A stretch of DNA of 43,246 nt from an uncultured Clostridia bacterium (lineage in GTDB: Bacteria; Bacillota; Clostridia; Oscillospirales; Oscillospiraceae). Below are positions 1-43,246 of this stretch, one piece after another (within the stretch, counting starts at the first letter, position 1; each line of letters begins with the position of its first letter). The stretch covers positions 1 to 43,246 of the forward strand of contig CAMCDX010000003.1 in the NCBI GenBank assembly GCA_945873695.1. The letters run 5' to 3'. The translations under genes and the position numbers were made by a program. The notes under the pieces are model-generated. The model had not been told where the DNA came from. It did not search any database and saw nothing but the letters and a program-made list of their open reading frames with translations.

Positions 1-51
1 AGGTATTGTGAAGGCGTCGAAAAAGTCCGTCGGACTTTTTCGACAGCCTGA
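1..51. repeat. Dispersed palindromic repeat, left copy
   Basis: These 51 bases are repeated without a mismatch, in inverted orientation, at 43195-43245. The core (about 17-45) is a near-perfect palindrome with arms GTCGAAAAAGTCCG and CGGACTTTTTCGAC around one base. On either strand it would form A5-GTCC-GAC-GGAC-T5, the shape of a small bidirectional intrinsic terminator. It sits just after the spoIVA terminator hairpin and has the same orientation relative to the upstream gene as the right copy has to sigG. The window ending at both copies suggests a multi-copy element that broke the assembly; that part is inference. Confidence 0.85.
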
Positions 52-77
52 GGAAGCACCGGATATCCGGTGCTTCC
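52..77 (-). terminator. Hairpin downstream of spoIVA
   Basis: A perfect 26-base palindrome with arms GGAAGCACCGGAT and ATCCGGTGCTTCC lies 11 bases after the spoIVA stop. No T-run follows directly; the sequence passes straight into the palindromic repeat at 1-51, whose own stem carries T5. The two hairpins together probably end the spoIVA transcript. Confidence 0.65.
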
Positions 78-88
78 CGATTTTACAC

Positions 89-1564
89 TTATAAGATAAT
101 GCAGATGAGGCCGCCGCTGCCCTCGTTGATGATGCGTGTCAGGGTCTCCTGAAGCTTTTTCCGGGCGTCCTCCGGCATTCGCTTCAGCTTGGTCTGAAGG
201 TCGTCGCTGACCAACTCATGGAAGCTGCGGCCGAAGATGTTGGACTGCCAGATCTTGCTGGTGTCCCCCTCGAACTCCTGGAGCAGGTAGTTCACCATGT
301 CCTCGGACTGCTTCTCGTTGCCCACGATGGGCGAGACGGCGGTCTCGATATCCGCCCGGATCATGTGGATGCTGGGCGCGCTGGCCTTCAGGCGGACGCC
401 GTACCGGCCACCCTGCTTCATGATCTCCGGCTCCTCCAGCTTCAGCTCATCGATACCGGGTACCACGATGCCATAGCCCGTCTCCCGGACGTCCTTCAGG
501 GCTCCGGCCACTTTGTCGTACTCCGCCTTTACTGCCGCCAGTTTTGTCAACAGACTCATCAGGTCGCCGTCGTCCGCCACCTCGAAGCCGGACTGCTCCG
601 ACAGTGTTCGGTAGAACAGCTCCCGGGGCAGGGTCAGCCGGGCGGAAGCCACACCGGTGCCCAGATCGATGGCGGTGATCTTCGCCTCGCTGATATCCTG
701 GCAGCCTCCCAGGGCGGCGATGACCCCTTCAATCTCCCGGATGTGGTGAAGCTGGGCGGTGCCCTGGCGGATGGCGTCAAACAGGCCGGCTTTGATGGGG
801 TGCTGGTCCGGCAGAGCGTCCACCCAGGGAGGCAGGAACAGATCCAGCTCCTGCATGGGGAACTCATAGAGGACGGCCTTCAAAATGGAGGCCACATCCT
901 CTTCCCCCAGCTCCAGACAGTTCACCGCCATGCAGTTCACCTCGTACCGGGAGGCAATGTCCCTGGCGATGGCTTCCGCCCGGTCACTTTTCGGATCCGC
1001 CGAATTCAGCAGGACGATGAAGGGCTTTCCCAGCTCCTGAAGCTCCCGGATGACCCGCTCCTCCGCCTCCAGGTAGTCCTCCCGGGGGATATCGGCGACG
1101 CTTCCGTCAGTGGTGATGACGATGCCGATGGTGGAGTGCTCGGCGATGACCTTCCGGGTGCCTACCTCCGCCGCCTCAGTCATGGGGATCTCATGGTCAA
1201 ACCAGGGGGTGGTGACCATCCGGGGGGCGTCATCCTCGTATTGGCCGATGGCCCCCTTCACCATATAGCCCACACAGTCGATGAGCCGCACGGAGAAAGC
1301 GGCGCCGCCCTCCAGCTGGATCTGGGCCGCCTCCTCGGGGACGAATTTGGGCTCCGCCGTCATAATGGTCCGGCCGGAGCCGCTCTGGGGCAGCTCATCC
1401 CGGGCCCGCTCTTTCCGATAGACGTTCTCAATGTTGGGGATCACCTGGGTCTCCATAAACCGTTTGATGAAGGTGGACTTGCCGGTCCGCACCGGCCCTA
1501 CCACACCGATATAGATGTCCCCGGCGGTGCGGGTCGCGATATTCTGATAGATACTGGTATTCAT
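89..1564 (-). CDS. spoIVA: SpoIVA, stage IV sporulation ATPase
   Basis: Spore-coat morphogenetic ATPase of the mother cell. In the family it binds SpoVM on the forespore outer membrane and polymerises with ATP hydrolysis to form the coat basement layer. The 491 residues match the B. subtilis protein (492). An N-terminal GTPase-like domain carries Walker A GPVRTGKS at residues 23-30, and the C-terminal part has the conserved region that anchors to the membrane through SpoVM. The frame runs 32 codons upstream, but ATG 1564 follows GGAGG and AAGGA motifs and matches the family N-terminus (MNTSIYQNIATRT). The gene is divergent from the ABC operon, with a possible SigE promoter upstream. Its partners spoVM and sipL lie about 3-5 kb away. 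Confidence 0.97.
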   Translation of the reverse strand: MNTSIYQNIATRTAGDIYIGVVGPVRTGKSTFIKRFMETQVIPNIENVYRKERARDELPQSGSGRTIMTAEPKFVPEEAAQIQLEGGAAFSVRLIDCVGYMVKGAIGQYEDDAPRMVTTPWFDHEIPMTEAAEVGTRKVIAEHSTIGIVITTDGSVADIPREDYLEAEERVIRELQELGKPFIVLLNSADPKSDRAEAIARDIASRYEVNCMAVNCLELGEEDVASILKAVLYEFPMQELDLFLPPWVDALPDQHPIKAGLFDAIRQGTAQLHHIREIEGVIAALGGCQDISEAKITAIDLGTGVASARLTLPRELFYRTLSEQSGFEVADDGDLMSLLTKLAAVKAEYDKVAGALKDVRETGYGIVVPGIDELKLEEPEIMKQGGRYGVRLKASAPSIHMIRADIETAVSPIVGNEKQSEDMVNYLLQEFEGDTSKIWQSNIFGRSFHELVSDDLQTKLKRMPEDARKKLQETLTRIINEGSGGLICIIL

Positions 1565-1601
1565 ATCATCCCGTCCTTTTTCCCTCCATGATTCTTGTTC
1601 C

Positions 1602-1631
1602 ACTCTATGTCCGGGCACCGCAAAGTATGAA
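1602..1631 (-). promoter_or_regulatory. Candidate SigE-type promoter of spoIVA
   Basis: On the minus strand, TTCATACT (1624-1631) is followed after 14 bases by CATAGAGT (1602-1609), near the SigE -10 consensus CATACAAT. Transcription would start about 30 bases before the spoIVA ATG. SigE control of spoIVA is established in other spore formers; both boxes here are imperfect, so the call is tentative. Confidence 0.35.
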
Positions 1632-1704
1632 CGGCCCGTCTTTCTTTGGGCAAAACCCACAAAATCCGATCTTTCCTTTCTCCGGAATTTGGCCGTTTCC
1701 CACC

Positions 1705-1733
1705 TTTACAGTATTAATTTAGCATGGTAAACT
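1705..1733 (+). promoter_or_regulatory. SigA promoter of the ABC transporter operon
   Basis: TTTACA (1705-1710), a 17-base spacer and TAAACT (1728-1733) form a housekeeping promoter about 50 bases before the binding-protein start. The leader contains a short stem, GAGCGG/CCGCTC at 1750-1766, just before the GGAGG ribosome binding site. Confidence 0.7.
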
Positions 1734-1782
1734 GGTAACGAACTAAAAGGAGCGGGACTTCCGCTCTGATTTGGAGGATGAA

Positions 1783-2616
1783 ATGATGAAAAACATGAAG
1801 AAGATGTTTGCTCTGCTGCTGACGCTGGCCATGGTGCTGGCCCTGGCCGCCTGCGGTGAAAAGGCTGAGGCCCCCGCCGCCAGTAAGGATCCCGCTCCCG
1901 CGGAGGAGCCCGCCAAAACCGTGGTCTACGCCGTGGAGGCCGGCAGCGCCGGCGAGGCGGTGGCCCAGGAGAACGGTTACGAGATCAACTCCGTCGCCGC
2001 TCAGGCCGACGCGCTGATGGAAGTCCAGGCCGGTACCTCTGATGCGGCCATCATCGACTCCCTGATGGCCGGCGCCATGGTGGGCGAAGGCACCAGCTAT
2101 CCCAATCTGAAGGTCACGGACCAGAAGCTGACCGAGGAGCTGTACGGCGTCGGCTGCCGCAAGGGTTCCGATCTGGCCTCTTACATCAACATGGTCTTCG
2201 GTGAGGCCTATACCGACGGCTCTCTGGAGGAGATCGCTACCACCTACGGCGTTCAGGAGGCTCTGCTGGAGCAGCCCGCTTCCGAGTTCACTGCCTCTGA
2301 GGCTGACAGCGATGTGGCCTACATCCAGGACAAGGGCACGCTGATCGTGGGTATCACCGATTTCGCGCCGATGGACTATCAGGATGCCAGCGGTGAGTGG
2401 ATCGGCTTCGACGCCGACATGGCCAAGAAGGTGGCTGACTCCCTGGGCGTGGAGATCGAGTTCATCGTCATCGACTGGGACAGCAAGATTATGGAGCTGG
2501 ACTCCAAGAACATCGACGTGGTGTGGAACGGCATGACTCTGACTGACGCCGTCCTGGAGGCCATGGAGTGCTCCAACGCTTACTGCAACAACGCTCAGGT
2601 GGTCGTGACCAAGTAA
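1783..2616 (+). CDS. Circularly permuted amino-acid-binding lipoprotein (ABC transporter)
   Basis: Extracytoplasmic binding protein of a polar amino-acid ABC importer, 277 residues. The signal peptide ends in lipobox LAAC with the lipidated Cys at residue 24, followed by an Ala/Pro/Glu-rich spacer. The two lobes are in reverse order. Residues about 46-163 are the second lobe of this family: AVEAGSAGE, DAAIIDS, YGVGCRKGSD and the C-terminal helix DGSLEEIATTYG. A linker (about 164-183) leads to residues 184-277, the first lobe: GTLIVGITDFAPMDY, GFDADMAKKVADSLG, IDVVWNGMTLTD, ending at the strand QVVVTK. The frame is intact and nothing like a missing lobe follows. The Arg that usually comes after the TxT motif and holds the ligand carboxylate is absent (TDAVLEAM). 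GGAGG lies 5 bases before ATG 1783; ATG 1786 is equally possible. The ligand is unknown. Confidence 0.88.
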   Translation: MMKNMKKMFALLLTLAMVLALAACGEKAEAPAASKDPAPAEEPAKTVVYAVEAGSAGEAVAQENGYEINSVAAQADALMEVQAGTSDAAIIDSLMAGAMVGEGTSYPNLKVTDQKLTEELYGVGCRKGSDLASYINMVFGEAYTDGSLEEIATTYGVQEALLEQPASEFTASEADSDVAYIQDKGTLIVGITDFAPMDYQDASGEWIGFDADMAKKVADSLGVEIEFIVIDWDSKIMELDSKNIDVVWNGMTLTDAVLEAMECSNAYCNNAQVVVTK

Positions 2617-2641
2617 CCCCCTTCCCCCTGCTATACGATTC

Positions 2642-2678
2642 CCCAAAGGCAGAGAGCGGTCCGCTCTCTGCCTTTGGG
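2642..2678 (+). terminator. Strong intercistronic hairpin between binding protein and permease
   Basis: Perfect 18-base arms (CCCAAAGGCAGAGAGCGG and its complement) surround one central base, followed by only four Ts. It lies inside the operon, so it probably acts as a partial terminator or 3' stabiliser that raises binding-protein output over the membrane genes, a common arrangement in ABC operons. Confidence 0.7.
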
Positions 2679-2713
2679 CGGCTTTTGAAAACGATTCTGG
2701 AGGAGACTCACCT

Positions 2714-3436
2714 ATGTTTTGGACCGTAACCCTGTCGCTGCTCAAGGGTCTTGGCGCCGCTACGCAGCTCTTTTTCCTGACGCTTTTATTCGCCCTGCCC
2801 CTGGGCCTGGTTATCGCCTTTGGCTCCATGAACAAATGGCAGCCCTTCCGCTTTCTGCTCTATGGCCAGGAACATCCCGGTTCCGTGACCAGCTGGCTGG
2901 CCGGCTGGCGGCCCATCAGCTGGATCACCAACGTGGTGGTCTGGATCATCCGGGGCACACCGCTGATGCTCCAGCTCATCATCATCTTCTACGGCCCCGG
3001 CCTGTGGTTTGACAACAACATCTGGGCCTTCAGCAGCGGCCGGATGTTCGCCTGCACGCTGGCCTTCGTCATCAATTACGCCTGCTACTTCTCTGTCATT
3101 TACCGGGGCGGCATCGAGGGCGTCCCCGTGGGCCAGCGGGAGGCCGGTGAGGTCCTGGGCATGACCCGGCGGCAGATCTTTTTCAAGATCACGCTGCTGC
3201 AGATGGTCAAACGTGTGGTTCCCCCCATGTCCAATGAGATCATCACCCTGGTGAAGGACACCTCTCTGGCCCGAATCATCGCCATCACCGAGCTCATCAA
3301 GGCCGGCGAGGCCTTTATGAAATCCGACGGCATCACCTGGCCGCTGTTCTACACGGCGGTGTATTACCTGCTCTTTGTGGGTATCCTGACGATCCTGTTC
3401 AACCGGCTGGAGCGTAAGCTGAGCTATTTCCGTTAA
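2714..3436 (+). CDS. Amino-acid ABC transporter permease (HisM/GlnP family)
   Basis: Integral membrane subunit of the importer, 240 residues. A first membrane segment lies at about residues 5-37, followed by a hydrophilic stretch and the RGTPLMLQL motif typical of polar amino-acid permeases. The EAA loop that docks the ATPase (EAGEVLGMTRRQIFFKITL) lies at about residues 138-156, and a last membrane helix precedes the C-terminus. The loop before RGTPL (about residues 39-70) looks longer than in typical HisM proteins. A GGAGGAG ribosome binding site precedes ATG. The gene follows the binding-protein gene after the 2642-2678 hairpin and is 15 bases ahead of the ATPase. Confidence 0.93.
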   Translation: MFWTVTLSLLKGLGAATQLFFLTLLFALPLGLVIAFGSMNKWQPFRFLLYGQEHPGSVTSWLAGWRPISWITNVVVWIIRGTPLMLQLIIIFYGPGLWFDNNIWAFSSGRMFACTLAFVINYACYFSVIYRGGIEGVPVGQREAGEVLGMTRRQIFFKITLLQMVKRVVPPMSNEIITLVKDTSLARIIAITELIKAGEAFMKSDGITWPLFYTAVYYLLFVGILTILFNRLERKLSYFR

Positions 3437-3451
3437 AGGGAGGGTGCGGAT

Positions 3452-4222
3452 ATGTCTATTTTGGAAGTCAGTCACATTGAAAAGCATTTCGGCGCCACGC
3501 AGGTCCTGACGGATATCAGCTTCTCCCTGGAAAAGGGACAGGCGCTCTCCATCATCGGCTCCTCCGGCAGCGGCAAGACCACCCTGCTGCGGTGCCTGAA
3601 TTTCCTGGAGACGCCGGACCGGGGCACCATCTCCGTCAACGGCACACCTATCTTCGACGCCGCCGACTCCACGACCAAAAGTGAGGCGGAGATCCGCCAA
3701 AAGCGGCTCCACTTCGGTCTGGTGTTCCAGAACTTCAACCTCTTCCCCCAGTACACAGCCCTCCAGAATGTGACGCTTGCCCGGGAGCTGCTGTCCAAGG
3801 AGCAGGGCGGCGGCGAGACGAAGGCGGAGATCGAGACGGCCGGCCGTGAGCTGCTGGCCCAGATGGGTCTGGCGGACCGGGCGGACCACTATCCCCACCA
3901 GTTGTCCGGCGGACAGCAGCAGCGGGTGGCCATCGCCCGGGCCCTGGCTCTGCAGCCGGATATTCTCTGCTTTGATGAGCCCACCTCCGCCCTGGACCCG
4001 GAGTTGACCGGCGAGGTGCTGAAGGTCATCCGCTCTCTGGCGGAGAAAAAGACCACCATGATCATCGTCACCCATGAGATGGCCTTTGCCAGGGATGTGG
4101 CGGACCAGGTGATCTTTATGGACGGCGGCGTCATCGTGGAGCAGGGCGACCCCCACCAGGTCATCGACCATCCCCGGGAGGAGCGGACGAAGCAGTTCCT
4201 CTCCCGGTACGCGGAAAACTGA
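3452..4222 (+). CDS. Amino-acid ABC transporter ATP-binding protein (GlnQ/HisP family)
   Basis: Nucleotide-binding subunit that powers the importer at the cytoplasmic face, 256 residues. Walker A (GSSGSGKTT) lies at about residues 36-44, the Q-loop at FQNFNLFPQ, the ABC signature at LSGGQQQR, Walker B at [12 protein letters not shown] and the switch His at VTHEM. These motifs and the length fit the polar amino-acid subfamily. GGGAGGG precedes ATG. It is the last gene of the three-gene operon and is followed 55 bases later by a clear terminator. Confidence 0.95.
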
Positions 4223-4277
4223 GCATATTGTTGTAAAATTCTTTTTGGTCCTTTTTCTTATAAAAAAGCAGAAAAGG

Positions 4278-4316
4278 AAAGCTGCCGCGGGCGCAAAATC
4301 CCGCGGCAGCTTTTTT
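4278..4316 (+). terminator. Intrinsic terminator of the ABC operon
   Basis: Arms AAAGCTGCCGCGGG and CCCGCGGCAGCTTT enclose an 8-base loop, and the run T6 at 4311-4316 completes a strong rho-independent terminator for the plus strand. Confidence 0.92.
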
Positions 4317-4325
4317 ACCTTTGAT

Positions 4326-4450
4326 CAGAATCCTGACCGCAGGTCCATGACCTGAATCCTGACCAAGAACCTGTGACCATAACCATTACCATAACCATTA
4401 CCTTTACCTTAACCGAAGAATCCTGCTCTTCAACCAGAATCCTCCTCAGT
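4326..4450. repeat. Degenerate short repeats in a convergent intergenic gap
   Basis: Between the ABC terminator and the sipL stop, seven successive hexamers of the form NNNACC (4373-4414; ATAACC-ATTACC occurs twice) lie among four copies of AATCCT; GAATCCTGACC recurs at 4328 and 4354. The resulting frames (alternating Thr/Ile on +, Met/Val on -) lack a convincing start and ribosome binding site. I see no gene in 4317-4544. Confidence 0.6.
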
Positions 4451-4544
4451 GCAGTCTCCGAACCGGCCGGGACGTGAAATTTTCAGAACGGCATACAAAA
4501 ACGTGCAACTTTCGGCGCCTTTCCGGGCAATGGTGAGAAGCCCC

Positions 4545-6083
4545 TCAGGCCCGCTTCCGGGGGATCAGCAGCAGATGGTCCCGGGGGATGTCTCCTTCCT
4601 CTTCCAGCTGATTGGCCGCCAGGATGGCGGGAATGGTGGTGTTGTACTGCTTCGCCAGGTCCCAGGCGCTCTCCTGCCGGCCCATGCAGCGCAGCACCAG
4701 ACTGGGGGCGCCGGCTTGCTCCTTGGGGCTATCCGGGTCCAGCTTGGCGGAGGTGATGCACACCCGCTTCACCCGGCTGGCAGCCTCCACCCGGAAGTCC
4801 ACCGGGAATCGGACCTCGATGCCCCGGTCCCCCAGGGCGGCCTGGACCTCCTCGGGACAGACGGCCCAGGCCGTCACCCGGCAGTCCTCCGGCAGCTCCA
4901 GCTGGGTCCGGACCTCCACGCACCGCTCGGCCACCAGGGGCACGCCCCCCTCGTCCAGATACAGCACCCGGACGGAGGCGCCGGTCCGCAGCACTGTCAT
5001 CTCTCCCTCCCGGCTGACGGACACCGGGGCGCAGGACACCGACTGGCTGAGGATGGACTCCGCCACCACGCCGATCTCCAGCACCTCCCGCACCGTCTGC
5101 CGCCGGGTCATGGGTTCCCAGAAGCCGGTGAGGGCCAGGGGCGATGCCTCGTAGGTCACGTCGTAGGCTGTGGAGTACAGGTCCTGGAGCAGCGTCAGCT
5201 CCTGTTCCTGCCGCAGCATGGCCGTGGCGTGACAGTAGATCGTCACCGCGATCTGGCGGCCCTCCGGGTCATCGCCGTCGATCTGGAAGTCGGACCCGGT
5301 GAGCTGCAGCCGCACCGAGGCTCCGACCCCCTCGGCAGCCCCTTCTGTCTCCATGATCTGGGAGAAGGGCAGCTCCCCGGAGGTGGAACAGCAGCGACCG
5401 TCCGCCGTACGGTATAGCAGCCCCACTGTGAACACGCCCTTGAACACCAGCTTGCTGCCCACCACCTTCGCCTCCGTCACGGAGGCCGTCACCCGGCTGG
5501 TCAGCAACTCGGCGGCTCCCTCCCGGCCCGGGGAGAATTTCAGATCCTCCGTAAAGGTAAAGTCCTTTTCAGTAATGTGGGTCAGCAGGACCGCGTGCTG
5601 CTGCTCCCGCCGCTTCTGGATGCGGAGCCGGTCCTCCCCCTCCACATCGGTGCAGACCTGGAGCGGCAGCCGCCGGTACCCGGTGAGCCGGGTCACCAGC
5701 TTGCAGTGGGTGAAGACCTTCCGGGGATTCAGCATCCGGGTCTCCAACAGCTCGGCACAGGTCTCCGCCGTCAGAGCGGCGCAGTCGCCCATGCTCCGCC
5801 CATCGCTCTCCACGGTGAAGGGAATGGCGAATTCCAGGGTGCGGACGCCGCCCTCTCCTTCCGGGGTGTACAGCACCGACACCCGGACAGTGCCGGACAG
5901 CTCCGCCCGTCCCTCCCGCAGCTCCCGGCTGTGGAGGCAGACCATCCCCTCGGTGGTGATGATACGGGCGATATCCGGACAGTAGTCCGGCACGATGGTC
6001 TCCGCCGTCTCCTCCTGGGTCAATGTGGTCTCCGCTCCGGTGTCGTAGCCATCGAAGCTGGCCGTTTTCAATTCCAGTTCCAT
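4545..6083 (-). CDS. sipL: SipL, SpoIVA-interacting LysM protein
   Basis: Spore-coat and envelope morphogenesis protein, 512 residues. It has SPOCS/DUF3794 domains through most of its length and a C-terminal LysM domain at about residues 467-512 (ESAWDLAKQYNTTIPAILAA). This architecture and length match Clostridioides difficile SipL, whose LysM domain binds SpoIVA; it fills the place that SpoVID has in Bacillus. The frame extends 42 codons upstream, but ATG 6083 follows AAAGGATGG and gives the family-like start MELELKTASF. spoVM lies 62 bases upstream, and a SigE-like promoter overlaps the spoVM 3' end. A generic DUF3794/LysM coat protein is the alternative, but the neighbours favour SipL. 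Confidence 0.9.
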   Translation of the reverse strand: MELELKTASFDGYDTGAETTLTQEETAETIVPDYCPDIARIITTEGMVCLHSRELREGRAELSGTVRVSVLYTPEGEGGVRTLEFAIPFTVESDGRSMGDCAALTAETCAELLETRMLNPRKVFTHCKLVTRLTGYRRLPLQVCTDVEGEDRLRIQKRREQQHAVLLTHITEKDFTFTEDLKFSPGREGAAELLTSRVTASVTEAKVVGSKLVFKGVFTVGLLYRTADGRCCSTSGELPFSQIMETEGAAEGVGASVRLQLTGSDFQIDGDDPEGRQIAVTIYCHATAMLRQEQELTLLQDLYSTAYDVTYEASPLALTGFWEPMTRRQTVREVLEIGVVAESILSQSVSCAPVSVSREGEMTVLRTGASVRVLYLDEGGVPLVAERCVEVRTQLELPEDCRVTAWAVCPEEVQAALGDRGIEVRFPVDFRVEAASRVKRVCITSAKLDPDSPKEQAGAPSLVLRCMGRQESAWDLAKQYNTTIPAILAANQLEEEGDIPRDHLLLIPRKRA

Positions 6084-6122
6084 GTTTTGCCCATCCTTTC
6101 CCGGCATTTCTGCTCTGATGCC

Positions 6123-6151
6123 ACTGTATGCGATGCCGGGAGCGATTATGT
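6123..6151 (-). promoter_or_regulatory. SigE-type promoter of sipL
   Basis: On the minus strand, ACATAAT (6145-6151), a 14-base spacer and CATACAGT (6123-6130) closely match the SigE pattern; the -10 box fits 7 of 8 bases. The -35 box overlaps the last codons and stop of spoVM. Transcription would begin about 30 bases before the sipL ATG. Confidence 0.65.
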
Positions 6152-6223
6152 ATGGGGGATTCTGAACAGCCGCCGCAGAATGCCCCGCAGGAATCTGGGA
6201 GATCGCCATACCACGATGTTCAT
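6146..6223 (-). CDS. spoVM: SpoVM, amphipathic spore-coat anchor peptide
   Basis: A 25-residue peptide (MNIVVWRSPRFLRGILRRLF plus IPHT-type tail) that lines up with B. subtilis SpoVM (26 residues). Shared features are a hydrophobic N-terminus, the mid-peptide Pro (residue 9), basic residue-FL, G-I-(L/V)-R and a short polar tail. In the family the amphipathic helix recognises the convex forespore membrane and anchors SpoIVA. AAAGGAGG lies 7 bases before ATG, an excellent ribosome binding site. Position after prpC-prkC-rsgA repeats the Bacillus order (prpC-prkC-rsgA-rpe-thiN-spoVM) without rpe and thiN, and sipL follows directly. It is short enough to be missed by ordinary gene finders. Confidence 0.9.
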   Translation of the reverse strand: MNIVVWRSPRFLRGILRRLFRIPHT

Positions 6224-6237
6224 GAGACCGCCTCCTT

Positions 6238-6393
6238 TCACCGCCGACAGCAGGCGCAGCCGCACGCGATCAACAGGAAGGCCACCAAAAACAGCAGCGC
6301 TCCCACCGGGAAGATCGCCGCGATCAGGATACCAGCCCCCAGCGCCACAGCGCAGACGCCCAGGATCCAACAGCCTCCTCCGCGATGAAACAT
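6238..6393 (-). CDS. Small hydrophobic membrane protein upstream of spoVM
   Basis: A 51-residue open frame that I do not recognise. After a short polar start (MFHRGGGC) it is hydrophobic throughout, probably two helices separated at the Phe-Pro near residues 28-29, and ends in a Cys-rich basic tail (ACGCACCRR). Its TGA stop overlaps the ribosome binding site of spoVM, which suggests coupled translation. The start has only an AAAGGGG motif 11 bases upstream, so the start is less certain. A role in sporulation is inferred only from its place with spoVM and sipL. Confidence 0.6.
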   Translation of the reverse strand: MFHRGGGCWILGVCAVALGAGILIAAIFPVGALLFLVAFLLIACGCACCRR

Positions 6394-6449
6394 CCGACCC
6401 ACGCCCCTTTCTCACTACCAGCATATACGACAGGGCTGTCCGGGGTGCG

Positions 6450-6481
6450 AAAAAGCCGCCGGACCTTTCGGCCCTGCGGCT
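6450..6481 (-). terminator. Intrinsic terminator after rsgA
   Basis: Minus-strand stem AGCCGC...GCGGCT with an inner GGCC-GAAA-GGTC hairpin, followed by TTTTT. It starts 6 bases after the rsgA stop and separates the long housekeeping run from the spoVM group. I see no clear promoter between it and 6393. Confidence 0.8.
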
Positions 6482-6486
6482 GGTGC

Positions 6487-7374
6487 TTATTTCTTTTTCT
6501 CCTGCCAATCCTGAAGGGGCTTCAGCTCCTCGTACAGCCGCAGGTAGCTGTCGTGGCGGCTCTTCTGGATGTCGCCCCGGCGGACGGCCTCCAGTACGGC
6601 GCAGCCCTTCTCCTTGGTATGACCGCACCCCACGAACCGGCACTGGTCCAGGTAGGGAGCAAACTCCCGGAAGGTCTCCGGCAGGCGGTGCTTCAGCGCC
6701 AGGTTCAGCTCGTCGGTCTCAAAGGAGCTGAAGCCTGGGGAATCCACCACGTCCGCTCCGCAGTCCAGGTGGTACAGCTCCACGTGCCGGGTGGTGTGGC
6801 GGCCACGGCCCAGGGCGTCGCTGACGGCGCCCACCTTGATCTGAAACTCCGGGTCCAGGGCGTTGAGGATGCTGGATTTTCCCACGCCGGAGTTACCTGT
6901 AAAGGCGGATAGCTTTCCACTAATCAGAGGCTTCAGTTCCTCGATACCCTCTCCTGTCTCAGCGCTGACCCGGAGGGTGGGGAACCCGGCGGCATGGTAA
7001 ATGCTGTAAAGCTCGTCGGCGCTGTCCAGGTCGCACTTGTTCAGCAGGACGATGACCTCACAGCCCTTCAGGGCGGCGATGGCCGCCACCCGGTCGATGA
7101 GATAGGGGTCCGTCCGGGGAATGGCCCCGGAGGCGATGACCACCAGCTGGTCGATATTGGCCACGGCGGGCCGGGCGAAAGCGTTCTTCCGGGGCAGGAT
7201 GGCCTCCACGAAGCCCTCACCGTTCCCCAACTCCCGGACCTCCACCCTGTCCCCTACCAGTGGGGACAGGCCATCCTTGCGGAACTTGCCCCGGGCCCGG
7301 CAGGTCAAAATCTCACTGCCGGTATCCACATAGTAAAAGCCACTGAGGGCCTTTTGGATGCGTCCCTCACTCAT
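6487..7374 (-). CDS. rsgA: Ribosome small subunit GTPase RsgA
   Basis: Circularly permuted GTPase that acts late in 30S maturation, 295 residues. The N-terminal OB fold comes first, then the permuted G motifs: G4 (LNKCD) precedes G1 (GNSGVGKSS) and G3 (DSPGF). A C-terminal zinc site (CRFVGCGH...GCAV) follows. ATG 7374 gives MSEGRIQKALSGFYYV, which lines up with the B. subtilis start; a TTG at 7383 with AGGA upstream is a possible alternative. The start overlaps the prkC end by 8 bases. Like its Bacillus counterpart it follows the kinase-phosphatase pair. Confidence 0.95.
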   Translation of the reverse strand: MSEGRIQKALSGFYYVDTGSEILTCRARGKFRKDGLSPLVGDRVEVRELGNGEGFVEAILPRKNAFARPAVANIDQLVVIASGAIPRTDPYLIDRVAAIAALKGCEVIVLLNKCDLDSADELYSIYHAAGFPTLRVSAETGEGIEELKPLISGKLSAFTGNSGVGKSSILNALDPEFQIKVGAVSDALGRGRHTTRHVELYHLDCGADVVDSPGFSSFETDELNLALKHRLPETFREFAPYLDQCRFVGCGHTKEKGCAVLEAVRRGDIQKSRHDSYLRLYEELKPLQDWQEKKK

Positions 7375-9352
7375 AGCTGTCAAAGGTCACTTCCTGGGTG
7401 GTGTGCTCCCCGTCCAGATAAATGTCCAGAATGACGGTACCGGTGCCGGTGATCGTCCGCACATAATTCCCCTGGGAGCAGTCCAGTACGTCGTCAAAGA
7501 TCATATTGCCATCCTGGAACAGCTGGAGATGGACGGTATCCCGGTCCGTAGGCAGAGGAATGGTGATGACCTCCTCATTGCTGCCGGAACCGGAGGAACC
7601 GCCGCTTTGAGAGCCGTTGCTGATCTTAAAGTTGATCTTCGTGCCCTCCGGCACCTGACTGTTGGCCTCCGGGTCCTGCTCTACCACGTAGCCCTTGGGC
7701 TGACTGCTGTCCACTTCATCCACAGAGCCCATCTCCAGTCCCATGGCGTCTAACTGACTGGTCACCTGATCAATGTGAATGTTGGTGAAGGGAGGTACCT
7801 TGACGGGCTGGGGACCTTTACTGACCACGATACGGATGGTGTCGCCCTTCTTCAGGGGTTCTCCCGCCTCCGGGTCTGTGGAGATGATATAGTCCGCCGC
7901 CACCTCATCGCTGAACTGACGGTCATCCTCCGGCGCCAGCGTCAGGTTGTACCGCTCAATCAGGGCCTTCATCTCGGTCTTGGCACTGGCAACGGTGTAG
8001 GTGCCGGTGATATCCGGCATCACGCCGGTGTCCTCGCCCAGACTGACCGTGACCTTGATCTCCAGGCTGCCGCCTTTCCGCAGCTCACCCTTTTCCGGAG
8101 ACTGGGCCATGATCTCATCCTTCTTGTATTCATCGCTGAAATCGGAGCCCTCTACGGTGATCTTGAAAATGTCCTTTACCGTATCCAGCTCCTTGGCTTC
8201 CTCCACGGTGAGGCCCAGGACACTGGGAACCTCGTAGGTTTCCGAGGGTTTATCAAAGGAAGCGAAGATGGACTTGAACAGGAACACGGCCACCACCACG
8301 GCCAACGCCGCGGCCGCGGCGATGAGGGCGGTCTTTCCCTTGTTCTCTTTCCTGGGAGGTTCGTAGTCGTCGTCATAGTCCCGGCGGCGCTCCCGCACCG
8401 GATCTCGTTCCCGCTCCCGGACGGCCCGGCCCACGGTACCGTTCCCGGACACCGGGATTGGGCGTGTGGGTTCGTCGGTCTCCTCCGGACGCAGGTCGAT
8501 GAGGTCGATGTCCAGGGCCACCTCCGGGTTCTTCCGAAAAGCCTCCAGATCGGCGATCATGGCGTCGGCGGAGGGATAGCGCTTGTCCAGCTCCGGGGCC
8601 ATGGCCTTCATGCAAATCAGCTCCAGCTGCTCCGGAATGTCCGGGCGAATCTCCCTGGGAGCCAGGGGGATAGAACTCAGGTGTTGGATGGCCACGGACA
8701 CGGCACTATCCCCCTCAAATGGCAGGCGGCCGGTGAGCATCTCATACAACACCACGCCGGCGGAGTAAATGTCGCTGCGGGCGTCGGTGCGGTCCCCTCT
8801 CGCCTGCTCCGGCGAGATGTAGTGGACGGAGCCCAGAGCCTCCTGGGTCAGGGTCTGGGCGGAGTTTTCCAGGCACGCGATGCCGAAGTCAGCCACCTTC
8901 ACGCTGCCGTCCCGGAGTACCATCACGTTCTGGGGCTTGATATCCCGGTGGACGATGCCCCGGCTGTGGGCGTGGCTCAGACCCCGCATGATCTGGGTGA
9001 TAAAGTGCAGGGACTCCCGCCAGTTCAGTTGGCCACGCTTCTCCATGTACTGCTTCAGCGTGATGCCGTCGATCAGCTCCATGACGATATACTCGGTATC
9101 GCCGCCACGGGACACGTCATACACCGACACGATGTTGGGGTGAGACAGCTGGGCGACAGCCTGGGACTCCGCGTTGAAGCGGCGGCGGAAATCCTCGTCC
9201 TGGGCCAGGTCCGCTTTTAAGATCTTGATGGCCACCAGACGGTTCAGCCGGTGGCATTTGGCCTTGTAGACTACCGCCATGCCGCCCATGCCGATGCGCT
9301 CCAGGATCTCATAGCGGTTGTCCAGCATTTTTCCAATATAGGGATCTGTCAT
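7367..9352 (-). CDS. prkC: Ser/Thr protein kinase PrkC with PASTA domains
   Basis: Membrane Hanks-type kinase that senses peptidoglycan fragments, 661 residues. The kinase domain (about 12-275) has the ATP-loop GMGGMAVVYK, catalytic Lys43, HRD at 135-137 and DFG at 155-157. A charged juxtamembrane region leads to a membrane helix at about 341-359. Three PASTA repeats follow outside the cell (from about 371), then a non-PASTA tail of about 70 residues. In Bacillus this kinase links muropeptides to spore germination and growth. The start overlaps the prpC stop by 4 bases (ATGA), so kinase and phosphatase are co-translated. Confidence 0.96.
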   Translation of the reverse strand: MTDPYIGKMLDNRYEILERIGMGGMAVVYKAKCHRLNRLVAIKILKADLAQDEDFRRRFNAESQAVAQLSHPNIVSVYDVSRGGDTEYIVMELIDGITLKQYMEKRGQLNWRESLHFITQIMRGLSHAHSRGIVHRDIKPQNVMVLRDGSVKVADFGIACLENSAQTLTQEALGSVHYISPEQARGDRTDARSDIYSAGVVLYEMLTGRLPFEGDSAVSVAIQHLSSIPLAPREIRPDIPEQLELICMKAMAPELDKRYPSADAMIADLEAFRKNPEVALDIDLIDLRPEETDEPTRPIPVSGNGTVGRAVRERERDPVRERRRDYDDDYEPPRKENKGKTALIAAAAALAVVVAVFLFKSIFASFDKPSETYEVPSVLGLTVEEAKELDTVKDIFKITVEGSDFSDEYKKDEIMAQSPEKGELRKGGSLEIKVTVSLGEDTGVMPDITGTYTVASAKTEMKALIERYNLTLAPEDDRQFSDEVAADYIISTDPEAGEPLKKGDTIRIVVSKGPQPVKVPPFTNIHIDQVTSQLDAMGLEMGSVDEVDSSQPKGYVVEQDPEANSQVPEGTKINFKISNGSQSGGSSGSGSNEEVITIPLPTDRDTVHLQLFQDGNMIFDDVLDCSQGNYVRTITGTGTVILDIYLDGEHTTQEVTFDSYE

Positions 9353-10113
9353 GCCTCTCCCCCCTCTCTTTGCTTCTGCATCAGGACAATGGTGACGTTG
9401 TCCGGCGCGCCGTTGCGTTTGGCGATGTCCAGCAGCCGGTCCAGACAGGTGTCCGGTCCGGCGCCGTGGAGGACTTCAAACAGCATCTCCTGGTCTGTGA
9501 CGGTGTTTACCAGGCCGTCGGTACACAGCAGCAGGTAGTCGCCGGGTTCCATGGGGCAGATGTAGCCGTCGCACAGGGCGGAGATGTCCGGGCCCAGGGC
9601 CCGGGTAATGAGATTGCGGTTGGGATGGCGGCGGGCCTCCTCGGCGGTAATGTCTCCCCGGTCCACCATGCTCTCCACCAGGGAGTGGTCCTTGGTGACC
9701 CGGGTGATGCCGTCCGGGCTGATATGATAGGCCCGGCTGTCGCCAACGTTGGTGATGACGGCGCCGCCCTCATAACTGACGGCAGACACCAGGGTGGTGC
9801 CCATGTTCCGGCAGTCCACCGACTCCCGGGCAGCCTCCCGGATGGCCTTGTTGGCCATGGACACCGCGTAGGCGGACACCTCCCGCAGCTGCTCCGTGGT
9901 CATGTCCCGGGTCAGCAGACGCTGGATCTGCTCCAGGAAGGTAGTGACGGCAATGTGGCTGGCTACCTGCCCGCCGGCAGCGCCGCCCATGCCGTCGCAG
10001 ACTACGCAGACCGTCTGGCCGGTGGCCTCATGCTGGGAAACGCCGAAATCGTCCTGGTTCTCTTTTCGAACAAGGCCGATGTCCGTGACGGCCCAGGTCT
10101 TCATTGGGATCAT
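9349..10113 (-). CDS. prpC: PP2C-family protein phosphatase PrpC
   Basis: Mn-dependent Ser/Thr phosphatase that reverses PrkC phosphorylation, 254 residues. PP2C motifs are present in order: ENQDDFGV, VCDGMGGAAGG, VGDSRAYHI, CTDGL and DNVTIVL. The chosen ATG (10113) overlaps the rlmN stop as ATGA with GGGGAG 8 bases upstream; GTG 10122 or ATG 10104 are alternatives. The order rlmN-prpC-prkC-rsgA is the usual Firmicutes cluster. Confidence 0.94.
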   Translation of the reverse strand: MIPMKTWAVTDIGLVRKENQDDFGVSQHEATGQTVCVVCDGMGGAAGGQVASHIAVTTFLEQIQRLLTRDMTTEQLREVSAYAVSMANKAIREAARESVDCRNMGTTLVSAVSYEGGAVITNVGDSRAYHISPDGITRVTKDHSLVESMVDRGDITAEEARRHPNRNLITRALGPDISALCDGYICPMEPGDYLLLCTDGLVNTVTDQEMLFEVLHGAGPDTCLDRLLDIAKRNGAPDNVTIVLMQKQREGGEA

Positions 10114-11153
10114 TGGGAACACTCCCCTTTCCGTGCTTCTTCCATGGCCTTCCGGCGGAGCTGGCCGCAGGAGGCGTCGATATCTCCACCCAGGCTCCGC
10201 CGCACGGTGGCGGTGAGGCCGTGGGATTCCAGCCGTTTCTGGAACGCCGCGATGCGCTTGGAGGGCTTGAAGGGGCTCTCCACCACGTCATTCAGCGGGA
10301 TGAGGTTCACGTGGCCCGGCATTCCCTTCAGCTTTTTGGCGATCAGGTCCGCCTGCCAGTCGTGGTCGTTGACGCCGTCGATCATGGCGTACTCAAAGGA
10401 GATGCGGCGGCCGGTCTTTTTGAAGTAGTCGTGACAGGCGGCAAACAGGTCCTCCACGTCGTAGGCCCGGTTCACCGGCATGATCCTGGATCGGGTCTCG
10501 CTGTCCGGCGCGTGAAGGGACACGGACAGCGTCAATTGCAGTCCCAGGTCCGCCAGCCGCCGGATGCCGGGGATGACGCCGCAGGTCGAGAGGGAGATGT
10601 GTCGCATCCCGATATTCATCCCGTCCGGGTGGTTCACCAGCTCCAGGAACTTCAGCACCGTGTCCAGGTTGTCCATGGGCTCTCCAATGCCCATGAGGAC
10701 GATGTTGCTGATCTCCAGGCCGGAGTCCAGCTGCGTGAACAGCACCTGGTCCAGCATCTCAGAGGGTGTTAAGTCCCGCACCTTGCCAGCAATTGTAGAA
10801 GCGCAGAAGGCGCAGCCCATCCGGCAACCCACCTGGGAGGAGATGCACACCGTGTTGCCGTGGTGATAGCGCATGAGGACGGTCTCGATGCAGTTGCCGT
10901 CTCTCAGCTCCCACAGGTACTTGACCGTGCCGTCCTGCCGGGAGACCTGCTTTCGGGCCACCTGGGGGGCGGTGATGTAGTATTCGGTTTTCAGCTTGTC
11001 CCGCAGGGCCTTGGGCAGGTTGGTCATGTCGTCAAAGGACGTGGCTCCCTTGTGGAGCCATGTGAACACCTGCTTGCCCCGGAAGGCCGGCTGGCCCAGA
11101 GCTTCCAGGGCCTCCGTCATCTCCCGGAGGGACATGGATTTCAAATCAGTCAT
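10110..11153 (-). CDS. rlmN: Dual-specificity RNA methyltransferase RlmN
   Basis: Radical-SAM enzyme that methylates C2 of A2503 in 23S rRNA and of A37 in some tRNAs, 347 residues. The CxxxCxxC iron-sulfur motif is at C110, C114 and C117 (GCRMGCAFC). The GEPMDN and SLHAP motifs and a C-terminal Cys in the DIDASCGQL motif are as expected. It lies 10 bases after rsmB and overlaps prpC by 4 bases. Confidence 0.96.
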   Translation of the reverse strand: MTDLKSMSLREMTEALEALGQPAFRGKQVFTWLHKGATSFDDMTNLPKALRDKLKTEYYITAPQVARKQVSRQDGTVKYLWELRDGNCIETVLMRYHHGNTVCISSQVGCRMGCAFCASTIAGKVRDLTPSEMLDQVLFTQLDSGLEISNIVLMGIGEPMDNLDTVLKFLELVNHPDGMNIGMRHISLSTCGVIPGIRRLADLGLQLTLSVSLHAPDSETRSRIMPVNRAYDVEDLFAACHDYFKKTGRRISFEYAMIDGVNDHDWQADLIAKKLKGMPGHVNLIPLNDVVESPFKPSKRIAAFQKRLESHGLTATVRRSLGGDIDASCGQLRRKAMEEARKGECSQ

Positions 11154-11163
11154 AGGGTCCCTT

Positions 11164-12492
11164 TCATGCGCGCCGCTCCATGCGGCAGATATAAAAACCG
11201 TCGGTACCGTGGCGCTGGGGCCACAGGGTCAGTTGCCCGTCCGTCTCTCCCGCCGGCTCCGGCAGGGTGAAGGGCGTTCGGACAAACTCCGGGTGGTCCG
11301 CCAGGAAGCCGTCGGTGACCTGCTCGTTCTCCTCCGGCAGGATGGTGCAGGTGGAGTACACCAGCACTCCGCCGGGGCGGACGTACCGGGCGGCGTTGGA
11401 CAGGATATCGTTCTGGATCACCGGCAGGGCAAACAGGTCGTCCACCTTCTTGTACCGGGCGTCCGGCTTCTTGCGGATGATGCCAAGGCCGGAGCAGGGG
11501 GCGTCCACCAGCACGGTATCGAAGCTGTTTTCCCATTCAGGCCGGAAGATCCGGCCATCGGCGGCAGTGGTATCCACACAGCCAAGGCCCAGCCGCTCCG
11601 CGCCCTCCCGGATCCGCTTCAGCTTGTTCTCATGGAGGTCGCAGGCCAGGATGGTGCCCTGGTTTTCCATGGCGAAAGCACAGGAGAAGGACTTGCCGCC
11701 GGGGGCGGCACAGACGTCCAGCACCTTCTGCCCCGGCGTCACTCCGGCAATCATGGACACCAGCCGGGCGGCCGGGTCCTGGACCAGGAACTTTCCCTCC
11801 CGAAAAGCGGGCAGGGCCGTCAGGTCGCCGGTGCCGGACAGTTCCAGGCAGTCGGGCACCCAGGTGTGGGGCTTTGCAGAGACGCCCGCCGCCTCCAATT
11901 CGGCGGCCAGGGCCTCCGCGGAGGTCTTGATGGGATTCACCTGGACCGTCAGAGGCGCCACACGGTTGTTGGCAGCCAGCAGGGCCTCCGTCTCCTCCCG
12001 GCCCAGCAGGGCCGCAAGCCGCTTCACCAGCCACCGGGGATGGCTGTATCGGACGGAGAGATACCGCACCGGGTCCCGGTCCGGGATGGTGGGCAGGTCC
12101 TGTTTATTCTGGGAGATCTTGCGGAGCACGGCGTTGACCAGGCCGGCGGCCTGCCCCCGCTTTGACAGCTTCGCCAGTTCCACGGAGGTGTTGACGGCGG
12201 CGCTGTCCGGGACCTTGTCCAGGAACAGAATTTGATAAGCGCCGAGGCGCAGAATGTCCAGCAGCGGCGGCTGCAAATGGTCCGGCCGCTGGGTGCAGTA
12301 GGCACCGATATAGTGATCCAGCAGCAACTGGTTCTGAAGAACGCCGTAGACGATGCGGCTGCACAGCGCCGCGTCGGCCCGGTCCAGGCCGTCTCGGCTC
12401 AGCTGGGCTTTCAGGGCGGCGTCCGCCCAAGCACCGTTGTTCCGGCAGCTGACCAGCACCCGCAGGGCGGTTTCACGGGCGGAGTGGTTCAT
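11164..12492 (-). CDS. rsmB: 16S rRNA m5C967 methyltransferase RsmB
   Basis: SAM-dependent enzyme that methylates C967 of 16S rRNA, 442 residues. The N-terminal NusB-like domain (about 1-140) is followed by the Rossmann methyltransferase domain with VCAAPGGKS (SAM site), DAPCSGLG and STCTILPEENE; the Cys of the TCT motif is the usual nucleophile. ATG overlaps the end of the upstream protease gene by 4 bases. Confidence 0.95.
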   Translation of the reverse strand: MNHSARETALRVLVSCRNNGAWADAALKAQLSRDGLDRADAALCSRIVYGVLQNQLLLDHYIGAYCTQRPDHLQPPLLDILRLGAYQILFLDKVPDSAAVNTSVELAKLSKRGQAAGLVNAVLRKISQNKQDLPTIPDRDPVRYLSVRYSHPRWLVKRLAALLGREETEALLAANNRVAPLTVQVNPIKTSAEALAAELEAAGVSAKPHTWVPDCLELSGTGDLTALPAFREGKFLVQDPAARLVSMIAGVTPGQKVLDVCAAPGGKSFSCAFAMENQGTILACDLHENKLKRIREGAERLGLGCVDTTAADGRIFRPEWENSFDTVLVDAPCSGLGIIRKKPDARYKKVDDLFALPVIQNDILSNAARYVRPGGVLVYSTCTILPEENEQVTDGFLADHPEFVRTPFTLPEPAGETDGQLTLWPQRHGTDGFYICRMERRA

Positions 12493-13223
12493 TCCCGGCC
12501 ACCTCCCCGGCGATTGCCGTTCCGGCCCAGGAAGATCAGCACGAACCGCAGCAGCTGCAAAGCGGACATCAGCAGCGCCGCCACGTAGGTCATCGCCGCG
12601 GCCCGCAGGACCTTTTTGGCCCCGTAGACTTCGTCATCCTCCAGCAGGTACTGGGACTCAATGGTCTCGATGGCCCGGTGAGAGGCGTTGAACTCCACCG
12701 GCAGCGTCACCAGCTGGAACACAGTGGTCAGGGAGAACAGCAGGATGCCCGCCAGGAACAGGGTCTGGCTGTACAGGAACATGCCCGCCAGCAGCAGGAT
12801 GAAGGAGAACTTGCTCCCCAACTGGGTGACGGGGATGATGGCCTGCCGCAGCCGCACCGGGCCGTAGCCCACGGCGTACTGGACGGCGTGCCCCGCCTCG
12901 TGGCAAGCCACGCCCACCGCCGCGATGGTAGGAGCGGCGTACACGTCCTGGGACAGATAGATGGTGTTGTCCCGGGGATCGTAGTGGTCCGTCAGGCTGC
13001 CCCGGCAGGGCCGGATGTTCACATCGTAGACGCCGTGGGCCCGGAGGACCGCCTCCGCCGCCTGGGCGCCGGTGAGGCCCCGGCGGCTGCGTTGGGCGCT
13101 GTAACGCCGAAAATTGCCGCTGACCTGGAACTGAGCCCACAGGGACAGCAGGAGCACCGGGATCAGCAGGACACAGTAGATGTTGTTGGCCAGAAAATCA
13201 CCGTAGCCGTAATAATAAGGCAT
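12489..13223 (-). CDS. Neutral zinc metallopeptidase, YugP-like
   Basis: Membrane zinc peptidase of the YugP family (PF04298), 244 residues. An N-terminal membrane helix (about 12-30) precedes the zinc motif HEAGH at residues 108-112. Hydrophobic segments follow at about 135-175 and near the C-terminus. The substrate is unknown for the family. ATG 13223 has AGAGG upstream; longer upstream frames lack a ribosome binding site. It sits between fmt and rsmB, as in many Clostridia, after a hairpin-rich gap. Confidence 0.9.
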   Translation of the reverse strand: MPYYYGYGDFLANNIYCVLLIPVLLLSLWAQFQVSGNFRRYSAQRSRRGLTGAQAAEAVLRAHGVYDVNIRPCRGSLTDHYDPRDNTIYLSQDVYAAPTIAAVGVACHEAGHAVQYAVGYGPVRLRQAIIPVTQLGSKFSFILLLAGMFLYSQTLFLAGILLFSLTTVFQLVTLPVEFNASHRAIETIESQYLLEDDEVYGAKKVLRAAAMTYVAALLMSALQLLRFVLIFLGRNGNRRGGGRE

Positions 13224-13252
13224 GATAAAACCTCTCTTGATGCATTTGAAAA

Positions 13253-13310
13253 TTGGGCTACGCCCAAGCCTGCCAGAGCTCTGCCCTGGACCCACGGCCT
13301 TTGAAAAGGC
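13253..13310. repeat. Cluster of three small palindromes between fmt and the YugP gene
   Basis: TTGGGC-TAC-GCCCAA (13253-13267), an imperfect CCAG...CTGG dyad around AGAGCT (13273-13289) and GCCTTT-GA-AAAGGC (13297-13310) are packed into 58 bases. This is the only gap above 100 bases within the cdaA-to-rsgA run. It could be a processing or attenuation site, or the remnant of a dispersed intergenic repeat. None has a proper T-run for termination. Confidence 0.55.
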
Positions 13311-13326
13311 GGGCGAAACTTTTACC

Positions 13327-14247
13327 TCAGAGCTGGATGGGGTGGCCCAGCAGATAGGCGGCAGCGGTCATCCGCTTTCCGCCTTGGGCCTGAATCTCTG
13401 TAAGGCGCAATACCTTGCCATCACCGCAGGCGATATCAATGCCCGCCTTCCCCGCTGCCACGATGGTGCCGGGCTGGGCGGAGGTGTCCGCCCCGGTCTC
13501 CTCAGCCGCATAGAGTTTCATGGGCTCATCGGAGACCACAGTGGTGGTGGCGCAGGGCCAGGGGATCAGTCCCCGGATCTGGCAGGAGATGGCGTGGGCG
13601 GATCGGGTCCAGTCCACGGGGGACATTTCTTTGGTCAGCATGGAGGCGTAAGTCATCATGCTCTCGTCCTGGGGAATCCGGGCAGCGCTGCCGTTTTGCA
13701 GGGCCGTCACCGTCTCGGACAGGGCCTCAGCACCCAGCTCCGCCAACCGCATGGTCAGGGCCAGGGCGTCCTCCCGGGGGCCGATGGGCGTGGTCTTCTG
13801 CAGGATCACGTCGCCGGCGTCCAGCTCCTTGGCCATATACATGATGGAGACGCCGGTCTCCTCCTCCCCGTCCAGGATGGCCCAGTTGATGGGAGCCGCG
13901 CCCCGGTATTTGGGCAGCAGAGACGAGTGGACGTTGATGGAACCGTACTTCGGATAATTCAAAATATCCTCCGGCAGAATCTTGCCGTAGGCCGCCACTA
14001 CGATCAGCTCCGGCGCCAGCTTCTCCACGATGGAAAAGGCCTCGCCGTCCCGCATTTTCAAAGGCTGATAGACCTCCAGGCCCTGGGACAGGGCGTATTC
14101 CTTCACCGGGGAGGGCGTCAGCTTGTGGCCCCGGTTCTTGGGCTTGTCGGGCTGGGTGAAGACACCGCAGAGCTGGTGGCCGTCCTCCACCAGCCGCTTC
14201 AGAGACGCTACCGCGAAGTCCGGGGTGCCCATAAACAGGATGCGCAT
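13327..14247 (-). CDS. fmt: Methionyl-tRNA formyltransferase
   Basis: Transfers a formyl group from 10-formyl-THF to initiator Met-tRNA, 306 residues. The N-terminus (MRILFMGTPDFAV), the formyl-transfer motif VHSSLLPKYRGAAPINW (about residues 108-124) and the C-terminal OB-like domain are typical. The start is 4 bases after the def stop with GGAGAGGAG upstream; the def-fmt pair is conserved. Confidence 0.97.
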   Translation of the reverse strand: MRILFMGTPDFAVASLKRLVEDGHQLCGVFTQPDKPKNRGHKLTPSPVKEYALSQGLEVYQPLKMRDGEAFSIVEKLAPELIVVAAYGKILPEDILNYPKYGSINVHSSLLPKYRGAAPINWAILDGEEETGVSIMYMAKELDAGDVILQKTTPIGPREDALALTMRLAELGAEALSETVTALQNGSAARIPQDESMMTYASMLTKEMSPVDWTRSAHAISCQIRGLIPWPCATTTVVSDEPMKLYAAEETGADTSAQPGTIVAAGKAGIDIACGDGKVLRLTEIQAQGGKRMTAAAYLLGHPIQL

Positions 14248-14251
14248 GGAC

Positions 14252-14764
14252 TCACTCCTCTCCAGCCGCCTCGGCCTCTTCCCGCTCCAGGTAGTCCCGC
14301 AGCTCTTCTTCGGAGAGGAAATGGTCGATGTGCTCCACGTACAGGTGACCGTCCAGATGCTCGATCTCGTGGCAGAAGCAGCGGGCGGTCAGGCCCTCGC
14401 CCTCCGCCTCGAACCAGTTGCCGTCCCGGTCCTGGGCCCGGACTTTCACCCAGGCTGGGCGGGTGACGATGCCCCACTTATTGGGCACGCTGAGGCAGCC
14501 CTCCAGCCCGGTCTGCTCGCCCTTGACGGCAATGATCTCCGGGTTGATAAGCTCGATATACTCCTCGGTCTCCTCGTCCATCACCAGGCACACCCGGCGC
14601 AGGACGCCCACCTGGGGAGCCGCCAGACCGGCGCCGTTGGCCTCCGCCAGCGTCTCCGCCATGTCGTCCAGCAGCACATGGAGTCGCCTGTTGAACTGGG
14701 TCACCGGGCGGCAGACCTTCGTCAGGCAGTCCTCGCCTATTTCCACGATCTTTCGTAAAGCCAT
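14252..14764 (-). CDS. def: Peptide deformylase
   Basis: Metal-dependent enzyme that removes the formyl group from new proteins, 170 residues. The three motifs are GAGLAAPQVG, EGCLSVP and CHEIEHLDG. The last has Glu where Asp is most common (HEIDH), but the metal-binding HExxH is intact. ATG 14764 (MALRKIVEIG) follows GGAGG; the nine-residue upstream extension has no ribosome binding site. It sits between priA and fmt, the standard order. Confidence 0.96.
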   Translation of the reverse strand: MALRKIVEIGEDCLTKVCRPVTQFNRRLHVLLDDMAETLAEANGAGLAAPQVGVLRRVCLVMDEETEEYIELINPEIIAVKGEQTGLEGCLSVPNKWGIVTRPAWVKVRAQDRDGNWFEAEGEGLTARCFCHEIEHLDGHLYVEHIDHFLSEEELRDYLEREEAEAAGEE

Positions 14765-14787
14765 TGTAAATTCCTCCCCGGACCGCG

Positions 14788-17241
14788 TCACTCCATGGTG
14801 TTGCAGTCCACAAACAGATTCGATCCGCGGTTGGCGCGGTCGTTGGCAAATTCTTTCAGCAGCCAGCTGAGCTTTTCCCGGGTGGTCTTATCATTCTTCC
14901 CTACCAGGGTCAGCCGGTAGCGGTAGCGGTTGTTCAGCTTCAGTACAGGCGCCGGAGCGGGGCCCAGCACTTCCGTGTCCGGCTGGTCCGCGAAGAGCTG
15001 TCGCAGCAGCTCCCGGACCCGGGCAGCGGACCGCAGCACGTCCCCCTCCTCTAGTCCGGAGACGGTGAGAGTAAACAGATCCGCGAAGGGCGGATACCGC
15101 CGCAGACGGCGCATCCGGATCTCGCCTTCGTAAAAGCCGCGGTAGTCCTGCCGGGCGGCGCACTGGATGACGTCGTTTTCCGGCGTGTAGGTCTGGATGA
15201 CGGCCCGGCCCTCTTTGGTGCCCCGGCCCGCCCGGCCCACCACCTGAGTCAGCAGGCTGAAGGTCCGCTCGGCGGCCCGGTAATTGTCCACGTACAAAGA
15301 AAGGTCCGCCGCCAGGACGCCCACCAGGGTCACGTTCTCAAAATCCAGCCCCTTGGCCACCATCTGGGTGCCCAGGAGGATGGGGACACGCTCCTGCTCG
15401 AAGCGGCGCAGGATGGGCTCGTGGCCGGAGGCGGCAGTGTCGGCGTCCATCCGCAGGATACCGGTCTCCGGAAACAGCTGCCGCAGTTCCTCCTCCACCT
15501 TCTGGGTGCCGGTGCCCACGTGCTTCATGATGCCGCCGCAGATGGGGCAATCGTCAATGGCCCGCTCGGAATGGCCGCAGTAGTGGCACATCAGCCGCCC
15601 ATTGGCGGAGTGGTACGTCATGGCCACGCTGCACCGGGGGCACTCCGGCACGTGGCCGCACTCTCCGCACAGCAGCATACGGCTGCTGCCCCGGCGGTTG
15701 AGAAACAGGATGCTCTGTTCCCCACGGCTGAGGTTCAGCTCCAGCTGCCGCCGGAGGTCTTCGCCGATCAGCCCTGGGTTGCCCGCCCGAATCTCCTGCC
15801 GCAGGTCGGCGATGACCACCCGGGGTAAGGCGTGGGCGTTGTATCGCTGACGGAGCAGTGCGTGGTGATACGTCCCCTGCTCCGCCGCCCAGGCCGTCTC
15901 CACAGAGGGAGTGGCGGAACCCAGGACTAGTGTAGCCTTCTCCCGGCCGCAGAGGTATTTGGCGATGTCCCGGGTGTGATACCGGGGCGGATTTTCCGAC
16001 TGATAGCTGGATTCCTGCTCCTCGTCCAGGATGATGAGGCCCAGGTTTTTCAAGGGGGCAAAGATGGCGGACCGGGTGCCCAGCACCACCCGTACCTCCC
16101 CCCGGCGGATGCGTTTCCACTGGTCATACCGCTCTGTCATGCGGAGGGAGCTGTGGAGCATCACCACGTCGTTTCCGAAATAGGAGGAGAATTTCCGCAT
16201 CATCTGAGGCGTCAGTATGATCTCAGGCACCAGCACCATGGCGGTCTTTCCCCTGTTCAGTATTTCCTGAACGAGGCGAAGATAGACCTGGGTCTTGCCG
16301 CTGCCGGTGACACCCTCCAAAAGGACCGCCTCCGGCTTCTCGGTCTCCGTCAAGGCCATAATCCGGTCAAAGGCTGCCTGCTGCTCCTCACTGAGCACGA
16401 TGGGCGGTCCCGGTTCAATGTCGGAGAGCGGCGACAGCCGCAGCTCCTCCTCGGCGGAAAAGACCAACAGCCCTGCCTGCTCCATAGCCCGGAGAGTCCG
16501 GGTGGAAGCGCCGGTGAAGTAGCAGATATCCGCCGTGGAGGCCCGGCCGGTGGCGGCCAGCAGCCGCACCACCTCGTACCGGGCGGGAGACGACCGGCGT
16601 CGGGCTTCCGTGAGGGCCAGAGCGTCCTCGGGAGGCACCGCCAGCGCCGCCATCCGGCGCTTCTTATCACCGATCTTCCGCTTGCCGGTGGTCTCACAAA
16701 CAACGACGCCCACCTTTCGCAAAGCCTTCAGGGTGGCGCCGACCTCTTCTCCGCAGGCGTCTTTCAGTGTCTCCAGATCAGCAGAGCCTCCGTGGGCAAA
16801 CAGCACGTCCAGCACCGCCGGAGCGCGTTTGAGCTTCTCGGCGATCTGATAGGCCTTCTCCTTGTCCATCCCCTCCACCAGACGCCAGGTCTCCAGTAGG
16901 CGGTACCACAGCCCGGTGGGCAGGATGGTCTTCACGGCCTCGTACAGCGTGCAGAAGTACCGCTGCCGCATCCAGAGCGCCAGGGCGATGCCGTCCTCGT
17001 CCAGCACCGGGGCACTGTCCAGCAGGCTGTCCAGTGGCTTCAGTCCCGGCAGCTTTTCGCCCCGGGTCCTGGCCAGGACGATGCCCTCGCTGACCCGATT
17101 TCCCCGGCCAAAGGGCACCGTCACCCGGACGCCGGGGACGGCCTGCTCCGCCAGCTCCGGCGGCACCAGATAGTCGTATGGCTTGTCAATGGAATAGGGC
17201 GCGGCGCTGACCGCGATTTTGACGATCTCAGCGGTCTCCAT
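14788..17241 (-). CDS. priA: Primosomal helicase PriA
   Basis: Replication-restart DNA helicase, 817 residues. The N-terminal DNA-binding domain precedes Walker A (GVTGSGKTQ, about 310-318) and the DEEQ box. The zinc-binding insert has paired cysteines (CGECGHVPECPRC and CHYCGH...CPICGG), and helicase C-terminal motifs with QVVGRAGR follow. AAGGAGGGG precedes ATG 17241. It lies between rpoZ and def, as in many Firmicutes. Confidence 0.97.
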   Translation of the reverse strand: METAEIVKIAVSAAPYSIDKPYDYLVPPELAEQAVPGVRVTVPFGRGNRVSEGIVLARTRGEKLPGLKPLDSLLDSAPVLDEDGIALALWMRQRYFCTLYEAVKTILPTGLWYRLLETWRLVEGMDKEKAYQIAEKLKRAPAVLDVLFAHGGSADLETLKDACGEEVGATLKALRKVGVVVCETTGKRKIGDKKRRMAALAVPPEDALALTEARRRSSPARYEVVRLLAATGRASTADICYFTGASTRTLRAMEQAGLLVFSAEEELRLSPLSDIEPGPPIVLSEEQQAAFDRIMALTETEKPEAVLLEGVTGSGKTQVYLRLVQEILNRGKTAMVLVPEIILTPQMMRKFSSYFGNDVVMLHSSLRMTERYDQWKRIRRGEVRVVLGTRSAIFAPLKNLGLIILDEEQESSYQSENPPRYHTRDIAKYLCGREKATLVLGSATPSVETAWAAEQGTYHHALLRQRYNAHALPRVVIADLRQEIRAGNPGLIGEDLRRQLELNLSRGEQSILFLNRRGSSRMLLCGECGHVPECPRCSVAMTYHSANGRLMCHYCGHSERAIDDCPICGGIMKHVGTGTQKVEEELRQLFPETGILRMDADTAASGHEPILRRFEQERVPILLGTQMVAKGLDFENVTLVGVLAADLSLYVDNYRAAERTFSLLTQVVGRAGRGTKEGRAVIQTYTPENDVIQCAARQDYRGFYEGEIRMRRLRRYPPFADLFTLTVSGLEEGDVLRSAARVRELLRQLFADQPDTEVLGPAPAPVLKLNNRYRYRLTLVGKNDKTTREKLSWLLKEFANDRANRGSNLFVDCNTME

Positions 17242-17274
17242 GCCTCGCCCCTCCTTTGTCCGCGTGTGGGATGA

Positions 17275-17493
17275 TCAGTCTTCCTCGATGGTCAGGTCCA
17301 TGCGGCTGGCATCCAGTTTGCCGTCGGCCACCTCGTGGATCGCCAGGGTCACCGGCTTTTCGTCCAGGTGCTCGCCGGTCTCCTCAGCGGTCTCGGCGAT
17401 CTGGCGGGCCCGGCGGGCCACCACGTTCACCAGCATGTAGCGGTTGGGGACGTAACTGGTCAGTTTATTCATAGCGGGATACAGCATTGACAT
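17275..17493 (-). CDS. rpoZ: RNA polymerase omega subunit
   Basis: Small subunit that helps assemble and stabilise RNA polymerase, 72 residues. The conserved part VPNRYMLVNVVARRARQI is near the N-terminus, with an acidic tail. AGGAAG precedes ATG 17493. The gmk-rpoZ-priA order is standard. Confidence 0.94.
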   Translation of the reverse strand: MSMLYPAMNKLTSYVPNRYMLVNVVARRARQIAETAEETGEHLDEKPVTLAIHEVADGKLDASRMDLTIEED

Positions 17494-17546
17494 AATATCT
17501 ACTTCCTATCTGCCTTTCGGCGAAAAATTTAACAGAATCAGATGGC

Positions 17547-18143
17547 TTACCGGCCGTTGATAATCTCCATACGCTCCTTGGGCTTGCAGTGCTCCGCCGT
17601 CATGATGGCGTTCAGCTCCTCCACAGCGTTCTCTACGGTGTCATTGATGACGAAGTAATCATAGGTGTGGGCGGTCTGGAACTCCACCTTGGCCCGGAGA
17701 AGCCGCTTCTGGATCTTCTCCTGGGAGTCGGTGCCCCGCTCGGTGAGCCGGCGCTCCAGCTCTGCCCAGCTGGGAGGAGCGATGAAGATGCGGACGGTGT
17801 CCGGCCGCTTGCTGGTGACCTGGATGGCACCCTGGACCTCGATGTCCAGAATCACGTCCTTGCCCTGGTCCATGGCTTCATCCACAAAACGCTTGGGAGT
17901 GCCATAGAAGTTTCCCACATACTCCGCATACTCCAGGAACTGGTCCATGGCGATCCACTTGCGGAAGGACTCCACATCCATAAAATGGTAGTGGATACCG
18001 TCCAGCTCACCGGGACGGGGGTCCCTGGTAGTGGCGGAAACGGAGAAATACACATTCGGCCGCTTCTCCATCAGGGCGCTGAGCACCGTGCTTTTGCCCA
18101 CGCCGGAGGGGCCGGAGATGATAAAGGTCTTCCCTTTTTTCAT
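17547..18143 (-). CDS. gmk: Guanylate kinase
   Basis: Converts GMP to GDP with ATP, 198 residues. P-loop GPSGVGKS is at residues 11-18, followed by the GMP-binding SATTRDPRPGE motif and the usual lid region. It is 3 bases after remA, with a weak AGAGGAAC ribosome binding site inside the remA end, which suggests coupled translation. Confidence 0.97.
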   Translation of the reverse strand: MKKGKTFIISGPSGVGKSTVLSALMEKRPNVYFSVSATTRDPRPGELDGIHYHFMDVESFRKWIAMDQFLEYAEYVGNFYGTPKRFVDEAMDQGKDVILDIEVQGAIQVTSKRPDTVRIFIAPPSWAELERRLTERGTDSQEKIQKRLLRAKVEFQTAHTYDYFVINDTVENAVEELNAIMTAEHCKPKERMEIINGR

Positions 18144-18146
18144 GGC

Positions 18147-18398
18147 TTACTGTTCCTCTTCTTTCTCTGTCTGGCTCCTGGCGCCGAATTTTTCCGGCGG
18201 CAGGGCGGACAGCACCACATGGTCGCTGTCCATGATGAAGATGGAGGCGGTCTTCCGGCCATAGGTGGCGTCGATCAGCATGCCCCGCTCTCTCGTCTCC
18301 TGGACCATCCGCTTGATGGGGGCGGAGTCGGGGCTGACAATAGCCACCACCCGCTCGGCGGAGACCAGGTTGCCGAACCCGATGTTGATGAGCTTCAT
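18147..18398 (-). CDS. remA: RemA/DUF370-family DNA-binding regulator
   Basis: A small protein of the RemA family, 83 residues. RemA activates biofilm matrix and osmoprotection genes in B. subtilis as a DNA-binding ring; the role in Clostridia is not well known. The conserved start [20 protein letters not shown] and the DATYGRKT motif are present. It follows yicC by 10 bases and precedes gmk, the usual yicC-remA-gmk-rpoZ cluster. Confidence 0.93.
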
Positions 18399-18408
18399 AG
18401 TACCGCCC

Positions 18409-19287
18409 TCACTCGATGTTCTGGACCTGTTCCCGCATCTTCTCCACCTCGGCCTTCAGATTGACCACCACCTGAGCGATGGTCACATCATTGCACTTGG
18501 AGCCGATGGTGTTGGATTCCCGGTTGACCTCCTGGATGAGGAAGTCCATTTTCCGTCCCATGGGCTGGTCGGATTCCAGCATGGTCCGCAGCTGGGCCAC
18601 GTGGCTCCGCAGGCGGACGGTCTCCTCGTCCACAGCAACCTTGTCGGCGTAGATGGCAGCCTCGGTCAGGATACGCTGGGGGTCGATGGTGGTGCTTTGC
18701 AGCACCTCCTGCATCCGGGCGGTCAGCTTTTGGCGGTACTCCGCCACCGTCTCCGGGGAGCGCTCCTCCACCTGGGCGGTGCAGCTGAGGATGGTATCCA
18801 GCCGGCTGCCGATGTCCTCTGCCAGCTTTTCGCCCTCCACAGCCCGCATAGCGTTATAGGCCGCCAGGGCCTCTTCCAGCACCGCGCACAGGTCGGCGCT
18901 GACAGTCTCCAGGTCCTCGTCCGCCTTGGTGACGGTGAGAACGTCCGGGAACCGGGACAGCGTCTCCGGCGTCACCTGGGATGCTGTGCCGCAGACCTCC
19001 GCCAGTTCATTCAGCGCCGCCACATAGCTGGCGGCCAGCTCCCGGTTGACAGAGACCTTGGCCACGTCAGCGGCGGAGGCGTCCACCGTGATGAACACAT
19101 CCACCTTGCCCCGGGAGACGGCCTTCTGGACGCACTGCTTCACCGCATCCTCGGCAAAAGCGTACATCCGGGGCATCTTTACGGTGCAGTCCAGATAGCG
19201 GTTGTTGACGGACCGGACCTCCACGGTGATGTCCCGCTTGTGGAGCTCCTGCCTTGCCCGGCCATAGCCGGTCATGCTCTTGATCAT
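18409..19287 (-). CDS. yicC: YicC/YloC family endoribonuclease
   Basis: Family member of YicC, described as an endoribonuclease in E. coli; 292 residues. It starts with the hallmark [11 protein letters not shown] and ends with the conserved DUF1732 part ([16 protein letters not shown]). The frame extends far upstream into the J-domain gene region, but ATG 19287 with AGAGAGGGAG upstream is the family start. Confidence 0.95.
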
Positions 19288-19306
19288 GTTCCTACTCCCT
19301 CTCTCT

Positions 19307-19936
19307 TTAACAGCAGAGCCAGTATCCGCCGCCGTTGCACAGCGTGTAGAGGCAACACAGCGCCAGGCAGGGATTGCCACCGCACATCTCCGTGCCGAAG
19401 GGGCTTCCTCCCGGACGATAAGCCGTTTGGCTGCCGTTTTCCATGAAATCCAGGGCCTGCCGGTACTCGGCGTTGCCGGGGTCCATCTGACAGGCGGTCT
19501 GGTAATAGCGTTTCGCCTCGTCCATCCAGCCCCGGCGGTAGCACACGGCGCCCCGGAGGAAATTCCACTCGGCGTTATGGTCGCTGTAATTGGCCAGCAG
19601 CGCCTCCGCACGGGTCAGGTCGCCGCTGCTGATGGCCACCCGGACCTGCTGGAGCACGGAACTGGTAGACTGGCCGCCGTACTGCCGGTAGGACGTGCCG
19701 CCGTAGCCGTAAGCGCCGCCGGTGCCCGCCTGCTGATGGCCGCCGCCGCTGCGCTCCTTGGTGATCTGCTCGTAGGCGGCGTTGATCTCCTTCATCTTCT
19801 CCTGGGCCAGGTCCGCCAGGGGGTTGTCATGGTAGTTGTCCGGATGGTATTTCCGGGCCAGCTCCCGGTATGCCTTTTTGATTTCTTCGTCGGAGGCGTT
19901 TTCCGACACGCCCAAAATTTGATAGGGATCGTTCAT
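19307..19936 (-). CDS. J-domain protein with TPR-like segment and Cys-rich tail
   Basis: A DnaJ-like cochaperone, 209 residues. The J domain (about 1-65) has the HPD signature at 31-33. A Gly/Tyr/Gln-rich linker follows, then a TPR-like helical segment (about 105-165: [32 protein letters not shown]). The last 25 residues are rich in cysteine ([16 protein letters not shown]). There is no DnaJ zinc finger or client-binding domain, so it is not canonical DnaJ. The partner is unknown. AGGAAG precedes ATG. Confidence 0.85.
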
Positions 19937-19945
19937 GTGGCTTCC

Positions 19946-20839
19946 TCAATCCTTGTCTTTCTTTCTCTCATCCCACGCGTGCCGGCGCCGGCGGAAGGTC
20001 CCGTCCAGCACCGCTTTCCCAACGTGAAACAGTCCTGTGTATAGCGTGCGCTCCAGCAGCGGCTGCCATTCCCCGAAATCCCACAGCTCGAAGGCCGTGG
20101 CGCACATGTGGATAGAGTGGTCCAGGGTCTGTGCGAATTCATGGCGGCTCTCCGCCGTCCAGGCGCCGTCCTCGAGACCAAACCGCAGGGCCACGGGGTT
20201 GTAGTTTCCGCTCTCCGCGTCCTTTTTCAAGTCGTCCGCCGCGTCCACCAGATAGACCCACCGGCCCAGGTGGTATAAAAGCTGTCCCAGCACTCGCCGC
20301 CGGACGGGGTCCTCCAGTTCCTCCGCCGCAGCGCCCAACAGCGCCGCGAAGGCGTCCGCCGCCCGGTCCATGGAGGGACACTTCTCAAGCTCCAGCGCTC
20401 CCAGCAGCGCCAGCTGTTCCCGGGTCCGCCGGTCGAAGCCGTGCCGGGCCGCCGCCGCCTTTCGGTAGGCGGGTTCCAGCACAGCGGACAGGCTCCGGTA
20501 CTTGAGGCCATGGAGCCAGTCGTGGTCCGCCACGCCGTCCCGCAGCTGCCAGTAGGCCAGGATCACGCTCTCGTCGGCGGCCAGCTCCATAGCGCTGTCC
20601 GGCTCCAGGAACTCCCGCTTTTTCAGAGGGCTGGCGAAACACCGCCGGCTGTCCACGGCCCGGGGACCGCCCTCCGACAGCAGGATCGCCAGAAAGGTGA
20701 AGTCATAGTTCAAAATGAATCGGGCCGCCGGGCCGTAACGACGTCCCAGAGTGTGGCACAGTCCACAGTAGGCCCGCCGGAACCGCTCCGCCTCCTCCTG
20801 AGGCAATTCCCCCAGGGGCGGCAGCACATAGCCAAACAT
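19946..20839 (-). CDS. DUF5685 family protein
   Basis: Uncharacterised family found in Clostridia, 297 residues. The N-terminal CxxC in AYCGLCHTLGRRYG and the following FILNYDFTFLAILL stretch mark the family; the rest is mostly alpha-helical. Conserved Cys and His residues could bind a metal, but I know of no assigned function. The start ATG 20839 is 4 bases after the RseC-like gene and gives the family start MFGYVLPPL. It is followed closely by the J-domain gene. Confidence 0.85.
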   Translation of the reverse strand: MFGYVLPPLGELPQEEAERFRRAYCGLCHTLGRRYGPAARFILNYDFTFLAILLSEGGPRAVDSRRCFASPLKKREFLEPDSAMELAADESVILAYWQLRDGVADHDWLHGLKYRSLSAVLEPAYRKAAAARHGFDRRTREQLALLGALELEKCPSMDRAADAFAALLGAAAEELEDPVRRRVLGQLLYHLGRWVYLVDAADDLKKDAESGNYNPVALRFGLEDGAWTAESRHEFAQTLDHSIHMCATAFELWDFGEWQPLLERTLYTGLFHVGKAVLDGTFRRRRHAWDERKKDKD

Positions 20840-20843
20840 CCGC

Positions 20844-21251
20844 TCAGAACAAGCGGACGATGGTGAAGCGAAGGCCGCCCTGCCTGCGCAGCTTGCGGTC
20901 ATAGGCCACCGCCGCCAGGATGCCCACCACGAATCCGGCGGCAGCCGTCAGATACCGCAGCGCCTCACTCTCCATGGAAAGGGTGGCCAGATATCCGGCC
21001 AGGAACAGCACCACCGGCGTCAGATACACCAGGGCCACAATGCGCAGCATCTTCTGGGTGCTGCTCTCCACCACCACCTTCTGTCCCGGCTGGGCGCCGA
21101 TGGGGTTGTCCGCCGTGGCGTGGACCGCCGCGCCGGAGACACCGCAGCCGGCGCACTCCTCACAGTCGTGTCCGCAGGCGGACTTCCGGGGCACGGAGAT
21201 CTCCGCATGATGGTTGTCAATGATTCGTTCAACAGTCGCGATCTGGGTCAT
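20844..21251 (-). CDS. RseC/SoxR-reducing-system family membrane protein
   Basis: A 135-residue RseC-family protein. The cytoplasmic N-terminus carries a Cys cluster (CGHDCEECAGCG, residues about 26-37), and two membrane helices follow (about 72-90 and 95-115). In Proteobacteria the family acts in SoxR reduction or sigma-E control; in Firmicutes it is often near Rnf genes, which are absent here. AGGAG lies 7 bases before ATG 21251; a GTG at 21257 overlapping the cdaR stop is less well placed. Confidence 0.85.
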   Translation of the reverse strand: MTQIATVERIIDNHHAEISVPRKSACGHDCEECAGCGVSGAAVHATADNPIGAQPGQKVVVESSTQKMLRIVALVYLTPVVLFLAGYLATLSMESEALRYLTAAAGFVVGILAAVAYDRKLRRQGGLRFTIVRLF

Positions 21252-21253
21252 GG

Positions 21254-22534
21254 TCACTCTCCTGTGTGATTGGGTTCATTCTCTTCCGTCAGCTCCCGGA
21301 TGTTCACCCGGACCTGGTAAGTGCCGGAGACGCCGATATCTCCGCTGGTCTCCACCAGCACCCTGGCAGGCACCGTGTAGCCGCCGGCGGCAGCGCTGTA
21401 ATCCGTCAGGTCCGCCACCACCAGGATGTCCGCACCCGAGACAGCAGCCACATCATCGGCGGTGCCGAAAATGACGACCTCCAGCTCTTCGGTCAGCACC
21501 TCGGCGTTCTTGCCCTCCGGCACGTTCTCGCACACGAACTGGCTGGCAATCAGGCTGGCGCTGGTCATATCCTTGAAGGAGGCCTTCAGGCTGGCCCAGG
21601 TGACGCCGCTGAGGTTCTCACAGCCCTCAGGGATGGGGATGGAGTAGTTGTACTCACTGGAGCTCCGCAGGTTCGCCAGATTGAACTCGCCCAGGGAGAT
21701 GCTGTCGATGGCCCGCAGGCGGTCGGCGTCGCCGTAGACCCGGATACTCTTGGGCTGGATCTCCCAGCTGACATTGTCTTCACTGGCGCCGGGGGATTCG
21801 ATAAAGCTGATGGTCAGGGGCAGCTCCTTGGTCATGTTCACCGGCAGGGTGGCCTGGACCTGCTCCACGGAGGCGTGGATGGCGCTGTCCTCGATGACGT
21901 TGCCGTTCTTGTCATAGAACTGGTAGTTCAGGGACTGGGAAACGGTGGACTCCGCGTTATCCAGATTAATGGTGACCATGGCGTAGCTCACCGGCTCGAT
22001 GGACTCCGCCTGGCCCCGGATCTCGATGACGGCCGGGGAAAGCACCAGCTCGCCGGCGGTATAACCCTCCGCCACGCTGCCCACGTACTCCGTCCGGATC
22101 TCCACTTCCTTGCTGTTCAGCTCGCCGATGTTGACCCGCACCATGTAGGCGCTGGCATCCACCTGTTTGTAATCACTGGTGGAGACGCCCCGGGGGAAGA
22201 CCAGCTTGTAGTTCGTCAGGTTCTGAACGCCTGTGGTAGTGACGGTGGACAGGTCCACCCGGACCTTGAGGTCCGAGGGGTCCAGCTTGGCGATGTTCCA
22301 TCGGGTGCCCTCCAACGTAACGCTGAGGCTGGTGTCCGTCCCCTCCTCCAGACGCATGAGGCCCCGATCCGCCAGGACCGTGTCCTCATAGGTAAATTCA
22401 ATGGGGATGTCCTTGAACTCCTTGGTGACTACCCGGTCATTGGATACGTCCACATAGATCCAGATGACCACTGCTACCAGGATGGAAAGTGCCATGTACA
22501 GACTCTTGCGCTTGCTCATCTTACTCTTCATCAT
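21254..22534 (-). CDS. cdaR: CdaR, YbbR-domain regulator of diadenylate cyclase
   Basis: Membrane-anchored regulator of CdaA, 426 residues. An N-terminal membrane helix (about 11-29) is followed by tandem extracellular YbbR domains to the C-terminus. In Bacillus and Listeria it modulates the c-di-AMP cyclase encoded beside it. The start overlaps the end of cdaA by 14 bases, with GGGAGG 5 bases upstream. The usual third partner glmM is not in this window. Confidence 0.92.
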   Translation of the reverse strand: MMKSKMSKRKSLYMALSILVAVVIWIYVDVSNDRVVTKEFKDIPIEFTYEDTVLADRGLMRLEEGTDTSLSVTLEGTRWNIAKLDPSDLKVRVDLSTVTTTGVQNLTNYKLVFPRGVSTSDYKQVDASAYMVRVNIGELNSKEVEIRTEYVGSVAEGYTAGELVLSPAVIEIRGQAESIEPVSYAMVTINLDNAESTVSQSLNYQFYDKNGNVIEDSAIHASVEQVQATLPVNMTKELPLTISFIESPGASEDNVSWEIQPKSIRVYGDADRLRAIDSISLGEFNLANLRSSSEYNYSIPIPEGCENLSGVTWASLKASFKDMTSASLIASQFVCENVPEGKNAEVLTEELEVVIFGTADDVAAVSGADILVVADLTDYSAAAGGYTVPARVLVETSGDIGVSGTYQVRVNIRELTEENEPNHTGE

Positions 22535-23405
22535 CCGTACCTCCCATCTTCTTGGTGCGCAGGAGGCTCAGGAGGGGGAACTTCTGCTTGTCCGCTCCGC
22601 TGTCCTCCTGGGGCAGCAGTTCGTTGCGCAGGAGGTTTTCCAGCGTCTCCGGTTTCAGGTGGCGCTTCAGCATGCCGCCAATGGCCACGGAGATGGAGCC
22701 GGTCTCCTCGGACACGATGACCACCACGGCATCGGAGTTTTCGCTCATCCCGATGCCGGCCCGGTGGCGCATCCCCAAGTCCCGGGAGAGGTTCACGTTT
22801 TTGCTGAGAGGCAGCATGCACCCGGCGCCCAGGACCCGTCCGTGGCGGACGATGACGGCGCCGTCGTGCATGGGAGCCTTCACGAAGAAGATGTTTTTCA
22901 AAAGCTCGCTGGAGACAGAGGCGTCCAGCACCGTGCCGCTGCGGACCATGTCGTCCAGCAGAATCTCCCGCTCAAACACGATCAGGGCGCCGGTGCGGGA
23001 CTGGGACATCTCGGAACAGGCCAGCACCGTCTGGCCGATGGTGGCCTCCATGACGTTCCCGGCCTCCGAGTGGGCGAAAAAGGCGATGAAGCGGCGGCTG
23101 CCCATCTGCTCCAATACCCGGCGGATCTCCGGCTGGAACAGGATGATCAGCGCCAGAATGCCCATGTTGGCCATAGTGCTCATGATATAATAGATACCGT
23201 GCAGCTGGAACAGGTAGCTCAGCAGCAGCGCCGCGAAAAATACGAACAGACCCTTCAGCAGGCTGGCGGCCTTGGTGCTCTGGACCAGGACCAGGATCTT
23301 GTAGAGCACGAAGACCATGATGGCGATGTCCAGCAGGTCCGTGACCTGGATCGTCAGCAGATACCGGAGGATGACCGCCGGCAGCTCCGCGAATTTCAAT
23401 TCCAT
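22521..23405 (-). CDS. cdaA: Diadenylate cyclase CdaA
   Basis: Membrane enzyme that makes c-di-AMP from two ATP, 294 residues. Three membrane helices (about 12-92) precede the DAC domain with DGA (181-183) and RHR (213-215) active-site motifs. c-di-AMP controls potassium and osmolyte transport and wall balance. A SigA promoter lies 40-70 bases upstream. It heads the long co-directional run that ends at the rsgA terminator. Confidence 0.96.
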   Translation of the reverse strand: MELKFAELPAVILRYLLTIQVTDLLDIAIMVFVLYKILVLVQSTKAASLLKGLFVFFAALLLSYLFQLHGIYYIMSTMANMGILALIILFQPEIRRVLEQMGSRRFIAFFAHSEAGNVMEATIGQTVLACSEMSQSRTGALIVFEREILLDDMVRSGTVLDASVSSELLKNIFFVKAPMHDGAVIVRHGRVLGAGCMLPLSKNVNLSRDLGMRHRAGIGMSENSDAVVVIVSEETGSISVAIGGMLKRHLKPETLENLLRNELLPQEDSGADKQKFPLLSLLRTKKMGGTDDEE

Positions 23406-23444
23406 ATCGACTTCATCATCCCTTTCAGGCCATGAATACTATAG

Positions 23445-23473
23445 ATTATATAAAATAACCTTGTAGATTGCAA
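23445..23473 (-). promoter_or_regulatory. SigA promoter of cdaA
   Basis: TTGCAA (23468-23473), a 17-base spacer and a perfect TATAAT (23445-23450) on the minus strand, in an AT-rich gap. The 23406-23510 interval contains nothing else evident; no clear terminator separates it from the desulfurase gene. Confidence 0.85.
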
Positions 23474-23510
23474 GGCAAACAGGGGGAAAATTCACGGTCT
23501 GTTCAGAAAA

Positions 23511-24635
23511 TCAGGTTAGGATCGCCTTCACGGCCGTCAAGAAAGCCCGGATCTCCTCCTGGGTATTGAAGTCGGACAGACTGACACGGACGGTGCCGGA
23601 GTCCAGGGTGCCGGCGGTCCGGTGGGCGGTGGGGGCGCAGTGGAGCCCCGTCCGAACGGCAATGCCCCGTTCCGCCAGGCCGGCGCCGATGGACTCCACG
23701 TCCCGGCCCTCTGCGGTGAAGGACACCACTCCGGCCTGGGCCAACAGGTCCGGCTGACCGAAAACACGGACGCCGGGCAGGGCACGCAGCCCCTCCTGGG
23801 CCAGCTGGGCTAACTGCCGCTCCTTCCGGCAGATGGCGCCCTCGCCCCGCTTTCGGACGTAACGGACGCCTTCCAGAAGTCCGGCGATGCCGGGCATGTT
23901 GTGGGTCCCTGCCTCCAGCCGGTCCGGCAGGAACTCCGGCATCTCCTGCTGGATGGACGCGCTTCCGGTGCCGCCCTCCAGCAGCGTGGCGGCTTTGGTG
24001 TCGGCACCGCACAGCAGCACGCCGGTGCCCTGGGGACCGTAGAGCCCCTTGTGGCCGGGCATGGCGATAAAAGCCGCTCCCAGAGCCTTCAGGTCCAGAG
24101 GCAGAACGCCGGCCGACTGGGAGGCGTCGATGATAAGAGGCACTCCCTGGCGGCGGCACAGCTCCGCAACCTCCTCCACCGGCAGGACGAAGCCGAACAC
24201 GTTGGACACGTGACAGCAGATGACGGCGTCGGTTTTCGGCCCAATGAGCTGTTTAAAAGCCTCCGCCGTATCCGCCGGACGAAACAGGGGACCGGCGGCC
24301 ACCGCCGTCTCCGCCTCCAGGGCCCGCAGGGGCCGGGTAACGGCGTTGTGCTCGTAGCCGGAGATCACTGTCTGGCCGCCCCGGGGCACCAGGGTTTTGA
24401 TGGCGATATTCAGCCCGTGGGTGGCGTTCATGGTGAACACCACCTGTTCCGGGCTGTCGGCATGGTACAGCTCCGCCAGAGCGGAGCGGCAGGTGAAGGC
24501 CGTCTCCGCCGCGGCCATGGCCGCCGGATAGCCGCCCCGGCCGGGAGAGCCCATGGTCCTCATGGCGGCCGTCATAGCAGAGGGAACGGTCTTCGGTTTC
24601 TGGAAGGTGGTAGCGGCGCTGTCCAGATAGATCAT
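23511..24635 (-). CDS. Cysteine desulfurase family aminotransferase
   Basis: PLP enzyme of aminotransferase class V, 374 residues. It begins MIYLDSAATTFQKP, has the PLP-lysine motif MPGHKGLYGPQG (about 192-203) and an active-loop Cys in RTGLHCAPTAH, as in the CsdA/SufS-like group. It probably removes sulfur from cysteine (or selenium from selenocysteine) for a carrier. It overlaps the DUF3343 gene by 4 bases (ATGA), a frequent Clostridia pairing that suggests the small protein is the acceptor. It lacks iscU or nifU neighbours, so a housekeeping Fe-S role is not indicated. Confidence 0.9.
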   Translation of the reverse strand: MIYLDSAATTFQKPKTVPSAMTAAMRTMGSPGRGGYPAAMAAAETAFTCRSALAELYHADSPEQVVFTMNATHGLNIAIKTLVPRGGQTVISGYEHNAVTRPLRALEAETAVAAGPLFRPADTAEAFKQLIGPKTDAVICCHVSNVFGFVLPVEEVAELCRRQGVPLIIDASQSAGVLPLDLKALGAAFIAMPGHKGLYGPQGTGVLLCGADTKAATLLEGGTGSASIQQEMPEFLPDRLEAGTHNMPGIAGLLEGVRYVRKRGEGAICRKERQLAQLAQEGLRALPGVRVFGQPDLLAQAGVVSFTAEGRDVESIGAGLAERGIAVRTGLHCAPTAHRTAGTLDSGTVRVSLSDFNTQEEIRAFLTAVKAILT

Positions 24636-24883
24636 GTTTTCACCTCCCGGTAAAATCCCTTTTGCTCCAAAAATATCTGAACGGGGTCCAGGGACGCTTC
24701 GCGCAGTACCCGCAGCGCGGCGGTCAGGTCCGTCGCCTGGATCTGCACCGTGTAGGCGCAGCCCATATCCGTCAAATCCCTGGGTGCCCGGAAGATCTGA
24801 CAGCGGATGCCCGCCCGGGTCAGCGCCATCTGCATGCGCTGCGCATAGGTGACAGAGCGGGCGACGATCAAATAGTGCTCCAC
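24632..24883 (-). CDS. DUF3343 putative Se/S carrier-like protein
   Basis: A small protein of 83 residues from the DUF3343 family, thought to carry sulfur or selenium with a cysteine desulfurase partner. It has a ferredoxin-like helix-strand pattern and Cys in GIRCQIFRAPRDL and MGCAYTV. I take GTG 24883 as start because AGGAGG lies 7 bases upstream; the longer frame crosses the ispF terminator. The stop overlaps the desulfurase start. Confidence 0.82.
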   Translation of the reverse strand: MEHYLIVARSVTYAQRMQMALTRAGIRCQIFRAPRDLTDMGCAYTVQIQATDLTAALRVLREASLDPVQIFLEQKGFYREVKT

Positions 24884-24944
24884 AGACACTCCTCCTCTCT
24901 GCACAGTGTATGCCGCTTGCCCAGAAGGCGTGCGGTGCTGGCAG

Positions 24945-24977
24945 AGAAAAGCGGGCTTCCCCGCAGAGGAAGCCCGC
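24945..24977 (-). terminator. Intrinsic terminator after ispF
   Basis: Minus-strand stem GCGGGCTTCC/GGAAGCCCGC with a 7-base loop, followed by TTTTCT. It lies 7 bases after the ispF stop and separates carD-ispD-ispF from the DUF3343 pair. Only a weak TACACT box is seen for a downstream promoter. Confidence 0.88.
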
Positions 24978-24984
24978 AAGTCCA

Positions 24985-25473
24985 TTATTCGTTTGTCTTT
25001 TCCAGCAGCGCCACCGCGTGGGCCGCCATGCCGGAGCCGTCCCCGGTGAAACCCAGACGTTCCTCCGTGGTGGCCTTCACGTTCACCCGCTCGCTGTCCA
25101 TGGCCAGAGCGGCGGCGATGTTCTCCGCCATCCGCTGGCGGTAGAGTCCCACCTTGGGGGCCTGGGCGATGAGAGTGGCGTCGATGTTCACCACCTGGTA
25201 TCCCTTCTCCCCCAGCAGCCGGCCGACCTCAGCCAGCAGCTTCAGACTGGAGATGCCCTCGTAGGCCGGGTCCGTGTCCGGGAACAGCTTGCCGATGTCC
25301 CCCAGCCGGGCGGCGCCGGTGAGGGCGTCCATGATGGCGTGGGTCAGCACGTCGGCGTCGGAGTGACCCAGGAGCCCCCGGTCCCAGGGCACCTCTACCC
25401 CGCCCAGGATCAGCTTCCGGCCCTCCGTCAGCCGGTGGACGTCGTAGCCATGTCCGATGCGCAGGTCCGTCAT
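24985..25473 (-). CDS. ispF: MEcPP synthase IspF
   Basis: 2-C-methyl-D-erythritol 2,4-cyclodiphosphate synthase of the MEP isoprenoid pathway, 162 residues. The metal ligands are in GHGYDVHRL and the GHSDADVL loop, and the C-terminal [11 protein letters not shown] motif is present. ATG overlaps the ispD stop by 4 bases. Confidence 0.97.
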
Positions 25474-26204
25474 CGTCCTTCCTCCCTCGCCTGTAACAGC
25501 GCCTCCGCCAGGATCATGTCCGTGGGGGTCGTGATCTTGATATTTCTCTCATCGCCGTCGATGAGGTACACTGTCTTTCCCAGCCGCTCCACGGCGGAAC
25601 AGTCGTCGGTGACGGGAACGTTCTGTTCCAGCGCCGCCTGAAGGGCGGCCTTCAGCAGGTCCGCCTGGAACACCTGGGGGGTCTGGACCGCCCGCAGGGC
25701 ATTCCGCTCCAGGGTCCGCTCCACGGCGCCGTCAGGCTTTACGGATTTTACCGTGTCCTTCACCGCCACGGCGGGAGCCGCCCCGCCGCAGTTGGCCGCG
25801 GCGTGGATGACCTTGTCGATAAGCTCCGGCGTTACCAGAGGCCGGGCTCCATCCTGGACCGCCAGCAGTTCCGTATCCGGCGAAACCTCCAGTGCCGCCA
25901 GCAACACGGAGTGGGCCCGGCTCTCGCCGCCCCGGACCACCTTCACGCATTTGGTGATGCCGTAGATGCGGCACAGCTGGGAGATCTCCACCAGGTCCTC
26001 CTCCCGGGCGGCCACGATAATCTCGTCCACGCCCTCCGCCAGCTGCAGAGACTCCAGTGTCCGCGCCAGCACCGGCACGCCGTCCAGCGGCAGCAGCAGC
26101 TTGTTCACACCGCCGCCCATACGGCTGGAGCTGCCGGCAGCAGCCACCAGCGCCGCGCACCGGGGCCGGCGGGCTTCCTTCAGTTTTTTCAAAAATGGAA
26201 TCAT
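25470..26204 (-). CDS. ispD: MEP cytidylyltransferase IspD
   Basis: Couples CTP to methylerythritol phosphate in the MEP pathway, 244 residues. The nucleotide loop is [18 protein letters not shown], with QDGARP and the VTDDCSAVE region as usual. ATG 26204 follows AAAGGG; the upstream extension of 7 codons is unlikely. It is followed by ispF with a 4-base overlap. Confidence 0.96.
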
Positions 26205-26232
26205 GTCAGGACCCTTTCTGTCCAAAACGCGG

Positions 26233-26724
26233 TCATTTCGCGGGAAATTGCATCATGGCCCGGTCCACCCGGGTCTCCACAGCCCGGAAGTCCTTCCCCT
26301 GGGACAGGACGATCTCGCTGAGCAGCACCTGGCGGGCGTTGTGGAGCATCTTCCGCTCTCCGGTGGACAGCCCGCGCTGGCGGTCCCGGTGCATCAGGGA
26401 CTTGATGACCCGTGCCACTTCGTACAGGTCCCCGCTCTTCAGCCGCTCCAGATTCTCACGGTACCGCTTGTTCCAATTGGCGTTCTGCTCTACCACCATC
26501 TCCGGGATGGACTCCATCAGCCGCTCGGCCTCCTCCGGCCCGATGACCGAACGGATGCCGATAGCGGCGCTGTTGGCCACAGGAATCTTCAGGATCAGCC
26601 CGCCCATGGGCATTTTAAACACATAGTAGTCCTGGGCGCTCCCCGCGACCTTTTCATGGACGATGGCGTCGATGACGCCGGCGCCGTGCATGGGATGCAC
26701 GACCTGATCCCCGATGCTGAACAT
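26233..26724 (-). CDS. CarD family transcription regulator
   Basis: RNA-polymerase-binding regulator of the CarD/CdnL family, 163 residues. The N-terminal Tudor-like RID domain (FSIGDQVVHPMHGAGVI) contacts the polymerase beta subunit, and the C-terminal helical domain binds promoter DNA. It leads the carD-ispD-ispF operon, common in Clostridia, and has its own SigA promoter. Confidence 0.93.
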   Translation of the reverse strand: MFSIGDQVVHPMHGAGVIDAIVHEKVAGSAQDYYVFKMPMGGLILKIPVANSAAIGIRSVIGPEEAERLMESIPEMVVEQNANWNKRYRENLERLKSGDLYEVARVIKSLMHRDRQRGLSTGERKMLHNARQVLLSEIVLSQGKDFRAVETRVDRAMMQFPAK

Positions 26725-26812
26725 GGCAAGCCCCTTCCCTTTCCGGTCCGTGCGGTGCCTGGTTCCCCCGCGGTCTCGATTCTCGTTTTTCTAATAATGC
26801 AAATCTGTATTA

Positions 26813-26841
26813 ATTATACAGGCCTTTCCCGGCGTTGGCAA
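26813..26841 (-). promoter_or_regulatory. SigA promoter of carD-ispD-ispF
   Basis: TTGCCA (26836-26841), a 17-base spacer and TATAAT (26813-26818) on the minus strand. The leader before carD is about 80 bases. With the terminator at 26875-26912 this accounts for the 26725-26925 gap. Confidence 0.85.
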
Positions 26842-26874
26842 GAGATTTTCGCTATTTTCGAAACAAAATTCCGT

Positions 26875-26912
26875 AAAAAAGCGGGCAGCAATCCTCTGCC
26901 GCCCGCTTTTTT
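26875..26912 (-). terminator. Intrinsic terminator after the CoA-transferase gene
   Basis: Complementary arms AAAAAAGCGGGC (26875-26886) and GCCCGCTTTTTT (26901-26912), T-rich on both strands, so bidirectional in form. It follows the CoA-transferase stop by 13 bases. Confidence 0.88.
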
Positions 26913-26925
26913 GTCTCAAAACGAG

Positions 26926-28269
26926 TTATCTCTTGTTGGAACGACGCCAGATGTGCATCTTCTCCGCCTCGGCGATCAGCTCATCCCGGAACTGGGGATG
27001 GGCGATGCCGATGATGGCCTCGGCCCGCTCCCAAGTGGACAGGCCCTTCATATTCACCATGCCGTACTCCGTGACCACATAGTGAACGCAGGAACGGGGA
27101 TCGGTGGCGATGGAGCCGGGCGTCAGGGTGGGCAGGATGCGGCTCTTCAGATTGCCCTGCTTGTCGGTCATCGTGGAGGACATGCAGATGAAGCTCTTGC
27201 CGCCCTTGGACTGATAAGCGCCCATGGCGAAGTCCAGCTGGCCGCCGGTGCCGGAAATATGCTTGATGCCGGCGGACTCGGCGTTGATCTGGCCGAACAG
27301 GTCCATGTCCACGGCGTTGTTGATGGAGATGAAGTTGTCGATCTGGCTGATGACGTGGACGTCATTGGTGTAATCCACGGGAGCCGCCATGACCTCCGGG
27401 TTCTTGTTGACGTAGTCATAGAGCTTTTTGGTGCCGGCGGCAAAGGCAAAGACCTGGCGGCCCCGGTCCAGTGCCTTGCGGCGGCCGGTGATCTTGCCGG
27501 CGGCGGCCATGTCCACGAATGCGTCCACATACATCTCCGTGTGGACGGACAGGTCCTTCAGATCGGACTGGGCGATCATCGAGCCGATGGCGTTGGGCAT
27601 TCCGCCGATACCCAGTTGCAGGCAGGCGCCGTTGGGGATCTGAGGCACCACCAGGTTGGCCACGGCGATGTCCACATCGGTGAGAGGACCGCCGGCACCC
27701 ATTTCCACCAGCGGCGGATTGTCGCCTTCCACCACCATGTCCACGTCCTTGATGTTGATCTCCGTGCCGGTGAGGCCGTTGACCCAGGGCATGTTCTTGT
27801 TGACTTCCACGATGATGCACTTGGCGCGGGCCAGGACGTCAGCCAGATGAGAGCAGTTCAGGCCGAAGTTGAAATTACCGAAGGTATCCATAGGAGTGGT
27901 CTGCAGCATCACCACGTCCACCGAATCCAGGTGCTCCCGATAGAAGCGGGGCAGCTCGGAATAGCGCATAGGCATGAAATAGCCCATGCCTTTTCCGATG
28001 ATCTTGCGGTCGATGCCGCTGCAGTGCCAGGAATGCCAGGTGAAGTGATCTCCGGCGTCCTCCGCCTTGCAGATTTCCGGCATCCACATGGAGATACCAC
28101 CGCGGACCTTCACATCGGTCAGCTCGTCCTTGCGGGCAGCCAGAGCTTTATCCAGGACAACGGGATGACTGTTGGCCCAGGAATAGTCCACCCAGTCGCC
28201 GGACTTCACGACCTTAACAGCCTCCTCGGCCGTGGTCAGCTTCTGCTGATATTCTTCCAGATAGCTCAT
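26926..28269 (-). CDS. Acetyl-CoA hydrolase/transferase family CoA-transferase
   Basis: Class I-type CoA-transferase of the 4-hydroxybutyrate/butyryl-CoA:acetate group, 447 residues. [10 protein letters not shown] (220-229) and HTEM (243-246), whose Glu carries the CoA thioester in studied relatives, are present, as is the C-terminal VHYVVTEYG. It probably moves CoA between a short acyl-CoA and a free acid during fermentation; butyryl-CoA, 4-hydroxybutyrate and propionate are all possible and cannot be told apart here. It is a single-gene unit with its own promoter, AGGAGG 7 bases before ATG and a terminator. Confidence 0.9.
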
Positions 28270-28309
28270 ATTCGTTCCTCCTATACCTGATTTGTTGTAT
28301 GATGAAGTC

Positions 28310-28323
28310 GTATGTAGTCATAC
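28310..28323. promoter_or_regulatory. Dyad in the CoA-transferase leader
   Basis: GTATG-TAGT-CATAC, a perfect 5-base dyad about 15 bases past the -10 box, flanked by further ATGATG/CATCAT repeats (28299-28329). The position just after the transcription start fits an operator, but no regulator is identified. Confidence 0.35.
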
Positions 28324-28337
28324 ATCATGTTGCCGAA

Positions 28338-28366
28338 ATTATACCATATGGCATGTGTCAATGCAA
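28338..28366 (-). promoter_or_regulatory. SigA promoter of the CoA-transferase gene
   Basis: TTGCAT (28361-28366), a 17-base spacer and TATAAT (28338-28343) on the minus strand. An overlapping TTGACA at 28356-28361 is only 12 bases from the -10 box and is not used in this reading. Confidence 0.8.
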
Positions 28367-28402
28367 TCAGAAACGTGAAAAAAATCACAAGAAATTTCAA
28401 GA

Positions 28403-28434
28403 AAAAGAGGCAGACCTCGGGGTCTGCCTCTTTT
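28403..28434 (-). terminator. Intrinsic terminator after ispH-rpsA
   Basis: Arms AAAAGAGGCAGACC (28403-28416) and GGTCTGCCTCTTTT (28421-28434) around a 4-base loop, T-rich on both strands. The stem core AGAGGCAGAC is also used in the tsf terminator at 40008-40037. Confidence 0.9.
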
Positions 28435-28444
28435 GTTTTGGAAC

Positions 28445-30412
28445 TTACTCCTCCACGGGAGCCTCATCCTCGGCAGGCTCCTCAGCGGCGGGAGCCAGCA
28501 GAGCGCGGATGGACAGGGAGATCTTCTTCTTTTCCTCGTCCACGGCAGTGATCTTGGCATCCACGATCTGACCCTCGGACAGGACATCCTCGGGCTTGTC
28601 AATGCGGCGGTCGGCGATCTGGGAAATGTGGATCAGGCCGTCCACGCCGGGCACGACCTCGGCAAAGGCGCCGAAGGTCATCAGCTTGACGATGCGGACA
28701 GAGGCCACATCACCCACGCTGTACTTGTCCATGAAGACCTGCCAGGGCTCCACATTGTGGTCCTTCACGCCCAGGGAGATCTTGTGCTTCTCAGGATCAA
28801 AGGAGATGACGTACACATCCAGGGTGTCGCCCACCTTGCAGACCTCGGAGGGAGTCTTGATGCGGCTCCAGCTCAGCTCGGAGATATGTACCATACCATC
28901 CACGCCGCCGATGTCCACGAACACGCCGTAGGAAGTCATGGACTTCACGGTGCCGGTGTAGTGCTTGCCCACCTCAATGCTGCTCCAGACGGCCTCCTGG
29001 GCGGCCTTGCGGGCCTCGTCGGTCACGGAGCGGATGGAACCCACCACACGGCGGCGGGCGCGGTTGACCTCAGTGATGCGTAGCTGGACCTTCTGCTTGA
29101 TCATGGAGCTCAGGTCAGCGCCGCGGGGCTGGCCGCTCTGGGAGGCGGGAACGAACACCCGCACGCCCTTGACGGAGACCACGATGCCGCCCTTGTTCTC
29201 CTCGGTGACAGTGCCTTCCAGGACGGTCTTGTCCTCGACAGCCTGCTCAATGTTCTCCCAAACCTTGACGGCGTCCAGACGCTTCTTGCTCAGCTCGGCG
29301 TAGCCCTCCACGTCATTGACACGGACGATGTAGGTCTCGATCTCGTCACCGATCTTGACGATATCCTCAGGCTTGACAGTGGGATCGTCGCTCAGCTCGC
29401 TCAGCTTGATGTAAGCGGACTGCTTGGCGCCCACGTCCACCTGGACCTCGGTGGGGGTGATGGCCGTGACGATGCCCGTGACCTTCTCTCCTGTATTTAA
29501 AGTTTTGAAAGACTGATTCAGTAATTCCTCGAAGGACTCCTCTTTGCCCTCGGCCGCTTTGATTTCTTCGCTCATCGTTGCATATACCTCCTTAATGATG
29601 CCCGCAGGCGTGGAGGCACCGGCCGTAAGGCCCGCAACAGTACAACCATGGAAGAAATCCGGCGAGAGCTCGTCCGCGTTCTCCACCTGGAGGACCCGAG
29701 GGCATCTCTTCATGCAAATTTCCGTCAAATGTTTGGTGTTGGCGCTTTTACGGTCTCCCACCACGACCATCACGTCCACTTTGCCGGCAATCTCCGCCGC
29801 CTCGGTCTGACGTTTATGCGTAGCATTGCATATTGTATCAAATATTTTTGCGTTTGTACACTCTTTTTTTAGAAAATTCCAAGAAGTTTCAAAAAGTTCT
29901 CGGATGCATGTGGTCTGAGCCACCACCGTTACAGGGGTTTCCCGGTTTTTCGGATCGGCGTCAAGCCACATCTTTACTGCTTCCGGGCCGTCGAACACCA
30001 GGGGGTGACGGCACCAGCTGGCAAGGCCCATGACCTCCGGGTGGTGGGGTTCGCCGATGATGATGGGCTGCCGCCCCTCCGCCTCCGCCTGCGCCACCAG
30101 CTTCTGGATGCGGCAGACGTTGGGACAGGTAGCGTTGACACAGCGGACGCCCCGGCTCTCCAGGTCATCCAGCACGGCTTTCAACTCCCCGTGGGAACGG
30201 ATGACCACCGTATTCCCCGGTCCCAGGGCGGCGGGATCTTCGGTCTTGCGGACGCCCCGGCGGGCCAGATCCTCCACCACATGGGCGTTGTGGATCAGGT
30301 CCCCCAGCATCCAGCAGCCGCCGGTCTCCCCGGCGGTCTTTTTCGCCAGCTCCACCGCCCGCTCCACGCCGTAGCAAAAGCCGGCGCTCTCAGCCAGAAT
30401 CACGTTTCGCAC
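28445..30412 (-). CDS. ispH: Fused IspH reductase and ribosomal S1-domain protein
   Basis: Bifunctional protein of 655 residues. Residues 1 to about 280 are IspH (HMBPP reductase, last step of the MEP pathway) with the three Fe-S ligands Cys13, Cys96 and Cys195 and the HHPEVMG and SANTKHL motifs. From about 307 to the end are four S1 RNA-binding domains, as in ribosomal protein S1 (rpsA), with an acidic tail. The IspH-S1 fusion is known in Clostridia. The frame is continuous, so this is not an assembly join. GTG start with GGAGGG 8 bases upstream, overlapping the plsC end by 13 bases. Confidence 0.95.
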   Translation of the reverse strand: MRNVILAESAGFCYGVERAVELAKKTAGETGGCWMLGDLIHNAHVVEDLARRGVRKTEDPAALGPGNTVVIRSHGELKAVLDDLESRGVRCVNATCPNVCRIQKLVAQAEAEGRQPIIIGEPHHPEVMGLASWCRHPLVFDGPEAVKMWLDADPKNRETPVTVVAQTTCIRELFETSWNFLKKECTNAKIFDTICNATHKRQTEAAEIAGKVDVMVVVGDRKSANTKHLTEICMKRCPRVLQVENADELSPDFFHGCTVAGLTAGASTPAGIIKEVYATMSEEIKAAEGKEESFEELLNQSFKTLNTGEKVTGIVTAITPTEVQVDVGAKQSAYIKLSELSDDPTVKPEDIVKIGDEIETYIVRVNDVEGYAELSKKRLDAVKVWENIEQAVEDKTVLEGTVTEENKGGIVVSVKGVRVFVPASQSGQPRGADLSSMIKQKVQLRITEVNRARRRVVGSIRSVTDEARKAAQEAVWSSIEVGKHYTGTVKSMTSYGVFVDIGGVDGMVHISELSWSRIKTPSEVCKVGDTLDVYVISFDPEKHKISLGVKDHNVEPWQVFMDKYSVGDVASVRIVKLMTFGAFAEVVPGVDGLIHISQIADRRIDKPEDVLSEGQIVDAKITAVDEEKKKISLSIRALLAPAAEEPAEDEAPVEE

Positions 30413-31044
30413 AGGGGCTTCCCTCCCACGGCCTGTCCGCCCAGGGCATAGGCGGCGGCCAGGATGTCGTCGGCGATCTTCTGCATCTCCTCAGAGGTGC
30501 CGTGGCGTCCGGTGTAGACCGGCTCATAGGGGTCGCCGAAAATGATGCGGGTCCGGTGGAACAGCTTCTTCTCCCCGTCCACGAACACCGGCACCAGCTT
30601 CGCGCCGGTGCGGACGCCGATCATGGCCGCGCCGCTTTTGGCGTGGGCCGGCAGGCCGTCGGCGCAGCCGATCCCGTTTCGGATGACGGTGCCCTCCGGG
30701 AAGATCAGCAGATTATCGCCGCCCTTGATGGCCTGGATGGCCGTTTTGACGGACTGGATGTCGTTGTTGCCCCTGCTCACCGGGAAGGCGCCCACCTTCC
30801 TCAGCAGCCAGGCCAGGAGCTTGAACCGAAACAGTTCCTCCTTGGCCATGATGTGGAGCCGGTAATTGACAGGCAGCTTCAGAGCCACCAAAATAGGGTC
30901 CCAGTTGCTGGCGTGGTTGGGGCACAGCAGCGCGCCGCTCTCCGGCAGCTTCTCCAGCCCCTCCACGGAGACAGGATGGAGGATATCCGCTACCAGGCCC
31001 ACCACATAGTAAATGCATACAAACAGACGGTTAAACGGTCTCAT
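30400..31044 (-). CDS. plsC: 1-acyl-sn-glycerol-3-phosphate acyltransferase
   Basis: Makes phosphatidic acid in membrane lipid synthesis, 214 residues. The HX4D motif (NHASNWDP, about 39-46) and FPEGT (about 115-119) mark the family. An N-terminal hydrophobic helix would hold it to the membrane. I take ATG 31044, which overlaps the cmk stop as ATGA; GTG 31050 is possible. The order cmk-plsC-ispH is standard for Clostridia. Confidence 0.94.
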   Translation of the reverse strand: MRPFNRLFVCIYYVVGLVADILHPVSVEGLEKLPESGALLCPNHASNWDPILVALKLPVNYRLHIMAKEELFRFKLLAWLLRKVGAFPVSRGNNDIQSVKTAIQAIKGGDNLLIFPEGTVIRNGIGCADGLPAHAKSGAAMIGVRTGAKLVPVFVDGEKKLFHRTRIIFGDPYEPVYTGRHGTSEEMQKIADDILAAAYALGGQAVGGKPLCET

Positions 31045-31721
31045 AGGCACGCTCTCTCCCGGATGATGTCCAGCAGGGCCGCTCTGCTCTGGTCAAAGTC
31101 CAGCCCGGTGGTATCCAACAGGACGGCGTCCTCCGCCTGCCGCAGAGGGGCAGCGGCTCGGTGGGAGTCGTCCCAGTCCCGCTTCTCGATATCCGCCAGC
31201 ACCTTCACAAAGGGCTCCGGCGTCCCCCGCTGCTCCAGCTCCCGGCAGCGGCGCTCCGCCCGGGCCTCCGGCGAGGCGGTCAGGTAAATCTTCACGTCCG
31301 CGTCCGGCAGTACCACGGTGCCGATGTCCCGGCCGTCCATGATGACGCTGGACGTGCGGGCGAAGGCGCGCTGCATGTCCAGCAGAAAGGCCCGCACCGC
31401 CGGGTGGGCGGACACAGCGGAGGCGTAAGCTGAAATTTGCGGCAGGCGGATCTCCGCCGTCACGTCCTCCCCGTTCAGGTACATCCGCTGGAGGCCCTCG
31501 CCGTCATACCGCAGTTCCACCTGGATCTCCGGCAGAGCCGCCTTCACGGCGGCAGCGTCCTTGGGGTCAATGTGGTGGGTCCAGGCGTAATAGCCGATGG
31601 TGCGGTAGATGGCGCCGGTATCCACATATAAAAATTGCAGTTCCGCCGCCAGGCTCTTGGCCAGGGTGCTCTTGCCCGCGCCGGAGGGGCCGTCAATGGC
31701 GACGCTGATGTGCTTTGTCAT
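31041..31721 (-). CDS. cmk: Cytidylate kinase
   Basis: Phosphorylates CMP and dCMP, 226 residues. P-loop GPSGAGKST is at residues 11-19, with the DGRDIGTVVLPDADVKIYLTA region in the middle. AAGGAG precedes ATG, and the start overlaps the flavoprotein gene by 4 bases. Confidence 0.96.
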   Translation of the reverse strand: MTKHISVAIDGPSGAGKSTLAKSLAAELQFLYVDTGAIYRTIGYYAWTHHIDPKDAAAVKAALPEIQVELRYDGEGLQRMYLNGEDVTAEIRLPQISAYASAVSAHPAVRAFLLDMQRAFARTSSVIMDGRDIGTVVLPDADVKIYLTASPEARAERRCRELEQRGTPEPFVKVLADIEKRDWDDSHRAAAPLRQAEDAVLLDTTGLDFDQSRAALLDIIRERACL

Positions 31722-32959
31722 GCTGTTTCTCCTTGTTCCGCCGCGGCCTCTCCGGCGGCACGGCCGGTGGCCCAGGCGATCTGTAAATTGAATCCGCCGG
31801 TATAGGCGTCCACGTCGATGAGTTCTCCCGCGAAGTACAAGCCCCTCACGCGCTTTGATTCCATAGTCTTTGGGTCGATCTCCCCCACCTTTACGCCGCC
31901 GGAGGTGACGATAGCGTCGGTGACGGGCCGGAGCCCTGCAATCTCCACAGAGAAGTGCTTCAGCTGGAGCAGCAGGTCCCGCCGCTGCTCCCGGGTGATG
32001 TCGTGGACTTTGCGGCGGGGATCGATGCCGGACCGCTCCACGACAGCGGGGATCAGCTTCTGAGGCAGCAGTTCATCCAGGGCGTTGCAAAAATCGCTGT
32101 TGGCGTGCTTTTCAAAGTCCGACAGCAGCCGCTTGTCCAGCGTGGGTTCGTCCAGAGCTGGCTTCAGGTCGATCTCCAGCCGGTACTTCTTTTTGTCAAA
32201 CCGCCGCATATGGGCAGAGGCGGACAGCACCAGCGGCCCGCTGACGCCAAAGTGGGTAAACAGCATCTCGCCGAAATCCGTATAGATCTTCTTCTCGTTC
32301 TCAAAGACCGTCAGCCGCACGTTCCGCAGGCTCAGGCCCTGCATCCGGGCGCAGTCGTGCCCCTGCTCCTTCAGGGGCACCAGAGAGCCCTGCAAGGGCG
32401 TCACGGTGTGGCCGGCCTCCGCCGCCATCCGATGGCCCTCGCCGGTGGAGCCGGTGGCGGGATAGCTGACGCCGCCGGTGGCCAGGATGACCGCGCCGGC
32501 AGGGTACTCCCCTTTCTCTCCCTTGACGCCGGTGACAACGCCGCCGGCGATATCCAGCTCCACTGCCCGGTCCCGGACAATGGAGACCCGCAGGGCCTTC
32601 AGCCGCCGCTCCAGGGCGGCGCTGATGTCAAAGGCGCTGTCGCTGACGGGAAACACCCGGTTCCCCCGCTCTGTCTTCAGGGGTACGCCCAGCTTCTCAA
32701 AAAAGGCCATGGCGTCCCGGCCGTCGAACCGGGAGAAAGCGCTGTACAGGAACTTGCCGTTCTTCGGCACGTTGGCCAGCAGCTCCTCCAGCCCGGCGTT
32801 ATTGGTGACATTGCACCGGCCCTTGCCGGTGATGTTCAGCTTTTTTCCCAGCCGCTCGTTGGGCTCCAGCAGGGTAACGGAGGCGCCCAGCTCCGCGGCA
32901 CGGATGGCGGCCATCATGCCGGCGGCACCGCCGCCCACCACAGTGATCTTCTTATTCAT
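31718..32959 (-). CDS. NAD(P)/FAD-dependent oxidoreductase, HI0933/YhiN family
   Basis: A flavoprotein of 413 residues from the HI0933/YhiN (BaiN-like) family. The FAD-binding motif VVGGGAAGMMAA is at the N-terminus, GKGRCNVTN follows at about 45-53, ATGGVSYPATGSTG lies in the middle and the FAD-binding C-terminus is YFAGELIDVDAYTGGFNLQ. The reaction is unknown for most members. The chosen ATG has AAGGA 6 bases upstream and overlaps the rpiR end by 8 bases. Confidence 0.9.
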   Translation of the reverse strand: MNKKITVVGGGAAGMMAAIRAAELGASVTLLEPNERLGKKLNITGKGRCNVTNNAGLEELLANVPKNGKFLYSAFSRFDGRDAMAFFEKLGVPLKTERGNRVFPVSDSAFDISAALERRLKALRVSIVRDRAVELDIAGGVVTGVKGEKGEYPAGAVILATGGVSYPATGSTGEGHRMAAEAGHTVTPLQGSLVPLKEQGHDCARMQGLSLRNVRLTVFENEKKIYTDFGEMLFTHFGVSGPLVLSASAHMRRFDKKKYRLEIDLKPALDEPTLDKRLLSDFEKHANSDFCNALDELLPQKLIPAVVERSGIDPRRKVHDITREQRRDLLLQLKHFSVEIAGLRPVTDAIVTSGGVKVGEIDPKTMESKRVRGLYFAGELIDVDAYTGGFNLQIAWATGRAAGEAAAEQGETA

Positions 32960-33818
32960 CATCCATCCTTCCGAACACGCCGTAGGTGTTCCAGATATCC
33001 TCCAGCTCACCGAAGGTAGTGGACATATCGGTGCCCATTCTGGCACCGATGGCGATGAGCAGGGCATTGATGAGAGACAGCGGCGCCACCATAGAGTCCA
33101 CGAAGGAGATCATCTCGCAGGGGGCCAGCAGGGCCGCGTCGGACATTTGGTACAGGGGGGAGATCTCGTTGTCGGTGATGCCGATGATGGTGGCACCCCG
33201 ATCCTGGGCGAACTTCACGGTGCTCATGGTCACCTTGGAGTACCGGGGAAAGGTGATGGCGATGAGCACGTCCCCCGGGCCAATGTGGAACAGCTGCTCA
33301 AAGATCTCGCCGGCGGCAGTGGACTGGACCAGGGTCACGTTCTCAAACAGCAGGTGCAGGTAGAAATTCAGATAGCCGGCCACAAAGGAGGAGGAACGGG
33401 CGCCCAGAATATAGATGTGATGGGCGCTCATGATGCGGTCCACCACGTCGCCGAACACATTTCGGTCCGCCTCCGCCATCATCATCCGCAGCTTGTCCAT
33501 GTCGGACTGGACCACGGCGGAGAGCACGTCCTGCCGATCGAACAGCTCCCCCGCCGCCTGGATGCGCTGGGTGGAGGTCAGGCGGCTGCGGATCATCTCC
33601 TGTAAAGCCCGCTGCATGCTGGGATAGCCGTCATAGCCCAGCTCTGAGGCGAAGCGGACCACGGTGGATTCGCTGACTCCCACCAGTTTGCCCAGCTTGC
33701 TGGCAGTCATGAAGGCCGCCTTGTCATAGTTCTCCAGGATGTAGCCGGCGATGCGCTTCTGTCCCTTGGAAAAGCCGCTCATGCCGCTTTCAATTGTATG
33801 TAAAATGCTTTTCGCCAC
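32952..33818 (-). CDS. MurR/RpiR family transcription regulator
   Basis: A DNA-binding regulator of 288 residues. The N-terminal RpiR helix-turn-helix (about 1-77, LVGVSESTVVRFASELGY) is followed by a SIS sugar-phosphate-binding domain (about 125-255, ILGARSSSFVAGYL). Family members respond to phosphosugars, often amino sugars, but no sugar genes adjoin here. It heads an operon with flavoprotein, cmk, plsC and ispH-rpsA genes. GTG start with GGAGGGG upstream. Confidence 0.92.
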   Translation of the reverse strand: MAKSILHTIESGMSGFSKGQKRIAGYILENYDKAAFMTASKLGKLVGVSESTVVRFASELGYDGYPSMQRALQEMIRSRLTSTQRIQAAGELFDRQDVLSAVVQSDMDKLRMMMAEADRNVFGDVVDRIMSAHHIYILGARSSSFVAGYLNFYLHLLFENVTLVQSTAAGEIFEQLFHIGPGDVLIAITFPRYSKVTMSTVKFAQDRGATIIGITDNEISPLYQMSDAALLAPCEMISFVDSMVAPLSLINALLIAIGARMGTDMSTTFGELEDIWNTYGVFGRMDDE

Positions 33819-33841
33819 GGTGGTCCCCTCCGTTCGCCTTT

Positions 33842-33909
33842 CGGGAGGAACTGCCCTCCCGGGAAAATCTCACATTTAAATATTGTACCACACTTCCGTC
33901 ATCTTTCAA
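33842..33909 (-). promoter_or_regulatory. SigA promoter and leader hairpin of the rpiR operon
   Basis: Minus strand: TTGAAA (33904-33909), a 16-base spacer and extended TGG-TACAAT (-10 at 33882-33887). In the leader, CGGGAGG/CCTCCCG (33842-33861) forms a stable stem just before the ribosome binding site. It could be an autoregulatory operator or a translation-control hairpin. Confidence 0.7.
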
Positions 33910-33943
33910 ACTGTTTTTTGCAAGTTTCCTTTCAGAAGCTGCA

Positions 33944-33972
33944 AAAAGAGACACAGGGTATCCCGTGTCTCT
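33944..33972 (-). terminator. Intrinsic terminator after rluB
   Basis: Minus-strand arms AGAGACACGGG and CCCTGTGTCTCT (one bulged base) followed by TTTTT, 6 bases after the pseudouridine synthase stop. Confidence 0.9.
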
Positions 33973-33978
33973 CAGGCT

Positions 33979-34686
33979 TTACGCTTTCCGCAGGACAGCC
34001 ACTTCCTCCGCCGTCAGGCGCCGCCATTTCCCGGCGGGCAGGTCTCCCAGCTCCAGCGTGTGCTCCCGCACCCGGCGCAGGCGCTTCACCGTCAGGCCGC
34101 AGGCCTGGCACATCCGCCGGACCTGGCGGTTCTTCCCCTCATGGATGGTGACGGACAGTTCCGCCGTCTGTCCCGTTCGCCGCAGTACCTCTACCAAGGC
34201 GGGGCGGATAGGCTCGCCGCCCAGTTCCGTGACGGCGGACAGCCGCTCCGCCGCCCCGGCCACGGGGCCATAGACCGACACCAGGTAAGTCTTGTTCACC
34301 TCACCGCTGGGGTGCAGCAGATGCTGCGTCAGCGCTCCGTCGTTGGTCATGATGAGCAGCCCCTCGGAGTCCAGGTCCAGCCGGCCCACGGGGTACACCC
34401 GGGCGCCGCAGTCCGATACCAGGTCCGCCACCGTCTTCCGCCCTTTCTCGTCAGAGAGGGTAGTCACATAACCCCGGGGCTTGTTCAGCAGCAGATAGAC
34501 CAGTTCCTCCCGCTCCGCCAGGGGTCTGCCGTCCACCCGGATGTCGTCCCGGTCGGGGTCTGCCCGCTGCCCCAGCTCCGCCGGGACGCCGTTCACCGTC
34601 ACCCGGCCGGCTGTGATGTACGTCTCCGCCGCCCGCCGGGAGCAGATCCCCGCGGCGGACAGCAGCTTTTGCAGTCGTTCTTCCAT
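33979..34686 (-). CDS. rluB: RluB/RsuA-family rRNA pseudouridine synthase
   Basis: Converts uridine to pseudouridine in rRNA, 235 residues. The N-terminal S4 RNA-binding domain (about 1-60, RLQKLLSAAGICSRRAAE) precedes the synthase domain with the catalytic-Asp motif VGRLDLDSEGLLIMTND and the KTYLV and RQVRRM motifs. RluB is favoured by the scpB-ytfJ-dacF-rluB order. ATG 34686 has AGGAGA upstream. Confidence 0.93.
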   Translation of the reverse strand: MEERLQKLLSAAGICSRRAAETYITAGRVTVNGVPAELGQRADPDRDDIRVDGRPLAEREELVYLLLNKPRGYVTTLSDEKGRKTVADLVSDCGARVYPVGRLDLDSEGLLIMTNDGALTQHLLHPSGEVNKTYLVSVYGPVAGAAERLSAVTELGGEPIRPALVEVLRRTGQTAELSVTIHEGKNRQVRRMCQACGLTVKRLRRVREHTLELGDLPAGKWRRLTAEEVAVLRKA

Positions 34687-34694
34687 GTCTCTCC

Positions 34695-35789
34695 TCACTC
34701 GGGCAGCTTCAAAAGGCCCATAGCCGGCTCCAGCCGGGGCAGCACGTCCGCTCCGCACAGCAGGTCCACCCGGCCCACTTCCCTGCCGTTTACCCGGAAC
34801 ACCGCCTGTCCAACTAGGGTTCCGGCGATGATGGGCGCCGTCAGCGGCTCACTGAGCGTCAGGTCCCATGTCAGATTCTCCCCTTCCGCCAGAGGCCAGG
34901 AGAAGCTGTCCGCCGCCGCCAGAGGCACGTCCCGGGCCACACCGCCGGACACTTTCGCCCGGCAGAAGGTCTGGCCGATCACCGCCGACCTCCGGGCGGG
35001 ATAGGCCGAAAAGCCGTAGTCATACAGCGCCTGGTGGTCCGCCCAGTCGTTGCCGTCCTGGAGGGTCACCGCCACCAGCCGCTGTCCGTTCCGCTCCGCG
35101 CAGCTCACCAGAGTCCGGCCGGCGGCCTTTGTGTAGCCGGTCTTCAATCCGATGCAGCCGTCCATATAGCGGAGCAGTTTATTGTGGTTGGTCATGGTCC
35201 GGCTGCCGATGGTGACCTGCCGGGTGGAGGCAATGCGCATCAGCGTCTCGTTCTCCACCGCCGCACAGGCCAGCTTCGCCATGTCCCGGGCGGTGGAGTA
35301 GTGCCCCTCCGCGTCCAGGCCGTTGGAATTGGCGAAGGAGGAATTGGTCATGCCCAGCTCCTTCGCCTTCCCGTTCATCAGCTTGACGAACCCCTCCTGG
35401 CTGCCGCCTACATGATCCGCAATAGCCACGGCGGCGTCGTTGCCGGAGCACAGCAGCAGCCCGTACAGCAGCGCCTCCAGCGTCAGTTCCTCCCCCTCCT
35501 GCAAATACATGGAGGAGCCCTCGGTGTACGCCGCCTCCCGGCTGACCTTTACTGTGTCAGACAGGTCTCCCTCCTCGATGGCCACCAGGGCCGTCAGGAT
35601 CTTGGTGGTAGAGGCAATCAGCATCCTGGCGTCGGCGTTCTGCTCATACAGCACCCGGCCGCTGTCCACGTCCACCAGGATGGCGGATGCGGCGGAGGTA
35701 CTGACCGCCTTAGCCTGACAAGGAAAACAGCTGAACAGGAACGCTGCCGCCAGCAGTATTCCCAGCATCTTTTGAAAAGGGCGCAACAA
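34695..35789 (-). CDS. dacF: D-alanyl-D-alanine carboxypeptidase (DacF-like)
   Basis: Low-molecular-weight penicillin-binding protein that trims the terminal D-Ala of peptidoglycan, 364 residues. A signal peptide (about 1-28) is followed by S60-T-T-K63, SGN at 115-117 and KTG at 216-218. The C-terminal PBP5-like domain is present. The start appears to be TTG 35789 with GAGG 6 bases upstream, needed for the basic N-region of the signal peptide. The scpB-ytfJ-dacF context suggests the spore-cortex DacF type, but a vegetative role is possible. Confidence 0.92.
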   Translation of the reverse strand: MLRPFQKMLGILLAAAFLFSCFPCQAKAVSTSAASAILVDVDSGRVLYEQNADARMLIASTTKILTALVAIEEGDLSDTVKVSREAAYTEGSSMYLQEGEELTLEALLYGLLLCSGNDAAVAIADHVGGSQEGFVKLMNGKAKELGMTNSSFANSNGLDAEGHYSTARDMAKLACAAVENETLMRIASTRQVTIGSRTMTNHNKLLRYMDGCIGLKTGYTKAAGRTLVSCAERNGQRLVAVTLQDGNDWADHQALYDYGFSAYPARRSAVIGQTFCRAKVSGGVARDVPLAAADSFSWPLAEGENLTWDLTLSEPLTAPIIAGTLVGQAVFRVNGREVGRVDLLCGADVLPRLEPAMGLLKLPE

Positions 35790-35828
35790 CCATCACCTCA
35801 CCGTTGGGATGATGGTAGTATACCCCGG

Positions 35829-36227
35829 TCACAGGCTTTCTTTTTCCTGCTTCTTGTCGAAAAATTTTTCCACCTTGTCCAGAATATCCGGTGCCATCTC
35901 CACGATGCGGTCCACAGTGTTCACCGGCGGTACCGCCACCGGCAGCACCCGGGTGGCTCCGTCCTTGATGACCAGGAAGGCCACCGGGTCGATCTTCACG
36001 CCGGCGGCGCTGCCGCCGCCGAAGTTCTCCCTGGCGGTCTTGCCGTAGTCCCCGCCGCCGCTGCCGAAGCCAAAGCTGACCTTGGAAATAGGGATCAGCG
36101 TCACACCGTCAGGGGTGGTGATGGGCTGGCCCACGATGGTGTTGGTATCCACCATCTCATGGACCTTCTCCATGGCGGAGCGCATCATGTCGTTGAGAGG
36201 ATGCTTCTTATCCATATTGTTTTCCAT
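35829..36227 (-). CDS. ytfJ: GerW family sporulation protein YtfJ
   Basis: Sporulation protein of the GerW/YtfJ family, 132 residues. The conserved middle (TTPDGVTLIPISKVSFGFGSGGG) and the acidic-basic C-terminus are present. In Bacillus the protein is needed for germination in response to some nutrients. AAAGGA precedes ATG. It is encoded between DUF2953 and dacF. Confidence 0.93.
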   Translation of the reverse strand: MENNMDKKHPLNDMMRSAMEKVHEMVDTNTIVGQPITTPDGVTLIPISKVSFGFGSGGGDYGKTARENFGGGSAAGVKIDPVAFLVIKDGATRVLPVAVPPVNTVDRIVEMAPDILDKVEKFFDKKQEKESL

Positions 36228-36242
36228 ATCGCTCGTCCTTTC

Positions 36243-36926
36243 TTACGCGGCGGTTTGTTCAGCCTGCTCCGGCTCCTTCTGCTCCGAGGCCGGCGGCTGC
36301 TGTTTCTTCTGTTTTTTTCGGAAGGCCAGGAACCACTTCAGCGCCGGGATCCCCACACCCAGTCCAACTCCCAGCAGTGTTCCGATGCGGATGGAGATCC
36401 CCGCCTCCCCGGAGACCTCCGTCCCCGGCGCGTCAAAGTCAATGCCCACATGAATACGGGGATTTCGGATGTCCAGCACCTGCTCCAGGGCCGGCATCAC
36501 AGTCCAGACGGCGGCGTGGAGGTCGCCGTACCGCTCTGCGGCAGCGGCCGGGTCCGCCTGGCCTCCCACCGTCACCGACAGGTCCAGGGGAGCCACCCGG
36601 ATGCCCCGGCGGGTGCGGCCCAGCGCCCTTTTCAAGGGCGGCCACAGCGTCCGAACAGCGTCCTTGATATCCGCCAGGGTGATCTTTGGCTTCGCCCTTT
36701 CGTCCTTGGATTGCTTCTCTTTCGGCGCTTTCTCCTTCTTCTCCTTCTTGGGCTTCTCCTCCTTGGGCTTTTTCTCCTTGACTGGATACACCTGGAAGCG
36801 GAAGGGACCCACCCGGACCCGCACCAGGGTCTGGCCGCCCCGGAACACGGCGTGGACACCCACCCGCGTCAGGCAAAGCAGGACGATCAACGCCGCCAGA
36901 ATGCCCAGTATCCACAGCAGGACCAA
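36243..36926 (-). CDS. DUF2953 domain protein
   Basis: A membrane-anchored protein of 227 residues with no known function. One N-terminal helix (about 2-20) is followed by a long Lys/Glu/Pro-rich stretch (about 50-82) and the DUF2953 region (VPLDLSVTVGG-like, GIDFDAPGTEV). I choose TTG 36926, since GGAGG lies 8 bases upstream; GTG 36935 would fall within the ribosome binding site. The neighbour ytfJ suggests a sporulation link, as in Bacillus. Confidence 0.82.
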   Translation of the reverse strand: MVLLWILGILAALIVLLCLTRVGVHAVFRGGQTLVRVRVGPFRFQVYPVKEKKPKEEKPKKEKKEKAPKEKQSKDERAKPKITLADIKDAVRTLWPPLKRALGRTRRGIRVAPLDLSVTVGGQADPAAAAERYGDLHAAVWTVMPALEQVLDIRNPRIHVGIDFDAPGTEVSGEAGISIRIGTLLGVGLGVGIPALKWFLAFRKKQKKQQPPASEQKEPEQAEQTAA

Positions 36927-36959
36927 CGCCGTCACCTCCCTTTCGCCCCTGTTATGGGG

Positions 36960-37607
36960 TCAGTCTTCCGTCTCCTCCGGCTCCTGGAAGGCGGCGGTCT
37001 CCGGCGTGTCCGCATCGGTGATCTCCGCGCCCTCCGCCGGATCGATGATCTCTCCGTTCTCGTTCAGGCGCATCTGGCCCTCGCCGCCCAGGTCCGGCAT
37101 CTCCGGCAGGTCCTCCAAGCTGGTCAGGTGGAAGGCCCGCAGGAACTGCTTGGTGGTGCGGTACAGGCGGGGCCGGCCCGGGACCTGGAGACGGCCGCAC
37201 TCCTCAATGAGCTTCCGGTCCAGCAGCAGGCCTATGGTATAGGAGCTGTCCACCCCCCGGATCTGGTCCACGTAGGCCCGGGTGGTGGGCTGGTAGTAGG
37301 CGATGATGGTCAGTACCTCCAGGGCCGGCTGGCTCAGCTTGGCAGGCTTGCGGATCTCAAAGGCCCTGCGGATAACGTCCGCGTAATCCGGCGCGGAGCA
37401 CAACTGCCAACTGTCCTCAATATGCAGCAGTCGGATACCCCGTCGCTCATAGGCGTAATAGTCCATCAGCTTTTGAAGCACCTGCTCCACCGTGGGGCGG
37501 TCCATCTCCAGCGCCACGCAGATGCGGTCCACGTGGACCGGCTCTCCCGAGGCGAACAGGATGCCCTCAATGGCGGATTCGATCTCCTTCATCTCCATGC
37601 TTTCCAA
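36960..37607 (-). CDS. scpB: Segregation and condensation protein ScpB
   Basis: Subunit of the SMC-ScpAB condensin, 215 residues. It has two winged-helix domains (about 1-80 and 85-165, LSQPALEVLTIIAYYQPTTR) and an acidic tail. TTG 37607 has AAGGAG 9 bases upstream; ATG 37598 is possible but further away. It follows scpA by 13 bases. Confidence 0.94.
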   Translation of the reverse strand: MESMEMKEIESAIEGILFASGEPVHVDRICVALEMDRPTVEQVLQKLMDYYAYERRGIRLLHIEDSWQLCSAPDYADVIRRAFEIRKPAKLSQPALEVLTIIAYYQPTTRAYVDQIRGVDSSYTIGLLLDRKLIEECGRLQVPGRPRLYRTTKQFLRAFHLTSLEDLPEMPDLGGEGQMRLNENGEIIDPAEGAEITDADTPETAAFQEPEETED

Positions 37608-37620
37608 AACGGATTTCTCC

Positions 37621-38403
37621 TTACAACATCAAATTTTCCGGCAGTTCGCCCTCCTGGCGGACAGTACAGTCCGTCTCGGAGCCTGCCAGGTGCAGCACAT
37701 GGGCCCGGCACAGCTCCAGCACCGCCAGAAAGGTGGCCACCACCTCACTGCGGCTGCGGCTGCCCCGGAACAGCAGTAAAAACCGGGTGATGCCGTGCTC
37801 CTTCAGCCGGCGGACGATATCCCTGGCCTTGCTCTCCACTGGGTAGGGCTCGTGCTGGACGATGTCCTGGAAGGCGGTCTTGGGCGGGGGCAGGGCCCGC
37901 TCCGCCCGGTTCTGGATCTCCGCCATGGCCAATACCAGGTCGGCAGGCTCCTGGGAGTACTCGAAAATTTTACCCCGCTCCATAGGCTCCGGATTCCGGG
38001 TAACAATGTTCCGGCCGAACTCCCCCATAGGGCCCAACCTACCTGCCAGAGTCTTCACCCGGACATAGTTCTCGTTCCGGCGGCGCTCCTCCAGGGATTG
38101 GATCAGGGCGTCCATCTCGCTCTGGGCCTCCTCGTCCTCGATGGAGAGGAGCATCCGGGTTTTGATATACACCAGGTGGGAGGCCATGGTGACGAACTCG
38201 CTGGCCACCTCCAGGTCCATCTTCTGCCGCTGCTCCAGCCAGGCGATGTATTGATCGCAGATCAGGGAAATGGAGATGTCCTGGATCTCCATTTTATTCT
38301 TGCCCAGCAGGAACAAAATCAGGTCCAGGGGGCCCTCAAAGTCCTGCATCTCCTCTGAACGGGAGCGGACCACTTTTTCCAGTTTGAATACAGGGTTTTC
38401 CAA
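37621..38403 (-). CDS. scpA: Segregation and condensation protein ScpA
   Basis: Kleisin subunit of condensin that bridges SMC heads, 260 residues. The N-terminal FEGPLDLILFLLGKNKMEI motif and the C-terminal winged helix are present. TTG 38403 (MENPVFKLE) has GAGG 7 bases upstream and fits the family start better than GTG 38409, which touches the ribosome binding site. Confidence 0.93.
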   Translation of the reverse strand: MENPVFKLEKVVRSRSEEMQDFEGPLDLILFLLGKNKMEIQDISISLICDQYIAWLEQRQKMDLEVASEFVTMASHLVYIKTRMLLSIEDEEAQSEMDALIQSLEERRRNENYVRVKTLAGRLGPMGEFGRNIVTRNPEPMERGKIFEYSQEPADLVLAMAEIQNRAERALPPPKTAFQDIVQHEPYPVESKARDIVRRLKEHGITRFLLLFRGSRSRSEVVATFLAVLELCRAHVLHLAGSETDCTVRQEGELPENLML

Positions 38404-38412
38404 TGGCACACC

Positions 38413-39072
38413 TCAGAAAAACAGGTTGAACATGGCCGCGTACATGGTCATGATGGCCCGGCTGATGAAGCCGTCTCCCACGCCCAGGAAGGACAGCACC
38501 AGCAGCACCGCCAGTCCGTACCGTTCATAGCGCATCAGGGTGAAGTAGGCCCGATTGGGCAGAAAGGCACCCAGGACCTTGCTGCCGTCCAGCGGCGGGA
38601 TGGGGATGAGATTGAACAGCCCCAGGCCGATGGACAGGGGCGCCAGGGTGTAAAGGCAAAAGGTAAACACCGTATCCCAGACTGCGGTATAAGGCATGTA
38701 AAGGTATATCACCTTACTGATCCCCATGGCCAGAAGGGCCAACGCGAAGTTGGATAGCGGTCCCGCCAAGGCGGTGACGGCCATGCCCTGCTTGGGCTTC
38801 TTAAAGTACCGGGGGGCCACCGGCACAGGCTTGGCCCAGCCGAAGCCGGCAACGAACATCAGCAGCAGGCCGAACCAGTCGATATGCCGCAGGGGATTCA
38901 GGCTCAGGCGGTGCATACTCTTGGCGGTGGGGTCCCCCAGGGCCAGCGCCGCCAGGCCGTGGCAGGTCTCATGGATGGTCAGGCACAGGAAGATGGCAGC
39001 CACCCGCAGGGCCGCGTCTCCCATGGAGGAAAAGTCCAGGGACTGAATCAGGTTTTGCAGATAGTGCGTCAT
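38413..39072 (-). CDS. Site-2 protease-like M50 family metallopeptidase
   Basis: Membrane-embedded zinc protease, 219 residues. The HExxH motif is HETCH at 34-38 in the second helix, and the second zinc motif NLIPIPPLDGS lies at about 157-167. Five or six membrane helices are likely. Family members cut membrane proteins in regulated proteolysis; the substrate is unknown. AGGAG is 6 bases before ATG. It leads the scpA-scpB operon, as in many Clostridia. Confidence 0.92.
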   Translation of the reverse strand: MTHYLQNLIQSLDFSSMGDAALRVAAIFLCLTIHETCHGLAALALGDPTAKSMHRLSLNPLRHIDWFGLLLMFVAGFGWAKPVPVAPRYFKKPKQGMAVTALAGPLSNFALALLAMGISKVIYLYMPYTAVWDTVFTFCLYTLAPLSIGLGLFNLIPIPPLDGSKVLGAFLPNRAYFTLMRYERYGLAVLLVLSFLGVGDGFISRAIMTMYAAMFNLFF

Positions 39073-39102
39073 AGGCCGCTCCTATTGTCAATACTTCATT
39101 TT

Positions 39103-39131
39103 ATTATACCAGATTTCCCCGATGAAGACAA
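39103..39131 (-). promoter_or_regulatory. SigA promoter of the M50-scpAB operon
   Basis: TTGTCT (39126-39131), a 17-base spacer and extended TGG-TATAAT (-10 at 39103-39108) on the minus strand, about 30 bases before the peptidase start. It is divergent from the promoter at 39167. Confidence 0.8.
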
Positions 39132-39166
39132 GAAAAATCCAACGATTCCTCCTGCTCTGCCCGCTG

Positions 39167-39195
39167 TTGCAATCATCTGCCGGATATGGTACAGT
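39167..39195 (+). promoter_or_regulatory. SigA promoter of the methyltransferase gene
   Basis: TTGCAA (39167-39172), a 17-base spacer and extended TGG-TACAGT (-10 at 39190-39195). The start of transcription would be near 39202, at the edge of the AAAGGAGG ribosome binding site, so the leader is very short. Confidence 0.7.
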
Positions 39196-39217
39196 TTTCC
39201 GAAAGGAGGCGGTCTCG

Positions 39218-40006
39218 CTGGACAATATCAACAAAACGCTGTATATTCCCCTCTGTGGAAAAGCCTTTGTGAGCAAGCGGGGCATTCTCCTCCATGACCC
39301 GATGGCGGAGGCCATTTGGGAGCAACAGGGCTTTCCTCTGAAAGGCACGGCAAAATCGAAGTGGCTGGCCTATTACATGGGGATGCGGGCAGCCGTGTTT
39401 GACCGGTGGCTGGTGGCGCGGCTGGAGGAAGCACCGGAGACTCTGGTGATCCAGATCGGCTGCGGGCTGGACAGCCGCGTCCACCGTCTGGGGGTAAGGG
39501 GCCATCTGTGGTACGACGTGGATTTTCCCGAGGTGATCCGGGAGCGGCGGCGGTATTATGCCGAATCGGACCACTATCACATGCTGGGCGCCGACGCCCG
39601 GGAGTGCCCCTGGCTTCATGAGATGCCTTTGGGACGGAACACCCTGGTCGTCCTGGAGGGCGTCAGTATGTACTTCCGGCGGGAGGAGCTGCTACCGCTG
39701 CTGGCGGCGCTGACGGAGCGATTTTCGGGCGTCAGCGTCCTGATGGACTGCTACACTGTTTTCGCGGCCAGAGCCTCCAAATACAAAAATCCCATCAACG
39801 AGGTGGGCGTCACTCAGCTGTACGGCGTGGACCGGCCGGAGGAGCTGGAAGCAGGCACAGGCCTGGTGTTCATAGGTGAGCGGGAGCTGACGCCAGGCTG
39901 GATGACGGACCAGCTGGCGGGCTTTGACCGGGCTTTCTTCCGGGCTGTATTCACTGGCGCCTCGGCGAAAAAGATCTACCGGCTGTTTGAATACGAAAAG
40001 AAATAA
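39218..40006 (+). CDS. LCM-family SAM-dependent methyltransferase, apparent CTG start
   Basis: Class I methyltransferase of the LCMT/PPM family (PF04072, COG3315), 262 residues. The SAM site is VIQIGCGLDSR (about 78-88), with YDVDFPEVI and LEGVSMYF further on. Relatives O-methylate carboxyl groups or secondary metabolites; the substrate here is unknown. The only well-placed start is CTG 39218, 8 bases after GGAGG. The ATG at 39122 is upstream of the promoter and TTG 39167 lies in its -35 box. It stands alone between the M50 peptidase (-) and tsf (-). Confidence 0.85.
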   Translation: MDNINKTLYIPLCGKAFVSKRGILLHDPMAEAIWEQQGFPLKGTAKSKWLAYYMGMRAAVFDRWLVARLEEAPETLVIQIGCGLDSRVHRLGVRGHLWYDVDFPEVIRERRRYYAESDHYHMLGADARECPWLHEMPLGRNTLVVLEGVSMYFRREELLPLLAALTERFSGVSVLMDCYTVFAARASKYKNPINEVGVTQLYGVDRPEELEAGTGLVFIGERELTPGWMTDQLAGFDRAFFRAVFTGASAKKIYRLFEYEKK

Positions 40007-40007
40007 A

Positions 40008-40037
40008 AAGAGGCAGACGCTTTTGCGTCTGCCTCTT
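40008..40037. terminator. Bidirectional terminator between methyltransferase and tsf
   Basis: A perfect 13-base stem (AAGAGGCAGACGC and complement) with a TTTT loop. On the minus strand it is followed by TTTTTATTTC, so it best serves tsf; on the plus strand it ends the methyltransferase transcript with only CTT. Confidence 0.88.
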
Positions 40038-40050
40038 CTGTTCTTGGGGA

Positions 40051-40965
40051 TCAGCCCTTCACCATGGAGGCGATCTCCGCGGCGAAGTTCTCCTGCTTCT
40101 TCTCAATGCCCTCGCCCTTCTCGAAGCGGACAGCGTCCTTGAAGGTGACGGTGCCGCCCAGCGCCTTGGCGGCGGAGGCGATATACTTCTCAACGGTCAG
40201 GGTGTTGTCCTTCACAAACTCCTGCTGCAGCAGGCAGTTCTCGGCGTAGAACTTGTTCAGCTTGCCCATGACGATCTTCTCGCGGACAGCCTCGGGCTTG
40301 GAGGCCATCTTGGGATCGTTGGCCATCTGGACCATCATGATCTTCTTCTCCTCGTCCAGGACCTCCTGGGTGACCTGGGACTTATCCCAGAAACGGGGAT
40401 TCAGAGCAGCGATCTGCATGGCGACGTCCTTGCCGATCTCGGTGGCGTCAATGCCGCCCTCCACGGCCAGGTTCACCAGCACGCCGATCTTGCCGCCGGC
40501 GTGAATATAGGGAACGGAGACGCCCTCGGTGAAGAAGGCGAAGCGGCGGACCTTGATGTTCTCGCCGATGACCAGGACCATCTCCTGCTGCTGCTCGGTG
40601 ACGGTGTTCTCAGTGCCGTTGTACTTGCAGGCCATCAGGGCGTCCAGGTCGGCGGGCTTGTTGGCGGCCACAGTGGCGGCCACACCCTTGACGAAGTCCA
40701 CGAACTTCTCGTTCTTGCCCACGAAGTCGGTCTCGGCGTTGACCTCGACCACCACGCCCATGCCGTCGATAACGGCGGCGTAAGCCATGCCCTCGGCGGC
40801 GATGCGGCCGGCCTTCTTGGCGGAAGCGGCCAGGCCCTTCTCGCGCAGGAACTCGATGGCCTTGTCGATGTCGCCATCGGAAGCGGCCAGAGCCTTCTTG
40901 CAATCCATCATGCCCACGCCGGTCATTTCGCGCAGGTTCTTCACATCAGCTGCGGTAAAAGCCAT
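40051..40965 (-). CDS. tsf: Elongation factor Ts
   Basis: Nucleotide exchange factor for EF-Tu, 304 residues. The N-terminal UBA-like part has AADVKNLREMTGVGMMDCKKAL, followed by the core with the TDFV motif (NAETDFVGKN, about 76-85). ATG 40965 has GGAGG 8 bases upstream. It follows rpsB after a 53-base gap that contains a small hairpin. Confidence 0.97.
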   Translation of the reverse strand: MAFTAADVKNLREMTGVGMMDCKKALAASDGDIDKAIEFLREKGLAASAKKAGRIAAEGMAYAAVIDGMGVVVEVNAETDFVGKNEKFVDFVKGVAATVAANKPADLDALMACKYNGTENTVTEQQQEMVLVIGENIKVRRFAFFTEGVSVPYIHAGGKIGVLVNLAVEGGIDATEIGKDVAMQIAALNPRFWDKSQVTQEVLDEEKKIMMVQMANDPKMASKPEAVREKIVMGKLNKFYAENCLLQQEFVKDNTLTVEKYIASAAKALGGTVTFKDAVRFEKGEGIEKKQENFAAEIASMVKG

Positions 40966-40991
40966 TTTTATTTCCTCCAATATCTTGATAC

Positions 40992-41006
40992 CAGCGCAAT
41001 GCGCTG
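40992..41006 (-). other. Small hairpin in the rpsB-tsf gap
   Basis: CAGCGCA and TGCGCTG form a perfect 7-base stem around one base, without a T-run. It may be an RNA processing or stabilising structure in the rpsB-tsf transcript. Confidence 0.45.
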
Positions 41007-41018
41007 CAAACGTCCTGA

Positions 41019-41756
41019 TTACTCGGCGTCCTCGGCCTTCTCGGCGGCAGCCTCGGCGGTCTGCTCACCCTGCTTGCCCTCCAGTACGGCGTTGGCCATG
41101 ATGGAAGAGATCAGCTTGATGGCGCGGATGGCGTCGTCGTTGCCGGGGATGACGTAGTCGATCTCGTCGGGATCGCAGTTGGTATCGGCGATGGCCACCA
41201 CGGGAATGCCCAGCTTGTGGGCCTCGGCGATAGCGTTGCGCTCCTTGCGGGTATCCACGATGAACAGGGCGCCGGGCAGCTTCTTCATTTCCTTCACGCC
41301 GCCCAGATACTTCTCCAGCTTCTCGATCTCGCCCAGGTGCTTCATGACTTCCTTCTTGGGCAGCATGTCGAAGGTACCGTCGGTCTGCATGGCCTTCAGC
41401 TGGTTCAGACGGTCCACGCGGGTGCGCATGGTCTTGAAGTTGGTCATCATGCCGCCCAGCCAGCGGGCGTTGACATAGTACTGACCGCAGCGGGTAGCCT
41501 CCTCACGGATGGCCTCCTGGGCCTGCTTCTTGGTGCCGACAAACAGCAGGGACTGGCCGCTCTCGCTCAGCTGACGGACGAAGCTGTAAGCCTCCTCCAG
41601 CTTGCGGACGGTCTTCTGCAGGTCCACGATATAGATGCCGTTGCGCTCGGTGTAGATATAGGGAGCCATCTTGGGGTTCCAGCGGCGGGTCTGGTGACCG
41701 AAGTGGACGCCCGCCTCCAGCAGGGCCTTCATGGATACGACGTCAGAATTTGCCAT
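41019..41756 (-). CDS. rpsB: 30S ribosomal protein S2
   Basis: Small-subunit ribosomal protein, 245 residues. It begins [30 protein letters not shown] (family start) and contains the S2 motif [14 protein letters not shown]-type segment near residue 195. The C-terminal tail is Ala/Glu-rich. ATG 41756 has GGAGG 11 bases upstream. rpsB-tsf is a universal pair. Confidence 0.97.
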
Positions 41757-41878
41757 AGTGTAGTGTTCCTCCAAATCAATTTCGTTTTTACCTCCGGCGG
41801 CTTCATCCCCCCCGCTGACCCGGCTTTTGGATGCCGGGCACGAACGGGAAGTCGACGCACCGTGCGGAATGCTGAAAT
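41757..41878 (-). promoter_or_regulatory. rpsB 5' leader with stem
   Basis: A leader of about 115 bases precedes rpsB. It contains the stem CCCGGC-8 bases-GCCGGG (41819-41838), a G7 run and a second GGAGG at about 41791-41795. Ribosomal protein leaders often bind their own protein; I cannot assign it to a known S2 leader family. Confidence 0.35.
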
Positions 41879-41908
41879 ATAATACCACAAAGGCCTGTCG
41901 GAATGCAA
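41879..41908 (-). promoter_or_regulatory. SigA promoter of rpsB-tsf
   Basis: TTGCAT (41903-41908), an 18-base spacer and extended TGG-TATTAT (-10 at 41879-41884) on the minus strand, in an AT-rich gap. Confidence 0.8.
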
Positions 41909-41966
41909 GTATTTTTTCCAAAAAAATGTGGATTTTACGCGGGTTTTCCCTGGCAGATGGCCTTCT

Positions 41967-42251
41967 TCAGAATCTCCGCCGCCGTTTCCGCTCCAGATTG
42001 GGGTCCCGCCGCTGGAAGGGCTTGTCGATGAGGATGATGTCGTCCCCGATGCGCTGGATACACTCCCAGGGAATGTAGAACTCCTCCCCCCTGCCGAACA
42101 GGCCGAAGAAACGGCAGGGGCCAAAGACCACGATGGCCACTACCTGGCCCTCCGGCACCTTCACGTCCACATCCCCCACGAAGCCCAGACGGCAGCCGTC
42201 GCAGATGTTGATGACCTCTTTGCATCTCAAGTCCCGGATCCTGCACTGCAT
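41967..42251 (-). CDS. YlmC/YmxH family PRC-barrel sporulation protein
   Basis: A small PRC-barrel protein of 94 residues. The barrel part is RCKEVINICDGCRLGFVGDV with IPWECIQRIGDDIILI; the C-terminus is very basic (RRDPNLERKRRRRF). The family is linked to sporulation by expression and by position next to sigG, but its role is unknown. It is divergent from sigG, with a SigE-like promoter upstream and GAGG 9 bases before ATG. Confidence 0.9.
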   Translation of the reverse strand: MQCRIRDLRCKEVINICDGCRLGFVGDVDVKVPEGQVVAIVVFGPCRFFGLFGRGEEFYIPWECIQRIGDDIILIDKPFQRRDPNLERKRRRRF

Positions 42252-42270
42252 ATGATCTCACCTCTTCCCC

Positions 42271-42300
42271 ACTGTATGCGGCGGAATGGCCGTCCCATGC
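42271..42300 (-). promoter_or_regulatory. Candidate SigE-type promoter of ymxH
   Basis: On the minus strand, CATACAGT (42271-42278) matches 7 of 8 bases of the SigE -10 box, 14 bases after GCATGGGA (42293-42300), a poor -35. The -10 box is identical to the one before sipL. Confidence 0.5.
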
Positions 42301-42323
42301 CCACAAAGCGACAAAACCTTCCA

Positions 42324-42352
42324 GTATAGGAAAAACCGCCTGCGGCCATACT
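42324..42352 (+). promoter_or_regulatory. SigF/SigG-type promoter of sigG
   Basis: GTATA (42324-42328), a 15-base spacer and GGCCATACT (42344-42352) fit the forespore consensus GYATA-15-GGnnAnAnT at every fixed position. It lies about 40 bases before the sigG start, as expected for SigF activation and SigG autoregulation. Confidence 0.8.
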
Positions 42353-42394
42353 TTTTCCACGAGCAAAAGGCAGAAGAAGCAGGAGGCGTCTTTC

Positions 42395-43165
42395 ATGCAG
42401 GGAAAGGTCGAGATCGCCGGGGTGAACACGGCGAAGCTGAAAGTGTTGAAAAACGACGAGACCATGGAGCTGCTCCGCCGGACCAAAGAGGGAGACCAGG
42501 AGGCCCGCCGCCAGCTGATCGAGGGGAATCTGCGGCTGGTACTGTCCGTCATCCAGCGCTTCTCCGGCCGGGGCGAGAACGCCGATGACCTGTTCCAGGT
42601 GGGCTGCGTGGGGCTCATCAAGGCCATCGACAACTTCGATATCAGCCAACCCGTCCGATTCTCCACCTACGGCGTGCCCATGATCATCGGCGAGATCCGG
42701 CGCTACCTGCGGGACAACAGCGCCATCCGTGTCTCCCGCTCCATGCGGGACACCGCCTACCGGGTCCTCCAGGTCCGGGACCGCTTCCTGACGGAAAACC
42801 AGCGGGAACCCACTGTGGAGCAGATCGCTCAGGAGCTGGGGATCCCCCGGGAGGAGGTGGTCTTCGCCATGGACGCCATCGTGGATCCCGTGTCCCTCTA
42901 CGAACCGGTGTACTCCGACGGCGGCGACGCCATCTGTGTTATGGACCAGGTCCGGGACACGAAGAACACCGACGAGGACTGGACGGACCGCATCGCCCTG
43001 AAGGAGGCCATGAAACACCTGGACCCCCGGGAGCGGCGCATCCTGTCCCTGCGGTTCTATGAGGGAAAGACCCAGATGGAGGTCTCCGCCGAGGTGGGCA
43101 TCTCCCAGGCTCAGGTGTCCCGCCTGGAAAAAGGAGCCATCAACACCATCAAAAAGAATATCTGA
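42395..43165 (+). CDS. sigG: Sporulation sigma factor SigG
   Basis: Late forespore-specific RNA polymerase sigma factor, 256 residues (B. subtilis 260). It starts with the SigG-typical segment VEIAGVNTAKLKVL, followed by region 2 (NLRLVLSVIQRFSGRGE, DDLFQVGCVGLIKAIDNF, RFSTYGVPMIIGEIRR), region 3 and region 4 with the helix-turn-helix (TQMEVSAEVGISQAQVSRLE). AGGAGG is 8 bases before ATG. A SigF/SigG-type promoter precedes it and ymxH is divergent. The N-terminal segment and promoter favour SigG over SigF. Confidence 0.96.
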   Translation: MQGKVEIAGVNTAKLKVLKNDETMELLRRTKEGDQEARRQLIEGNLRLVLSVIQRFSGRGENADDLFQVGCVGLIKAIDNFDISQPVRFSTYGVPMIIGEIRRYLRDNSAIRVSRSMRDTAYRVLQVRDRFLTENQREPTVEQIAQELGIPREEVVFAMDAIVDPVSLYEPVYSDGGDAICVMDQVRDTKNTDEDWTDRIALKEAMKHLDPRERRILSLRFYEGKTQMEVSAEVGISQAQVSRLEKGAINTIKKNI

Positions 43166-43171
43166 GCAGAA

Positions 43172-43195
43172 AAAGAGGCCTGAAAGGGCCTCTTT
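43172..43195 (+). terminator. Hairpin downstream of sigG
   Basis: Arms AAAGAGGCC (43172-43180) and GGCCTCTTT (43187-43195) around a 6-base loop, with only a short T-run. The palindromic repeat begins directly afterwards, as it does after the spoIVA hairpin. Confidence 0.75.
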
Positions 43196-43245
43196 CAGGC
43201 TGTCGAAAAAGTCCGACGGACTTTTTCGACGCCTTCACAATACCT
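43195..43245. repeat. Dispersed palindromic repeat, right copy
   Basis: Inverted copy of bases 1-51, identical over all 51 positions; the match ends where the two gene-specific hairpins begin. The core palindrome lies at about 43201-43230. The window has one more base (43246) beyond it. Confidence 0.85.
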
Positions 43246-43246
43246 C

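Follow-up and report, generated by a model that had tools for sequence, protein, structure and literature searches.

Gene content of the locus

The window, by which we mean the whole stretch of 43,246 nucleotides analysed here, belongs to a draft genome of 138 contigs that is 78% complete. Near its start lies an ABC importer operon next to spoIVA, with the following features:

89..1564, minus strand: spoIVA, the divergent neighbour and marker of the shared locus (Pfam, neighbourhood comparison)
1783..2616, plus strand: gene of a circularly permuted SBP_bac_3 lipoprotein, an intact ORF of 277 aa, stop included in the coordinates
1783..1854, plus strand: signal peptide and lipobox Cys, residues 1-24, the lipobox ending at Cys24
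1918..2136, plus strand: lobe II, residues 46-118, segments S2 and S3 (phmmer against the structure database; boundaries from the predicted model)
2137..2271, plus strand: second crossing of the hinge, followed by the C-terminal lobe I helices; residues 119-163, segment S4 (predicted model, segments)
2272..2322, plus strand: linker bridging the former C- and N-termini, residues 164-180 (best rotation point)
2323..2613, plus strand: N-terminal part of lobe I up to the first-crossing strand, residues 181-277, segment S1, which closes the protein (Pfam, phmmer)
2714..3436, plus strand: ABC permease (BPD_transp_1), whose variant tracks the lobe order of the binding protein
3452..4222, plus strand: ABC ATPase, best NCBIfam model TcyN but below cut-off, which largely does not track the lobe order

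The segments of the window protein follow each other as S2-S3-S4-S1, with lobe II (S2, S3) in first place; in canonical relatives the order is 1-2-3-4 and lobe II stands behind lobe I. An earlier reading made without database searches (the sequence-only reading) had described the ORF as intact and carrying a lipoprotein signal, in agreement with the 277 residues and the lipobox up to Cys24. Between the binding-protein and permease genes we noticed by eye a perfect 17-base inverted repeat with a one-base spacer (2643-2677). It was not among the terminators listed by a terminator scan, and a separate short match to it is present in L221 (36 columns, 89%). It may determine how much binding protein is made relative to permease.

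The binding protein is a circular permutant

The sole Pfam match of the window protein at E values up to 1 was SBP_bac_3 (PF00497), which we take to be a type II binding-protein family, unlike the type I sugar-binding kind. This match scored 88.6 bits against a gathering cut-off of 26.4, came from residues 188-277 alone and covered profile positions 2-91 of 132. The protein does not match the glycine betaine-binding family (OpuAC, ProX type), presumably likewise of the type II kind. A phmmer search against solved structures matched the Thermotoga maritima arginine-binding protein ArgBP (6svf) twice, with the pieces in swapped order: residues 181-276 aligned with positions 6-102 of the chain (i-E 1.4e-15) and residues 46-148 with positions 120-219 (i-E 3.8e-7). 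We then scored every rotation of the mature protein with a canonical-order profile (71 sequences, 229 columns). The best single match of the unrotated protein reached 166.4 bits over 99 of the 229 columns. When the chain was cut in the linker, between LLEQ and PASEF, the score rose to 286.8 bits over 227 of 229 columns, whereas four canonical controls gained at most 0.8 bits by rotation. Therefore, the permutation is real. Since the domain is complete after rotation but its segments stand in the order S2-S3-S4-S1, we filed the protein as a permuted SBP_bac_3 variant and not as an ordinary member. Canonical-order profiles penalise such a protein, as illustrated by NCBIfam NF008426 (PRK11260, cystine ABC transporter substrate-binding protein), which gave 74.9 bits against a cut-off of 312.

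Structure prediction, proposed earlier as a check, returned a confident model (pLDDT 90.1, pTM 0.77) that supports the permuted fold. A separate model of residues 44-168 was poor (pLDDT 75.4) and informative for the lobe II part only, which is to be anticipated if its helices depend on the remainder of lobe I. A sequential Foldseek search proved unsuitable as a whole-fold test for a permuted chain, with lobe I alone aligning well. The VIA rows spanning about residues 44-277 at 3-4 Å hit many different folds of the type II kind, probably with lobes aligned on the wrong partner, and were set aside as evidence. Among the PDB matches listed, none was conspicuous as a permuted amino-acid-binding chain, which does not imply absence.

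The sequence-only reading had placed the second lobe first, then a linker, then the first lobe. Both phmmer and the rotation scan uphold this order, but the first half is not a pure second lobe, as it also holds the returning C-terminal helices of lobe I. That the permutation is natural, with its break at the first hinge crossing, is likewise supported by the sequence, the confident model and conservation in other genomes.

Permuted and canonical genes occur within one genus

The permuted order is shared by eight other genomes of the window's genus, and a misassembly of the lobe order is therefore ruled out. Homologues with the same order, which the sequence-only reading had suggested to look for, also turned up in other contigs: among 572 related stretches in genome contigs, the best 80 were all permuted, a number that gives no frequency as they were picked by best match. 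They come from other assemblies and include Oscillibacter sp. PC13 (L039), with some of the 80 representing the same genomes (e.g., L039 and G082).

We surveyed 61 genomes of the genus with a match threshold of 1e-25. A match was obtained in 55. Nine of these carry a single permuted gene of full length, 40 have the canonical arrangement, with lobe I preceding lobe II in separate match rows (order checked in all 40), and six show lobe I only. A classification by profiles agrees: the 19 distinct genus genes beside the window's own (33 rows, several loci covering one gene) comprise eight permuted and 11 canonical ones. Permuted and canonical genes were found together in none of the 61 genomes at this cut-off; most are drafts, so that the lack of a second copy is not certain. 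The unpermuted counterpart that had been proposed as a further check thus exists as a canonical sister at the same locus in other genomes of the genus, but not alongside the permuted gene at this cut-off.

Three permuted orders and repeated changes between them

Two further break points were found in Clostridia, and therefore all four cyclic orders exist. Besides the canonical order, these are form A (2-3-4-1, that of the window), opened at the first hinge crossing; form B (3-4-1-2), whose break follows the initial strand and helix of lobe II; and form C (4-1-2-3), whose break precedes the second crossing. The 190 distinct genes in which S1, S3, and S4 are all present divide into 72 canonical, 91 form A, 23 form C, and four form B genes; this set was gathered with permuted queries, and the counts are not frequencies. 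The threshold for S2 was only 2 bits, so weak S2 assignments rest on position plus score, and no S2 was visible in four of the 23 form C and one of the four form B genes. Rotation restored 221-228 of the 229 columns in all four form A, all four form B and five of seven form C proteins tested. The two remaining of the 15 permuted proteins, both of form C (L173 and L055), gained at most 0.9 bits.

In two cases a form C-type gene lies on the same contig as a form A gene: about 1.7 kb upstream of it in L055 (1448-2314) and about 1.6 kb downstream of it in L102 (6343-7203). Both form C-type genes are divergent, the former showing no rotation gain and the latter weak segment scores.

A tree was calculated from 98 genes thinned by identity (20 of the 91 form A, 54 of the 72 canonical, all four form B, and 20 of the 23 form C genes) over 210 columns, with some long branches. 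On it, the lobe order changes at least 15 times, compared with a mean of 39.7 for shuffled labels; counted one by one, form A requires five changes, form C seven, form B three, and the canonical form 11. A second tree of 60 genes (12 form A, 27 canonical, 18 form C, three form B), whose composition was chosen after the first tree, left out the long-branched L102, L162, L055, and L129_4601 as well as the distant canonical L082, L002, and L130. It requires 12 changes (shuffled mean 27.9). With groups defined by segment order, uniting all form A genes in this tree lowered the log-likelihood by 371 (p 1e-70) and uniting all form C genes by 303 (p 2e-42), and both groupings were rejected. Holding L138, L139, and L143 together, a group picked after the tree had been seen, cost 73 log-likelihood units (p 7e-5). 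A single origin of form B was not rejected in the 60-gene tree. The forms also scatter when each half is analysed apart, with 14 changes each, although few forks are well supported. The form A group of the window's type is not strongly supported (74/95 in the 60-gene tree; 90/97 in the 98-gene tree) and sits within a 100/100 clade that also holds canonical sisters. L143 (form A) and L161 (canonical) are sisters with 100/100 support, and in both halves L143 is nearest to L161 (85% and 81%), which points to a fairly recent change of order. Taken together, the sequences indicate numerous changes of lobe order within the subfamily, in which three permuted orders occur.

Lobe order and permease vary together between fixed neighbours

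We compared 15 neighbourhoods within the genus. The window's neighbours on both sides, spoIVA and a LysM-type gene, flank all nine canonical genes and four of the six permuted ones; one permuted neighbourhood reaches a contig end and shows spoIVA only, and L227 has neither within 14 kb. At the DNA level, the window matches canonical L226 from spoIVA through the signal peptide (89-1877, 85%). Within the binding-protein gene, lobe I (2302-2604) corresponds to L226 6872-7174 and lobe II (1926-2177) to L226 7234-7482, and collinearity returns at 2934 and continues into the ATPase gene. L223 and L217 show the same pattern and are collinear through 1783..1854. Between these shared neighbours, lobe I is 66-79% identical in permuted and canonical genes of the genus.

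The permeases of the six permuted neighbourhoods are 71-90% identical to that of the window, and those of the nine canonical ones 56-60%. For the ATPase, the corresponding values are 84-88% and 80-89%. Quick trees were made for 54 of 107 operons labelled as form A or canonical, and the labels were shuffled 500 times (shuffled mean about 16 for both). The permease tree requires three label changes, as few as in none of the 500 shuffles, with canonical L136 among form A and form A L138 outside as the exceptions. The ATPase tree requires 12, a value reached in three to six of 500 shuffles, and is thus itself somewhat sorted by order. A change confined to one part of the permease was rejected, as its N- and C-terminal parts each need three changes. 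Residues 49-71 of the window's permease (23 residues, 2858-2926) are absent in canonical L226 and present in L220. This stretch was rejected as a partner of the permutation because the permease of L102 (217 aa), which lies beside a form A gene, also lacks it. Most simply, the binding protein has been exchanged, or has diverged, together with the permease as a single cassette whose neighbours stayed fixed, and the ATPase has mostly tracked the species. The two appear to behave as one exchangeable cassette in the window's genus, and we infer that they move together.

Binding residues and function

The roles of the amine-binding Asp and of the carboxylate-binding Arg in TxTxxR were taken from HisJ-type structures. 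The window protein keeps the Asp (Asp92), which is present in 91 of 91 form A genes. Its Arg is replaced by Val (TLTDAV), confirming the earlier observation that this residue is missing. In the canonical set, 36 of 72 genes have Val, Leu, or Ile at this position, and the Arg itself is found in six of the 91 form A and in 18 of the 23 form C genes. Therefore, Arg loss goes with the clade, and perhaps with the ligand, and was rejected as a part of the permutation. Another residue, Cys125 (GVGCRKG, codon 2155-2157), is Cys in 85 of 91 form A and three of 72 canonical genes, which mostly have Phe; in the model it sits in the strand of the second hinge crossing.

The dN/dS values against five relatives were 0.11-0.20, a sign of purifying selection. 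A permease gene follows directly downstream of 90 of 91 form A, four of four form B, 17 of 23 form C, and 59 of 72 canonical genes, a count in which four of the 190 loci have less than 600 bases of downstream sequence. The ATPase scored 320 bits with the NCBIfam model of TcyN, a cystine transporter component (cut-off 406), which gives a faint clue to the ligand. A role as the binding protein of a polar-amino-acid-type importer is suggested by the family, the operon, the signs of selection, and the co-variation with the permease, and the permuted protein would close on its ligand like ordinary members. The earlier guess that it probably works thus gains indirect support from low dN/dS and permease co-variation. 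We consider it very probable that the product of the gene at 1783-2616 is a functional substrate-binding lipoprotein, anchored in the membrane and serving a polar-amino-acid-type ABC importer, and that its type II fold is circularly permuted.

Discussion

Alternative explanations have to be weighed against this interpretation. The window's genome is a fragmented draft, and a misassembly could in principle have swapped the halves of the gene. But the same order recurs in the eight other genus genomes and in 80 contigs of other assemblies (some from the same genomes), and the flanking DNA on both sides is collinear with relatives. These independent assemblies already refute an artefact, whose probability we regard as negligible. 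The protein could also be a decaying or non-transport relic, as the missing carboxylate-binding Arg might indicate. Half of the canonical genes likewise lack this Arg, however, and the low dN/dS, the invariant binding Asp in form A, the operon kept around 90 of 91 form A genes, and a permease variant tied to the binding protein make this highly unlikely.

A chimera of two different binding proteins would explain why S1 of the window protein is closest to canonical L019 (81%, compared with 78% for the best permuted relative) and its other half to permuted relatives (77%, compared with 68% to L019). Yet whole-gene trees place permuted and canonical sisters in one clade with 100/100 support, both parts of L143 are closest to the same canonical gene, L161, and each half alone scatters the forms as well, albeit with few well-supported forks; a chimeric origin is therefore very improbable. 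A single ancient permutation followed by returns to the canonical order, instead of repeated permutation from it, is very unlikely as well. The trees count undirected changes, so that a return counts as a change too, but single clades of form A and form C were both rejected, there are three break points, and every return would be a further permutation.

Natural permutation of binding proteins is already known, and it is the recurrence together with the shared locus that is surprising. The canonical SBP_bac_3 proteins (HisJ, GlnH, T. maritima ArgBP) resemble the window protein in that all parts are homologous and that lipoprotein anchor, operon with permease and ATPase, and binding Asp are kept; they differ in the order 1-2-3-4 as opposed to 2-3-4-1 and in the Arg, which the window protein lacks like the 36 canonical genes mentioned above. 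Treponema pallidum Tp0684 (TpMglB-2), a tethered ABC binding lipoprotein whose permutation is natural and which has a family among Gram-positives of the gut, was proposed as Type Ic / Cluster Bc, with one order reported and 13% identity across the permuted part (PMC4990184). As far as described there, it shares with the window protein the natural permutation, the tether as an ABC binding lipoprotein, and relatives in gut Gram-positives, but it has a type I sugar-binding fold, another break point, and an added crossing. Like this class, the window protein has a circularly permuted binding-protein topology, with the break elsewhere, and in the Pfam search at E up to 1 it gave no match to a sequence family of the type I sugar-binding kind.

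For the type II kind, natural permutation is represented by the glycine betaine-binding proteins 2b4l, 1r9l, and 1sw1 (OpuAC, ProX type), reported by CPSARST as mutual circular permutants with less than 24% identity (PMC2395249). Those cases are remote and were detected by structure, whereas here sisters of the same genus differ in order and three break points occur. A domain family with several natural cyclic orders is also described for the circularly permuted GTPases YRG/YlqF and cpRAS (PMC2430557); these concern a GTPase domain, and the opening of the abstract does not mention alternative orders at one locus. In PMC9732360, the permutation mentioned is that of an engineered GFP. Among the matches listed from titles and abstract openings of the open-licence literature, we found no natural SBP_bac_3 permutation, which does not prove absence, and no repeated permutation within one binding-protein family.

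In the proposed architecture, the short linker would connect the old termini on lobe I, and the new chain ends would lie at the first hinge crossing. A single covalent crossing, not two, would then hold the lobes together, and the lipid tether would run into the hinge end of lobe II. The gene may plausibly have arisen by duplication in tandem, after which the copies fused at their inner junction and lost the outer parts; this would leave a permuted gene with signal peptide and linker. In L129 (3476-5569, minus strand), two canonical binding-protein genes lie in direct tandem ahead of one permease and ATPase; such a pair is possible raw material for permutation. The sequence-only reading had already proposed duplication with loss of the outer halves. 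The tandem genes of L129 speak for it, but an intermediate with repeated segments did not turn up: none of 4289 ORFs of at least 100 residues from 231 loci contained S1, S3, or S4 twice above 15 bits.

Beyond what that reading had claimed, the permuted form is widespread, has unpermuted sisters at the same locus, and is joined by two further permuted orders. We tentatively propose, as a possibility somewhat short of even chances, that lobe order is a labile, repeatedly interconverted trait. The orders would behave like alleles at a fixed locus and be inherited with a matching permease, and moving the chain ends, and with them the lipid tether and the number of hinge crossings, would itself be under selection as a means of adjusting the hinge or the fit with the permease.

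Permuted proteins are matched only partly by family profiles built in canonical order, and annotation and ligand prediction are therefore unreliable for them. Binding proteins that tolerate permutation may serve as biosensor scaffolds. As a rule, natural circular permutations come to notice between distant homologues, and their path is then hardly readable. Permuted and canonical genes at the same locus in one genus are matched natural pairs for comparing folding, hinge motion, ligand affinity, and permease docking, and together with three openings of one fold they make the path of permutation testable.
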